From Sipunculus nudus (Eukaryota > Annelida > Sipuncula > Golfingiida > Sipunculidae): a stretch of 64,000 nt of DNA. The notes beneath the pieces are model-generated. The model made no database searches. It was given only the letters and a program-made list of their open reading frames with translations, and was not told where the DNA came from. Shown piece by piece: positions 1 through 64,000 of this stretch. The position numbers were made by a program, and so were the translations under genes. Position 1 is the first letter of the stretch, and every line of letters begins with the position of its first letter. The DNA is taken from positions 54,846,079 to 54,910,078 of the forward strand of contig CM049309.1 of assembly GCA_026874595.1 (NCBI GenBank). Reading direction: 5' to 3'.

Positions 1-290
1 ATTGGTTTTTGAGTGTCTGTCTGAAAATTGATTATCACCAGCTCGTAAACAAAACAAAATTTTCCCTTATGTTCCCAGTCCAAACCAAAAATTATCGCAT
101 GTGGAGACATCTTCAGGGGAAAATAAAAACTAAAACATTGACAAGGCTAGCATGAAGATCACAGGAAGCTAAAATAACAAGAGGCAGTAGCTGGGGGGAC
201 AGTATTTCATGGATTTGCTTGTTCTGTAGAAAAAAACAATTATTTTAACATTGGGATGTATATTGTAACCAGGATTTGATTTGCTTGCAG
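1..290 (+). other. NUP153 intron (5' part outside window)
   Basis: Non-coding sequence ending in the acceptor TTGCTTGCAG immediately before the first recognisable NUP153 exon. I see no exon, repeat unit or element boundary in it. The NUP153 N-terminal region (pore-targeting part) must lie left of the window. Confidence 0.7.
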
Positions 291-350
291 GATGCAAAGA
301 GAATACCAGCAAACCTGTCCAGTGAAGCTGACTCCCCTCTGACCTTCACA
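291..350 (+). CDS. NUP153: NUP153 exon, KRIP linker
   Basis: Sixty-nucleotide, phase 0-0 exon between TTGCTTGCAG and GTATGT. It encodes DAKRIPANLSSEADSPLTFT, which resembles the AKRIPSIVSSPLNSPL segment of vertebrate NUP153. First exon of the gene visible in the window. Confidence 0.85.
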
Positions 351-3300
351 GTATGTATATCTTTACTCACATCTTTAGTTTTATTACGTAAACATAATTG
401 TTAGCTGTTTCTGTATTAATGAGAATTTTCTCTGTTAAAGTTTATACGCCAGAGTAAGCCAACCGAAAATTTTCCCTTATTGGGCCTATTATCGCCCATC
501 CCGCCTCGTTCCCGTGTATCTAGGTCACACTTCCGTTTCCTGTTATCACATTTTTCTTCTGGCGTCAGCCATGATGGATGTGTGATCACGCTCTGCGCGA
601 TTCGTCCACTGTTTTGGTTTGTACAGTCAGGTTTGCCAACTGAATTGTAAGTAGTGATTCATTTTCCCTTCCTGCCATGGAGCCCCTTACTGTTCTTCTT
701 GTGGTTAATTAATCCCCACTTGGAATTCTCCCCCCGTTTCACCTGCCGTTCAAACAGTGACATTTGCCGGGGCACTGCCGATCCCTGCTTTTTTGTCAGC
801 CTTGGTCGTCTGACACATGGGCCATGTTCCATGCCTGGTCCATGAGGGTACCGGGAATCAGGTTGGAGGCGGCATTCCGTCTCTGCTCGACCCGAGGGCG
901 ATTCTCGAGGTTCCACCTTCCACCGGGGATTTTCCTCTTGTCTTTTGCTGGTCCAGCACGGGCGGGGGCGCTGGATTATCGATCTCCAGCGTCTCTGTTT
1001 GGTCATTAACTCGCCGCCCTTTCGCATGTTCAATATTCCTACGATTCTCCACATTATCAGTCGGAGGGTTTGGGCGTTCATATTTAGACCTTCCGGATGC
1101 TTATTGTCACGTTCCATTCACGTTCAATGTGGGCCATGGCTTTTTACGCTGCAGGGCATAGCACCGTTGTCCACACGGTCGCTTGTTACCTCCGCCCCTG
1201 GGCCTATCTGTGCTCCCTTACCTTGGCGATTGGCTTATCCATGCGGCCGATCGCTCTTTCTTACTGGCGCTCGGCTCCCCGGTTCTCGTTTACTCAGGAA
1301 CCTTTGCTTTCTTGTCTATCAAGTGCCGTCCCAGCTCCCTCCCACCTCGTCCTTCCGTTTTCTGGGTGTGACTCTCGATTTTGCGTCAGGGACTGTGTCT
1401 CTACGGTGCGCCTTTGCTCTCAAGCTCAGGACGTTCCTTTCTTGCGTCTCACCGTATCGATTCTCATGCCGCTGCTTCTCTTCCCGGCCCTCTCCACTGG
1501 GCCGCCGATTCGTTCCGTTCGGTCGGTTTTATCTCCGTCTGGTTCGGTCCCTCCTGCGCGCTCTCTGCCTTCTCCCTCTCCATTCGGTTCGTCCAGCGGT
1601 CCTCCCGTCTCCACGTACGTGGCGGACCATTCGCCCCTGACTGGACCTTTCATTTCTCCTTCATGAAGTTCCTTCTCTAAGGGGATCGATTGTCCGGTAT
1701 TTCCCGACACATCTCTCCTCGGTTTGGCCGATCTCCGTGCCTCGGGTATCTGGTCCCCGTCGGACCGTCTGCGGTATATCAATATCCTGGACCTACGTGC
1801 CATCCGTCGCGAGTTCTCCTGCTGGTCCCCCCGCTTGCTCGGCCGTCTCATTCATGTCCGGACCGACAACGCCCCGGTCATGGCATATATCCACTGGCAG
1901 TGCGGTCCTCGGTCTCCCTCACTGATGCAGGAGACCTACCTTTTGTTCGATCTATGCATCGGTGTATTTGGCTCTCCTGGGGGTCCGGAATTCGATCTGT
2001 TCGATTTTTCCGCCCCCCCCGCCCCCCCCCCCCCCTCCCCGTTCTTGAGCCTACCGCAACACGTCTACATCACCCTCTCGACAGTCTCCCCGACACCCAG
2101 CCATCCGTGTGGTTTTTTCCGGTGCCTCCCCGCGCGGACCAGACGGCTCTACTTCCCATCGTTCCCCTGAGCCGGTCGCCCATTTCGGTCGTGCCCTCTG
2201 TGCGCCTGCTGCTCTCCTTGCCTTGGCTCCCCGTCGCAGTGCTTCGGCCTGCCACTCTGCCTCCCGTTGGCGTCTCTTCCCCGGTTGGGCGTCTGCCCGC
2301 GGAATCTCTCCTTTTGATCGGTCGCTTGCGGCGGTTTTTGGATTTTCGTGTTACTGCAGGATAAGCATTTATCCTTTCCGTCTCTGTGTGGCTATTGTGC
2401 CGCCCTCCTGTCCGTACTCAGTCCGCTCGGTCACAATTGTGTCTTTCCTCATCCGTTAGTGACAGATTTTCTCCAGGGGGTACATGCCCGCGCGTCTCGT
2501 CCTCGCTATGTCGCGCCTTCCTGCCGCCTGGACGTTGTCTTCCGTCCACTCTGCAAACCCCTTCTGAGCCTCTGCGTTCGGCACATCTTCTGCTTTGTCT
2601 CGGAAATCAGTTTTCCTCCTTGCTGTTCCTTCTGCTGGTCACCGCTCTGAGCTTCCTGCCCTCGTGGCCGACTCGCTATTTCCTCTCCATTGCGGCAGCC
2701 GTTGCGTCAGCCACCTTACCTTTCCCTACGGACTTTATCAGAAGTCCCGTCGTTCGCTGCTCCTCCGTTAACCTGGCACGTTCCAGCCCTCCCTCGCTGC
2801 CAGTACCGTCACGGGTCTCACGTTTGCCCTGTTCGTGCTTTCCGTTACTCTCTTCAAGCTGCTCATTCTCCATGGGGGGGGGGGGGGGGGCGCAAGATTT
2901 TGTTTATTTCAACGAAAGTCACTACATCAATCAAAGAAATTAACCCTATCTCCATTAGTACCTGGCTAAAAGCTACCATTGTCTCATCATATGAATCTGT
3001 TTCTCAGTCATCATTGGAGACGCTTAACGTCAAGGCTCCTGACATCAGGGCCATTTCTCCGTCTTTGGCCCCTTTATCGGGGGTTTCCCCGAACCCGCTG
3101 GTCAAGAAAGGCTCTTGGATGTCGCCTTCTACCTTCCCCGCTTTTATCTGTCGGATGTCATGTTCCAAGCTTCGGTCCCTTATTCCTTGGGCCCTGTGAT
3201 TTCGGCGGGTGTGGTCCTACAGTTCTCCCGTCCCTCCTCGACTCCTACGTCTGTTCCGGCGACGACGTCTTTGTCTGCTTCCTCGCTGCTGTGATGTTCT

Positions 3301-6300
3301 CCTCTTTCCGTCGTTCCTGGTAGGTATCCCCTCCCCAAGGTTTATCTGTTATATTCTCATTAATACAGAAACAGCTCACAATTATGTTTACGTAATAAAA
3401 CCCCCCCATTCCCTCCCTGTGAATGGTGGTTTTGTTAGTTGTGAGCTTTTCTGTATTACTAACAACGCTCCCTCCCAGTCCACTTCCTTCCGCCTTCGAA
3501 AAATGTGATTACAGGAAACGGAAGTGTGACCTAGATACACGGGAAAGAGGCTGGATGGGCGATAATAGGCCCAATAAGGGAGAATTTTTCGGTTGGCTTA
3601 CTCTGGCATATAAACTTTAACAGAGAAAATTCTCATTAATACAGAAAAGCTCACAACAGTTTACTAACAAAACCATCATTCACAGGGAGGGAATGGGGGG
3701 GTTTACACAGATCATAATATGACAGAGACATAATGAATTGATGGTTTGTCCTTCCTTCTTTCCCTTTGGCTGTCCATCTGTTTAGCTGTGAGTAAGGCTG
3801 TTAACAGGGCATAAAAGTAACTGTTAGGTTTCCAGTAATTGATTCTGTTTGTTTATAAAATGAAATGTCTGTTAGCAAATATTTATCATATGACTGTAAG
3901 TGTATTAAGGTACAGTTAGTGCCACTTATATTGACCAATTCCCTGTGAGCCAAAATGGTATAGTCCATCTTTTGGAATTTGATGTAGATTTAGGCTGTGG
4001 CACCACTTAAGCTGGACTACAGCTGAAATGGTATTTTCAGTTCCTCCATATTACTTTTGTTAATTGTTACTGACTATCATGCACAGTTTGTACAGAGTGA
4101 ATCTTAAACCTGTAGGGCTCTTTTTAGCTCAGCTGACTGAAAGTCATCTGAGCTATAGTGATCACCCTTTGTCGTCTGTCCGTCCGTCTGGCTGTCCAGA
4201 CGTCCGTCCGTCTGTTAACAGGGCACAAATAGTAACTGCTGGACCTGGAATCTTCTTACTTGGTATCCTGGGAGGTCCATAAAAAATCTCCTTGGAAACC
4301 TGAAATTAGGTCTCTGTTACGGTGTTACCCATATTCTCCAAGCTATGGGTCTCGTAAGTACCCCTCAGAATAATTAAAAATTTGATACAAACGCGCCAGT
4401 ATCTGAATAACTAATGCATTGATCACCATGATTTTTTGCATGCATACTGATCATGGACTGTTTCTTCAGTGCCTGCAGACTGGTGGTGCCCCCTGTATTT
4501 TTTCGTTCACGCATTTTTTCCCTATTTTTGAGACCTTCAAATAAAGCCTCATCTGTTAACAAGGCACAAATCGTAACCGCTGGACCCTAAATCTTCATAC
4601 TTGACATCTTGTGAGGTCATTGAAAAGTCTTCATGGAAAACTGAAACTAGGTCTCTGTTACCCATATTCTCTGAGCCATGGGGCTCGTAAGTAACCCCAG
4701 AATAATTAAAAAAGTGATACAAAAGCTTCTGTATTTGATCAACTAAAGCCTTTATTGCTATGATTCTTTGCATGCTTTTTGATCATGGAGTACTTCATCA
4801 GTTCCTGTAGACTGGTGGCTAACCCCCCCCCCCCCCCCCCCCCCATTGAGGCAATGAGGCATGTTGTTTTCAGTGCCGTCTTACTCATCTGTAAGATATC
4901 TTGTGAATGCAGTAACTGTTGAAGGGCTACATATTTTCTGCCAAAATTTGAAACACTTAATTGTTCATACCAAAATCGTGCAGGAGTTTAAAAACCAGTG
5001 ACCTTGGCTTTCATCTTCAAGGTGAAATCTGTCGAAATGTGAAATTTTTGTGAACTCCATACCTTTCGAAGTATTCCACATTTTGTCCTCTAATTTGTTA
5101 CACAATTTGTTCCTGCCATGTTCTTGGAAGATTTTGAAAACCGGTGACCTTGACCCTCTTCAAGGTCAAATTTGCCAAATGTAAAATTATTTTAACCCAA
5201 TAACTTTTGAAGTATTAAATATTTTGTCCTCAAATTCAGTACAGCAATTGTTCCTACTAAAATCAAGGACAAGTTAAAAAAAAAAAAAAACAGTGACCTT
5301 GACCTTCATCTTCAAGGTCAAATCTGCAGAAATATGACATTTTTGTGAACCCCTTAACTTTTGAAGTATACCACATTTTGTCCTCAAGTTTGGTACACCA
5401 ATTGTTACTACCATGTTCTTGGACAAGTTCAAAACCTGGTGACCTTGACCTTGATCTTCAAGGTCAAATTTATGCAATTCTAGGCTTATTGTGACCCAAA
5501 TAACTTTGTAAGTAGTGAAGATTTTGCTTCAAATTTGACACACCAGTTCTTTCTGCCAAAATGTCATCAGAGTTCGAAAGCGGTGACCTTGACCTTCAAG
5601 GTCTAATCTGCTGAGATCTAGATTCATTGTTTTGAGATATTGCATATTTTACCCCTAATGTTATGGGATGACCCATAGGGGGGAGACATTTATCTGTTTT
5701 GCACTGCAAAAACAATGCCATTCTAGTTCCTTTTTTTTACACATTTTAATGTCTATTTTTGAGAACTTGAAGCAGTTGTCCATTAACAGGGCACATATCA
5801 TGAGTGTTGGACCTAGAATCTTCTAACTTGACATCCTTAGAGTTCCATGAAAAATATCCTTGGAAAATTGAAATAAGGTCATGGTTAACTATATTTTGCA
5901 AATTAGCAGGGAAAACCTGATTTTTAAGCACCAAGTGAGTCAGGTGAGGCACGAATTGTATCCATTTGGCCTAAAATCCTCAAACATGACTTTCAGGGAG
6001 GTCCCAAAAAAATCCCCTTGGAAACCTGAAATGTCACTCTGACCCATTTTCTACAAGCTGTGTGAAAGAACCTGAGTTTAACACTAAATTAGTGTGGAGG
6101 GCATTAATGGTAGCAGCTGCATGTAGATAAAGGTCACTGTAACCTTATATCTAAGGGCTATTGGCAAAATGCATGATTTTGACTTTGAGAGTCTTATTGC
6201 CCATTGTTTAAGGCTCCTTGAATTCAGCTGAGCGTCATGGCCCATTGGCCACTTGTTTTATACATATTGTGACGGAATGTATTATGATATACCCACGGTC

Positions 6301-9300
6301 TGTCTGTCCGTCTGTTAACTTTGTGTAGCCTCGATAACTTTCCAGAGCTTTGATGAATTTTCACGAAACTAACCATAACCACTAACCAATACATTATCTT
6401 GCCTGAGTTTGAAAATGGGCAAAATCCACTTATATTTAATAAGCTCAGATGTACTAGGCTACTTTGTTGTGTCGCTATGATTACAAGCAATACAATTGAT
6501 TTTGATAAACTCAATAGAAATATTAATCAATATAATATCTCACTTGAATTTGATTTCGGCAAAATCCATGCATATTTAATGAGGCCAGAGGTCACCAGAC
6601 TTTGTTGGCACCCTGGTGACTTAACAAAAATCTTATGGATTTCCATGAAAGTCATACATATTTACCAATAGAGTTTCTCACCTCATTTAAAATCTCAACA
6701 AAATTCATGCATATTTTATTAGGTCAAAGGTCACCAGATATGCGACAGGTGTATTATACACCATTTGCAGTGCTCTTGTTTTATAATGACAGACTATAGC
6801 TTTCCTCTCAAAACCATCTCATGATTAGGATAAATGAAATGTATTATTATTTTATTTCTTCCACAGCCTGGACGGTACAGAAAGTCAACACCTGCAGCAA
6901 AGTCAAGCTCATACAGGCGAAGTGTTCAGGTAAGTAATAGGACATGTTAGTAGATGGCGACAACTACACATAACCAGGAAAAACCTGTAAGATGATGTTT
7001 GAGTCTAGTATGAAAAAAATCTGTCAAATCAGCCAAACTGTAGCTCATTTCCAGGATTTCTTGTGAAAGTGACACCTTTTGAAGCACCACATACTCTTTT
7101 CTCAAATTTGATACACATTGTTTCAACAAAGTTCTTGAACAAGTTAAGAAACTTGGTTACCTTTATATTCAAGGTCAAATCAGTAGAAATAAAAATTCAT
7201 TGTGGAGGCTATTGAAGGCTACAACTTATGAACCACTAAATATTATTTTTGTGAAATTTCATATGTGAATTGTTTCTACCAAAATCTTGGATGGTATGAA
7301 AACTGGTGACCTTGACCATCTTCAAGGTCAAATAAGCCAAAACAATTAACAAAAATTGTGAACCCTATTACTTTTGAAGTGGTGACCTTGGCCAGACTCA
7401 TCCAGTTAAGTTTTGTCAAGCTACAGCTCATTTCTCTAGGATTACTTATGAACGTGATAACTTTTGAAGCATTGCATATTTCTTCTTAGATTTGATACTT
7501 AAATTTGGGAGACCTAACTACTTTAGCGACTGCAAAAACAAAACCATCATAATTGTATCCGCCAAAACGAAGTTCCGCCGCGGCAGCGTTCGTTTCCGGA
7601 GAACTCCTCTGAGACTACTGGACAGATTTTTCCAAAACTTACACCAATTATCGGGTCACATTTGAACTGGTGCCTTACCAATTGGCCTTGACCTCTGACC
7701 TTTCCTCTCTGCCCAGCGTCCATTTGTGCGTCTGTTTCCACACATAAACCCACATATCTCGGGAACCGTTTGACCGATCAGGAAAAAAAATTTGTACAAA
7801 TGTAGCCCTTGGATAGCTTTATAACATACACAAAAATGGTGGCGCCAGCTGCAGCCATTTTTGCACAGTGTCCATCTGTTCATCTGCCTTGGGTTAAAAT
7901 CACTCATATCTCTGCAGTGGTTTGACTGATTCACCTGAAATTTGGCATGCGTATACATCCTAGATAGCTTTCTTGATTTTATGACAGGTGGCACAACCTA
8001 CATTCACTTTCACGCTGCAGACATCCAAGCTCATATCTTGGGAACCGTTTGACCAATTAGGAAAAAATTTTTACACAAATGTAGCCCTTGGATAGTTTTA
8101 TGACATACACAAAATTGGTGGCGCCACCTGCAGCCATTTTTGCACAGCGTCCGTCTGTTTGTCTGCCTTGGGTTAAAATCACTCATCTCTCTTCAGTAGT
8201 TTGACTTTTCAACCTGAAATTTTGCATGTGTATACATCTTGGATAGTTTCTCGTTCAAATAACAGATGGCGCCACCTACAATCATGTTTATGTGGCAGAC
8301 ATCCATTCTAATATGTAACACATGTAACTCAATTTCCCCTTGCCACTCAATCTATGCCTCACTTAACCTGTCCTACTCTGATTTTAGCGGATACACGTAG
8401 TCACTTGTCGACTACCCGTATTGCAGTTATGTTTGAATATGTTCCAGCATGAAAAGCTGTGATGATTATTATCCAGCCATTGCCTGATTTATGATGATTT
8501 ATTTGCAAGTTATGGTTTGTTAATACAAAGTTGTTTGAATGATGATATTGACATGGCCTGATCTTATAAGGCTGGATGATATGATCTGTATGTAACGTGT
8601 TATGATTGTGACTGTAGAGTCCCTTCAGGGCAGGACCTCCTTGTGAACAGTTGACTAGCCCTGGAGTTGCAAGCATCACCAGGAACAATGCTTACCTTCT
8701 GCAGCGGGCGCCTACAATACCAGCTGAATCCAAGAAGAAACAGACAGAGACTGTGGAAGCAGACAAATCCTCAAAACCTGTGTAAGTTGTATCATTGGAA
8801 TGATTAGTTCTGCTTTTATTCTGTTATTTCAAGTGTTGTGTGATGTTTTGAAATCTGGCCTGGTTATTATTCAGGTGTTCTCACTGTGGGGGGCTAAGCC
8901 TGTAATGTTGACAGATTAAGGAGTTCTGAATAAGGTTGCCATTTACAAAGTGATCTCTTCCCCTCAAATCCTGAAAAGCATATAACATTGACTAAGGTGA
9001 TCTATTTTAAATTGACATGTTGGTTAATAATAAAACACATCAGCTTTTCAGTTTTAAATGTATGATTGTTTTACAAATTGTTAATTTATTCAGATTGCCA
9101 AATTCCAGCTTCCATTCTTAAGTCCAAAAAACCAACCCCTATTTTTCCTTGGCTTTGTATTTAAATCCTTTGGGCAATATTTTCTTGTAACTTTAGTGTA
9201 CCGTAAAATCTCCACTTAAAACCGCACTTCCGATTAAAACCACACCCAGACACAATCAAGCTATCATCTAGAAATCAACACACGTAGGTTGCGACTCGGA

Positions 9301-12300
9301 CATTCCTGTAAACTATAAAATTCCTTGGGCATTTTATTCAAACACATCAAAACACTTTTTTTTGCAGGTTCACTCAAGCATGAAGTTTGGGAAGACGTAA
9401 GGGCCGGTGAACCTCCGCGTGTTTATACAGTATTAATATGCCGTGCCGTATTCTCGTTTGCTACTGATTTTCCATTATATTTTAGAAAAATATTCTGCTG
9501 ATCCATTTGAAGTCACTGTATATTTTAAGAATAAAAACAATATTTTGAAATCTTAATCTATGATGAAAATTCCATTTTCTTTAATTACTTGGAAGATTCG
9601 AATCATTTTCATACAGGTTACATCGGTATTATCATCGTCACATTGTACGTTGACATCGCTTCGTGTCACAGTTTGCTGGTGCGTTTGAAAACATCGCTGG
9701 TAAACTTAACTAAGTATAAAATTAACTGATGTTACCTTGTCGAGATTTGCACGTGTAGGAAACATGATGCATGAATTTTATAGTAAAATTAAATTGGCCA
9801 GTCGGGGTAAGCCAGTTTTTTTCTTGAAGAAAGTTTCCGTGTGGGGAGCCATTTTGTCAAGGCAGCGTTGCGCAAGACACGCTGGGACGGGATAGGTAGC
9901 TGTTCTGTTAACCACCCACCGAGTACAGCCATCCAAAATATTCTTAGCAGAAGCATTTCAGCACATGGCGGCACTCAATCTTAATTTTAAAATGAACGTC
10001 CGCCATTGTGCGACCCTTTACGACTAAGTTTTTTTTATTCATTTTAAGTTTCAAACAAACAATAGTTGCTAAATAATGCCGTAAATGGGTTTGATGTAGG
10101 CATTTATTTCAATTTTGCTTGACAATGCCCAACGAAGTGGGCCGCTGTGTTACAGTAGGGGTGTTATAAACGTATTATTTGGTTGACAATTACCAAGATT
10201 TTTATAACAATTTATATATCGCACGAAAGATAATGAGCAACATTTAATTTAAAAATAACAAATAATCATAAATAATAAATTTACACACGGCTCCCATGCA
10301 TGCGTGACTGCTGCTATGGGCGGCCTTCGAAAATCGCCATATTATCGCCCCCTCGCTGGCCCAAAAACGATGTCTGCCGGGAAGATATTCAGGAAACCCT
10401 TCTAGTAAAAACCGCACAGTGCTTTCAGGAAAACAACCTGATTTCAAGATTTCTAATTCCTTGATTAAACCGCGGTTTTAAGTGGAGATTTTACGGTAGT
10501 TCTGTGTGTGCAAATATGATTTTTAACTTGCAGTAAATACTGGGGTAACTTTTGTAATATTTGCCTTAATTACTGATGGTGAATAACTGTAGCTATAATG
10601 GATATGTTATATTTTACTTATGTATTTTTACTATAGTGTTTAAGTTTATTCAACTATATATAATAACAATATAATATTTTTATTTTCAACTCAAATATGT
10701 CCTAATATTCATTGTTAGGCTTGGAGGTAAAAGTGGAAAAATGCGGCATGAAAAATCTTACCACCGACCCGGTAGGAAGGGACAGGAAGAAGACGAGGAG
10801 GAGGTCAGACTTGTGTTTATATTTCATGGTTCTGTCTTGTAACATTGAAACTTGTTTTGTATTATTCTTAAATCAGATTGCCGTATTGCCCTTCATTAGC
10901 TGTGTTAATAATGATCTGAACCAAGTCATGCTGCCCCTTGCTGTCATGGGAGATCATGTTTATCAAATCAGTGGAGCATTATAATTTCTGTGAGAGAGTC
11001 AGAAGTGAAAGTGGTTATATAACAGGATCTTAAAAAATGTAATTGTTGTGAGGAACATATATATGATAAGGCAGACTAAGCAGATTAATGCTCTGTAGAC
11101 ATCCAGTGTGTCAGTAGCCCCATTTTCTATCAAGATGTTAGAGTGCCATACTTGGTATTATCAAGGACCACATGGTAGGACTCAATGAGAATGGAAATAT
11201 TGTTGTCATGCTATCACTTGAAATATACCAGACCAGTTAGATATGTTTTAGTACTTTCTGACAGCACCTACCATGTGTGAGAAATATTCTGTTTAATATG
11301 ATATCAATGCAGTGGGATGGACAGCCATTGCAGTATATTTCCCCGTATGACTTGTGTCACAAGTCAAGTAGGCCTGCTTGTCCAATATAAATTCCTATAG
11401 AATCATTTATTCACACTTATATTGTCAGCAGATGAACACACTGTAGAGAGACATATTCTTTTTCCAGGTGGAAATGCCAGATCTACCTACTGAGTTCACA
11501 CTGCCTGTCACTGCCATGCCAAAGTTTGATTTTGGGGGATTCACACAGTCGCCAAGGGAGAGCACCCCTAAGACTGATGCAGGAAGCCAGTTTGCCTTTT
11601 CTAGTCCTATACAAAATTTATCCTCATCTCCACCACCAGTTGACCAGGTATCTGAGGTGAGTTAAGTCCAACTATAACTGAGTACACCTATTCATAAGAA
11701 GTTGAAGTGACTAAAAAAAAATACTATCTAGTTAGAACAGGACCAGATTGTTTGCAATATGCAACTGTGAACATGTACTTAATACTGAACTTGCATCCTC
11801 TTGAATATCAGTGTTTTACTCAGGAGTTTGTAAAATGAACTCATATTTTAATGTATGAGGTGAATGCTATTCAGATTGTAGAACTCTCAGTGAAAATGGT
11901 ATGTTTTCTGTTTCAGCAGGCTTTTAAATTCAGTTCCCCAGAGAAAATAGATGGCCAGCACAAAACTGCTCCTTCTCCTGCCTCTCTGCTGTTTGCATTG
12001 ACACCTAAAGGTTAGTTTGTTAATAAATGTCTTGTTTTGAATACCCCCTTTAATCTCTGATATAATAATAGTGAATCTGCTAATATGACTAATGTTTTTA
12101 TTTGCATTATGCACCATATGCTGGTTGTTCATTGTTGATTATATCCTCAGAGCTGAAAGTTTGGGTAACATGACTTTATCATCCATATACTCACCACAAC
12201 AGATAAACAATGTATTTTGGTTAATTAACAAAAAAAATGGTTCTCCTCAAATTTTTGTGTATGCATAGGATGACACCTGGCCTGGATACACTTGTTTCAT

Positions 12301-13626
12301 AACTGATACTGGCAGTGGCTGTGGTTCTTAGTTTTCAATTGTTTTTGATGACAAGTCATAGTGCTCAGTAACTGATAGGCAAGATCCATTACAGTGAAAC
12401 CTGAACCAAGCGACCACTGCCGCCAGCGACCGTCTGTGACTTACGACCGAAAAATGAATGCACCGAGCTTAATCACTCTTTAATGCCCCTGTGTTGAGCG
12501 ACCGTTTGTGGTACGCGACCACCGACCGCTCAAATGTGACCGGTCGCTGGTCTTTACCTCCGTTAAGCGACCGCCTGGTGAAGCGGTAGTGGCACCTGGC
12601 GTCCTAAGTTAAGACTAAAACGACCGTGCCATTGACCGTCTCGTGAATGTACAGGTGGCAATGGTGACCTACTTTTCCCGCGGTGAATTGGACATCAATT
12701 CAGAATACCCCCTCCAGGTGTCAATGGCCCAGGGCCCGCGTGGTTTTAATCTTTCTCGAAAAATGAAAGTTCCGCGAATATTGCGAGGGAACATGTAAAA
12801 CGACCCAATTCTTTAATTCTGTGTACCATTACTTTTTTTTAGCACAGCCTATCTTTGAACACATCGAATTTGATTCATGATTGTCTAAAACATCTTTACG
12901 GTTAACAGGTAAGGATCATGTGCTCTAAGGGAAATCCCTCATTAATATTCATCGAATAGAACTCCCGTTGTATTTCTGGCACGCTGCGGTCGTTGACCAG
13001 TTGACCGGAGTTCATAGCTTGTCTTAGCGATGTGTAAATAACATTTGCGCGGATTTAATTTTAAAAAAAGTGAGTCATGAAAGTAAGTTTGTCATTGCTT
13101 AATTTAAGCGAACAACTGTCATTGCTTATGACACACATTTTGACTTGACAACATGTCAGTTCGTGACGACGACAAACTGACGACCTGCTTCGATAACATC
13201 AATAGAACATTCATCAATAAGGCAATAGGACTCAATGCTTACTACCATAGTACCAATATAGAGAGACAGTTTGATAACGTGAGCAGTCACCTGTAATCTA
13301 ATGATCGATCCCTTCATACCTGCTTTGAAGTTTATTGAGATGTTAATGGGGTCTGCTTCTTATTACGGTGAGCACAAGTCAGTGATCAACAAAGTGACTC
13401 AGTGTGTACTCATGGTACATCATTAATTAGCGGTTTGTGTTTGTGCAATATGACAAACAAGCTATTCAAAGCCTTTGACAAAGGCTTGTTTAATAAAGTT
13501 ATAAAAATAGACCAGCTTTCTTCGATAATTATAAATAAGATTCTCTTTGTTAAGCAGAACAAGATTGATTCAATGTTTTAAGTAAATGTTGTTGTTAATT
13601 TGTAAATATTGTTGTGAATATCTTGA

Positions 13627-13688
<62 letters not shown>

Positions 13689-16600
13689 AGTATGTATTTT
13701 TATAATAAATAAATAAATGTTTACGTAGACATATATGCCTTTATATTCTTTGTTCGCTTCATGCTGAGACTTAGACCACCTGAGACTTAAGACCACCTGT
13801 GACTTAAGACCGCTTTTGGTGTGGCACATCAGGTGGTCTTAACTCTCAGGTTTTACTGTAGTTGTTTCAGGTACAAGCTTAAAAGTAAAACTTCAGATCA
13901 TGCTTCAGATAAATTATTTGTTACCATATTATTAAAATAATTTTACTGCTTTTGCAGACACTGTGAGCAGAAGTCCTATTTCCTCAGGGAGCACACAGTC
14001 CAACTCTCTTTTGAAGAAGGGGAGTGTGATGGATGTCCTAGGAGGCAAAACAGGAGGATTTGTTGTGGAGAATGCAGCAAGGCCAAAGGTAATGAATGAT
14101 ATCAACCAGTCTGAGTCAGGTTTCTTAAAACCAGCTTCAGAGCTGAAGCAGGGAAGTGTGATGGACATCCTGGGACGGAAGACTGGGACATCTCCTAGCT
14201 GTAACTCTGACCAGGCTACACACAAGGGGGGTTTCCTGAAACCAGCAACAGAGCTCAAGCAAGGAAGTGTCATGGACATCCTAGGTGGCAAGACCAAGAC
14301 AGTAGAAGCTTCAGGGGGCCTCAAGCAGACCGGTGTCTTGGATGCCCTGGCTAACAAGTCTGACCTGAAAGGTATGATGTCAGTGTGTGAAAGTGGCCAC
14401 AAACTTAGCAATTCTGTCTTGAGTGCAATATCCAATACATTTAAAATCAGCTGGATAATTTTTGTACACTATTTAGATAACTGCATGATGCATATTATGT
14501 ATACTTAAACAACATGAACAATGTAGATTCTCCATGTACTTATTGTTCACTGTTGTATTAGTTGGATAGGTAAAAACCTGAGCAAATTGTGTTAATGAAT
14601 TTAAAAAAATATAAAAGGGAAAATTTCTGGTTTCTCATGGCCAAAACCAGTTGCAGCTAGTGTTAATACTTTGCCCAGGTATGGGCCATTGAACCCATGC
14701 CTTTCCAGTTCATTTTACTTCAGCTGTTTGTTGGTCTGATCCTTCAGAACATCAGTAATTTGGTTACCTTGACTTTATATGAAACAGTTTCCAGTGCATC
14801 TGTATATAACTTATCATTATATACAACAACTGATACTGTAGTCGTTGAAGAAGCTACTGTGCCAGTGATGGCCAAGACGTAAGGGTTCACAGATAACAAT
14901 AGTTTAACATCATGTCATTTGTGTCAACAAATAAACAGACCAGCTCCTTAATGCTGTGAACCATACTTGTTGTTTCAGAGACTGATAGCTCAGGGTCAAC
15001 AGATTCAGGTGTGGAAAGCCTGGTGGATAAAGTTGGTGTAGACAAGACTGACAGAGACACATCATCAAGTATACTGGATAAGTTCAAGACACCAGTGGGC
15101 ACCTGGGAATGCCCCACATGTATGTTACAAAATCAGCCATCAGCAGAGAAGTGCCCTGCATGTGAAACGAAGAAGCCCTTTACTCAACAAGGAATAAAAC
15201 CTGCCTTAGGACTGGCAGCCAAATTTAAACCTGAAGCTGGAAGCTGGGAATGCCCTTCTTGTATGCTCCAGAATACAAAAGATAAGTCCACCTGTCCAGC
15301 TTGTCAAACAGCAAAGCCTTCTGCTCAAGCCACCAAACTGCAGAATTTGGTTAACAAACCTACAACTGACTTATCATTACTGGCAAAGTTTAAGGCTCCA
15401 TCTGGTAGCTGGGAATGCCCAGCATGTATGATACAGAATAAAGCTGATGCTGTGAAGTGCCTAGCGTGTGGAACCAGCAAACCAGGTGGAGTGCCATCAT
15501 CGCAGAAGCCAGCACTACCTGCAACAGACCCTGATCTTGCTGCAAAGTTTAAACCCCCGTCAGGGAGTTGGGAATGTCCTGGATGTATGCTGAACAACAA
15601 GGCTGACCAGTCCAAGTGCCCAGCTTGTGAAACTGCCAAACTTGGTGGTGTGGCTGGCAAATTGAACACGGTGGGCTATTGTATATACTCTTTTATAATT
15701 TCACATATCATCAGCACACATTTTGGTAATAGGCTTTTAATGTTGCCATAGGAATAATTTGAGAAATTTATTTAATGATAACTGTATAAATATTTCCATT
15801 TTAATCCATTTTAATGATAACTGTATAAATATTTCCATTTTAATCCATTTTAGGCATGCTTAGGTTGAAAGTTTGCTAAGATTTTCATAGGAATTAGTAA
15901 TTCTCTGTGTAAAAAAAAATACTGTTGGAAATAGATAATTTTATAACTTATAATTTCATAGATTTGCAAGAGTTCATAAATGTAATGAAAAATGTATATT
16001 GCTTCTATTTAAATTGCTATTACAACATTGTGCTGTCTGTTAAAAAGCGGTATAATTATGTTTTTACAAGTGTCAGTAATTAAGTATGTGTCTCACATCT
16101 GCATTATTTTTGTTTTTACAGCCAACAGTGGTTAGGGATGAGTCTCTTGCTCAGCAGTTTAAAGCACCCACAGGCAGCTGGGAGTGTGACACATGTATGG
16201 TGAACAACAAAGGAACGGCCACTAAGTGCATTGCATGTGACACCCCAAAGCCTGGAGCTCGCCAAGCAACAGGTGGCCTGATAGTCTTTTGTCTATATAA
16301 AACTAAGTAAATAGGGATTGCAGTATCCAGTTACTGTTTTCCACTAATTTCTTATTAAACTGATGTATTAGACAAGTGGGAATCCAGCTTCCATGTCGCC
16401 ATTCCTATTTATGTCTACATGTTTTAATTTTTGTCAATTTATATACAGTAGCAGGAAGTATTAAAAAAAACACAAATATCCTTCTTCATGCACAAGTTTA
16501 ACTGACAAGCATTCCACTTAACCTCCAGGTGTTGCCTTAACCTATACTGATTTCAGCAATCATAGTTGTGTAATCAGTTTACTGCAGCCATGTTGTCCCA

Positions 16601-19600
16601 TTTAAAGATCTGCCTTTATTCCCACATTCTGACTTTTTAAAGATACCTGTATATCTGCCCCTTCGCCTGGGAAGTAGAAGCAAAAATGTAATTGCCAGCC
16701 ATAAATTATAATAGATGACATTTGGTCTGGCACACACTTTGTAGTTCACTCTTTGATGGTGCAGCATCCACAGTCTATCCCCAGATCTCAAGAACCACTG
16801 GAGCAGTCATCACATGAAATGTTATGGTCTGTCACCATAAATATTGAAGATGTCATAACTAGATATTATAGGTATATTGACTGAAATAATATGTTTGCAT
16901 CACCTGTTTAGAACTACAATAATTTTGATTATTATTATTGCAACTCTTTACTTGCAGGTTTTGTGAGTCAAGGAGCCTTCAAGTTCCAAACTGACAAAAG
17001 CAGCACAAAGTTGGATACCTCATTGCCCACTTCAGGGTTTAAGTTTGGTAGTAGCACATCAGAAAGTGGACCATCAGCATTATCAGGGATTAAATTTGGC
17101 AGTACCACAACTAGTTCATCAGAAGGAGCACCAACCGGAGGGTTTCGTTTTGGCAGTACAGCAAGTTCCGAGTCTGGTAAAACTGCCAGTATAACATTTG
17201 GCACTGCAGCTACTTCTGGTACATCAGACGGGACTACAAAAGGCGGATTTACTTTTGGTAGTATAGGAAAAATTGAAACAACAGGGGAAATAAAAGGTGG
17301 TTTTAAATTTGGTTCTGGCAACCAGAATTCTGGCACTTCTACTGAAACCCCAGCTGGTGGCTTTAAATTTGGTAGTGGGACAGCTCCAAACGCAGCCAGT
17401 GATACTACCAAACCAGCTTTCCAGTTTGGTGTATCCACAGTGACCAAGACAGCTGGTGAGAAAACAGACATTCAGTTTGGAGCAGGTGCGGCCAAATCTG
17501 GACTTGGTGAAACTGGTACATTTAAGTTTGGTGCAGGGTCAAGTAACAATACATCCAGTGATAGTAAACAAACTTCATCGGCTACAGGTGCTAAAGGGAT
17601 CTTGGGTGATGTGACAGTAGTACAACCAAATGGCTCAGATCCTGGTACGCAAGAAAGTTCTAAAGAAAAAACTGGTTTCACATCGTTATCAGGGCAAGCA
17701 GGCTTTGGCACAGGGGCAGGGGGTTTTAGTTTTGGTGACAAGTCAAAAGTTGTGACAAATAGTGACAGCAATTCTTCAGTCACAAATAAAATCACTCCAG
17801 AAGCACAGAATAGTGATACAGCAAAACCAGAGCCTGCTGCAACTCTGTTTAAGTTTGGTGATTCTGCAAGTAATAATTGTACTCCAACTGCAGGAGGTAC
17901 ATCTTTTGGACAGAGTTCATTGAGTCAGGGAAAGCCTTTTGGAGGTTTCTCAACAGTGAGCCAGGATTCAACTCCTCTAAAGGACCAGGCACAGCTGGCT
18001 CCGTTGTCACTGGGACAGAACAAAAATACAAGTCTGTTTAGTTTTACTGCAAATAAAACAGGAACTGACTGTGCCAGCAAGCCTTTAGGGGGCAGTGTGC
18101 CACAGCCTCAGCCTGCCGCCCAGACGTCTGGTAGTTTATTCACATTTGGACAGTCTGCACCTGCTAGCTCAGCCTTGGGACAGCCTGCTTTGACTGTAGA
18201 TACAAACAATAAGGACAATAAACCTTTCACCCTCGGCCAGTCTGCTCCAGCCAGCAGTAGTGGATCAGCCCCGTTTCAGTTCGGGAGCACTCCGTCATCT
18301 TCTGCACCTGCTGCTGGTCAAGGAGGTTTTGTGTTTGGGGCCACCACTGTGGGTAAGCAATCACTTGTTTCTGATTCTTCTTTAATGCTCATTGACAGAC
18401 CTTTGTTTCTCTGTAATATTCATGGATTTCATCAGTTATCATTTTATAGTACTAGCTGTGAGCTGTAGCCATGGCGTGACATCCTTAGGGTTTTTTGTCC
18501 ATCAGTAGCCCTTCTCATGAAATTTTGATATATATATATACTGTAGATTCAGATAATATCGTGGGCTTAAAATTTCGTGGTTTTTGTACAAAACGCATAT
18601 CGTGGGGTATTTTAATTCGTGGAAAGACAAAGAAAACTTATGTTTATTAATACCTCCATTTGCGCAAGGAAGACGAGCCCGACGTACAAAGGTGGTTCGG
18701 CTCTGATGCTTATCACACGTACGGTGCGCCTGTATCGCGGTCAATCGGGTTAGTGTTGAACAAACAAGCTCCGCCCGACCCGAGCCTAACTAAGAATTTA
18801 TCAGCCGTGACCGACACGTGCCGTCCGATACATCGGCTATTAGTTATGACACCCGATCACACCACTTTGACAGAAAACGTAAACCATCACTTGACCGGAG
18901 GAAAAATGAAACGGGACCGTCCACATGAAGGTTTTTAACTTTGTTTAATCTAGGCGGTAGTCACATGTGGCGCCTGTAAATCCCGGACGGGGCGGGGAGA
19001 CGAGACACGGTTCGTTCGTCATTCATCATGTCAGCTATATTTGGAGATTATAAAGAAATAATTTGCCTAATAGTATTCTGTGGCGCTTACTTACGCTAAC
19101 ATATATATACAACTATCAGCAATATTCGGAAGAAGTACCGCCTGCATGTATTAATAATGGCTCACTCTTATGCACGCAACTGTTGTCGCAATATTCGGAA
19201 TAGGCGGTTTTTCGCGTCCCGCGGTAATCGCGGTAATGCAAAGAGTTTACACGGCCCTTGTCTTTAAAGCCAATAGGTAGCGTAAGTCTCGTTTAATCTC
19301 TATTGAAGGAAGGTTGAAAAGGCCGTTCCGAAAAAGCCGTGCCTCGGTAGCTGTGGTTAAGAACATTGGAACTTGTTTTCCGTTCATGGCGTGTTAGAAA
19401 TACCGCTTTGCGCGACAGAAATGTGGTTCTGTTCTTGAATTTTTTATCCGAAATGTTGAGGAAATGAGGAAATATGGGGATACGTTTTCAGTTTAAATCA
19501 TACGTTGATATTGTTTGATTGTAAACATATCAGGGGGCCGTGTTTGTTCGATGTAAGGGGAAATAATTTGATTGACAAAAGATTATTTATAAATCCCATA

Positions 19601-19868
19601 TTTTTATAGTAATTTAGGAAAAAGCAATTCGGTGCATTTAATAAATATATCAAATACAATCATAAAACAGTAGTAAACAATTTTTGTATCTTTATTGAAA
19701 ATCAGCCAGGGGTAACAATTATATATATATAAAGTCGACCACCAGCTACCGTTAGGATACCGTATATCCTCTGACCCTGTGATTTTTTGATCGTTGGAAT
19801 CATGAATTCGTGGATTATCTTGATCCACGAAAACCACGAAAATAAAATCCCAACTAATATTTCTGAAT

Positions 19869-19926
<58 letters not shown>

Positions 19927-22900
19927 ACACATATATAAAAATATATATACATAGAAATAGATAAATAGATGTATATACTGGGCCAAGTACCCCACATGGC
20001 CCACAACAGAGAGAGCACAAGTGTTCATTATGCCTCTATGATCATGCAATGTTTCAGGGTGGCTGAACTATTCTTCCAAAACTGTCATGGACATATTGTA
20101 GTATCTCAACATAGCATTCATGGCTCAATTGCAAAATGTTCAAAATTACAGGAGTCAGGAGATTTATTATTATAAAGCATGCATTGTGCCTGAAATTTTG
20201 ACAATTCTTAGTCTTGAAAAGTTTAATATCTTAAAACTATTACCACAGTCATATTTCTTTGTATTATAATACACAGGTACAAAATCTGAGAAGGCAACAA
20301 CTAGTGGTTTTAATCTTGGTGGAAAGAGGGAGCTGCCAACTACAGACAGCCCCGCTGAAAAACGGGGGAAACCTGGTACAGTGATTGTGATATTACTTGA
20401 CATAACACAAATCTCAGATACAAAGTAGAAACCGAAACAGAACTCTTTCCTTTTTTAAAGTGATTTTCATGATATTTCTGTATACCATGGCTGAAATAGT
20501 GTTACTTGTCCCTGTAGACCTGCAGAAGCTGATCAGTATGACTTGCCCTTGTAAGCATACTGTGTCTAACCAAAATGACTTGTCCTTGTAGACATGCTGA
20601 GTCTGAACAATATGACCTGTCCTTGTAGACATACTGTGTCTGACCAATATGACTTGTCCTTGAAAAAATGCTGTGTCTGACCAAAATGACTTGTCCTTGT
20701 AGACATGCTGTGTCTGCCCAATATGACTTGTCTTTAAAGACATGTTGTGTCTGACCAAAATGACTTGTCCTTCTAGAAAAGCTGTGTCTGACCAATCTGA
20801 CTTGTCCTTCTAGACATTCTGTGTCTGACCAAAATGACATGTCCTTGAAGAAATGCTGTGTCTGACCAAAATGACTTGTCCTTGTAGACATGCTGTGTCT
20901 GCCCAATATGACTTATCTTTAAAAACATGTTGTGTCTGACCAAAATGACTTGTCATTCTAGACATGCTGTGTCCAACCAAAATGACTTGTCCTTGTAGAC
21001 ATGCTGTGTCTGACCAAAATGACTTGTCCTTGTAGAGGAGCTATGTCTGACCAAAATGGTTTGTACTTCTTGACATGCTGTGTCTGACCAAAATGACTTG
21101 TTCTTGTAGAAAAGCTGTGTCTGACCAAAATGATTTGTCCTTCTGGACATGCTGTGTCTGACCAAAATGACTTGTCCTTGTAGAAAAGCTGTGTCTGACC
21201 AAAATGACTTGTCCTTGTAGACATGCTGTGTCTTACCAAAATGACTTGTCCTTGTAGACATGCTGTGTCTGACCAAAATGATTTGTCCTTCTGGACATGC
21301 TGTGTCTGACCAAAATGACTTGTCCTTGTAGAAAAGCTGTGTCTTACCAAAATGACTTGTCCTTGTAGACATGCTGTGTCTTACCAAAATGACTTGTCCT
21401 TGTAGAAAAGCTGTGTCTGACCAAAATGATTTGTCCTTCTGGACATGCTGTTTCTGACCAAAATGACTTGTCCTTGTAGAAAAGCTGTGTCTGACCAAAA
21501 TTACTTGTCCTTGTAGACATGCTGTGTCTTACCAAAATGACTTGTCCTTCTAAAAAAGCTGTGTCTGACCAATATGACTTGCCCTTCTTGACATGCTGTG
21601 TCTGACCAATATGAATTGTCCACCTTGGCATGCTGTGTCTGACCAGTATTACCTGTCCTTGTAGACATACTGTGTCTGACCAATATGACTTTTCCTTGTA
21701 GAAATGCTGTGTCTGACCAAAATGACTTGTCCTTGTATAAAATGCTGTGTCTAACCAATCTGACTTGTCCTTCTAGACATTCTGTGTCTGACCAAAATGA
21801 CTTGTCCTTGAAGAAATGCTGTGTCTGACCAAAATGACTTGTCCTTGTAGACATGCTGTGTCTGCCCAATATGACTTGTCTTTAAAGACATGTTGTGTCT
21901 GACCAAAATGACTTGTCATTCTAGACATGCTGTGTCCAACCAAAATGACTTTTCCTTGTAGACATGCTGTGTCTGACCAAAAAGACTTGTCCTTGTCAAG
22001 GTGCTATGTCTGACCAAAATTGCTTGTCCTTCTTGACATGCTGTGTCTGACCAAAATGACTTGTTCTTGTAGAAAAGCTTTGTCTGACCAAAATGATTTG
22101 TCCTTCTGGACATGCTGTGTCTGACCAAAATGACTTGTCCTTGTAGAAAAGCTGTGTCTGACCAAAATGACTTGTCCTTGTAGACATGCTGTGTCTTACC
22201 AAAATGACTTGTCCTTGTAGAAAAGCTTTTATTGACCAAAATGACTTGTCCTTGTAGAAATGCTGTGTCTAACCAAAATGACTTGTCCTTGTAGACATGC
22301 TGTGTCTGACCAAAATGACTTGTCCTTTAAGAAAAGCTGTGTCTGACCAATATGACTTGCCCTTCTTGACATGCTGTGTCTGACCAATATGAATTGTCCA
22401 CCTTGGCATGCTGTGTCTGACCAGTATTACCTGTCCTTGTAGACATACTGTGTCTGACCAATATGACTTGTCCTTGTAGAAATGCTGTGTCTGACCAAAA
22501 TGACTTGTCCTTGTAGAAATGCTGTGTCTAACCAAAATGACTTGTCCTTCTAGACATGCTGTGTCTGACCAAAAATTACTTGTCCTTCTAGAAAAGCTGT
22601 CTGACCAGAATGACTTGTCCTTGTAGACATGCTGTGTCTGACCAATATGAATTGTCCTTGTAGAAACGCTGTGTCTGACCAAAGGAATTGTCTTTCTAGA
22701 CATGCTGTGTCTGACCAATATGACGTCTTTCTAGACATGCTATGTCTCACCAATATGACATGTCTTTCTAGACATGCTGTGTCTGACCAAAATGACTTGT
22801 CCTTGTAGAAAAGCTGTGTCTGACCAAAATGACTTGTCCTTGTTGACATGCTGTGTCGGACCAAAATGACTTGTCCTTGTAGAAAAACTGTGTCTGACCA

Positions 22901-25900
22901 AAATGACTTGTCCTTGTAGAAATGCTGTGTCTGACCAAAATGACTTGTCCTTGTAGAAATGCTGTTACCAACCAAAATGACTTGTCCTTGTATACATGCT
23001 GTGTCTGACCAAAATGACTTGTCCTTCTAGAAAAGCTGTGTCTGACGAATATGACTTGCCCTTCTTGACATGTTGTGTCTGACCAATATGAATTGTCTAC
23101 CTGGGCATGCTGTGTCTGACCAATATTACCTGTCCTTGTAAACATACTGTGTCTGACCAATATGACTTGTCATCGTAGAAATGCTGTGTCTGACCAAGTG
23201 AATTGTCTTTCTAGACATGCTGTGTCTGACCAATATGATGTCTTTCAAGACATGCTATGTCTCACCAATATGACATGTCTTTCTAGACATGCTGTGTCTG
23301 ACCAAAATGACTTGTCCTTCTAGAAAAGCTGTGTCTGACCAATATGACTTGCCCTTCTTGACATGCTGTGTTTGACCAATATGAATTGTCCACCTTGGCA
23401 TGCTGTGTCTGACCAGTATTACCTGTCCTTGTAGACATACTGTGTCTGACCAATATGACTTGTCCTTGTAGAAATGCTGTGTCTGACCAAAATGACTTGT
23501 CCTTGTAGAAATGCTGTGTCTAACCAAAATGACTTGTCCTTCTAGACATGCTGTGTCTGACCAAAAATTACTTGTCCTTCTAGAAAAGCTGTCTGACCAG
23601 AATGACTTGTCCTTGTAGACATGCTGTGTCTGACCAATATGAATTGTCCTTGTAGAAACGCTGTGTCTGACCAAAGGAATTGTCTTTCTAGACATGCTGT
23701 GTCTGACTAATATGACGTCTTTCTAGACATGCTATGTCTCACCAATATGACATGTCTTTCTAGACATGCTGTGTCTGACCAAAATGACTTGTCCTTGTAG
23801 AAAAGCTGTGTCTGACCAAAATGACTTGTCCTTGTTGACATGCTGTGTCGGACCAAAATGACTTGTCCTTGTAGAAAAACTGTGTCTGACCAAAATGACT
23901 TGTCCTTGTAGAAATGCTGTGTCTGACCAAAATGACTTGTCCTTGTAGAAATGCTGTTACCAACCAAAATGACTTGTCCTTGTATACATGCTGTGTCTGA
24001 CCAAAATGACTTGTCCTTCTAGAAAAGCTGTGTCTGACGAATATGACTTGCCCTTCTTGACATGTTGTGTCTGACCAATATGAATTGTCTACCTGGGCAT
24101 GCTGTGTCTGACCAATATTACCTGTCCTTGTAAACATACTGTGTCTGACCAATATGACTTGTCATCGTAGAAATGCTGTGTCTGACCAAGTGAATTGTCT
24201 TTCTAGACATGCTGTGTCTGACCAATATGATGTCTTTCTAGACATGCTATGTCTCACCAATATGACATGTCTTTCTAGACATGCTGTGTCTGACCAAAAT
24301 GACTTGTCCTTCTTGACATGCTGTGTCTGACCAAAATGACTTGTCCTTCTTGACATGCTGTGTCTGACCAAAATGACTTGTCCATTTAGACATGCTGTGT
24401 CTGACCAAAATGACGTGTCCTTCTAGACATGCTGTGTCTGACCAAAAATGACTTGTCCTTGTAGAAAAGCTGTGTCTGACCAAAAATGACTTGTCCTTGT
24501 AGACATGCTGTGTCTGACTAACATGACTTGTCCTTCTAGACATGCTGTGTCTGACCAATTACCTTTTCTTGTAGACAAACTGTGTTCACCAGTATGACTA
24601 GTCCCTTTACACATAAAGTGTGAATGATATCCCTTACCCTTTTAACGTACTGTGTCTGATCGGTGTGACCTTTCCCAGTTAACTTTAAGATACTTATCAA
24701 TATGATTTCCCCTTGTATGTGTGTTTCTGACCAATGTGATTTGTCCCTGTCAGCATACTGTATTTGGTCAGAGTGATTTGTCTGTTTTGACAAGGAAGCA
24801 CCCCATTTTTGCAATATGTGAAAAAAATAGACATTATAATTAAGTGAATAGTGGCAATGAGGTGACTTATCAGAGGTACTAGCCATTTAATTAAAAACTG
24901 CATGTTGGTTATCTAACTTGAGCATAAACATCTTTGTTCAGTTTCATTCGATATTTTCATTATATTAATACTCATATGGTACCACATGCAGTCTGTCTTA
25001 TCAAAGTAAAATATGACTGATACATCAATGTTGTTCTGATTGATTTACTATGATTTAACAATTTGCACAAGTACTGAATTTGCATCATATTCTGATTGGA
25101 AAATCAGTAAACCCTGTAATGATTTATCGACATACTCAGTTCCAGAAATGAGGATGGATTTTATTAGCTCAGCTGACTATAAGTCAACTGAAACTGTTGG
25201 ACCCATGAATCTGAATTCCAGCATACAGTTAGATGTCCCCAAATCTCCTACCCTCCCGAAAATTGGGTCACTACAACTTCATTCTATGGAGATATAAAGG
25301 AAAAGCCTTAATTTTCCATTAAAAAGCCAATGTCACAATTCAAGACTGCCTAATATTGAAACCACATCTGTTTATGAGTATATTGAACTATATATTTCCT
25401 ATATACATACCAGAAATTAGGTCAGTATTATGTATTTTCTTGAAGTTATTGGTCCGAACATAATGCAAGTTGTAAAAAATCTTGAAAGATAGTTACTCAC
25501 TTAACATGAGAAATGTTAAAGCTAGAGACTTTTCAGGAATATAACTCAATCTAATCAAAATTCAGTTATATACCAAAAATTAAATCTGAATTTTGCATAT
25601 TTTAAAGTTTTTAGCATAAATATAAAATCTGTACTATGAAATTTGCCCAACTTTGGCCATGGCACATTTTTTTTCCTGTAAGCACTGTTGATTTTATTTT
25701 GATGTCATGCATACATAAGGATTTCAGCTTCTTAATTCTGAAATTTGAAAGGAATTGACCAAAACTGTAGCTTTTATTAAAGTTTTTATGAGACCATGTC
25801 ACACCTAGGGTATACTGAAGGGCTCTTCAGTCACCTGTATGTCACCCTTGTGGACCTTTCAGGCTAATGATGCACACTTGAAGTGGGGCATACCTGGCAA

Positions 25901-28900
25901 TAAACAATAATTAAGTAAATTGTTATTGGTTTATAATAGCAACTTCAAGAAAAATTAATGGAAAAGGAATTTTATAGTTAATGAGTAACAGGGAATTACC
26001 TTGCAATTACAGATGTTGTATGGATCTTGTATGGATGGCTGTAAATGTATTCCAAATGACACCATGCAGTCGCCTTTGGGTGTTTTTCATTTCCATCTTA
26101 ATGAAAAAAAATACTTAAATAAAATTAATCTTTTCTGTTAGGGATTATATGAAGCAAATAAATGAATGACAAGGATGCAGTTGATTATATTAAATTGATC
26201 TAATTTTCCAGGTGCTTCAGTTTGTTGATTTATATTTATTGCAAAATTTAAAAAAAAATTAAAATTGAAAAAAAAAATTAAATATTTCTCAGAAAAGTGC
26301 TCATTAAAGTTGTCAGTATGTTTGACTTATGACATTAAGACTCATGGCTGTATCAGCTTTCAGTTTAGAAAGCTGAAAGAAAATGGCCAAAAATTGTAGC
26401 TTTTATTAATGTTTTTATGAGACCATGTCAAAACCAGGCTGTCCCAAGCCCCTCTTCAGTCACCTGTATGTTGACCTTATTGACCTTTCAGCAAATTATG
26501 CACGCTTGAGGTAGGCATACACTAGGGCAGCCAGGCAGCTTATGGCCAGCCACAGTTGATTCAGGTGTCCAACCCAACTTATCTAGTAGTTGTTTTGACC
26601 AACAACATAACAAGAAACTATAAATTTATCAATTTTTATTGGTTTTTAATAACAAATTAAAGAAAAATTAATAAAAAAGGAATTTGTTAGTTGATGAGTA
26701 ACAGGAAATTAACTTGCAGTTACTGATGATGTAAGAATCTTGTACGGATGGATAGAATGTCAAGTATTCCAAATAACACCATGCAGTCACCTATGGTATT
26801 TTTCAGTTCAATTTTTTAATGATAACAAAAATAAATCATTTTATTCATTACCAATCATTAGGGATCATATGAAGGAATTTAATGATAGACAAAGATGCAG
26901 TTGATAATATTAATCTAGATTCCTACTGTGTCTAGTGTGTAGATTGATATGAAAGTAGTCCAGAGTGAAAATATTACATTTATTTATTTTTTTTAATATA
27001 AATAAAAGTCATAAAACCAGGTACTTATGATCATTATTTAAATTTGTGAATTTTGTAAATTCTGGATTCTCAACATCATTGATTGGCTAAAACTGAATAA
27101 ATACCAGACATGGTGCAAATACTTTGCAATGTATTTGAATACGAATATGAATCATTATAAAATTTCTAACATAAGAATGGTAATTCAGGTGAAAATGAAA
27201 GTATGTGAATACCAGTGCAAATACTTTCAAAATGTATTCATGAATGCATTCATGAATATATTCTATAATATTATTTTAATAATCATATTAGTTATATTTT
27301 ATTTTAAAAAAATCATGATTTTCTTATTATTTTTAATAAAAATTATATTTGGCACAGTATCTGTTATTAAATTTTAATAAATAGTTAAACTCTTTTATTA
27401 TATTATAAATTATATGGCCAAGTCAGAATCTGTGTGACAATAGCACTCCATTTGTCAATAAAATAAATGAAATCAATCCTCTTCCCTGTCTCCAAAGATA
27501 CTATCAAAATCATACATAAGCTAAACACCAACAACTCATAATAAAGCTTTTATTTATTACCACACTAAACCAACATGTGCCTCATTGTATCCGCCAAAAC
27601 GAAGTTTTGCGGATACTATGTTTTTGACCGGGTTCCGCCGCCGCCGCCGCGTTCGTTTCCGGAGAACTCCTCTGAGACTACTGGACAGATTTTTCCAAAA
27701 TTTACACAAATTATCAGGTCACATGTGAACTGGTGCCTTACCAAGTGACCTTGACCTCTGACCTTTCCACTCTGCCCAGCATCCGTTTGTGCGTCTGTTT
27801 CCACACATAAACCCATATATCTCAGGAACCATTTGACCGATCAGGAAAAAATTTTTACACAAACGTAGCCCTGGGATAGCTTTATAACATACACAAAAGG
27901 TGGCGCCACCTGCAACCATGTTTGCACAGTGTCCATCTGTTCATCTGCCTAGGGTTAAAATCACTCATATCTCTGCAGTGGTTTGACTAATTCACCTAAA
28001 ATTTGGCATGCGTATACATCCTAGATAGCTTTCTTGATTTTATGACAGGTGGCGCCACCTACATTCACGTTAACGCTGCAGACATCCAAGCTCATATCTC
28101 GGGAACTGTTTGACCAATCAGAAAAAAAAAATTACACAAATGTAGCCCTGGGATAGCTTTATAACATACACAAAAATGGTGGTGCCACCTGCAGCCATTT
28201 TTGCACAGCGTCCATCTGTTTGTCTGCCTTGGGTTAAAATCACTCATAACTCTGCAGTGGTTTGACCAAATTACCTGTAATTCAGCATGCATATACATCC
28301 TGGATAGCTTTCTTGAATTTGTCAGGTGGCGCCACCTACATTCACGTTCACGCTACATACATTAATGCTTATATCTCCGAAACCGTTTGACCAATCAGGA
28401 AAAAAATTTTACAAAAATGGTGGCGCCACCTGCAGCCATTTCTGCACAGCGTGCATCTGTTTATCTGCTGTGGGATAAAATCACTCATATCTTTGCAGTG
28501 GTTTGACTTTTCCACATGAAATTTTGCATGTATATACACCTTGGATAGTTTCTCATCCAGATAACAGGTGGCGCCATCTACAATCATGTTTATGTGGCAA
28601 TGATCTATTCTAATATGTAACACATGTAACTCTATATCCCCTTGCCACTCAATCCATGCCTCACTTCACCTGTCCTTCTCTGATTTTGGCGGATACACGT
28701 AGTCGCTTGTCGACTACCCGTATTCTAGTTTCCAAATCATATTTTTTTATCATATATAACAGCTGAGCACCGTGACCCATGGGTCCCTTGTTTATGTTAA
28801 TTGAGGCCATAATACCAGGTATTTGTTATTAAAATTACTCATAATAGACATTTTTTTTTCAAATACTTCTACTGCAATGTAGATAAAGTCAAAACCTGTG

Positions 28901-31900
28901 TGACAACAGCTCTTCATTTCCAAATGAAAATAATATAAATGACATCAATCCTCTTCCCTCTCCCAGGATTTTATCCAAATCTTACATTACTTTAGTTAAA
29001 CCCCATCATCTCATAATACAGCTTATATTACAACACAAAACCAGTATTTTGTACGCCTTCTTCCAAATTGCATTTTGTTATCATATATAAAAGTTGAGCG
29101 CTGTGACCCATGGGTCCCTTGTTATTTATTCATAGAAACAAGAAATTGTGTTTTACTTTGAATCTAAAATTAGAAAGCATCCAAATGCACCATGGTCATC
29201 AGATTTAATGTGTTGACAAATTGTTTGCTTATTACAGGGAACAGTGATACATCGACAGCTGCCACAGGTGGAACACTATTTGGATTTGGGAACAATGTAC
29301 CCGTTTTTGGAAGTGATAAAACAGCTGCTAGTAAAACCACCTCAGCCACTGGTCTGCCAGCCTTTGGTGCTTTGTCAGGTTCAGCTCCAGGCAGCTTTGG
29401 CCCAACAACAACCACAGCAGGTAGTAATCCTATGTGATTCTGTCTGAGTGGAAGTAAAAACTTCTGTTTATGATTGGCTGAAATCCTTAGTGTAGAGAAA
29501 AAGCTGTAAATTTCTGAGTTTATATTACTATCAAGTTATCTTGTTATAACTACAGACCTGAAATTTTGCACCCAGGTAGGGGCAAAATCTTACCATACTT
29601 AAATTAAGTCACTGTTTCCATGTTTCCTAAAGCAATCATAAGTTCTTCAGACATTCCCTGTGTCACTTGTCAGATCTACTGGTGCTGAGTCCTACATGTT
29701 TGATACAGAAAAAAAGTCTTTATTAGATCCATGTCCATGATACATAACCTGCCACCACTTGACTGTGACCCACAGTTGCCTGTTCCTGACCTGCCAGCAC
29801 TTCTCAGCAAAACATAACTCAGCCAGTCTTCTTTATGCCTCATTTACCTTGTTTAAAGCTTGCAGTATGAAAGGCTATAATTATTGTTTGTTTAATTGCA
29901 GGAACAAGTGCCTTTAATTCAACACCAAACTTCAACTTCACCCAGAGCACTGGACAAGGAGGCACCTCTTTGTTTCAGTTTAGCGCAAAACAGGTACCTG
30001 CACTTAACTGCTATTCTGATAATTGTTATCACAAGGTATTGTGATGGGTTATCTAGGATACAATACATTACAGGGAACATTGAGCTTTTACCTGTGTTAC
30101 CTGTAACTGTGACTGCCATTGAGCAAGTTAACAAACATCACCTGATTTTACCTATAACATTTCCAGGTGTTGTATAATTAAAACAAGCTTTACCTGTAAT
30201 TCTGAAAGATAATGAGGAAGTAAGCAAAGCTTTTCTTGAGTTAGTCTGTAACACTGAAAAACAAGGAATAAGTTAATACAGCTTTTCCTATAACCCTGAG
30301 GTAATGAGGAAGTAAACAAAGCTTTACCTGAGTTTACCTGTAACATTGACAGGTAATGAGGAAGAATCTAAAAATTAGGCCAAAAAAAATTAAAGAAATG
30401 GTTTTCAGGCACTGCCTGCGTTATCTTAACCCAGCGCATCAAAAATTTTTATTTTGATTTTTAGCTCAGCTGACTGTAAGTCATCTGAGCTATAGTCGTG
30501 GTCCATTGTCCGTCGTCCGTCCGTCTGTCCGTAGATGTGGCACGTTTTGAAACCGTAAGATCTAGGAATCCAAAATTCAGCATAATGTTAGATGTCCCCA
30601 AGATCTCCTACCAAGCCGAAAACTGGGACTTTGCGACTTCGTTCCTTTGAGAAATTAAGGAAAAACCTCAATTTTTTATTAAAATCCTATTTTCACACTT
30701 CAGGACTGCCTAATATCAAAACCACTCATCTGTATTTCCTCATATTTACCATAAGTATTCCTCTATTTAGTTCCTATGTACATGCCAGAAATTAAGTCTG
30801 TAAAGTATAAATTCTTTAAGTTGTGGGCCCAAACATAATGGACTTTGTAAAAAATCAGGAAAAATAATAACTCACTTAACATGAAAAATTTTTAAACTAG
30901 CGTCTTATTTTCTCAAGTATATAACTATGTTTAATTAAGATTCAGTTGTTTACCCAAAGTTAGATCTGAATTTTGTAAATTTTTTAAGTTATCAGCATAA
31001 AAAAAAAAATCAGTACCTTAAATTTTTCCCAACTTTGACTATGGCACGTTTTTTTCCTGTAAGCACCATTGATTTAATTTTAACAGCATGTAAACATAAA
31101 TATTTAGTTTGTGTAAATCTGAAATTTGAAAATAAAATCGTGAAAATTAAGCTAGTTATTGATTTTTTTTTCTGTTGTCACTTGCTTTGATTACAGATGC
31201 AGGGTCCCACTTTAGGTCACTGGAAGTCAGCTATGCCAGGGTTTCTGATTTGTTACAGTCACTGGGGGAGATCCCCTGCTGTGACAGGTGTACAGTTATT
31301 CTCATATCACCACCCCAATCACCCCCGCCCCCGCAAACCCAACCCAGTGTTATGCAGTAATTGTTATTGTTTTCACTGTATCTCCTTAATTGTAATGCTG
31401 TTTTCACTCCGATATGCAAAAACTTTCCTTGAAAAAATAATTCAAGGTGTAATCCAGAAGATGCAATGTTGTGTAATGTAGCATTTTTAAAGAAATCGTT
31501 TTTCTTTTAAATGATTTTAACAAATATAATTGAACCCATCAGTATGCTTAAATTATTATAAAATATGAAGCACATTATGGATAAATAAAGACACAATTAA
31601 ACATTGTGAAATCTAAATCAAGTAATAATTTTTAGATATTTATTGTTTTGCAGATTTAAAAAATATATTTTGTGGTAAAAAATAAATAAACATTTGTATG
31701 CATGATGTGGTGTTATCTGACAAGATTGAGATTTATGATGATGCAATTGAGAATTATGAATCAACCTTTATATTCAGATATATATGTTAAATTGGAAATG
31801 TATAGAAATATAAACTTAAATTAGAAAATAATTGATGTGATAAAAAAATGAGGATTTAATACAAACATTTGTTCATTATTTTCCTGCCTCAGCAAAATTT

Positions 31901-34900
31901 GAGATAGGCTTTGTTTGCCCTGTTTTATGTTGTTAATTAGCTATATTTCAACTGTATACATTTCATTAAAAAAATACATATATATTTAATAATATATATT
32001 ATACAAAAAAGTAGATTCAATTGAACAAATGTGTAAACTACTGAAATGTCAACAGTCAATCGAAAAACCAACTAATGATCATGGTAATAGTACAGATCAT
32101 TTGTTCACAAACTGCTCACATGCTTTAGTTTCAACATTTGGAAACACATGGTCAGGTCACAAAATATTTTTTGCAACAATTTCATGCTCATCAATACAAA
32201 CCAATCATATAAACCAACCATGGCCTTTATTACCTCTTCCTCTTACACTTTATCTCCATTTGATATTATTTTAGATTTTTATCTTCAAGGTTAATGTTTT
32301 CTTTTAAGAAGATTAATTATACAATTTATGTAGTACTTAACCTGTTTAGCAGGAAATTTTTTTAGGTTTTTCCCTAATCATATGACATTTTTATCAAATC
32401 ATACAAAAATAAGTAAAAAATAAAATACTGCCTGTCCACACTGATTTTTGAAAAAAAAAGTGCCTGAGAACCATACTTTTTTTTTGCCTAAACTGTTATT
32501 ACTTGTAATCCTGACAGGATGCACCAGCTGCTAACCTGACTGGAGGATTTAACTTTGGTGGACAGCAAGCTACAACCAACCAGACTCAGGCTTCGGCACC
32601 CAGTGCACCGTTCCAGTTCCAGGCCAATGCGGCACCATCCTTCAACTTTGGTACTGATCAGTCTGGGCAAAATGTTCAGTTCAGGTAGGACAGCAGAGTG
32701 ACCTTAAATGAATGAGACTACAATAACAATGCTCAGACCAAAGAGTGCCACACTAATTGAGCACACCTCTGGACATTTTGGAGAGGGACAGTAGAAATGT
32801 GATGAGTTGTGAGATATGAACAGGCATGCTCTTGTAAAGCGGGATATTTACAGAAGTGACCCCAAGTAGTAAAGTGGGATATGAACTGCTGTGGCCAGGT
32901 ATGCACCTGAGTAGAGAAGTGGGATATGAACAGGTGTGCCCAGGCATGTACCTGAATGTAAAATGGGATATGAACTGTTGTGGCCCTGAATGTTGAAGTG
33001 GGACATTTAAAACAGTGGCTTGAGCAGTAAAGTGGTTATAAACAGGAATACCAGTAATAAGTAAAGTGGGATGACCGGTATTCCTGTCAGTTGATTGTGA
33101 GTTGAAGTGGGATATAGACAGTTTGATCTTGTGACCCTATAATGGTTGGTGAGCAAAATATGGAAGATGGAAGGTGTGAGATTGAAAAGTTTGGCTTAAA
33201 ATGGATCCACAATCTTTTAAAGAAATGGATCCTGTGACATTGGCCTTTGACCACATGACCCAAAAATCAAAAGGGTTCTTACTTTAGTGGTTGGCCCTGT
33301 AGTAGTCAAGTTTGATATCCATTTGTCAATCCAAACTGGAGTTTGGAAACAAATATGTTAGCAGATGGCCCCTTTGACCTAGTGACCTCAATGTCAAAAA
33401 GGATCTCCCACTATTGATAGATTAGAAAAATTTGGAAGATGGAAGGTTTGAGATGAAATGTTTGGCTTTAATTGCAACCACAATCTTTTTTATAGAAGTG
33501 GGTTCTTGACCTTTGACCTCATGACCTCAAAATCAAAAGGGTTCTCACTTTAGTGATTGGTCATTTATTAATCAGTTTGAAACCAATATATTAATCTAAA
33601 CTGGAGTAATCATTCATAAACAAATATGTGGACAGATGGCCACTGTGACCTTGAACTTGTGACCCCAAAATCAATCAGGTTCATCTCCTATTTGCAGCTC
33701 ACCTCTATGTGTTAGATGAAAGGTTTGGGATTAAATGTTGGCTTAAAATCAACCACAATTTTATTAGATTAGTTGGTCCTGTGACCTTGACCTTTGACCT
33801 AATGACCCAAAAATCAATAGAATTCTTGCTTTAGAGTTGGGCCATATATAAATCTAATTTGAAATTGATATGTCAATCCAAACTGGAGATATCATAAGGC
33901 CACATTGGCTGATATACAGAAAGACAGACAGATGGACGGACAGGGTAATTACTATAGGGCATCCGCTTATTCAAGCCGGGCCCTAATAACACACAAGGGT
34001 TCAGGACACCAGATGAAACCACAGTTGCTAATCTGATAGTATATATAATTTGGCAGTCGTAAAATAAAGGAGAAAATTCATAAAAAAATTGAAAAAAAGA
34101 CAGGTGGCATCACCAGTCTTAAGGTACTGAAGAAGCCAGTCATAATCAGTAAACACACCAGGTTTTGGGGACACTAGATGAAACCACAGTCGAGAAACTG
34201 ACATAATAGCTATCATTTGACAGTCTCAAAAACAGAAAAAAATTATAAAAATTAGAAAAAATGCTTGTTTTGCCACCAGATTTTTTAAACTGGCCACCCT
34301 AGTCATGGTCAATATTCAAGGCAGATTCAGGGCAATCAATGCATTAATTATCAATATATCAGAGGTTTTGTACCAAATTTTTAATTATTTGGGGGGGGGG
34401 GGGGGGGTACTTTCAAGCCTCATGGCTCAGAGGGATTCATTATTTGTAACTCACCTAAAAGTTACTAATCAAAATGGTGTGCTATCACGAACACACAACA
34501 AATCACTGCCAAAAGTCCATAAACAAAATCAGTCATTGCTAACATCAATTTCCAAAGCTTGGGGAGATTATTATTGGGGACATTATTCATGCATGAAAAT
34601 GTACTGGGCTCTCCTGACGGAGTTAAAATCTGAAATGTTACCTAGAAAAGTCTACTAGGTGAGTTTCAAGAAGGAGAATTGTCAGGTGTAAGATATCTTT
34701 AAAGTGTAGAGGCTGACCATTAACCACTTAAGCTTTGAAAGGTCCAAGTAATACCTGTTTTGTGCTTGTTTTCATCAAATTATTGAACCCATTTTCAGAA
34801 CTCTCATAGAAATGTGACTAAATTATCCCTTTTGTAAATTCAGACACAACTGATAGCTTTTATCTGCAATGGCTCATTGAATTTCACTAATTTTGCACAC

Positions 34901-35734
34901 AAATTTTTATGTGTAAAATAGATCACCTGTACAGTTTGATGGTACAATATACATTTCTACAGTTTCATGAGGGTTTTGTCCATTTTCAGTATTTTGAAAT
35001 AAGTTGTCACGAAAATAAAATCAGGTCTAAAATCTAAAATACAGGTATCTTTATCTGTATTTGTCCATTAGTTAGCTTATAGTCATTGGAACTACTTGTA
35101 AAGATCTGTTGGTTTATCTTGAATACTTAATTCTATTAATGGGCCTGATCAGATTGTAAAGTTCCTTCCAAATTTAATTGTGGTAAAAATAAATGAGCAG
35201 GCTTGGATTCAAATGAATTTGAAATGAAAACATCACATTTGCATGTGCATTTAAATGCAGAGCTATTACCAATAAAACTGCAATTATATTTTAGTATGAA
35301 AACATACATGAATGTATTTCTGAAAGTCCAATAAATATTCCATTATTTTGAAGATTTGTACAATAATGGTAATATGTTAATAACTTGGTTTGTCATTAAT
35401 GAATATCCACCATGTTACGAATATATCAGTAAAGTTAAAGCCAACCTGAGTTCTGTATTAAGTTACCAAAAAGAGTTCAAATGGGTTACGTGCCTCTGTG
35501 TATGTGTTTTATTTATTTGAAAAAAATTGTTTGGACTTTCATTGCATTTGAAGCCAACCTCGCCAAGCTGTACATCATGAACAATGATTAATGTGCTGTA
35601 AGCAGGAGTTCTTTAGCTGGTATATAACTTACTTGTTACTTCATTTTCTGGCCCTGCTATTTTTCAGTGCTACAACTGGAGCAACTAGTGGAGTGCGTAA
35701 GATCAGGAAGGCTGTCCGAAGAACAAAGAGGTAA
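291..35734 (+). CDS. NUP153: NUP153, nuclear pore basket nucleoporin (5'-partial, 15 exons)
   Basis: NUP153 is a nuclear-basket FG nucleoporin that binds transport receptors and, through its zinc fingers, Ran. Fifteen exons join in phase: 291-350, 6867-6929, 8705-8781, 10719-10803, 11468-11656, 11917-12010, 13958-14371, 14979-15670, 16122-16272, 16958-18352, 20277-20375, 29238-29420, 29902-29993, 32518-32684, 35668-35734. They total 3828 nt (1275 codons plus TAA). Recognisable parts in order: KRIP-containing linker, basic GGKSGKMR followed by an acidic EEDEEE run and MPDLP, repeated GSVMDIL motifs, five zinc fingers of the W-E-C-x2-C-x10-C-x2-C type, about 20 FG or GFxFG repeats, and a basic C-terminus RKIRKAVRRTKR resembling vertebrate RKIKTAVRRRK. 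Domain order matches vertebrate NUP153 (about 1475 residues), so roughly the first 150-250 residues are missing to the left. The identification is strong; individual weak donors (15671, 16273, 10804) are the uncertain points. Confidence 0.95.
427..566 (+). repeat. Left inverted terminal repeat of the DIRS element
   Basis: Begins AGAATTTTCTCTGTTAAAGT and runs to the segment reading TTCCTGTTATCACATTTTTC. The reverse complement is found at 3497-3636 with only scattered substitutions. Confidence 0.88.
900..1990 (+). pseudogene. DIRS reverse transcriptase / RNase H, frameshifted
   Basis: Fragments in different plus frames line up with a DIRS polymerase. IIDLQRLCLVINSPPFRM (about 970-1030) is followed after a frameshift near 1075 by YLDLPDAYCHVPF (about 1081-1120), resembling the catalytic palm start of DIRS enzymes. 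FLGVTLDFASGTVSLR lies at about 1357-1405. The RNase H-like part, with LDLRAIRREF and HVRTDNAPVMAYIHWQ, lies at about 1785-1900. Several frame changes are needed to read through, so this copy is not expected to make an active enzyme. Confidence 0.75.
2000..2890 (+). other. DIRS interior with C-rich and poly-G tracts, probable N-terminal recombinase remains
   Basis: GC-rich sequence between the RNase H-like and the recombinase fragments. It holds a C-rich stretch (about 2012-2040) and an uninterrupted run of 17 G (2874-2890). I could not assign a conserved motif here; the position fits the weakly conserved N-terminal half of the DIRS recombinase. Confidence 0.4.
2930..3200 (+). pseudogene. DIRS tyrosine recombinase, C-terminal fragment
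   Basis: The plus frame reads INPISISTWLKATI, then KAPDIRAISPSLAPLSGVSP and KKGSWMSPSTFPAFI. This resembles the C-terminal catalytic part of DIRS recombinases, where a DIRA/HxxR-type segment is followed by the GVS and SWxSPSTF blocks. The region ends just before the internal complementary region, the normal place for this gene. The tyrosine block near 3140-3180 appears frame-disrupted. Confidence 0.7.
3351..3460 (+). repeat. Internal complementary region of the DIRS element
   Basis: The left half (about 3355-3400) is the reverse complement of the outer left edge (380-430). The right half (about 3399-3459) is the reverse complement of the outer right edge (3636-3703). The junction GTAATAAAACCCCCCCATTC therefore spells right end joined to left end. 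This is the hallmark of DIRS1-like replication through a circle. Confidence 0.85.
3497..3636 (+). repeat. Right inverted terminal repeat of the DIRS element
   Basis: Inverted copy of 427-566. It ends in the segment ACTTTAACAGAGAAAATTCT, followed by about 67 nt of outer right edge that closes at the G-run and TTT near 3704. Confidence 0.88.
3705..4980 (+). repeat. NUP153 intron with decayed TTAGCTCAGCTGACT-type repeats
   Basis: Around 4125-4330 lies a copy of a dispersed repeat starting TTTAGCTCAGCTGACTGAAA, followed by CTGTCCGTCCGTCTG runs and GTTAACAGGGCACAAATAGT. A second, partial copy of its distal module lies at 4555-4720. The same modules recur at 5770-5950, 30465-31150 and, in reverse orientation, at 50640-51400. 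A 22-nt C run lies at 4823-4844. No exon seen. Confidence 0.6.
4980..5640 (+). repeat. Tandem GACCTTGACCTT modules, about 145-bp period
   Basis: Four to five degenerate copies of a module containing GTGACCTTGACCTTCATCTT, CAAGGTCAAATCTG, TTTTGAAGTA and TTTTGTCCTCAAATT are spaced about 145 nt apart. Related single modules occur at 7140-7500. This is non-coding old repeat sequence within the NUP153 intron. Confidence 0.65.
5640..6866 (+). repeat. NUP153 intron, further dispersed repeats
   Basis: 5770-6060 repeats the GTTAACAGGGCAC / GAAACCTGAAATTAGGTC modules. 6260-6800 is a separate dispersed family (GTATTATGATATACCCACGG, then CATGCATATTTAATGAGG and GGTCACCAGA) whose inverted relative lies at about 58830-59270. 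The intron ends with the acceptor TTTATTTCTTCCACAG at 6866. Confidence 0.55.
6867..6929 (+). CDS. NUP153: NUP153 exon, basic Ser/Arg linker
   Basis: 63-nt phase 0-0 exon flanked by TTCCACAG and GTAAGT. It encodes PGRYRKSTPAAKSSSYRRSV and one more residue, a basic linker fitting the RSVYF region of vertebrate NUP153. Both splice sites are strong. Confidence 0.8.
7140..7500 (+). repeat. Decayed GACCTTGACC modules in NUP153 intron
   Basis: Two to three degenerate copies of the TTCAAGGTCAAAT / TTTTGAAG module described at 4980-5640, immediately left of the first Helitron-like copy. Confidence 0.5.
7558..8426 (+). mobile_element. Helitron-like non-autonomous element, copy 1
   Basis: Starts TCCGCCAAAACGAAGTT after a host A. 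It ends with a stem GTAGTCA/CGACTAC around a 5-nt loop and then CCGTATTGCAG, where the two sister copies have CTAG. The interior carries repeated modules (AACCGTTTGACC, GTAGCCCTTGGATAGCTTTA, GGTGGCGCCA, GTCCATCTGTTCATCTGCC). No Rep or helicase coding is present. Shorter than copies at 27590 and 46574 and with the end mutated, it looks like the oldest of the three. Confidence 0.7.
8705..8781 (+). CDS. NUP153: NUP153 exon, Lys/Glu-rich linker
   Basis: 77-nt exon (phase 0 in, 2 out) between ACCTTCTGCAG and GTAAGT. It begins RAPTIPAESKKKQTE and ends in a split valine codon completed at 10719. Low-complexity linker; assigned by phase and by continuity into the basic segment of the next exon. Confidence 0.72.
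8782..9198 (+). other. NUP153 intron, nothing recognised
   Basis: AT-rich intron with no recognisable repeat module or coding signal, up to the TA-flanked element at 9199. Confidence 0.5.
9199..10498. mobile_element. Non-autonomous DNA transposon with perfect 25-bp terminal inverted repeats, TA-flanked
   Basis: The left end TA-CCGTAAAATCTCCACTTAAA is matched exactly by the inverted right end TTTAAGTGGAGATTTTACGG-TA, with 25 nt identical. TA is the apparent target duplication, suggesting the Tc1/mariner/pogo superfamily. The interior is about 1.3 kb with no recognisable transposase; short open frames within it (for example 9789-9974 minus) are not recognisable. The perfect termini suggest a fairly recent insertion. 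It sits within a NUP153 intron. Confidence 0.8.
10719..10803 (+). CDS. NUP153: NUP153 exon, basic-acidic segment
   Basis: 85-nt exon (phase 2 in, 0 out). It encodes LGGKSGKMRHEKSYHRPGRK and then an acidic EEDEEE run, matching the vertebrate GGGGGKMRRERTRF...EEEEMEVP block, one of the best-conserved points of the protein. The donor GTCAGA is weaker than the consensus. Confidence 0.88.
10804..11467 (+). other. NUP153 intron, nothing recognised
   Basis: 664 nt of intron with no repeat or element end recognised; terminates in the acceptor TTCTTTTTCCAG. Confidence 0.5.
11468..11656 (+). CDS. NUP153: NUP153 exon, MPDLP and Phe-rich segment
   Basis: 189-nt phase 0-0 exon. It opens with VEMPDLPTEFTLPVTAMPKF, corresponding to the vertebrate MEVPVLPKISLPI block, and continues with DFGGF and FAFSSP repeats. 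Flanked by TTTTTCCAG and GTGAGT. Confidence 0.9.
11917..12010 (+). CDS. NUP153: NUP153 exon, FKFSSP segment
   Basis: 94-nt exon (phase 0 in, 1 out). It encodes QAFKFSSPEKIDG, a counterpart of vertebrate FKFSSPIVKS, and ends SLLFALTPK plus one base. The acceptor is a CAGCAG repeat, so a three-base (one Gln) alternative start at 11920 is possible. Confidence 0.88.
12011..12389 (+). other. NUP153 intron, nothing recognised
   Basis: AT-rich intron between the FKFSSP exon and the TA-flanked element at 12390. No coding or repeat module recognised. Confidence 0.5.
12390..13860. mobile_element. Tigger/pogo-like non-autonomous element, TA-flanked
   Basis: The left end TA-CAGTGAAACCTGA is inverted at the right end as TCAGGTTTTACTG-TA. 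The subterminal parts carry repeated GCGACCACTG / GACCGTC / AAGACCACCTG motifs. The terminal CAGTNNAACCT form and TA flanks resemble the pogo/Tigger group. About 1.47 kb, no transposase recognised. A long AT microsatellite lies inside (13635-13687). Confidence 0.72.
13635..13687. repeat. AT microsatellite
   Basis: About 26 uninterrupted TA dinucleotides within the element at 12390-13860. Confidence 0.95.
13958..14371 (+). CDS. NUP153: NUP153 exon, tandem GSVMDIL motifs
   Basis: 414-nt exon (phase 1 in, 1 out). It encodes a motif repeated four times: LKKGSVMDVLGGKTGGF, LKQGSVMDILGRKTG, LKQGSVMDILGGKT and a weaker LKQTGVLDALANKSD. The first three are separated by about 40 residues and the last follows closely. 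Vertebrate NUP153 has a related segment, ILKEGSVLDIL, just before its zinc fingers, so position and order agree. The repetition makes this a candidate docking-motif array. Confidence 0.92.
14372..14978 (+). other. NUP153 intron, nothing recognised
   Basis: 607-nt intron from GTATGA to TTGTTTCAG. The phase 1 junction is consistent on both sides. No repeat or second coding segment recognised. Confidence 0.55.
14979..15670 (+). CDS. NUP153: NUP153 exon, zinc fingers 1-4
   Basis: 692-nt exon (phase 1 in, 0 out). It holds four RanBP2-type zinc fingers, each starting W-E-C-P-x-C-M and ending K/T-C-x-A-C, near 15101-15170, 15242-15310, 15410-15480 and 15569-15640. They are separated by linkers containing AAKFKPxxGSW or LAKFKAPSGSW. 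In vertebrates these fingers bind Ran. All four cysteines are present in each finger. The donor at 15671 (GTGGGC) is weak but gives the phase needed for the fifth finger. Confidence 0.92.
15671..16121 (+). other. NUP153 intron with a 39-bp tandem duplication
   Basis: At about 15771-15853 a stretch containing ATAACTGTATAAATATTTCC and CATTTTAATC is present twice in tandem. Otherwise AT-rich and without features. Confidence 0.6.
16122..16272 (+). CDS. NUP153: NUP153 exon, zinc finger 5
   Basis: 151-nt exon (phase 0 in, 1 out). Starts PTVVRDESLAQQFKAPTGSW and carries a complete finger with ECDTCMVNN and TKCIACDTPKPG. Human NUP153 has four fingers, so this is an extra one, on its own exon. Confidence 0.9.
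16273..16957 (+). other. NUP153 intron, nothing recognised
   Basis: 685-nt intron with donor GTGGCC (weak) and acceptor TTTACTTGCAG. No repeat or element end recognised. Confidence 0.5.
16958..18352 (+). CDS. NUP153: NUP153 exon, main FG-repeat domain
   Basis: 1395-nt exon (phase 1 in, 1 out) encoding about 465 residues of Ser/Thr/Gly-rich sequence. It has roughly 18 FG dipeptides, largely as FKFGS, FRFGS, FTFGS, FQFG and FSFG, and is almost free of hydrophobic residues other than F. This is a typical intrinsically disordered FG domain for importin/exportin binding. The density of FxFG is highest in the first half and the second half moves to xxFGQS. Donor GTAAGC is strong. Confidence 0.93.
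18540..19878. mobile_element. TA-flanked element with imperfect terminal inverted repeats
   Basis: The left end TACTGTAGATTCAGATAATA is matched in inverted form by AATATTTCTGAATCTACAGT at the right end (one internal difference). Subterminal TTCGTGG motifs also occur in opposite orientation at the two ends. The interior has a higher GC content than the intron and no recognised transposase. The right end abuts a long TA microsatellite, so the exact target duplication is obscured. Confidence 0.68.
19874..19923. repeat. TA microsatellite
   Basis: About 25 TA dinucleotides directly at the right boundary of the element at 18540-19878; a short TATATATA is also present at the left boundary. Confidence 0.92.
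20277..20375 (+). CDS. NUP153: NUP153 exon, FNLGGKRE segment
   Basis: 99-nt exon (phase 1 in, 1 out). It encodes GTKSEKATTSGFNLGGKREL and a short basic tail AEKRGKPG. Fits between the two FG-rich parts by phase; the KRELP/EKRGK residues could be a nuclear import motif. Confidence 0.8.
20500..24560. repeat. 37-bp minisatellite, about 4 kb, with 992-bp higher-order repeat
   Basis: About 105 copies of a unit starting GACTTGTCCTTGTAGACATG and ending with CTGTGTCTGACCAAAAT, total 37 nt. Variants (CTTCTAGAAAAG, TTCTTGACATG, AATATGAATTGTCCACC) recur in order. Positions 22320-23310 and 23312-24300 are near-identical with an offset of 992 nt, so the array is partly organised in a higher-order repeat. 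Because 37 is not a multiple of 3, every frame cycles through the same words; the long minus-strand open frames here are a by-product. In the NUP153 sense strand each unit contains TTGTCCTTGTAG, which resembles a 3' splice acceptor. Confidence 0.95.
24561..25140 (+). other. NUP153 intron, degenerate edge of the 37-bp array
   Basis: To about 24790 the CTGTGTCTGACCA motif fades into diverged copies at 24590-24780. The remainder is AT-rich and unrecognised. Confidence 0.5.
25150..25810 (+). repeat. Dispersed TTAGCTCAGCTGACT repeat, copy A (about 0.65 kb)
   Basis: Begins TTAGCTCAGCTGACTATAAG and continues with TTAGATGTCCCCAAATCTCC, GACTGCCTAATATTGAAACC and AGCACTGTTGATTTTATTTT. The same modules in the same order occur at 30465-31150, so this is a full-length dispersed family and not a local accident. 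Confidence 0.7.
25740..26930 (+). repeat. Degenerate tandem duplication, period about 630 bp
   Basis: The segment with GTAGCTTTTATTAAAGTTTT, CTCTTCAGTCACCTGTATGT and ACACCATGCAGTCGCC (25770-26160) is repeated at 26395-26870 with many substitutions. Non-coding. Confidence 0.6.
26931..27589 (+). other. NUP153 intron, very AT-rich; left half of a duplicated unit
   Basis: Very AT-rich, with no coding signal. From about 27420 it contains ACAATAGCACTCCATTTGTC and ATCAATCCTCTTCCCTG, which recur at 28890-28970. Confidence 0.5.
27590..28728 (+). mobile_element. Helitron-like non-autonomous element, copy 2 (best preserved)
   Basis: Starts TCCGCCAAAACGAAGTTTTG, where CCGCCAAAAC/GTTTTGCGG forms a 5' inverted repeat. 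Ends with the stem GTAGTCG/CGACTAC around CTTGT, then CCGTATT and the terminal CTAG. Host bases are A before and T after, with no target duplication. These are standard Helitron end features. The interior consists of three to four related modules of about 200-270 nt with GGTGGCGCCACCT palindromes. No RepHel coding. Confidence 0.8.
28729..29237 (+). repeat. Right half of duplicated unit, NUP153 intron
   Basis: AGCTGAGCACCGTGACCCAT followed by GGGTCCCTTGTTT at about 28760 is repeated at about 29088. The ATCAATCCTCTTCCC module at 28940 corresponds to that at 27475. The Helitron-like copy 2 split the first unit. Confidence 0.6.
29238..29420 (+). CDS. NUP153: NUP153 exon, FG repeats
   Basis: 183-nt exon (phase 1 in, 1 out). 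It encodes GNSDTSTAATGGTLFGFGNN, then VFGSDK, PAFGAL and SFGPT. Flanked by TTGCTTATTACAG and GTAGTA. Confidence 0.9.
29421..29901 (+). other. NUP153 intron, nothing recognised
   Basis: 481-nt intron, no repeat recognised; acceptor TTTAATTGCAG. Confidence 0.5.
29902..29993 (+). CDS. NUP153: NUP153 exon, FNFTQS segment
   Basis: 92-nt exon (phase 1 in, 0 out). Reads GTSAFNSTPNFNFTQSTGQG and ends LFQFSAKQ, comparable to the FNFTNNSPSGVFTFG region near the vertebrate C-terminus. Confidence 0.9.
30085..30370 (+). repeat. Short degenerate tandem repeat in NUP153 intron
   Basis: About four copies of AAGCTTTACCTG / TGTAACATTGA / GGTAATGAGGAAGTAA modules with a period near 60 nt. Confidence 0.6.
30465..31150 (+). 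repeat. Dispersed TTAGCTCAGCTGACT repeat, copy B
   Basis: Starts TTAGCTCAGCTGACTGTAAG, then GTCCGTCCGTCTGTCC, AATGTTAGATGTCCCC, AGGACTGCCTAATATC and AGCACCATTGATTTAATTTT. It is the second copy of the family described at 25150-25810 and retains the left-hand CTGTCCGTCC part. Confidence 0.7.
31151..32517 (+). other. NUP153 intron, nothing recognised
   Basis: About 1.37 kb of AT-rich intron. Small open frames at 31175-31481 and 32029-32274 have no protein-like composition or repeat support. Acceptor AATCCTGACAG. Confidence 0.5.
32518..32684 (+). CDS. NUP153: NUP153 exon, C-terminal FG segment
   Basis: 167-nt exon (phase 0 in, 2 out). Encodes DAPAANLTGGFNFGGQQATT, then APFQFQ and APSFNFG, and ends QNVQF plus two bases. 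Resembles the GGFPFNQSPAAFTVG region before the vertebrate C-terminus. Confidence 0.92.
32740..33130 (+). repeat. Degenerate minisatellite, about 55-bp unit
   Basis: Six or seven diverged copies of AAGTGGGATATGAACAGG / TGTGGCCAGGTATGCACCTG. In NUP153 intron directly after the exon ending at 32684. Confidence 0.65.
33165..33965 (+). repeat. Three tandem copies of a 270-bp GACCTTTGACCTCATGACC repeat
   Basis: AGATGGAAGGTGTGAGATTG (33168), AGATGGAAGGTTTGAGATGA (33438) and a weaker copy at about 33716 head three modules. Each contains a CAACCACAATCTTTT-like segment, TGACCTTTGACC, CCAAAAATCAA and AATCCAAACTGGAG. It ends in ACAGACAGATGGACGGACAG. A non-coding, old repeat family. Confidence 0.7.
33966..35667 (+). 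other. Last NUP153 intron, remainder
   Basis: Decayed duplicated sequence at 34000-34260 (ACACCAGATGAAACCACAGT repeated at about 34009 and 34170) and a run of 17 G (34391-34407). The rest is AT-rich. The intron ends with CTATTTTTCAG at 35667. No exon recognised. Confidence 0.5.
35668..35734 (+). CDS. NUP153: NUP153 last coding exon, basic C-terminus
   Basis: 67 nt including TAA (phase 2 in). It encodes ATTGATSGVRKIRKAVRRTK and a final R. The RKIRKAVRR stretch aligns with the conserved C-terminal RKIKTAVRR of vertebrate NUP153, which contributes to importin binding. It fixes the 3' end of the gene. Confidence 0.95.
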
Positions 35735-36889
35735 TAACAGGATCGGCCCTTCAGGAACTTAGCCACCTCAGTGTGAGCTCAAGCGTGAATGCTGGATGAT
35801 GAGCCAAGAGTCTGCCATGACGGATGGTGTAAACTCTCATCATCATACAGTATTGTGTATGATATACACAAATTGATCTTTATAAATTACAGAGTATGAT
35901 GTACACTAAGTTGTCATCGTAAATTACTGTATGACTAACAAAGTTGCCATAGTAAATTATGCTAGATGATGTACACAGTTGCCATAATAAATTATGTAGG
36001 GTAATAAAGGACCATCATAAATTATAATGGACAATGTACACATAGTACACAGTTCATGCTGATGGTGTACGAAAGTGATAACAGACCTGAAAACCATGTT
36101 TCCTTGATGAACTTGTAGGTGGGTCAGCTATGCAGCTTGTTCAGTATGTGTTTATAATAGAACTACCCAGTACATGTTTTACTGATAATATTGGAGTGGC
36201 TCATGACCCCATCATACTTCTGTTCGTCTGTTCAGCACATTTGATTAAATGTGCTGGTAATAGAGCAGTCCTAGAATCAGAAACTTATGTGACAGTTACC
36301 ACAAGCTCAGCTTTGTTTCAGGTTAGTAAATAAAAGAAAACCCAGTTGTGCATTTGACCAGTCAGGCATGTCACACAATGTCAGTTTTACTTTTGTCATG
36401 TTAGCTTAGCTGACTCAAAATCAACTGAGCCAAAGCTGTGGTTTTGTTCACAGTTTGTCCAGTGGTCCACTTGTGCATGGGGCAGACATCATAACCATTA
36501 TGAAAATGGTGAGGTCCCCTTGGAAATCTGAAATTGGATCATAGTGAAATATTGTGTCACCTACGTTGTGAAAATTTATTTCTATTATCTTAGCATACAG
36601 AATATTTTCAGTTTTCAAGTATGCTCGGAAAATATTTGCATTTAATGCTGATATAATGTTTTGGATTCAAATTGTTTTACATAGAAACTCTCATGAAAAT
36701 TTGCCCAACCAGTTCCACAAAAAAATTTCAAACAGTTCTAAAATTTCACCATCCTTCTTCATTTGTGTAAAAGTTCATTCAAAGGATAAGACTTATTCAG
36801 AAATGTCTGTTGGATTATCATGTAGTTTTGTGTTAGTTCATTGATCTTTCATAAAATCAGTTCTGTTGACCTGGTTTGCCCTTGCATTT

Positions 36890-37110
36890 AGAGTCCTTGT
36901 TGTTGATGAGTATTACTGCTCTGATGACCTAGGGTTGTCCTTGTAGAGTGTTACCCCTCTGATGACCTAGGATTGTCCTTGAAGTTGAGTGTTACTGCTC
37001 TGGTGACCTAGGATTGTCCTTGTAGTTCTATGACCTGGGGTTCTCCTTAATGAGTATTACTGCTCTGATGACCTTGGATTGGCCTTGTAGTTGAGTGTTA
37101 CTGCTCTGTT
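36890..37110. repeat. Short minisatellite downstream of NUP153
   Basis: Four to five diverged copies of TACTGCTCTGATGACCTAGG followed by ATTGTCCTTGTAG. Confidence 0.65.
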
Positions 37111-38348
37111 AACCTGTTAGACATCACTTGTCACCCCTTGTTTGTGACGTTACTGTACCTGTGTGTTGATACAGCCATTCAGGGTGTAGCCCAGAGCCAT
37201 CATGAACAAGTTTAAGTATGTGAAATCTGAGGATCCTGTCTAGACACTCCATACATATGGTATATCTTGGTAGGGTACTTGTTGTGGCAACTGGTTTTTG
37301 TAGTCTTGATTTGACCTTTTTTTTTAGATTTAGACTAAAGAATTTGATGAGTGCTCAGGTGAAGATAGCCAAATACCGGTATTATTTTTTTTTCTACTAC
37401 AAAATTGCATCTGAATTTTTCTTGTAAACAAAGGCCAGTTATGGCAGTGGCACCTTGAAAACTAGTGATGACCCAATTAACTTGATTCGTGATGACCACA
37501 ATAGAAGTTAAAATGTAGGAAAGTAATGTCTGTTGTTATTTTTCCAGATCATTTTCAAGTTGTCTGACAGTCATTCATTAGATGCTTCACAAGTGTCAGT
37601 TCTTCTATTTTAAAGTCTTTGAGTTTTTTCTTAAAAATACTGGGCTCATGTAAAATTTATATTTGTCACTTTGAACAGTACCCAAATCAGGGTACATAGT
37701 GATCCTATGGTACAGTAGGATTTCAGATTGGGTGTGTACGTATTGCTTCAGACCAGCAGTACCTTTAATTTGACTGAATCAAGTATTGTTGGTTGTATTA
37801 AAACATTCCGGTGTGCTTGAATATGTACCAGTGTAACGTTATCCATTTGACCAGGCTGTAGTTCAGGTGGGGACAACCAGTCAGGCAGGTAACGCAAGAA
37901 GACATTGCTCATGTAGTTCTAGACGTTTCTAAGTTTTATACAGATGTGTAAATATGACTTTTATGTGAATTTGTGCAATGTTGATGGTGTTCAGTATATA
38001 TGTATGTGATAATGTGATCCATATCAGGTAACTGGAAGACAGGCAAAGGAACTCTGCAACCTTGGCATGCAGATGGCTGCAGACCTTTAGTTGAATATGT
38101 TTATGGGTATACTCAGTGTAAAGACATGTTTATCAGGCATGGCATATGAATTCATAAGATGTTATTTGTATGGACAGTTTTATTCTATATTTAAACTAAA
38201 AGGGATAACAGAACACAACCATGCACAGGAATTCCAGAGCTGCCTGCTAGGAATTAAGCATGGATTTGTTAAACAATTATAGGAAACTTGATACAAACAT
38301 TGTAAATACTATAAGATATGTTTCACATGAACTATGTACATAACTATT

Positions 38349-38354
38349 AATAAA
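38349..38354 (+). promoter_or_regulatory. Candidate NUP153 polyadenylation signal
   Basis: AATAAA followed about 30 nt later by a GT/T-rich tract (GTGTTCTTTTTTTT). Best-positioned candidate of several. Confidence 0.4.
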
Positions 38355-38375
38355 TGCATATATGTTATGATAAAA

Positions 38376-40175
38376 AGTGTTCTTTTTTTTAATCAACTTT
38401 CACCAGAGCAGCTTGGCTCCAGTGAAGGACTGCCAGTTGACCATTGGGTTTTAACTCCTGTCTAGGCATTATTTCTTCAAAGTGCACGTCCTCAGTTCTC
38501 AGTTGGCAGAAAACTTTATACTTAAAAACAAATATTAACATCTCATACCATGACCACTGGGGACTGAATCATTAGTGTGTAGGGAGTAGGGACTTCTGTC
38601 TGAGATCTTGTTAAAATGGTAATGAGTGTCATTGCCTCCCCCCACCCCACCCTCAATTCGTTGAAATGCATTAACTTCTATTAAAATATTTGATGAGTAA
38701 GATGACAGAAATCTATATGGCCAGTTAAAGCACTGTTTATTAATAGAGTCAAAATACAAGATGAAATGGCTCCACCAGTCCTGTTCAAGTGATGAAACTA
38801 CCATAATCAATGAGAGAAAAAAGATTTAGGGTAACACCTATCAATCCACTGCTGAGAAATTGACACAGTATCCATGATTTCAGGATTTCCAAGTTTCAGG
38901 AAAATCAGTACACCTTTTAAAAAAATAAATGAAAGCTGTAACTTGGCGGTTCCAAACTTCAGGTGAAAATACTTGATACAATCAGTCAATTATTTTAAAG
39001 AACTAATTTTGTTTAAACTTTGTAAGATGATGGATACACGTGTGTGTATAAGACTAGGGGAACAAAATATTTGCTTATCAGGCTGATGAGTGGAGACTCC
39101 CGAGAAACCACTCCAATGATACTACTATTGTGCTTCACTGGCATGACCTTTTTTTCCAGAGATTTTTCAATCCCAAACCAGTCCAGCCCACGTCACAGCT
39201 GAGAAACAAGAGATACCTTTTCATCACCTACAATAGTTTATTACACACACTGACCACATTGTGTGAACACTGGTAGTGGCACATAACAGCACCACAGTAG
39301 TCTCTTCCGGTGCTGTTTTGACTGATCACTATAAGTTACCAAGGTAGTTTAACAATTTACACGTCAAATCCTGCACACGAGCCCTACCATACATGGTCTG
39401 GTTGTCATATCAATGAAAGTGTCACTTGTTTAGAATATCTTGCCGTCCATAAACTCCCTGGATGACAACAATTCCATGTCACTAATATCAGTGCTGTAGA
39501 TATGTTACCATGATCAGTGCTCTAGATATGTTGACATTATTAGTGCCCAATATATGTTACCACGATCTGTGTTCTAGATATGTTCCCATAAAAAGTACTC
39601 TGAACATCTTGCCATTATAAGTGATCTAGAAATTTCATAATTATCTATGCTCTAGATACGGCGCAGCATCAAATATCACAATTGTAAGTGCTTTTCTTGA
39701 AAACCTGGCATAAATTATATGTAAATGTAATGTTTCATCCTTAGAAATCATCTGGTTCATTACAAATTGCGTTATTACTTTTTCATATAACTGTTTAACA
39801 CAGATTCTTCAGATTGCTCCATTTACCTTGTTGCATTGTAACATTTCCATTAAAAATGGATTTAAGTGTAGAAGAGTTTGACAAGAGATAACATGAACAG
39901 ACTGTCCTAGATTAAAGATGCTAATTGACATCAGGAAGGAGAAATTTGCACTTTATGGGACATACTGGTAGTGGTAGCTTCAGCATTCTAAGGATATTTT
40001 AATAATGAAAATACATTTACAAAAGTACAAGACAATGACTGATCATTGCAGCTCACATGCCCTAGTGAAGTCTAAACACAGAAAGCCCCTGCATTACTTA
40101 GCAGCAATTGTTTGATCATGTCTAGTCAATTTTGACATTTACCCCGTACTAACCTAAAGGGATCTATAAGTATGA
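38376..40175. other. Intergenic region between convergent genes
   Basis: No gene seen. At 39485-39662 a weak minisatellite of about 31 nt (ATCAGTGCTCTAGATATGTT) has five or six diverged copies. Elsewhere no recognised repeat. Confidence 0.5.
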
Positions 40176-40179
40176 CATG

Positions 40180-42225
40180 CATAGGCAAACCACTGCAATT
40201 TCAGCACTGACAAGAAAGGCATATCCAGCCACTGCTGTGTCAGCTCTGGCAGGTAAAGGATATCAGACCACTGCAGTGTCAGTGCTGGCAGGTAAAGGAT
40301 ATCAGACCACTGCAGTGTCAGGACTGGCAGGTAAAGGATATCAGACCACTGCAGTGTCAGTGCTGGCAGGTATAGGATATCAGACCACTGCAGTGTCAGG
40401 ACTGGCAGGTAAAGGATATCAGACCACTGCAGTGTCAGGACTGGCAGGTATAGGATATCAAACCACTGCAGTGTCAGGACTGGCAGGTATAGGATATCAA
40501 ACCACTGCAGTGTCAGGACTGGCAGGTAAAGGATATCAAATCACTGCAGTGTCAGGACTGGCAGGTAAATTATATCAGACCACTGCAGTGTCAGGACAGG
40601 CAGGTATAGGATATCAGACCACTGCAGTGTCAGGACTGGCAGGTAAAGGATATCAGACCACTGCAGTGTCAGGACTGGCAGGAAAAGGATATCAGACCAC
40701 TGCAGTGTCAGTGCTGGCAGGTATAGGATATCAGACCACTGCAGTGTCAGGACTGGCAGGTAAAGGATATCAGACCACTGCAGTGTCAGTGCTGGCAGGT
40801 ATAGGATATCAGACCACTGCAGTGTCAGGACTGGCAGGTAAATTATATCAGACCACTGCAGTGCAGGACTGGCAGGTAAAGGATATCAAACCACTGCAGT
40901 GTCAGGACTGGCAGGTAAATTATATCAGACCACTGCAGTGTCAGGACTGGCAGGTAAAGGATATGAAACCACTGCAGTGTCAGGACTGGCAGGTAAATTA
41001 TATCAGACAACTGCAGTGTCAGGACTGGCAGGTAAAGGATATCAGACCACTGCAGTGTCAGGACTGGCAGGTATAGGATATCAGACCACTGCAGTGTCAG
41101 GACTGGCAGGTAAAGGATATCAAACCACTGCAGTGTCAGGACTGGCCGGTAAATTATATCAGACCACTGCAGTGTCAGGACTGGCAGGTATAGGATATCA
41201 GACCACTGCAGTGTCAGGACTGGCAGGTAAAGGATATCAGACCACTGCAGTGTCAGGACTGGCAGGTATAGGATATCAGACCACTGCAGTGTCAGGACTG
41301 GCAGGTAAAGGATATTAGACCACTGCAGTGTCAGGACTGGCAGGTAAAGGATATCACACCACTGCAGTGTTAGGACTGGCAGGTAAATTATATCAGACCA
41401 CTGCAGTGTCAGGACTGGAAGGTAAAGGATATCAGACCACTGCAGTGTCAGGACTGGCAGGTAAAGGATATGAAACCACTGCAGTGTCAGGACTGGCAGG
41501 TAAATTATATCAGACAACTGCAGTGTCAGGACTGGCAGGTAAAGGATATCAGACCACTGCAGTGTCAGGACTGGCAGGTATAGGATATCAGACCACTGCA
41601 GTGTCAGGACTGGCAGGTAAAGGATATCAAACCACTGCAGTGTCAGGACTGGCCGGTAAATTATATCAGACCACTGCAGTGTCAGGACTGGCAGGTATAG
41701 GATATCAGACCACTGCAGTGTCAGGACTGGCAGGTAAAGGATATCAAACCACTGCAGTGTCAAGCCTGGCAGGTAAAGAATATCAAACCACTGCAGTGTC
41801 AGGACTGGCAGGTAAATTATATCAGACCACTGCAGTGTCAGGACTGGCAGGTAAAGGATATCAAACCACTGCAGTGTCAGGACTGGCAGGTAAAGGATAT
41901 CAGACCACTGCAGTGTCAGGACTGGCAGGTAAATTATATCAGACCACTGCAGTGTCAGTGCTGGCAGGTAATGGATATCAGACCACTGCAGTGTCAGAAC
42001 TGGCAGGAAAAGGATATCAGACCACTGCAGTGTAACTGCTGGCAGGTATATCAGACCACTGCAGTGTCAGCACTGGCAGGAATATCAGACAACTAAATTG
42101 TCAGTGCAGGCAGGTAAATGATATCAGACCACTGCAACATCCTTGCAGGCAGGTAAAGGATATCAGACCACTGCAACATCAGTGAAGACAGGTAAAGGAT
42201 ATCAGACCACTGCAGTGTGATTACA
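40180..42225. repeat. 39-bp minisatellite, about 50 copies, with 507-bp higher-order repeat
   Basis: The unit begins GACTGGCAGGTAAAGGATAT and ends CAGACCACTGCAGTGTCAG, 39 nt. It is open on both strands because 39 is a multiple of three: plus strand GLAGKGYQTTAVS, minus strand LTLQWSDILYLPV. Two kinds of unit, with GTAAAGGATAT or GTAAATTATAT or GTATAGGATAT, alternate. A marker variant (GATATGAAACC) at 40961 recurs at 41468, an offset of 507 nt or 13 units. The frame is broken by a 2-nt loss near 40863 and a TAG near 41315, so I call it non-coding. Each unit has CAG|GTAAAG (donor-like) and CACTGCAG (acceptor-like). Confidence 0.93.
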
Positions 42226-42780
42226 CTCAGTCCCACATTATCCTGATAAATCTATGTTAGTTGATGAGATATTTATAATTAATTCTTATACTCCTGTTGA
42301 TGTGTTTCATTCAGTCACAAAATTATTTAGTTAATGAGGAACTGCATGCACCACTTAGTCTACTTTAGCATTTCAACAAAACTATTTACTACCATATTTA
42401 CTTCCAAATCAACCCTGTCTGACACAGGTCTAAGGGTAGCTGAATTGTAATCATGCACTCATACATCCCAAAGTGCCAGAAGCATTAATCAATATTTTTT
42501 CTTTTTATTACTACTATTAACTATTGTGACTCCACTTTATGTTACAATAATTAACTAAGTAAATATAACGGAAATATATGAATAATAAGCCAAAGCTATT
42601 GTTCCCTAACAAAGATGTCATGCTTTCGTTTCAGCAGAATAAATTAGTCATGAGTTGATCACTGCTTAGACAAAAGTTGGCATCTCGCATGATTGACATG
42701 CAATTCCCTAAAGTTATCTGCCGGGCTATAATCACAGTACCGCAACATGGGCAGTCCTCATGATCACATGGAAATATAGA
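42226..42780. other. Spacer between the two 39-bp arrays
   Basis: AT-rich, no gene or repeat recognised. Confidence 0.5.
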
Positions 42781-44060
42781 AGCAGCTATACACCTGGCAG
42801 CAGAACGTGAATATGTAGGAGTAGCTGCACAGATGCCAACGTCACATGGACCTGTAGAAGCAGCTTAGCAAATTATATGCCAAAATCACATGAAGTGCAG
42901 AAGCAGCTGTACAAATGCCACCATCACATGAACATGTAGAAGCTGCTGTACAGATGCCAGCATAACATGGACATGTAGAAGCAGCTGTACAAATGCCAAC
43001 ATCACATTTACATGTAGAAGCAGCTGTGCAAATGCCAACATCACATGGACATGTAGAAGCAGCTGTACAAATGCCAACATCACATGGACATGTAGAAGCA
43101 GCTGTACAAAAGCCAACATCACATGGACATGTAGAAGCAGCTGTACACAATCAAATATCACATGGATGTGTAGAAGCAGCTGTACAAATGACAGCATTAC
43201 ATGTACATGTAGAAGCAGATGTACAAATGCCAACATCACATGGACATGTAGAAGCAGCTGTACAAAATCAAATACCACATGGATGTGTAGAAGCAGCTGT
43301 CCAAATGACAGCATCACATGTACATGTAGAGGCAGGTCTGCAAATGCAATCATCACATGTACATTTAGAAGCAGCTGTACAAATGCCTGCATCCCATGGA
43401 TGTCTAGAAGCAGCTGTGCAAATGACAGCATCAGATGTATATTTAGAAGCAGCTGTGCAAATGCAATCATCATGTACATTTAGAAGCAGCTGTACAAATG
43501 TCTGCATCCCATGGATGTCTAGAAGCAGCTGTGCAAATGCAATCATCACATGTACATGTAGAAGCAGCTGTCCAGATGCCAGCATCACATGTACATGTAG
43601 AAGCAGCTGTCCAGATGCCAGCATCACATGTACATGTAGAAGTAGCTGTCCAGATGCCAGCATCACATGTACATGTAGAAGCAGCTGTCCAGATGCCAGC
43701 ATCACATGTACATGTAGAAGTAGCTGTCCAGATGCCAGCATCACATGTACATGTAGAAGCAGCTGTACAAATGCCTGCATCACATGGATGTGTAGAAGCA
43801 GCTGTATAGTCAGCAGTGCTACGTATATGGATGCCAATATTCCATTGACATGCACCACATGGACAGGCATAATTAGTCAGCTGTATAGATGCCAGCATCA
43901 CATGGTGTTTTTGGATATATGCTAGGAGCTGTTCAACTGCAGCATCATATAGTTATGTAGAAGCAGCAGAACAGCCTGCAGTCTCATATGGATAAACAGA
44001 ACCTGTTATACAGCTAGCATCCCATGGACATGAAGAAGCATCTGAACAACCTGCAGCATC
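42781..44060. repeat. Second, unrelated 39-bp minisatellite
   Basis: The unit reads CATGTAGAAGCAGCTGTACA then AATGCCAACATCACATGGA, 39 nt. Core about 42890-43815 with about 24 copies, flanked by diverged copies to about 44060. Open on both strands (plus HVEAAVQMPTSHG; minus LLLHVHVMLAFVQ) for the same numerical reason as the previous array. No shared sequence with it. Homogeneous block at 43550-43760 (GTCCAGATGCCAGCATCACA). Confidence 0.92.
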
Positions 44061-44174
44061 ATTTAGACAAGCAACTGTACAGCCTAGCGTCACATAAACA
44101 GGTGAAAAGGTTGTATATTCAAGGAAATGTTCTTCCTTTTATTAACATTATTATGTATAAACCTCTATTTGAGT

Positions 44175-44180
44175 TTTATT
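44175..44180 (-). promoter_or_regulatory. Candidate ADAMTS polyadenylation signal
   Basis: AATAAA on the minus strand (TTTATT on plus), about 690 nt after the stop codon. A second one is at 44138-44143. Either would give a UTR ending just before the 39-bp array. Confidence 0.35.
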
Positions 44181-44220
44181 TTTATGGATGCAACCATACA
44201 AAACATTCAGGGGTAGTTAT

Positions 44221-44649
44221 TTAAAAAATAAGAATAGGCACTGCACTGGTGACAAATGCTTGGGTGAACCATAGCAACAGAACCATACTCTGTGATCTGA
44301 TTTTCTCCTGCCTTTTGTCTGAACTCTGAAGGACAATGCAGTCACTGGAGTATTTTCCATCAACTAGCTGATACAAAGTCTCTCTGGATGGATCATGTTT
44401 TACCCTGATTTTGTAGATACTAGTATGTAAAAATATCCTAATGTATTGCAAAATTATCATCTTCAGTTGTCTCTTCTTGTTACTTGCAGATAACAGTGAA
44501 GAAGATAAAAGTGCATAGAACTTATCAGTCCCACCTGCATCAAACACAAACACACCACAAGGATTTTTAGTGGTCAACAAGTCTGTCTCTATAATACACC
44601 TAGCACAATTTTTAAATATGTTCTGTTTTAATGTGATGGCAAATCTCAA
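44221..44649 (-). other. Unrecognised 142-codon open frame in the ADAMTS 3' flank
   Basis: An open frame of 142 codons lies on the minus strand, not repetitive, and of protein-like composition. It contains a KNPCGVFVFDAGGTDKFYAL stretch, a charged middle (SSDKRQEKIRSQ) and a hydrophobic end (LLLWFTQAFV...PILIF) before TAA. It starts at a TTG; the first in-frame ATG is about 60 codons in. It lies about 220 nt downstream of the ADAMTS stop codon on the same strand, so it is probably in its 3' UTR. It could be an exon fragment, a retrocopy remnant or chance. I do not recognise the family. Confidence 0.3.
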
Positions 44650-44865
44650 ATATGGATGAACTCACAACATCTGGTTATCAGTTGACCCTGTCCAAACAGT
44701 TCAACTTGATTCAGGTTTAAAACATTCCTATTATAAAAGTGACTAGAGTATTCAAGTGGTGTCCTTGACCTTCATTTCAGAGGTCACATATCACTCTGGG
44801 CTAGCAGCTTCTAAATCCGTGCCTCTCCTGTAATAATTGGCTACTGTTCTGTGTTGTGACTGACG

Positions 44866-44996
44866 TCATAATAAGCCAGCTTTCTTACGAGCTGCAGTGC
44901 AGGTTTTGCAGCACATGTTGTGAAAATAGTCCCGTTCGCAGTATCCAAATTTGACCACCAGAGGACAGTAGCCAATGGCCCGTACATCTCGACATC
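44866..44996 (-). CDS. ADAMTS6/10: ADAMTS6/10 last coding exon, PLAC domain
   Basis: 131 nt including TGA (phase 1 in). Encodes a PLAC domain: [19 protein letters not shown] then [12 protein letters not shown], with all six cysteines, close to the ADAMTS10 pattern YCPLVLKFQFC...YFRQMCCKTC. A short basic tail AARKKAGLL follows. Acceptor TTTTCTCCAG. Confidence 0.95.
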
Positions 44997-47900
44997 CTGG
45001 AGAAAAGAGAAGGAGAAACAGACATACTAAAGGCACTAAATTAATAGGCACCAGACTTTTCATATAACTGTGATATATGAAGTGATATATATGTAGTGCA
45101 CTCTGAGGAGTATCTTTATGAAACCTCTCACCAGATGTTGCAGGAGCTTTATCAATACAATAACATTAAACCCATGGAGGTCCTACAAGTGCAATAATTG
45201 GAGAAGGTATTTCATTTTAAGGGCTCTCTATCCTACATTAACATATCCGTATTCAGAGAATTACCTGTATTAATCTCTTTGAGGTATTCTTACTGCACTC
45301 TGAGAGGTCTGTTTTGTATTCTGAAAAGTATCTGTTCTGAACTCTGAGAATTATCTGCTTTGTGCTCTCATAGCCCGATTTAATCGGACTCAATATTATA
45401 AGCCCTGCCATATATTGGTATGACAGCCATACAGAGAGAATTTCTACAATATAAGCCACGGAACATGCAACAGATCCTTGGCATCTTCATTGACTACCTG
45501 TTTACTGCCAAACAACATGACGCAGGATCACACCATTTTAACACCAATAAGTATGCTTTCATGGTTTCGATAGCAACTAAAATTAATCTTGGATCACCAT
45601 TTTAAACATTTACTGACCATTTTACCAGAGGAATGTCAGTGAGTTTAGTAGAGGCAGAGAAGAACAGTCGAATGGGTGCACTTGAAGACCTCATGCACTG
45701 GGAGCCTCGCTGACTCGAGTGATTGACAACTAAAATTTTGGTAACATTTTGTTTCGACAGGCCCAGCTCTGAAGAGTGACGCGCTGGCATGGGGTAATAA
45801 ACACCTGTTGACACTGGTAACAAGGGCATTGGGTGGTGTAGTCTGAGGCTTATATTGTAGAAAATCTCACTGTATAGCTATCAGACTCAATGTATGGCAG
45901 GGCTTAATAATATTGAGTCTGATTAAATCGGGCTAGTGCTCTGAAAGGTATCTGTTCTGCACCCTGAGAAGTAGGTGTTCTAATCTGACATGTATCTGTA
46001 TTACGCGCTGAGAGCGGTTTGTTCTGCAGATGTATTTGTGCTACACTCTGAGAGGTATTTGTACTCTATAGATTTTATGTACTTCTCTCTGTTACAGAAT
46101 CCATGAACATAGTCTTGTTAGTTTTGGGGCAGGCTTATTCATGATGACATACAATGAATGGTGTACCACAAGAATCCATACATAAAAGCATGTGCTAAAG
46201 GGTGTTTGTTAAGACTAGTCGCATCATAAGGGGGGGGGGGGGGGAGGATAGTTTAAAGTTTTGCTGACCAATGTGACAACCATGGCTGAATAAACAGGGA
46301 TAACCAACAAGGGTCATATGTTGTAGTTTAATGGAACAACTTAAGAAAAGCTAACTGAGAATAAGGGATAATCATTTTACTGACAAAGATGAAACAATCA
46401 TATATACATAACTGCATGTACTAATTACATATCCCACTCAGTGTAAACATTCAAATAATTGAGACACATGATGCAGATTATTATGTGAACACTGTATCTG
46501 CCAACATCATACTCCATTTAATTCTGTACCTCATAGTCCAAATGGAACATGATACAAGCAATTTACTTTTGTATCCGCAAAAACGAAGTTTTGCGGATAT
46601 TATGTTTTTGACCGGGTTCCGCTGCTGCCGCCACCGCCGCATTAGTTTCCAGAGAACTCCTCTAAGCTATTCGACTGATTTTTCGTAAACTTACACCAAT
46701 TATAGGGTCACATGTGAACAGGTGCCTAACCAATTGGCGTTGACTTCTGACCTTTCCTCTCTGCCCAGCGTCCATTTATGCGTCTGTTTCCACACATAAA
46801 CCCACATATCTCTGGAACCATTTGACCAATCAGGAAAAAAAATGTGTATTAATGTAGCCCTTGGATAGCTTTATAACATACACAAAAACTGGTGGCGCCA
46901 CCTGTAACCATGTTTGCACAGTGTCCATCTGTTCATCTGCCTTGGGTTAAAATCACTCATATCTCTGCTGTGGTTTGACTAATTCACCTGAAATTTGGCA
47001 GGCATATACATCTTGGATAGCTTTCTCGATTTTTTTTGGCAGGTGGCACCACCTACATTTATGGTATCGCTGCAGACATTCAGGCTTATATCTCAGGACT
47101 GGTTGGACATATCCCCCTGAAATTTTGCATGTGTATAGATCTCACATAGCTCTTAATCATACATAAAATTGGTGGTGCCACCTGCCACCATTTTTGCACA
47201 AGTCCTTCTGTTTGAGTGCTGTGGAATAAAATCACTCATATACATGTAATGCTGCAGACATTCAGGCTTATATCTCAGCACTGGTTGGACATATCCCCCT
47301 GAAATTTCTCATGCGTACAGATCTCACATAGCTCTTAATCATACATAAAAGTGGTGGTGCCACCTGCCACCTTGTGTTTGTCTTCTGTGGAATAAAATCA
47401 CTCATATACATGTAGAGGTTTGACCTTTCTGCCTAAAATTTTGTATATGTATACAACTTGGACAGCTTTCTGGCTTTTGTGGTAGATGGCGCAACCTACA
47501 TACACATTTTGGATGCGGACATCCATGCTTATATACAACACACCTCACTCTATTCCCCTTGCCACTCAATCCATGCCTCACTTCACCCGTTCCACTCTGA
47601 TTTTGGCGAATACACGTAGTCGCTTGTCGACTACCCGTATTCTAGTTTTTAATATAATGCTATACAAGATAAAACACTGACCTCCAATGCCTAAGCATGA
47701 TCCTGTACATGCCTGCTTGTTCACTGGCCTGTTTCTCTTGTCACATTCACCACTTGGCTTTCCAGTATGTGTAAGGCATGCCACATAACGCCTCTGTTTA
47801 CCTTCACCACAAGGCGAAGAACACTGTCAAAGGCAAAATGAAGACAAAGTTCATCAGTAGGCAAGTTGTAAACACAAGCTCATTAAATGTACAGTAAAGG

Positions 47901-48800
47901 TATTTATTATCATATATGAATGCTAGGATAAAAAGTTGTGTACAAAATACAATTACTGAAATATATTCTCCAGGAAAAGGTTTTTTTATTATATGTAAAT
48001 GTAAGGATATATGGTTGTGACAAAATATATCTTGGAAAATCTTCTTTGGAATAAGGTTTTTATTGTTAAAGAATGTAAGGATCAGACCTGGGAGCCAGCC
48101 GTTGACCTGTAAATCGGCTGGCTGGAAGAAAAAATGGCTGGCTAGCCGGATGAGCCGGCTCAGGTCTAAGAACAATGATGATGGCTGAGTGGACAGCGTT
48201 GTGGCTGGCTAGCCGGCTGAGCCGTTAAGATAAAGCAAATATCTAATGGACAAAATGTTCTCTCAATCTAATGCAATTATATTTATATGTACAAGAATAT
48301 GAAACAAACTTAAAGAATATTTTGACAAGGTAATTACCCTTTGGATAAATTAATTTTATTCAATATCACGCCGGGTTTGTACAAGGACAGTGAGTGGTTA
48401 CGTGAAGGATGGGGTTTCCCCCACTGTGTTTTCAGATCTGACAACATAGCGTGTTTTGGTGATGCCGATTGCTTATTTGATCAGATGAAATTTGTTATGA
48501 TTTTCCTCATTTCTTTTGACAGACGTTGGCTACACATGCATTATTTGATCTCAACTGATATAACGTTACATTGCTAAAAGCATCTTGAAAAATCGAAGGC
48601 TTCAATTCAGCTATTGAGATATATAGATATCATTGTTTGCATCCTCAAAGAAACTGTTTTCGTGCGCTCACTTGCATGACAGTTCAACCGGATATTCATT
48701 TTTCGTGTGCCAAACTTAAAGTGTCAAAGCTTGACGTACTGCGTGCTCCTTTTTTTAACTGTATCACATGAGGTTTTGTGAAAGGGCAGGAAATTTTGTC

Positions 48801-48879
<79 letters not shown>

Positions 48880-51800
48880 GTGTACAGAAAGTCATGCTTC
48901 ACCAGTGAGTGTGTCTAAATTAATAAAAACATTTGGTAATAATCTGTAATTTGAGGAGGGAGAGAGATGACATAATCGTACAAAATCGAACTCCAGCCCA
49001 AGAGTTTTTATAATAATTATGAAAATATAATTACTTAAAACATATTGTGAATTCTTCTTGACGTAATGTGAACAGACCAACTCACTGCCACAACCACGAA
49101 ATCTCTAATTCCTTTTGGCCTAGCCTATGATCAACATGTTTTTTTCCTGCGCTGAACTTTCCAAGTCGCAATCCTGTACGTAATTTGTCACATGTCTTAA
49201 TTGAAATATGAATTTTGTCATGCATTTTCGCAGGTGTCAGCCTCAATCATCCCCGTGACCTCTTATCTGTGACTCTTAAAATGTTCATGCAGCAATATGT
49301 TTGTCAGTAGTTTAAGCATCCGATGTCTGCAGCTGTTTGACACTGATTTGGTCTCGCGTTTTAAATTCAAATTGCTAACCAATCAGACTCGCTTAAAAGT
49401 TTAGTTTCTACTCAAGAATTTTATGACATTTATCCATATGTGTTTACAAGAATGACATTTGTAGCATGATTATAATATTAGGTAGTTATGAGCGGTCGCT
49501 GGCTGCCGACATCGTTTCATGGTTATACGTACACGGTCTTATATTGGCTGGAAACAATGATAACAAAAATGCATGCATATTTTTTCCATACATATAACAG
49601 CTTTTCCCTATGGTTTTCGTTCATTTAATCCTAAATTTTAACCGAGCAGTATAAAATATTTTTTTAAATACTGCACATCGACCTCAGTAACTTTAAATGT
49701 TCAAGCATCAGTATCTGACTGAATAAACTTGGGAATTATCTGGATTCCTGCATTATTTCTCTTTATTTTGAGCAACCAGGATTAGAGAAACGCCCTTGAT
49801 CAAACAGGGAATATGCCAGTTATCTGGTCTGAAAAAAGAGCCTTGTGGGAACCTTGTTAACTGTCTTACATAATGACTTACAACTTCCATAAAATTAATC
49901 ATGCATTTCCATTGCGAAGCCATGCAGCTCAGTGATATCTGCTTAAGACGAGTTCGTGTTAACATAATACTGTAGTAACTATTTACAAGCTGACAAGCTT
50001 TTTTCTTCAGCTTATCAATATTTCACCGGCGGCTGAGCCGGTGTTTAATAATCGGTGGTGGCTGGCGCAATTCGGCCGCTCACGAAAACTATCGGCGGCG
50101 GCTTGCTTTTCAAATAAAAGGCGGCGGCTGGCTCAATTCGGCGGTGGCTCCCAGGTCTGGTAAGGATAAGTGATGGTGTATAAAACACAATCATTTTTTC
50201 ATCTTCTTTTCAATACAATCATGCTTTCATCATCTTTTAAAAATGGTTTTTATTATTAAACATGAAAGGAAGATTAAATGGTTGTGTACAAACTGCAATC
50301 ATGGAATCACTTACAGACTCTGACGATTAACTGACAAAAGCCAAAGTTATTAATAAGTGACCCATGGGTCATGACATTCAGCTGACTAGGAAGACATTCA
50401 CATATGAATTTTATCATATGAATGCCAAATTTTGTAGGTGGTATCCCCATTCAACTATAGCAATTAAAGTCCTTCAAAATCAACAAGAAAAAAAAAGTTA
50501 AATGATAATATGTCCAACCATTCCAATGAAATCAATTGAGCTAAAAATGACCATGTACTTTTTTTAAGGATATCCCTGGATGTTAAGACAGAAGATTCTA
50601 GGTCGAACATTTAAGTTTTGTACCCTGTCTGACTGACTGTATGCTTAAAAAGTTTTTTGGCTAGTAATATAGGTCACCATGACCTAATTTTAGGTTTCCA
50701 TGGAGATTGCCCAAGATATTTGGCCGGTAGCATGCAAATATAGGCCACCATGACCTAATTTTAGGTTTCCATGGAATTTGACTAAGATGTCCCTGTACAT
50801 TACATTGAACATTCTAGAGCTAGCAGAAACAATTTGTGCCAATCTGATTTTCAGGGTGCTAAAAATCATGTTATTGGCCCATAGATCACATAATATATTT
50901 CACCATATCCTAATTTCAGGTTTCCATGCAGATATACCGTGGACCTGCCCATGTGTCATGTAAGAAAATTCTACGCCAAATGGATACACTTTGTGCCCCA
51001 TCTGACGATATGGGTGCTCAAATCATGTTTTCAGCCTGTAGTTTGCAAAATATAGGTCATCATGACCTAATTTCAGGTTTCATAGGATATTTGCCAAGGA
51101 CCTCTCCTACAGTTAGAAGTTTCTAGGTCTAATGGTTACAATGTGTGCCCTGTAAAGAAATAATGAAACACCCCATGATCAATATGCATGGAAAAAAATC
51201 AGGGCAGTCAATGCACAAGTTATTCAGATACTGGATTTTGTATCAAATTTTTAATTATCCTGACGGGTACTTTCGAGCCCCATAGCTCAGAGGATATTGG
51301 TAACAGTTACCTTACTTCATATTTCCAATGAGATTTTTTAGGGACCTCCATGGTTTTCCAGTTAGAAGTTTATAGGACCAGCAGTTACATGGCTTGCCCT
51401 GTTAAGGGGGAACATGACACTTTAAACTACCAATGGAATTTCTTAGATATTTTGCACATGATATCTACAAGACATACTTTGTAAAATTATGAAATAAAAT
51501 TTGGGGGTCAATGTGATTATTTTTGCAGTATATGAAAATGGACACTTGTGGTGGGTTTTTATATGATATTATAACTAAGGGGGAAACAAAAGTTACATAT
51601 TTTAGAAAACTGACCAATGTATTTTTCATAATATTCTGCATAAACATGCAGAATTAAATATCAATCTTATCTAAAGACAAAAATGTGTATGTCAATGGGT
51701 TAAATTTTAAAATATTAGGCCAAATTATGAAAATTTTGGACATTAGTAGTTTCGAAAATCCCCCAAAGGTGGGGCTGGTGGTTGTGAGACAGAGAGCAAG

Positions 51801-54800
51801 TCCACACATAAATGGTTTCTGGCGTCAACAATATATGATCAGCTTTTAAGATGCCCATATAAAAAGAAATATAAATATCAGTACTAAAAAACTATGGGAA
51901 TGTACTTATTATCTCTTCAGAATTACACCATCAGTGTCACTCACAATCATATGGTGATATTTATGCTCTTTTTCTGTCATCAACTTGGATCTGTCAAAAC
52001 TGACAGTTGACAAGATAGCCGTTGGTAAATTCCTGAATATGAGCCTCTTCTGGTGATATTCTGTTTGAAAATTTCTAGGTAAAAAATTGGTACTATTTAA
52101 AATATAATTAAATAAAGCTGTTACACTGAGCATTCCTACAAGTATTGTTCTCCTAGTTACTTTTCTCAAATGATGTCCTGAAGCGATGACGTTTTCATGT
52201 CAACAAACGTCACAAACGGCAAAATATGTAGCCTCATGACAAAATAATTAAACCAGATATATTTTTAGTTTGCAGTGTCGTCAGTAGGGGGCGCCAGTAA
52301 AGAGTCAAGTTCCCCCTTAATGTACGGATGAACTGAAGGACAGATGGACATATGATTGACAAAGAGTGATAACTACAGCTCAGAAGACTATCAGTCAGCA
52401 AAGCTAAAAAGTGTTCAGAAGAGAATTATCTTGAGATAAATACCTGTTCCTTGACATATTTTGTTGGAAAATTTGAATAAAAGTAACCTGAGCAAAGAAT
52501 CTGGTGTGATCAGGCAAGACAGGCATGCCCCTCACCTCTCCCCACTGGCCTGTCACCCATTTTGGTGGGGGACACTTCCTGACTTGACACTTGCGACGTG
52601 TATGTGGTTTCTTCTTGATGTCACAGTGATGGTCCTTCAGGTACTCACCCTCGGTACTCACGCAGTACACCTGGCGGGACCGAAACCCAGGTCCACAGCT
52701 CGGGAAACACTACAACAACAAGCAGCCCATAAGTCATAATGCAGGGATGACAAGCTTGAGCAATGAATGAACAAGTCATCCTTATACCATGAGTTCCAAT
52801 CATTTTGATATATTTTTTTTCTTACATACAGGGTCATACAACTTCTTAAGGATTAAAAGTTCAGGATTTTCATACGACTTAGACTCTTGACATTCTGTTT
52901 GGTCTTCATGACTTTTGTCATGACTTTTTCCGACTTTTTCTCAGACTAGTCATTTTTTCAGAGACTTTCCTGACATTTAACCAGACATGTGATTCAAGTA
53001 CAGCCAAATCAAAATTGTCAAATTCTACTTTAGAAAGCTTATCTTCCATGTTCTATCATACCTTCATGCATGAAATATCTATCAGTTTATTTTTTTGCAT
53101 CTGTGTCTGGCCTGGTTAACCTTGTTATCGGGCATTCAGATGAAGTGGGTGATAAATGGAGTATTTACCATTCATATTGTTATGTTAGTTTTATAATATT
53201 TCCAAGAAGTCGCAGGCTGCCTTACTACGAGTAACATGCAACCTAAAATCATTAAAGAAATTGATCCCTGATATATTATAAAATAATCACCAGGCCATGT
53301 GAATATACAATGGTCTTCCGGTATTCACTTGACAGAGGATGGCCTGGCCTTGTTTCTATGTTTGTTTTATGTTTATCCACCAAATGGTGCTATCATTAAC
53401 CCATCCAAAAACAAAACGTGCTAAAATAAGCTGAATATTCTCATCATTTTGACTGTATTGCCACTGTATTGGCGGCATGCTTAACTGCATAAAATATATA
53501 TGAAAATATGTACCCACGTAATTATTAAATGTAAATAAATTATTCTGCAAGTTATGAAACCCTACATCAAAGGCACTGAGATATTTCACCCAAGTACACA
53601 TGAAACAACAAAAAATAATAACATGCCCTTGTTAATGTTAAACGGAAGCTTCCATTACCACAAGAATATGTGAACTTACTGGAGCCCAGTCACCCGTTGC
53701 CCACTGGGAAGGGCATTCACCAACATTACAGGCTTCTGTGTCATTGGGTGCTGGAGTTACACAGTCATCCCAAGGCATGGTCTCTTGATCAAGTTGGTTC
53801 AGGTTGCGTATACATAATACCTGCCGACTCCTTACTCCTCCACCACATGTTTTACTACACTCTGACCACCCACTCAAAGCCCACCTGATGTAATAAAAAA
53901 ACCAACGTTGGTCACAAAGGCTATTTAAACATAGCAACTAAAGATGTTCTCTGGTTTAATGCCAAGTGCACAGCATTAGTGGTTTCAACATTTTTCAATG
54001 GTTTCTTGTACTTTAAATGGTACATGTCATTTTAGTAATGTAGGATTAAACCAATATTGTCCACAGGACCAAATTCAAAGGTGAGCTTGGCATCTGAAAT
54101 TGGACAATTTAAAAGATGCAAAATTCAAAATATTTTGTAACTTATATGAGGTGTATAAGTCTGGGTAACACAAAGAAACTTACTCAGGGGGACAAGGGAG
54201 ATCATTGCAGTTCTTGATTCTGCCTTTTGGTTTGAGGTGGTTGAAACAGTGGAGGTTCTGGACGATGGTACGACCATTCTTGCGTACACACACTGGAAGA
54301 GACTGTGTGTAACCTGGAAGGGAAACAAATCAGTTCTTTACATGTTGTGAAAAAGATGTAACATGATGTGAAGAACTCAAACATCCATCAGCAAAAGCTG
54401 CACAACTGTCAATACACAAAATATGAGACATTTAATTCATGCATTATTTTAAATACTAGTGCAGTCTAAGGTCATCAGAAATATCTTGACACTTTTCTGA
54501 GAAGAAAGTAAAATATACTTATCCAGGCTGTACTTGTACTGGTACAGATCATGAATAACAGTATAGAATGCAGATGCAAAACACTAGTGCCAGTACAGAA
54601 AGCAGGTACAGAAAGCCAGTACAGAAAACTAGTACCAGCAAACGGTGTTACAAAACATATATCAGTACAGAATGGTCTTGCAAACACCAGTACTGGTACA
54701 GAATGTTTTTTGAAGAACACTGGCACCAAGGCAGCATGCTTGATGGAAAAGTCATAACATTTTGTGTGTTAAATTTTAAATACTGACACCTATTACCACT

Positions 54801-57800
54801 AATATCTGTCCAATGTGAAAATTTTATTGTGAATCTCATGTACATTTACAACTTATTTACAATAACCTTGCTCAATGCTCAATTTCTCTAATTTTCTTCT
54901 GACACTACAAAAATCTTGGCCATGACAATTTTGTACCAGGTATGGAAAATTCACATTACTTGGGATCTAAAACAGCAGAATTTAGCATCCAGAATGGTAC
55001 ATATGCACCCAACTCTGGGAATTTGAAACGATGTGAGGTTACCTTTAGCACAGCTCCGTGAACACTCTGACCATGGCGTGTACTGCCAGCCGAACTCTGA
55101 AGCATTCTGTGTCCCATTAGCAATAGGCATCGTATACTCGTACCTTACACCCTTGTTCTCTTCCTGCAGCAATAACTACAAGAAAAACCAGATAAGCCAT
55201 GGGCCATGATGTTATGCAGTCAGAAACACTGATTATATATTGTAAAACCTGCAGTGAAGTCATTAAGTGATTACTGGTTGGAAATGTACTTGATTTGAAT
55301 AAAGAGATGACATGTAACATTTGCTAGTGAACAAAGTAGATGTGTTACAAAGAGTTACCATAATCTAACCATGTATCTTTATGATAATCTAGTCCTTATA
55401 CATGTCAGTTTCATTTTTAGTAATACAATGTTATGTTAAATGATAATATAATATAATAGGATATAATGTAATTTAATAGATAAAATATTATCTTATTGTG
55501 AAATAAACACCATGAAAACGTTGATTATCCATCTGAAGCAAAATCAGTTAACAAATTTTATTTGATGAATTAAAAACAGACATAGTAACTGTGGTAAACA
55601 GGATATATACTACTAACCAATGCCAAAGTAGGACACTGAAACCTGTATTGCCTTTTATTCTATATTAATTTATGCTATTTGTTTCACTTAGAAGTCAGCT
55701 AAAGATAACTTTACTGAAAAACAGCATGGTCACATCATATCAAGAGCAGACCCAACAGGGCAATTTGGCAAGTTTATAATACTCCTCAATTACTTGGAGG
55801 AATTACCTTTTTTGTTGCCTTTTCGCAATACCTTCGAGGCTAACACCTCCCCCTTATACCTTAATACCTTGCAAAAATATCAATGTTAACTTATTAGTTT
55901 TATGATAGGGGTTAACAGGAATGTAATATACATACACTATATATAATAATTTTTACTGCATGTTGCTTTGTCTGTACTTTTTAAAACATGGACCAAGTGC
56001 CTTTCCCTCCTATGCCACTGAAAACTACTTTTATATTTGTTATTTCTGAATTAACGTAGCTTGGTTGATCAGATTTTTGTATGGCTGGCTTTCCTAAACA
56101 GCAAAATTCTGTTTACTCCTATGCATTAAGGTACTGGCTATAACTAAGACTTCTGGGAATAACCTGAGTAAATAAAGTCCTGAGCTACTTGGTATTTTAA
56201 AAGCAAAGTCTGTGGTTATAGGAGCAGAGTGGTCACAAAAAGACGGACGGGTGACTGTATCTAAACGCACCATGACAGTGAGGTCCTCTGAGGTAGGTCC
56301 TATAGCAGTCAATCTCTCTGGTTGTTCCTCTTGTCTCTCATAATGAAACACTGTCCCACCAACTTCAAATATACGCGGCCAGTCTATGGTCCAGTCCCCA
56401 TTAATGTAATATCTCTTGCTAATAGTTGATTTTAAAGCTACAAGTGGAAATTGTCCATTGTAAAACATAATCATAAAGTGAAGAATTAAACAATAAAAAA
56501 AGCATGAGAATGAAGTTAATGCAGGTGAAGAGATTCAATATATATTCCTGTAGATATTAAACAGTAAGACTCAAGTGTGCATCTGTTCATATAACACAAG
56601 TACATTCAGAATCACCTATGTGCCTCCATTTAGATGATTTAGGTGTAATCTAACTATCCTGTGTGCATTTGTTAAGATAATATAGGCATACTCGTACTCA
56701 TCTGATGGTCTCTAGTCAGATAATAAATTCAAGTTCAGACTCATATGTGTGCTTTATTTAGATTATACAGGTGTTTTCCGACTCATATAAACTTCTATGC
56801 AGATAATACAGGTGTATTAATACTTGTCTGAGTGCCTCTGTGCAAAAAATGCAGGTGTATTCCAAATTGTTTGAATGTGTCTCTGTACAGGTAATACAGT
56901 TGTACTCAAACTTGTCTGTGTGTCTGAACAGATAATACAGGTGTACTCAGAGTGCATCTGTACAGATATTCCAGGTGTACTCATACTTGTACTCAGACTT
57001 GCCCGTGTGCCTCTGTACAGATAATACAGGTGTTCTCTGACTTGCCTGTGTGTCTCTGTACAGATATTATGGGTGTTCTCAAACTTGTCTGTGTTCCACT
57101 GTACAGATAATATGGGTGTTCTCAAACTTTTCTGTGTTCCACTGTACAGATAATATGGGTGTTCTCAGGCTTGTCTGTGTGCCTCTGTACAGATAATATG
57201 GGTGTTCTCAGACTTGTTTGTGTGCCTCTGTACAGATAATATGGGTGTTCTCAGACTTGTCTGTGTGCCTCTGTACAGATAATACAGGTGTTCTCTGACT
57301 TGCCTGTGTGCCTCTGTACAGATAATATGGGTGTTCTCAGACTTTGCACACCATTATAATGGACCCATATTTAAGTAAATGACTGTTTGTGTCAAATTAA
57401 GGTGTTGTTTCCATAAAAAAAACAATCCTAGCCATTTGATTCTTTATATTTATGAGGAACTAAATGACCACAAACTCAATACAAATATGGCTCAAATAAA
57501 TCCTGCTGATTATGCAGGGAGGACTAATGAGATACTGGCTGAGGTAAGGGTTTATCTTATGGGGGTAGGACACAGCCTGGCTTTGGACTATGGCGTGGAA
57601 GGTCCCCAATTGGAACCCTGCCACAGCTGAAAAGATGGCAACATGGTGAAATCTGGCTAGAACCTCAAAGATTTGCTCTAATGTCTAAATGCAAAGTTAT
57701 AGCTTCTGGATTATCCTTCGCTCCCTGCACATGAATCTGAAATCCAGAAGGCTGAATATAATACATGTAATGTTTATCGTTTGGTTACTTTCATCTTCTT

Positions 57801-60800
57801 TCAGTACCACCAACGGGCCGTGGACCTATCCTTTGATGTTACAAAGACGAATTGCTCAGAGGAAAATATTGGCCCGATCCTGGATTCGAACCCATGTCAA
57901 TGGCACACAATCCTTCGTACCAACCGCTTCGCTAGCAAAGCAAGCTTCACTAGCAAGACAGTTCGGTCCGCTTTTATGTGCACCCGCAACACACCCCCTC
58001 TTAAGAGTGTTCTACTATCAGAACAAGCCTAATTTTCCTAGGAGTCACACTTTGGTAAGCTTATTCCCTGGGCCACAAAGTTTACCATCACCCAGATGAG
58101 CCCCCATTTTGTTACAAAGACAAATTGCTCAGGGGAAAATACTGGGCTGATCCGGGATTCGAACCCATGTCGGTGGCGCACAAGTCCTGCATACTAATAG
58201 CTTCACTAGCAAAGCAAGCTTCACTAGCGAGACAGTTTCAGTCCGCTTTTATGTCATGCCATAACATTGAAAAAAACTTCTTATCTATAATCATGTATAG
58301 CTATCAGTTACTTTAATTCTGTAGTATGAACAGAATGACTAAATACAGTCTATGATCATATATGTATATTTTCTGGTACCAGATACTAACCGAGGTAATT
58401 TTTGGAGTATGAGATCTCTTCAACATGTATATGTACTGCTCCTTGTGGGATGGTTACAATGGTCTTGTATGCTGAAGTTACAAAAATAATATTAAATAAT
58501 ATTAAAATAGTATTGCACAAACCTTTGCTTGACTCAAATTATGCTTAAACAAAGGCACCTTAGAAAATTTGGAATTGTTATCAGTAGTGTGCTGAGATAT
58601 ACTTCATGTATGGCAAGACATTAACTTTGTGATCATTTAACTTATCATGTCACTCCCAGATTCACAATTCACATACACTCAGCCGGCCAAGTTATTAGTG
58701 GTCATAATATGAGAGTTGTTTCCTAAAGTATATTCAGACTATAATCCAGAGAGTGGGGCAGTGTATGTGGCCACTGAAACCTACTTTATGCAAATTAGAC
58801 AAGTAACAAATTCAACAACAGCACAGCAAATGGTGTATCATATGTCTGTTGCATGTCTTGTGACCTCTGATCTCTTTAAATATGCATAGATTTTGCCAGC
58901 AATCAAACTTAAGTGAGATATTGTATTGGTTAATATTTCTATTGCGTTTCATCAAAATGCATTATGCTCCTGGTAAGTGATTGTGGCTACACCACAATGT
59001 AGCCTGGTGACCACTGACCAAATTAAATATGCATGGATTTTGCTTATATTCCAGCTCAGGTGAGATAATCTATTGGTAAGTAGTTATAGTGAGCTTCGTG
59101 AAAATCTTTCGAAGCCCTGGTTAGTTATCTTAAACTTAAAAGTAACTCTTTTGATCACAATAAAAACTTAAAACTTAACTCTTAAAGGTATCCTAAAAGT
59201 TAACAGGCAGCTAGACCGTGGGTATACCATAATGCATTCCATCATACATAGACATATAAAAATTGATGGTGATGGATGTATATGTTGCTTGTGCAGAGAT
59301 TTATACATAAACACATTTAATAATTTCTCAGAAACTTTGCGCACACTGTCACATAATCATTGAGCGTTATAAGGTACTTACTGTCTGTCAGGTCATCTGT
59401 AACTTTCATGTACGTGCCTTCTATTGTTTCACACATGGTGCCATCCCCACCACACACCCGGCACCTGTCCTCCACAGCATTGGATCCCAAGACCTTGTCA
59501 CACCCTACAGGCTGCAAATATCAGCAAATCTGAGTGTGAAATTTTATAATACCCTGCAGACTGCAAGAATGAGCAAGTTCTGACAATGGATTCTTATCAT
59601 CTACTACAGTTCTAAACACTTACTTCTGGCTGCAAGGAAATCTTATCACACCCTACAGGCTACAAGAACCAGCAAATCTGAATGTGAATATTATCACATC
59701 CTGCAGGCTGCAAGAATCAGCAAATCTGAATGTGAATATTATCACATCCTGCAGGCTGCAAGAATCAGCAAATTCTGACAGTGAATTCTTATCACTTACT
59801 ACATGCTGTAAGGAAATCTTATCACATCTTACAAGCTGCAAGAATCAGGAAAATCTGACAGTGAAATATTTTCACATGCTACAGGCAAGGAAAAGCTGAT
59901 TCTGAGACTGAAATCCTATCACATCAGACAAGCTGAAAGAACCACCAAAATCTGATGCTGTAAGGAAAGGCAGGTTCTGACAGTGAAATCTTATCACAAT
60001 AGACAAGATGAAAGAATCAGCCAATACAGTCTTATCAAATCTTATCACATCCTCTATAGGCTGCAAGAAGGAGCAAATTGTAAAAGTTAATTCTTGTCAC
60101 ATCCTACAAGGTGCTCAAATTTGTCACCATGACCTAATTCAGTTTTCAAAGAAGATTTTAACAGTAACTGTCTGGATGTCCATTTGGAACTTTCTAGATC
60201 TAACAGTTTCAACAGATTGTGTCCTACTACACAAACTATATGAGACTTATCAAAGGGTGCATTTTGTTAACAGCCAGCCAAGAATAATTGTTCAAGGTTT
60301 CATAAATACATTTGAATGGAATTATGTAGAGTATTATGAGCCAAAAGTAAAGCTATACATTATAAATATACATATATAATTTAGTACAATTACTGTGCAG
60401 TTGTTTAAAATTCCTATCAAGAGCAAAAATTTGGCTGCCATAGTCAATATAATAGAAAAGTTTACCAAATTGACCATCTTAATAAATGTAAAGATAGAAT
60501 GAATACATGTGGCTTCTGGGGGATGTATTTTGTAACTGTAATGTAGAAGTATAGTGAGTAGGACCTTCACCTTGCATTCTCCATTTATACAGATGTCATG
60601 TGTGTCAGGAAAGCACTGTGTTCCATCAACTACCTTGGTGCTGCGCTCAGTGTAGAAGTTATATCCAACAGCCATGCAGTTCAATGCACAAGGCTTCACA
60701 CGCCCTGTAACACAAGGCGTGTCAATTTAAACAGACTTAAGGCTTTCCACACTCTGTAACAACCAGGTATAGTAATAGGTTTTACACATCCTGTAACACA

Positions 60801-63399
60801 AGGCATATAAATATAAACAGACTCAAGCATTTACACACCTTTTAACACAAGGCATATAAATATAACAGATTCAAGGCTTCAAATGCCCTGTAACACAAGG
60901 CATATAAATATAAACAGACTCAAGGCTTTACACACCCTTTAACACAAGGCATATAAATATAACAGACTCAAGGCTTTACACACCCTGTAACACAAGGCAT
61001 ATAAATATAAACAGACTCAAGCATTTACACACCCTTTAACACAAGGCATATAAATATAAACAGACTCAAGCATTAACACGCACTTTAACACAAGGCATAT
61101 AAATATAAACAGACTCAAGGCTTTACACACCCTTTAACACAAGGCATATAAATATAAACAGACTCAAGGCTTTACACACCCTGTAACACAAGGCATAAAC
61201 AGACTCAAGGTTTCACACACCCTTTAACACAAGGCATACCAATTTAAACAGACTTAAGGCTTTACACACTCTGTAATACAAGGCATATAAATATAAACAG
61301 ACTCAAGGCTTTACTCTGTAACACAAGGTGTATTAACAATGACAAGCAAGGCTTCACAAGCTTATAAGATAAGCCAAATAAACTTAAATAGACAAAGGGC
61401 TTCACACACAGTAAATACAGTCTAACCTATCTGACCGACCACCTGTAAAATGCGGGCAACTGACTTTTATGACCATTGGATATCAGTCCCTTTCAAAATT
61501 CTGTTATATTATCTGTAGATAAACCTTGTGAAATACGACTACCTGGCTATTATTGATTATGGGCAGTTCTTTCTGACCAAGGTGTTATTATTACTAATGA
61601 ATGAACCTGCCTAATGCGGGCACTCTTTGTGCTACTCCTTGACCAGCACCAACAGGTTTGTTGATTGCCCATGCATGAAGTTGCAGTTACCTGCACAGGC
61701 TCACTGTGTGTTTTATTGGTGTGTGCATGTACCAACTAGCTGGGCTACTTGACTGGCTCTTGACTTGCTAATCCACATGAATGGAGAAGCCCAGGTGTTG
61801 CTAAGAAGTAAGTGATGTTAGTAACCAGCGGTGTCATCAAATAATTTTTGGTCATTTATATGATTACAATCTTCATGTCAGAAAAATTTCTATAAATATG
61901 AGATTGAAATGAACCTTATCAGAATGAGTTTAGTGATTCACTTATTCACATACAACCCTCTTTTATATTCCATTTGTATTTTGTAAATTTGACTGTATAG
62001 CTGTAAATCACTGCCATAAAAACAATATGGGTACAATGTCTCGTAAATAATAACTTTAAGTAAAGCTCATTCAGATATCTGAGAGTCAAGGGACAAGTCA
62101 GCGCAAGCTTAAACTAACATTTTAATCAACTGTATGCAAATTTATTATATTCATATATCAACACATATAATTACATATATCATATAAGTACATTATTACA
62201 AAATACTTTTACAAAATATGTATCTAACTGATAGTCATTAAGGTGGCCTAATCTGTATATTTCAGTCATTCATGTCATCTAGGTTTGTACAGTTCCTAAA
62301 TTTTCAGAACCTGTTTACTAAGACCACCTGTCTACGACCACTTGAGCACAGTCCCTTGGGTGGTCGCATTAGACAGGTTCGACTGTACAAGGACAATGAT
62401 ATCCCGTTATTTAGCTTTTGAATGAAATTTTACTCAAAATGGATGCAGTGTTATTAGTTGTGATAAAGGTCAATTAAATATCTGAAGACCTGAATAGGCT
62501 CCATTTTGTTTGAACAGTAGGTTCTTAGGTGTACATGAGGTAGATTATGAAAATTTTACAATCCAACACCATATACTTGATTCACAGCCTTGAATAATAA
62601 GAAGCCTGACTTTCAGGTTGCTCTAAATTGTAAATGAAATTTCACGTTTACTGTAGTACCTTTACTAAAATTCTGGTTTTCAAAGCTGTTTAAGTATGAC
62701 TCCTCTGAATGTAAAGACAGATGGCTATGTAAGAAGAACAAAAGAAAGGACATGTAGATAACATGAAGACTTGCCTCCTGCATACGGCACCCACTTGTAC
62801 AAGGCCCCTCGGAATGGACGAGTATCAGTGCTGCTGCACTGGATTTCCCTGAAGTCTGTGGCATTTAAAGGACAGTCATGGGTGTTACAGGACTTGTATC
62901 GCTTCCTCTCCCCAGTACAGTACTTACCGCCATAGCCAGGCCTACAACAAACAATCCATGAATGCAACAAGATACAAAATTTTCTGTGAATTATAACAAA
63001 AATCGCAGTAAAGCAATATTCAGTAACAGATAGATTCAGCTGTAATTTGATAAAAAATAAACTTAAAACTGAATTATACTGCAGTTGCCTTCATATTTCA
63101 GAGGTTAAAATTTTGCGATTTTCATCTGCTTATTGCTTTGCAAAGGGTTCCATTGTCAGTGGGTTTAAGCTGATATTCAAAATTAAAGATTTAATGTAAA
63201 AGGTCACCCAACTCTTTAATATTACATAATTAATGAGTCAACAGATGGCTTACTCTGGTTGGTCACATAACCTCTCGCTGGCCTCCACTCCCCCACCACA
63301 TGTGCGTGTACATGACCCCCAGTCAGACCAGTCTCCCCATCCACCATCCTGAGGCTCAGGCTTCCAACCATGTGGCTCACAACGACCTTTATAGCACCA
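44866..63399 (-). CDS. ADAMTS6/10: ADAMTS6/ADAMTS10-type secreted metalloprotease (5'-partial, 12 exons)
   Basis: ADAMTS proteins are secreted zinc metalloproteases of the extracellular matrix; the ADAMTS6/10 pair acts on microfibrils and adhesion. Twelve exons join in phase: 63399-63254, 62941-62775, 60704-60571, 59511-59382, 58471-58391, 56437-56271, 55175-55043, 54313-54184, 53884-53680, 52709-52536, 47823-47682, 44996-44866. They total 1740 nt (579 codons plus TGA). Order: end of the disintegrin-like domain, TSR1, cysteine-rich domain, spacer, TSR2-5, PLAC. Five TSRs and a PLAC domain, with [19 protein letters not shown] and CETIEG blocks, match vertebrate ADAMTS10 and ADAMTS6 specifically. 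Whether this is the single invertebrate ancestor of both cannot be decided here. Signal peptide, prodomain and catalytic domain lie beyond the right edge. Confidence 0.93.
45085..46095. repeat. Degenerate minisatellite of about 30 bp interrupted by a MITE
   Basis: Copies of CTCTGAGAGGTATCTGTTCTG are scattered at 45098-45370 and 45936-46075. The inserted element at 45371-45935 divides the array. In the ADAMTS intron before the PLAC exon. Confidence 0.6.
45371..45935. mobile_element. MITE with about 85-bp terminal inverted repeats
   Basis: The left end TAGCCCGATTTAATCGGACT continues CAATATTATAAGCCCTGCCA. The right end is its reverse complement with few changes, extending to ACAGAGAGAATTTCTAC. 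Total about 565 nt, no coding. GTGCTCT is present on both sides (45362-45368 and 45936-45942) and may be a target duplication, but TA at the very ends and the surrounding tandem repeat leave this open. Confidence 0.8.
46096..46573. other. ADAMTS intron, nothing recognised
   Basis: AT-rich intron with a run of 15 G (46230-46244). No repeat module recognised. Confidence 0.5.
46574..47645 (+). mobile_element. Helitron-like non-autonomous element, copy 3
   Basis: Starts TCCGCAAAAACGAAGTTTTG, with GTATCCGCAAAA inverted as TTTTGCGGATA in the first 30 nt. Ends GTAGTCG-CTTGT-CGACTAC, CCGTATT, CTAG. Host A before and T after. The interior has the same modules as copies 1 and 2, with local duplications (TCAGGCTTATATCTCA at about 47081 and 47261). 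Its end lies only 36 nt from the donor of the ADAMTS TSR5 exon. Confidence 0.8.
47682..47823 (-). CDS. ADAMTS6/10: ADAMTS6/10 exon, TSR5
   Basis: 142-nt exon (phase 0 in, 1 out). Encodes the main part of TSR5: [28 protein letters not shown]. Follows WVTGQWGE from the previous exon. Proline replaces Ser/Thr in the CxxS/TC position, so this TSR lacks the O-fucosylation consensus. Donor GTCAGT. Confidence 0.92.
47824..48082 (-). other. ADAMTS intron between TSR5 exon and the hAT-like element
   Basis: About 260 nt with TATATGTAAATGTAAGGATA-type sequence that recurs in diverged form at about 47910 and 50250. No coding. Confidence 0.45.
48083..50159. mobile_element. hAT-like non-autonomous element with 8-bp target duplication
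   Basis: The ends are CAGACCTGGGAGCCAGCCG and the inverted CGGTGGCTCCCAGGTCTG. The 8-bp direct repeat GTAAGGAT flanks them (48075-48082 and 50160-50167), which is the hAT signature together with the CAG...CTG termini. Subterminal regions are packed with GGCTGGCTAGCCGG and GGCGGCGGCTGG motifs. The 2.08-kb interior has no recognisable transposase and carries an AT microsatellite. Located in the ADAMTS intron between exons TSR4 and TSR5. Confidence 0.88.
48804..48877. repeat. AT microsatellite
   Basis: About 36 AT dinucleotides within the hAT-like element. Confidence 0.95.
50160..51401 (-). repeat. Dispersed repeat family, ADAMTS intron
   Basis: 50640-51170 contains three or four modules with CACCATGACCTAATTTCAGG, TTTCCATGGAGAT and TTCTAGGTC. 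These are the reverse orientation of the AACCTGAAATTAGGTC / CTAGAATCTTC modules at 4230-4700 and 5770-5900. No exon recognised. Confidence 0.6.
51402..52320. mobile_element. piggyBac-like non-autonomous element, TTAA-flanked
   Basis: TTAA-GGGGGAACATGACAC at the left is inverted as GAGTCAAGTTCCCCC-TTAA at the right. TTAA duplication is diagnostic of piggyBac-type insertion. The interior of 0.9 kb has a short open frame at 51909-52169 on the minus strand, not recognised. It inserted in the TTAA of the older dispersed repeat (GCCCTG-TTAA). Confidence 0.75.
52536..52709 (-). CDS. ADAMTS6/10: ADAMTS6/10 exon, TSR4 body and start of TSR5
   Basis: 174-nt phase 0-0 exon. [16 protein letters not shown], then [13 protein letters not shown] closes TSR4, and WVTGQWGE starts TSR5. 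Acceptor TTGTTGTAG, donor GTGAGG. Confidence 0.93.
52710..53679 (-). other. ADAMTS intron, nothing recognised
   Basis: 970-nt intron between TSR4 and TSR3 exons. No element or tandem repeat recognised. Confidence 0.55.
53680..53884 (-). CDS. ADAMTS6/10: ADAMTS6/10 exon, TSR3 and start of TSR4
   Basis: 205-nt exon (phase 2 in, 0 out). [20 protein letters not shown] begins TSR3, with CSKTCGG fulfilling the O-fucosylation consensus, and ACNVGECP closes it. WATGDWAP begins TSR4. Confidence 0.95.
54184..54313 (-). CDS. ADAMTS6/10: ADAMTS6/10 exon, TSR2 body
   Basis: 130-nt exon (phase 1 in, 2 out). [20 protein letters not shown] followed by HCF and [11 protein letters not shown]. Completes the second TSR started in the previous exon. 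Strong splice sites (CCCTTCCAG, GTAAGT). Confidence 0.92.
54314..55042 (-). repeat. ADAMTS intron with cryptic CCAGTACAGAAA repeats
   Basis: 54535-54705 holds interspersed CAGTACAGAA / TACTGGTACAG motifs on a short scale. This is a cryptic simple repeat, not a regular array. Confidence 0.5.
55043..55175 (-). CDS. ADAMTS6/10: ADAMTS6/10 exon, end of spacer and start of TSR2
   Basis: 133-nt exon (phase 0 in, 1 out). [20 protein letters not shown] ends the spacer in the usual YEY/YRF form. [16 protein letters not shown] begins TSR2. The nearby AG at 55158 would remove the LLLQ residues that families conserve, so the upstream acceptor TTCTTGTAG is chosen. Confidence 0.93.
55176..56270 (-). other. 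ADAMTS intron, nothing recognised
   Basis: About 1.1 kb, AT-rich. The in-frame extension downstream of the donor at 56270 is readable for about 40 codons but matches nothing in the family. Confidence 0.55.
56271..56437 (-). CDS. ADAMTS6/10: ADAMTS6/10 exon, spacer domain
   Basis: 167-nt exon (phase 1 in, 0 out). Contains [24 protein letters not shown] and [16 protein letters not shown], the conserved spacer pattern. The donor is GTGCGT after the ATG of DLTVM; this gives VM-LLLQ, as in the family. Confidence 0.9.
56540..57350. repeat. 43-bp minisatellite in ADAMTS intron
   Basis: About 18 copies of GTGTTCTCAGACTTGTCTGT followed by GTGCCTCTGTACAGATAATA; diverged at the left, homogeneous from 57000. 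Confidence 0.88.
57351..57835 (-). other. ADAMTS intron, nothing recognised
   Basis: About 480 nt. An open frame at 57379-57630 on the plus strand has a CCCCAATTGGAACCCTGCC-type ending that may be part of an old repeat; no family recognised. Confidence 0.4.
57836..57980 (-). mobile_element. tRNA-derived SINE, copy A
   Basis: On the minus strand an A-box-like TAGCGAAGCGGTTGG (57934-57920) is followed by a B box GGGTTCGAATCC (57893-57882). This is the internal RNA polymerase III promoter of a tRNA-like gene. The 3' body reads GATCGGGCCAATATTTTCC then GAGCAATTCGTCTTTGTAAC. It shares this body with copy B, so it is a SINE rather than a tRNA gene. Confidence 0.72.
58111..58254 (-). mobile_element. 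tRNA-derived SINE, copy B
   Basis: Same family and orientation as copy A. A box TAGTGAAGCTATTAG (58209-58195), B box GGGTTCGAATCC (58166-58155), tail ending GAGCAATTTGTCTTTGTAAC. Preceded by TTTCAGTCCGCTTTTATG-type sequence also seen next to copy A. The two lie head to tail about 270 nt apart. Confidence 0.75.
58391..58471 (-). CDS. ADAMTS6/10: ADAMTS6/10 exon, start of spacer
   Basis: 81-nt exon (phase 1 in, 1 out). [20 protein letters not shown] is the conserved first strand pair of the spacer (vertebrate IPKGSVHI). Ends YSKNYL plus one base. Acceptor TAACTTCAG, donor GTTAGT. Confidence 0.92.
58472..59381 (-). repeat. ADAMTS intron with inverted copy of the 6.3-kb dispersed family
   Basis: 58830-59270 contains AAATATGCATGGATTTTGC, CAGGTGAGATAAT and CTAGACCGTGGGTATACCAT. 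These are the reverse complement of modules at 6260-6790, so it is a copy of the same family in opposite orientation. Confidence 0.6.
59382..59511 (-). CDS. ADAMTS6/10: ADAMTS6/10 exon, end of cysteine-rich domain
   Basis: 130-nt exon (phase 0 in, 1 out). [20 protein letters not shown] followed by [12 protein letters not shown] is the diagnostic end of the ADAMTS cysteine-rich domain. Acceptor ATATTTGCAG, donor GTAAGT. The acceptor and first exon bases are the apparent source of the minisatellite next to it. Confidence 0.95.
59500..60080 (-). repeat. Minisatellite of about 50 bp derived from the 59511 splice acceptor
   Basis: About ten to eleven diverged copies. In the sense of the ADAMTS gene (minus) the unit reads TTTGCTGATTCTTGCAG| followed by CCTGYAGGRTGTGATAA. 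That is the intron end, the acceptor and the first 15-18 exon bases of the exon at 59511. Best copies lie at 59640-59775. A reader using one of these AGs in the gene's frame would meet a TGA within about 13 codons in the consensus unit. Confidence 0.82.
60081..60570 (-). other. ADAMTS intron, fragment of dispersed repeat
   Basis: 60115-60290 carries TCACCATGACCTAATTCAG and TTTCTAGATCTAACAG, a diverged copy of the family at 50640-51170. Remainder AT-rich. Confidence 0.5.
60571..60704 (-). CDS. ADAMTS6/10: ADAMTS6/10 exon, cysteine-rich domain
   Basis: 134-nt exon (phase 1 in, 0 out). [20 protein letters not shown] and VVDGTQC...DICINGECK match the vertebrate ADAMTS10 stretch with NFYTER and VDGTPC. 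The acceptor TTGTGTTACAG lies at the edge of a minisatellite built from this same junction. Confidence 0.95.
60690..61335 (-). repeat. 49-bp minisatellite derived from the 60704 splice acceptor
   Basis: About 13 units. In the ADAMTS sense (minus) each reads TATATGCCTTGTGTTAMAG|GGTGTGTAAAGCC, then TTGAGTCTGTTTATATTTA. The true junction is CCTTGTGTTACAG|GGCGTGTGAAGCC, so the unit is a copy of the intron end, AG and first 13-17 exon bases. Every unit I could read retains AG (TTACAG or TTAAAG). In the gene frame, unit sequence following the AG runs into TGA after five codons. Confidence 0.88.
61406..62387. mobile_element. Tigger/pogo-like non-autonomous element, TA-flanked
   Basis: TACAGTCTAACCTATCTGA at the left, inverted as TTAGACAGGTTCGACTGTA at the right; subterminal GACCACCTGT motifs in both. 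The interior has no recognised transposase. TIR style is like the element at 12390-13860 but sequence is different. Located in the ADAMTS intron between exons at 62775 and 60704. Confidence 0.75.
62388..62774 (-). other. ADAMTS intron starting with a GC donor
   Basis: No repeat recognised. The intron donor at 62774 is GCAAGT. Confidence 0.6.
62775..62941 (-). CDS. ADAMTS6/10: ADAMTS6/10 exon, end of TSR1 and start of cysteine-rich domain
   Basis: 167-nt exon (phase 2 in, 1 out). [20 protein letters not shown] ends TSR1. [20 protein letters not shown] followed by WVPYAGG begins the cysteine-rich domain. The donor is GAG|GCAAGT: only this GC donor gives the phase 1 needed for RVKPCALNC in the next exon. 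Confidence 0.92.
62942..63253 (-). other. ADAMTS intron, nothing recognised
   Basis: 312-nt intron with GTAAGC donor and TTGTTGTAG acceptor. Confidence 0.6.
63254..63399 (-). CDS. ADAMTS6/10: ADAMTS6/10 exon, end of disintegrin-like domain and TSR1
   Basis: 146-nt exon, first in the window (phase 0 in, 2 out). [20 protein letters not shown] closes the disintegrin-like region, then [19 protein letters not shown] begins TSR1. The WxxW motif (C-mannosylation) and CTRTCGG (O-fucosylation) are both present. Acceptor TTGACTGTAG. Confidence 0.93.
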
Positions 63400-64000
63400 C
63401 TACAGTCAAGAAAAATAAAACCTATGATCCTATGGGTCATACTGTTCAGCTTGACATGATGGTGTATGTAATGTAGTATATGAAACGTTTTTCGTTTTAA
63501 TTTTGGATTAGATTTATCAACATTATGGCAGATAACTGAAAGGATGTTAGATTCCTGGTTAAACTGCAAAAAACAAGAATAAATACACAAGAAGCACCAT
63601 AAGTATAGAACAAACAGAATAACCAATGATTAGAATACAGGGTCTCCATGAACCCAAATTAAGGGTAATAAAAAGACTCTGTTTCTGTTACTCAAAACTT
63701 TATGGATATGTCAGTAAGGGTTGTAAAAGAGCCTTAATAAAGCCTTAAAAAAGTTTATCCTGGACTCACTTCTAACTCATCATATGTCTAATTAGACTAA
63801 TTATTTGTTACACTATGTCAACACCAGCATAGGCAGTCATTATGGTCTATCTCTCCCTGCTGCCCACCTTTCAACCAATCTACAAACAGAATACATCTAA
63901 CTTTGGTGGGCAAAGTCACCTGTATATCATTCTTTTACCAAATTCTGAACCAGTTAGACCACCTAATTCCCAAATCCTCCTTCCCAGTATAACATATTTC
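63400..64000 (-). other. ADAMTS intron to the window edge
   Basis: About 600 nt with no exon or repeat recognised. The preceding exons (disintegrin-like, metalloprotease, prodomain) are outside. Confidence 0.55.

Follow-up and report, generated by a model that had tools for sequence, protein, structure and literature searches.

An ADAMTS gene in the genome of Sipunculus nudus, which may resemble ADAMTS6/ADAMTS10 in particular, raises the question of how the spliceosome settles on one acceptor when 13 close copies of that acceptor lie directly upstream of it, and whether an array of this kind is a regulatory device or a by-product of a repeat-rich genome. The gene occupies the minus strand of the stretch that we analyzed, 64,000 nucleotides of contig CM049309.1 (positions 54,846,079 to 54,910,078), hereafter called the window. 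Coordinates are those of the window unless they carry a contig or locus name, and a slash within a motif marks the splice junction. In the sense direction, the features around the array are:

62775..62941, minus strand: exon E2 (ADAMTS, upstream of E3), placed by sequence reading and by alignment of the joined protein with ADAMTS13
61317..61419, minus strand: degenerate outer copies with the exon's own version, GTGAAGCC, located by local alignment and a 139-bp TRF row
60706..61316, minus strand: tandem array of 13 decoys of the E3 acceptor, delimited by TRF and by cutting at the acceptor motif
60571..60704, minus strand: exon E3 (ADAMTS), identified with the ADAMTS_CR_3 profile and ADAMTS13 alignment
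59513..59883, minus strand: second array, degenerate copies of the E4 acceptor TTGCAG/CCTGTAGGGTGTGA, found by TRF and self-alignment
59382..59511, minus strand: exon E4 (next after E3), placed by ADAMTS13 alignment and sequence reading

Anatomy and descent of the array at exon E3

As read from the sequence, exon E2 ends in phase 1 with ..TAT GCA GGA G, and the intron between E2 and E3 apparently opens with a GC donor (GGAG/GCAAGT, 62770-62780). GC donors are often linked with alternative splicing. The true acceptor of E3 lies at the boundary between 60705 and 60704 (..TTGACACGCCTTGTGTTACAG/GGCGTG). A preliminary description of this DNA had placed an ADAMTS exon at 60704, and this exon is real. 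Specifically, the match to ADAMTS_CR_3 rises from 17.4 bits for E3 alone to 54.6 bits (profile positions 4-115) when E2, E3 and E4 are joined, and the joined product, with the array left out, gives an ADAMTS13 alignment (residues 2 to 133) in which a gap of one residue falls near the junction of E2 and E3. This match across the junction without any array sequence indicates that the acceptor used for the coding sequence is the last one. Paralogous ADAMTS loci (L005-L008) were also fetched, of which L007 alone had its exon edge read; this exon from the same assembly has a phase-1 acceptor that is one codon off and a phase-0 end as in E3.

The proposal that the repeat unit contains the intron end, the AG and the start of the exon is borne out. 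The modal unit of 49 bp is composed of 33 intronic and 16 exonic bases. On the sense strand it opens with the 16 bases that resemble the exon, and the 33 that resemble the intron come next, with the AG last. The exonic part reads GGCGTGTGAAGCCTTG in E3 and GGTGTGTAAAGCCTTG in the array consensus, with 14/16 positions identical. A self-alignment check for exon bases in the unit was also positive, as local alignment of the E3 junction (25+25 nt) with the upstream intron scored 52 against a maximum of 28 over 200 first-order shuffles. The earlier estimate of about 13 units directly upstream of the true acceptor agrees with our count of 13, in an array that runs up to the true acceptor. The decoy AGs are found at 61316, 61271, 61222, 61181, 61132, 61083, 61034, 60985, 60937, 60888, 60840 (shifted by one), 60791 and 60754, followed by the true AG at 60705, and the successive spacings from 61316 to 60705 are 45, 49, 41, 49, 49, 49, 49, 48, 49, 48, 49, 37 and 49. 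It had been stated that all units keep the AG; this holds in register for 12/13 decoys, with CAG in only 7/13 and AAG in 5/13, but not for the decoy at 60840, which reads AAAA/GG with its AG displaced by one base (60839).

TRF describes this array at 60777-61314 with a period of 49, 11.2 copies and a score of 796, with a 97-bp double period scoring 824, and its 139-bp row extends to 61419. The range of 60690-61335 given in the preliminary description does enclose the regular array, but degenerate copies continue beyond it to about 61419 (local alignment score of 64 versus a maximum of 37 over 300 shuffles). The units have a mean pairwise identity of 0.87. With respect to the homogenized interior and divergent edges that characterize mirages, the picture is mixed. 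Identity to the consensus is 0.83-0.88 for three units near the edges (u61271, u60791 and u60754) and 0.95-1.00 for seven interior units, with the remaining values being 0.88 and 0.85 for the interior units u61083 and u60888 and 0.96 for the edge unit u61316. Membership in a dispersed repeat family was rejected on the grounds that a 98-base array consensus gave 7 matches in the assembly, all at one locus (C4:54906769-54907383), with the caveat that missing matches elsewhere are no proof of rarity.

The unit thus spans the intron end and the exon start, the array adjoins an authentic boundary and many units keep the splice signal. With these properties the E3 array is a mirage, a name given to minisatellite-like tandem duplications of an intron-exon boundary that are described in the lancelet genes Adh3, globin BflGb6/BflGb9, TnC and PGBD5 (PMC3087553, PMC3902484).

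The direction of descent is likely from the exon junction to the array. At one position 10/13 regular units have an A where E3 and the outer copies have a G, and the resemblance of these outer copies to the exon argues that the array derives from the exon. In addition, the near-edge units u61271 and u60754 share a middle, CCTTAAGTCTGTTTAAATTG, that differs from the remaining units and is older-looking. The outer copies, these two near-edge units and the conserved protein frame together support an order in which the exon junction came first and the array later. Note that the interior units u61222 and u60888 also have the exon-like G (u61083 has a T), so the direction is argued here without a clean split between edge and interior units as its basis.

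Reading frame and strength of the decoy acceptors

When the array is read through to the exon in the E2 frame, a premature stop follows from 13/13 decoys. The preliminary description had placed a TGA after five codons, and this distance is correct for 10 of the 12 in-register AGs; at the others the stop comes after one codon (61316) or 31 codons (60791), and from the shifted AG at 60839 it comes after two codons.

We scored the acceptors with motif models of three widths, whose training set of 60-62 acceptors was mostly chosen by the model's own score and in which the rank of the true site varies with width, so that the scores are weak evidence. In the widest model (-20..+3) the true acceptor scores 2.8, which is below all 13 decoy AGs, with six of the seven CAG decoys at 8.3-9.9 and the seventh at 5.2. 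With the -14..+1 model the true acceptor scores 7.1 and is tied with four CAG decoys, the other three being lower at 5.3-6.5, and with the -12..+3 model its score of 7.9 is within the CAG-decoy range of 7.8-9.4. Four CAG decoys (61181, 60985, 60888 and 60791) match or exceed the true acceptor whichever of the models is used, two (61271 and 60754) do so in two models and one (61316) in a single model, while AAG decoys exceed the true site in the widest model only. As the local motif does not rank the true acceptor first, some use of decoys is plausible. The array provides a natural test of spliceosome choice, with one acceptor to be selected among 14 near-identical ones that the local motif does not discriminate. 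By eye, TTGAC is present near the true acceptor where most units have TTTAT; a branch point at this difference would be a guess.

Splice-junction arrays elsewhere in the gene and genome

A second acceptor-side mirage is present in the same gene at exon E4. Its sequence is unrelated to the E3 array, its copies are degenerate, and their spacing is irregular at 30-69 bp, most often about 48. The AGs of these copies lie at 59836, 59806, 59756, 59708, 59660, 59630 and 59561, with weaker copies extending to 60116, and self-alignment of the E4 junction scored 56 versus a shuffled maximum of 36. Junction self-alignment at 18 exon edges of the gene (the spacer exon E5, which was not located, is left out) gave no mirage at 16 of them. 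Likewise, the acceptor of exon E6 has no match by junction self-alignment to a 43-bp array located upstream of this exon (56800-57344). Two arrays at 18 edges exceed the roughly 0.27 expected, a value obtained by hand arithmetic from array periods (13+43+10+48+49) over about 10.9 kb and 18 edges, for a gene that was picked because of the finding. Minisatellites with a period of 10 or more make up 16.7% of the window, including those at 20504-24604, 40189-42218 and 42763-43806, and one 37-bp array has 111 copies.

Recurrence in the genome was addressed by surveying exon loci of myosins and kinesins (30 of each) with TRF and self-alignment, followed by reading of the flagged loci. The survey covers 120 exon edges, for which match edges served as stand-ins, and since there is overlap between some of the loci (as between L042 and L047) fewer than 60 are independent. 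One clear case and one borderline case were recovered from the 60 loci and 120 edges. The clear case (L036:523-1522, on C7 near 52358784) is a donor-side mirage with a unit of 36 bp, in which the myosin exon donor ACAG/GTCAGT occurs some 28 times; 25 CAGGTCAGT occur among 28 GGTCAGT, a count that includes the true donor. The borderline case (L020, around 1744 and 1940) is an old duplication with two copies that includes the myosin exon donor TATGGAT/GTAAG. Its self-alignment scored 45 against a maximum of 29 over 60 shuffles, and a narrower junction test gave 24, where the 95% level is 23 and the maximum is 28. If array founders were placed at random, the total of the periods of all detected arrays predicts 1.5-2.0 cases per 120 edges, so nothing suggests that splice junctions were favored by selection.

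Several other flagged loci were rejected. The kinesin locus L058 is not a mirage, as its 17-bp array ends before the exon acceptor and no exon bases were seen in the unit; this intronic array (L058:1040-1513) lies just upstream of the acceptor as read and has an acceptor-like TTCTACAG in many units. The arrays of L066 and L050 begin inside the intron, L019 was dismissed after reading, and no repeated splice junction was seen by eye at the weaker flags L031, L034, L035, L037, L038, L045, L059, L060, L065 and L070. As a separate observation, cytochrome oxidase genes with nearly equal COX1 match scores are present on contigs C60, C61, C62, C66, C72, C74, C75 and C89 (two), and a further one is on C123; the COX1 search also returned a 51-residue match on C5. 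The translated oxidases from C61 and C123 (L010 and L041) are bacterial-looking, L041 being cbb3-like by eye, and the contigs from C60 to C123 that contain these genes are perhaps from a symbiont or a contaminant. A muscle myosin exon matched a myosin heavy chain of squid (3i5f) best, at 194.1 bits, closely followed by myosin-6 at 193.0, a margin that does not decide its affinity, and no molluscan haemocyanin domain was detected in a search whose control gave no hit either.

Interpretation and comparison with known systems

The reading that we favor, with a probability of roughly 0.8, is that the E3 array is a neutral minisatellite of the mirage type, a by-catch of a repeat-rich genome, whose decoys are mostly ignored through exon definition. 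An origin by tandem duplication across a splice junction, as put forward in the preliminary description, is supported. A 49-bp segment with the last 33 bases of the intron and the first 16 of the exon would have been duplicated in tandem, and slippage during replication, or else unequal exchange, would then have enlarged the array. The copies would have landed on the intron side, a placement that leaves the gene intact provided that the last AG is used. The spliceosome most likely does choose this last acceptor, owing to its position beside an exon that is intact and has a 5' splice site and not to a better motif; decoys would be used rarely, with the resulting transcripts having premature stops. 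Two acceptor arrays in one gene together with a donor array in another suggest that repeat-rich genomes acquire arrays of this kind by chance and at an ordinary rate, which would make the effects of copy number on splicing testable at many loci.

The preliminary description had raised a regulatory reading, poison splicing that depends on array length, in which decoys compete with the true acceptor, a premature stop comes with every decoy that is chosen, and the level of the protease is set by the number of copies. The stops that follow from all 13 decoys, the four CAG decoys that no model scores below the true acceptor, and the GC donor of the E2-E3 intron as read would each fit this reading. 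We nevertheless regard it as unlikely, given that the C at -3 is missing in 6/13 decoys, as expected without constraint, and that the frequency of arrays fits a random origin. In human ABCA7 exon skipping grows with repeat length and some transcripts use a donor that lies in one of the repeat units, but the use of that donor is constant with length and only skipping changes (PMC5954066). The lancelet Adh3, globin and TnC mirages are reported to splice normally (PMC3087553, PMC3902484). Recurrence at about the rate of random founders, together with these published mirages with normal splicing, makes a dedicated regulatory device unneeded. A broader form of the idea is that in this animal, outside the lancelets, minisatellites over splice junctions supply decoy splice sites across the whole genome as a standing feature, with some of them (such as the E3 array with its several strong decoys and GC donor) being length-dependent poison-splicing tuners of gene dose; we consider this distinctly unlikely.

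Nor do other origins or fates compete well with a neutral mirage. That the array is an intermediate in intron or exon gain, with a unit that could develop into an additional exon along the lines put forward for the globin mirages of lancelets, would agree with an anatomy that is the same as in the published model (PMC3087553), but a stop is present in every decoy frame and no convincing donor was seen in the units (by eye, unscored), making this very unlikely. We judge it highly improbable that the repeat came first, with the start of E3 taken from a pre-existing intronic minisatellite. Exon and array do share sequence, but sharing alone gives no direction, and against this order the first codons of E3 fall in a conserved domain whose ADAMTS13 alignment has a gap of one residue near the junction, a paralogous exon has its phase-1 acceptor offset by one codon, and the outer copies are nearer to the exon than most regular units are. 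Finally, tandem arrays are prone to mis-assembly, but separate loci of the same kind exist and the units differ from each other, such that invention of the whole array by assembly is unlikely and an artefact is, overall, extremely improbable.

No publication on this ADAMTS locus was present among the titles listed in literature searches. The E3 array belongs to a kind of repeat that is already published in lancelets and is probably a case outside that group. Like the E3 array, the BflGb6 mirage is of the acceptor type, combining an intron 3' end with the 5' part of an exon, and both acceptor and donor types occur in lancelets as they do in the present genome (PMC3087553). The unit lengths differ, with 150-160 bp in BflGb6 and 10-72 bp in Adh3 versus 49 bp in the E3 array. 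In the lancelet report splice signals are kept in many but not all units and could act as cryptic sites, unit number varies between haplotypes, and mirages are proposed as a source of new introns (PMC3087553). Adh3 data and globin RT-PCR suggest that regular splicing is undisturbed (PMC3087553), and for TnC no aberrant mRNA is described, in an account that does not show PGBD5 transcripts across the repeats (PMC3902484). Splicing was judged normal for Adh3, globin and TnC.

Two human systems also bear comparison. The VNTR in ABCA7 intron 18, where skipping of exon 19 is what rises with length, is like the E3 array intronic and beside an exon, each of its 25-bp units begins with a donor-like dinucleotide, and transcripts can retain one unit (PMC5954066). 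It differs in that the signal is a donor and not an acceptor, in that the published description of the repeat, as far as it goes here, does not mention copying from an exon junction, and in that an effect was measured in ABCA7 (PMC5954066). Internal tandem repeats in human segmental duplications are located, again like the E3 array, at exon-intron boundaries, where they can yield alternative splicing and new introns; unlike the E3 array, they belong to recent paralogues and half of them are within coding exons (PMC2812944).
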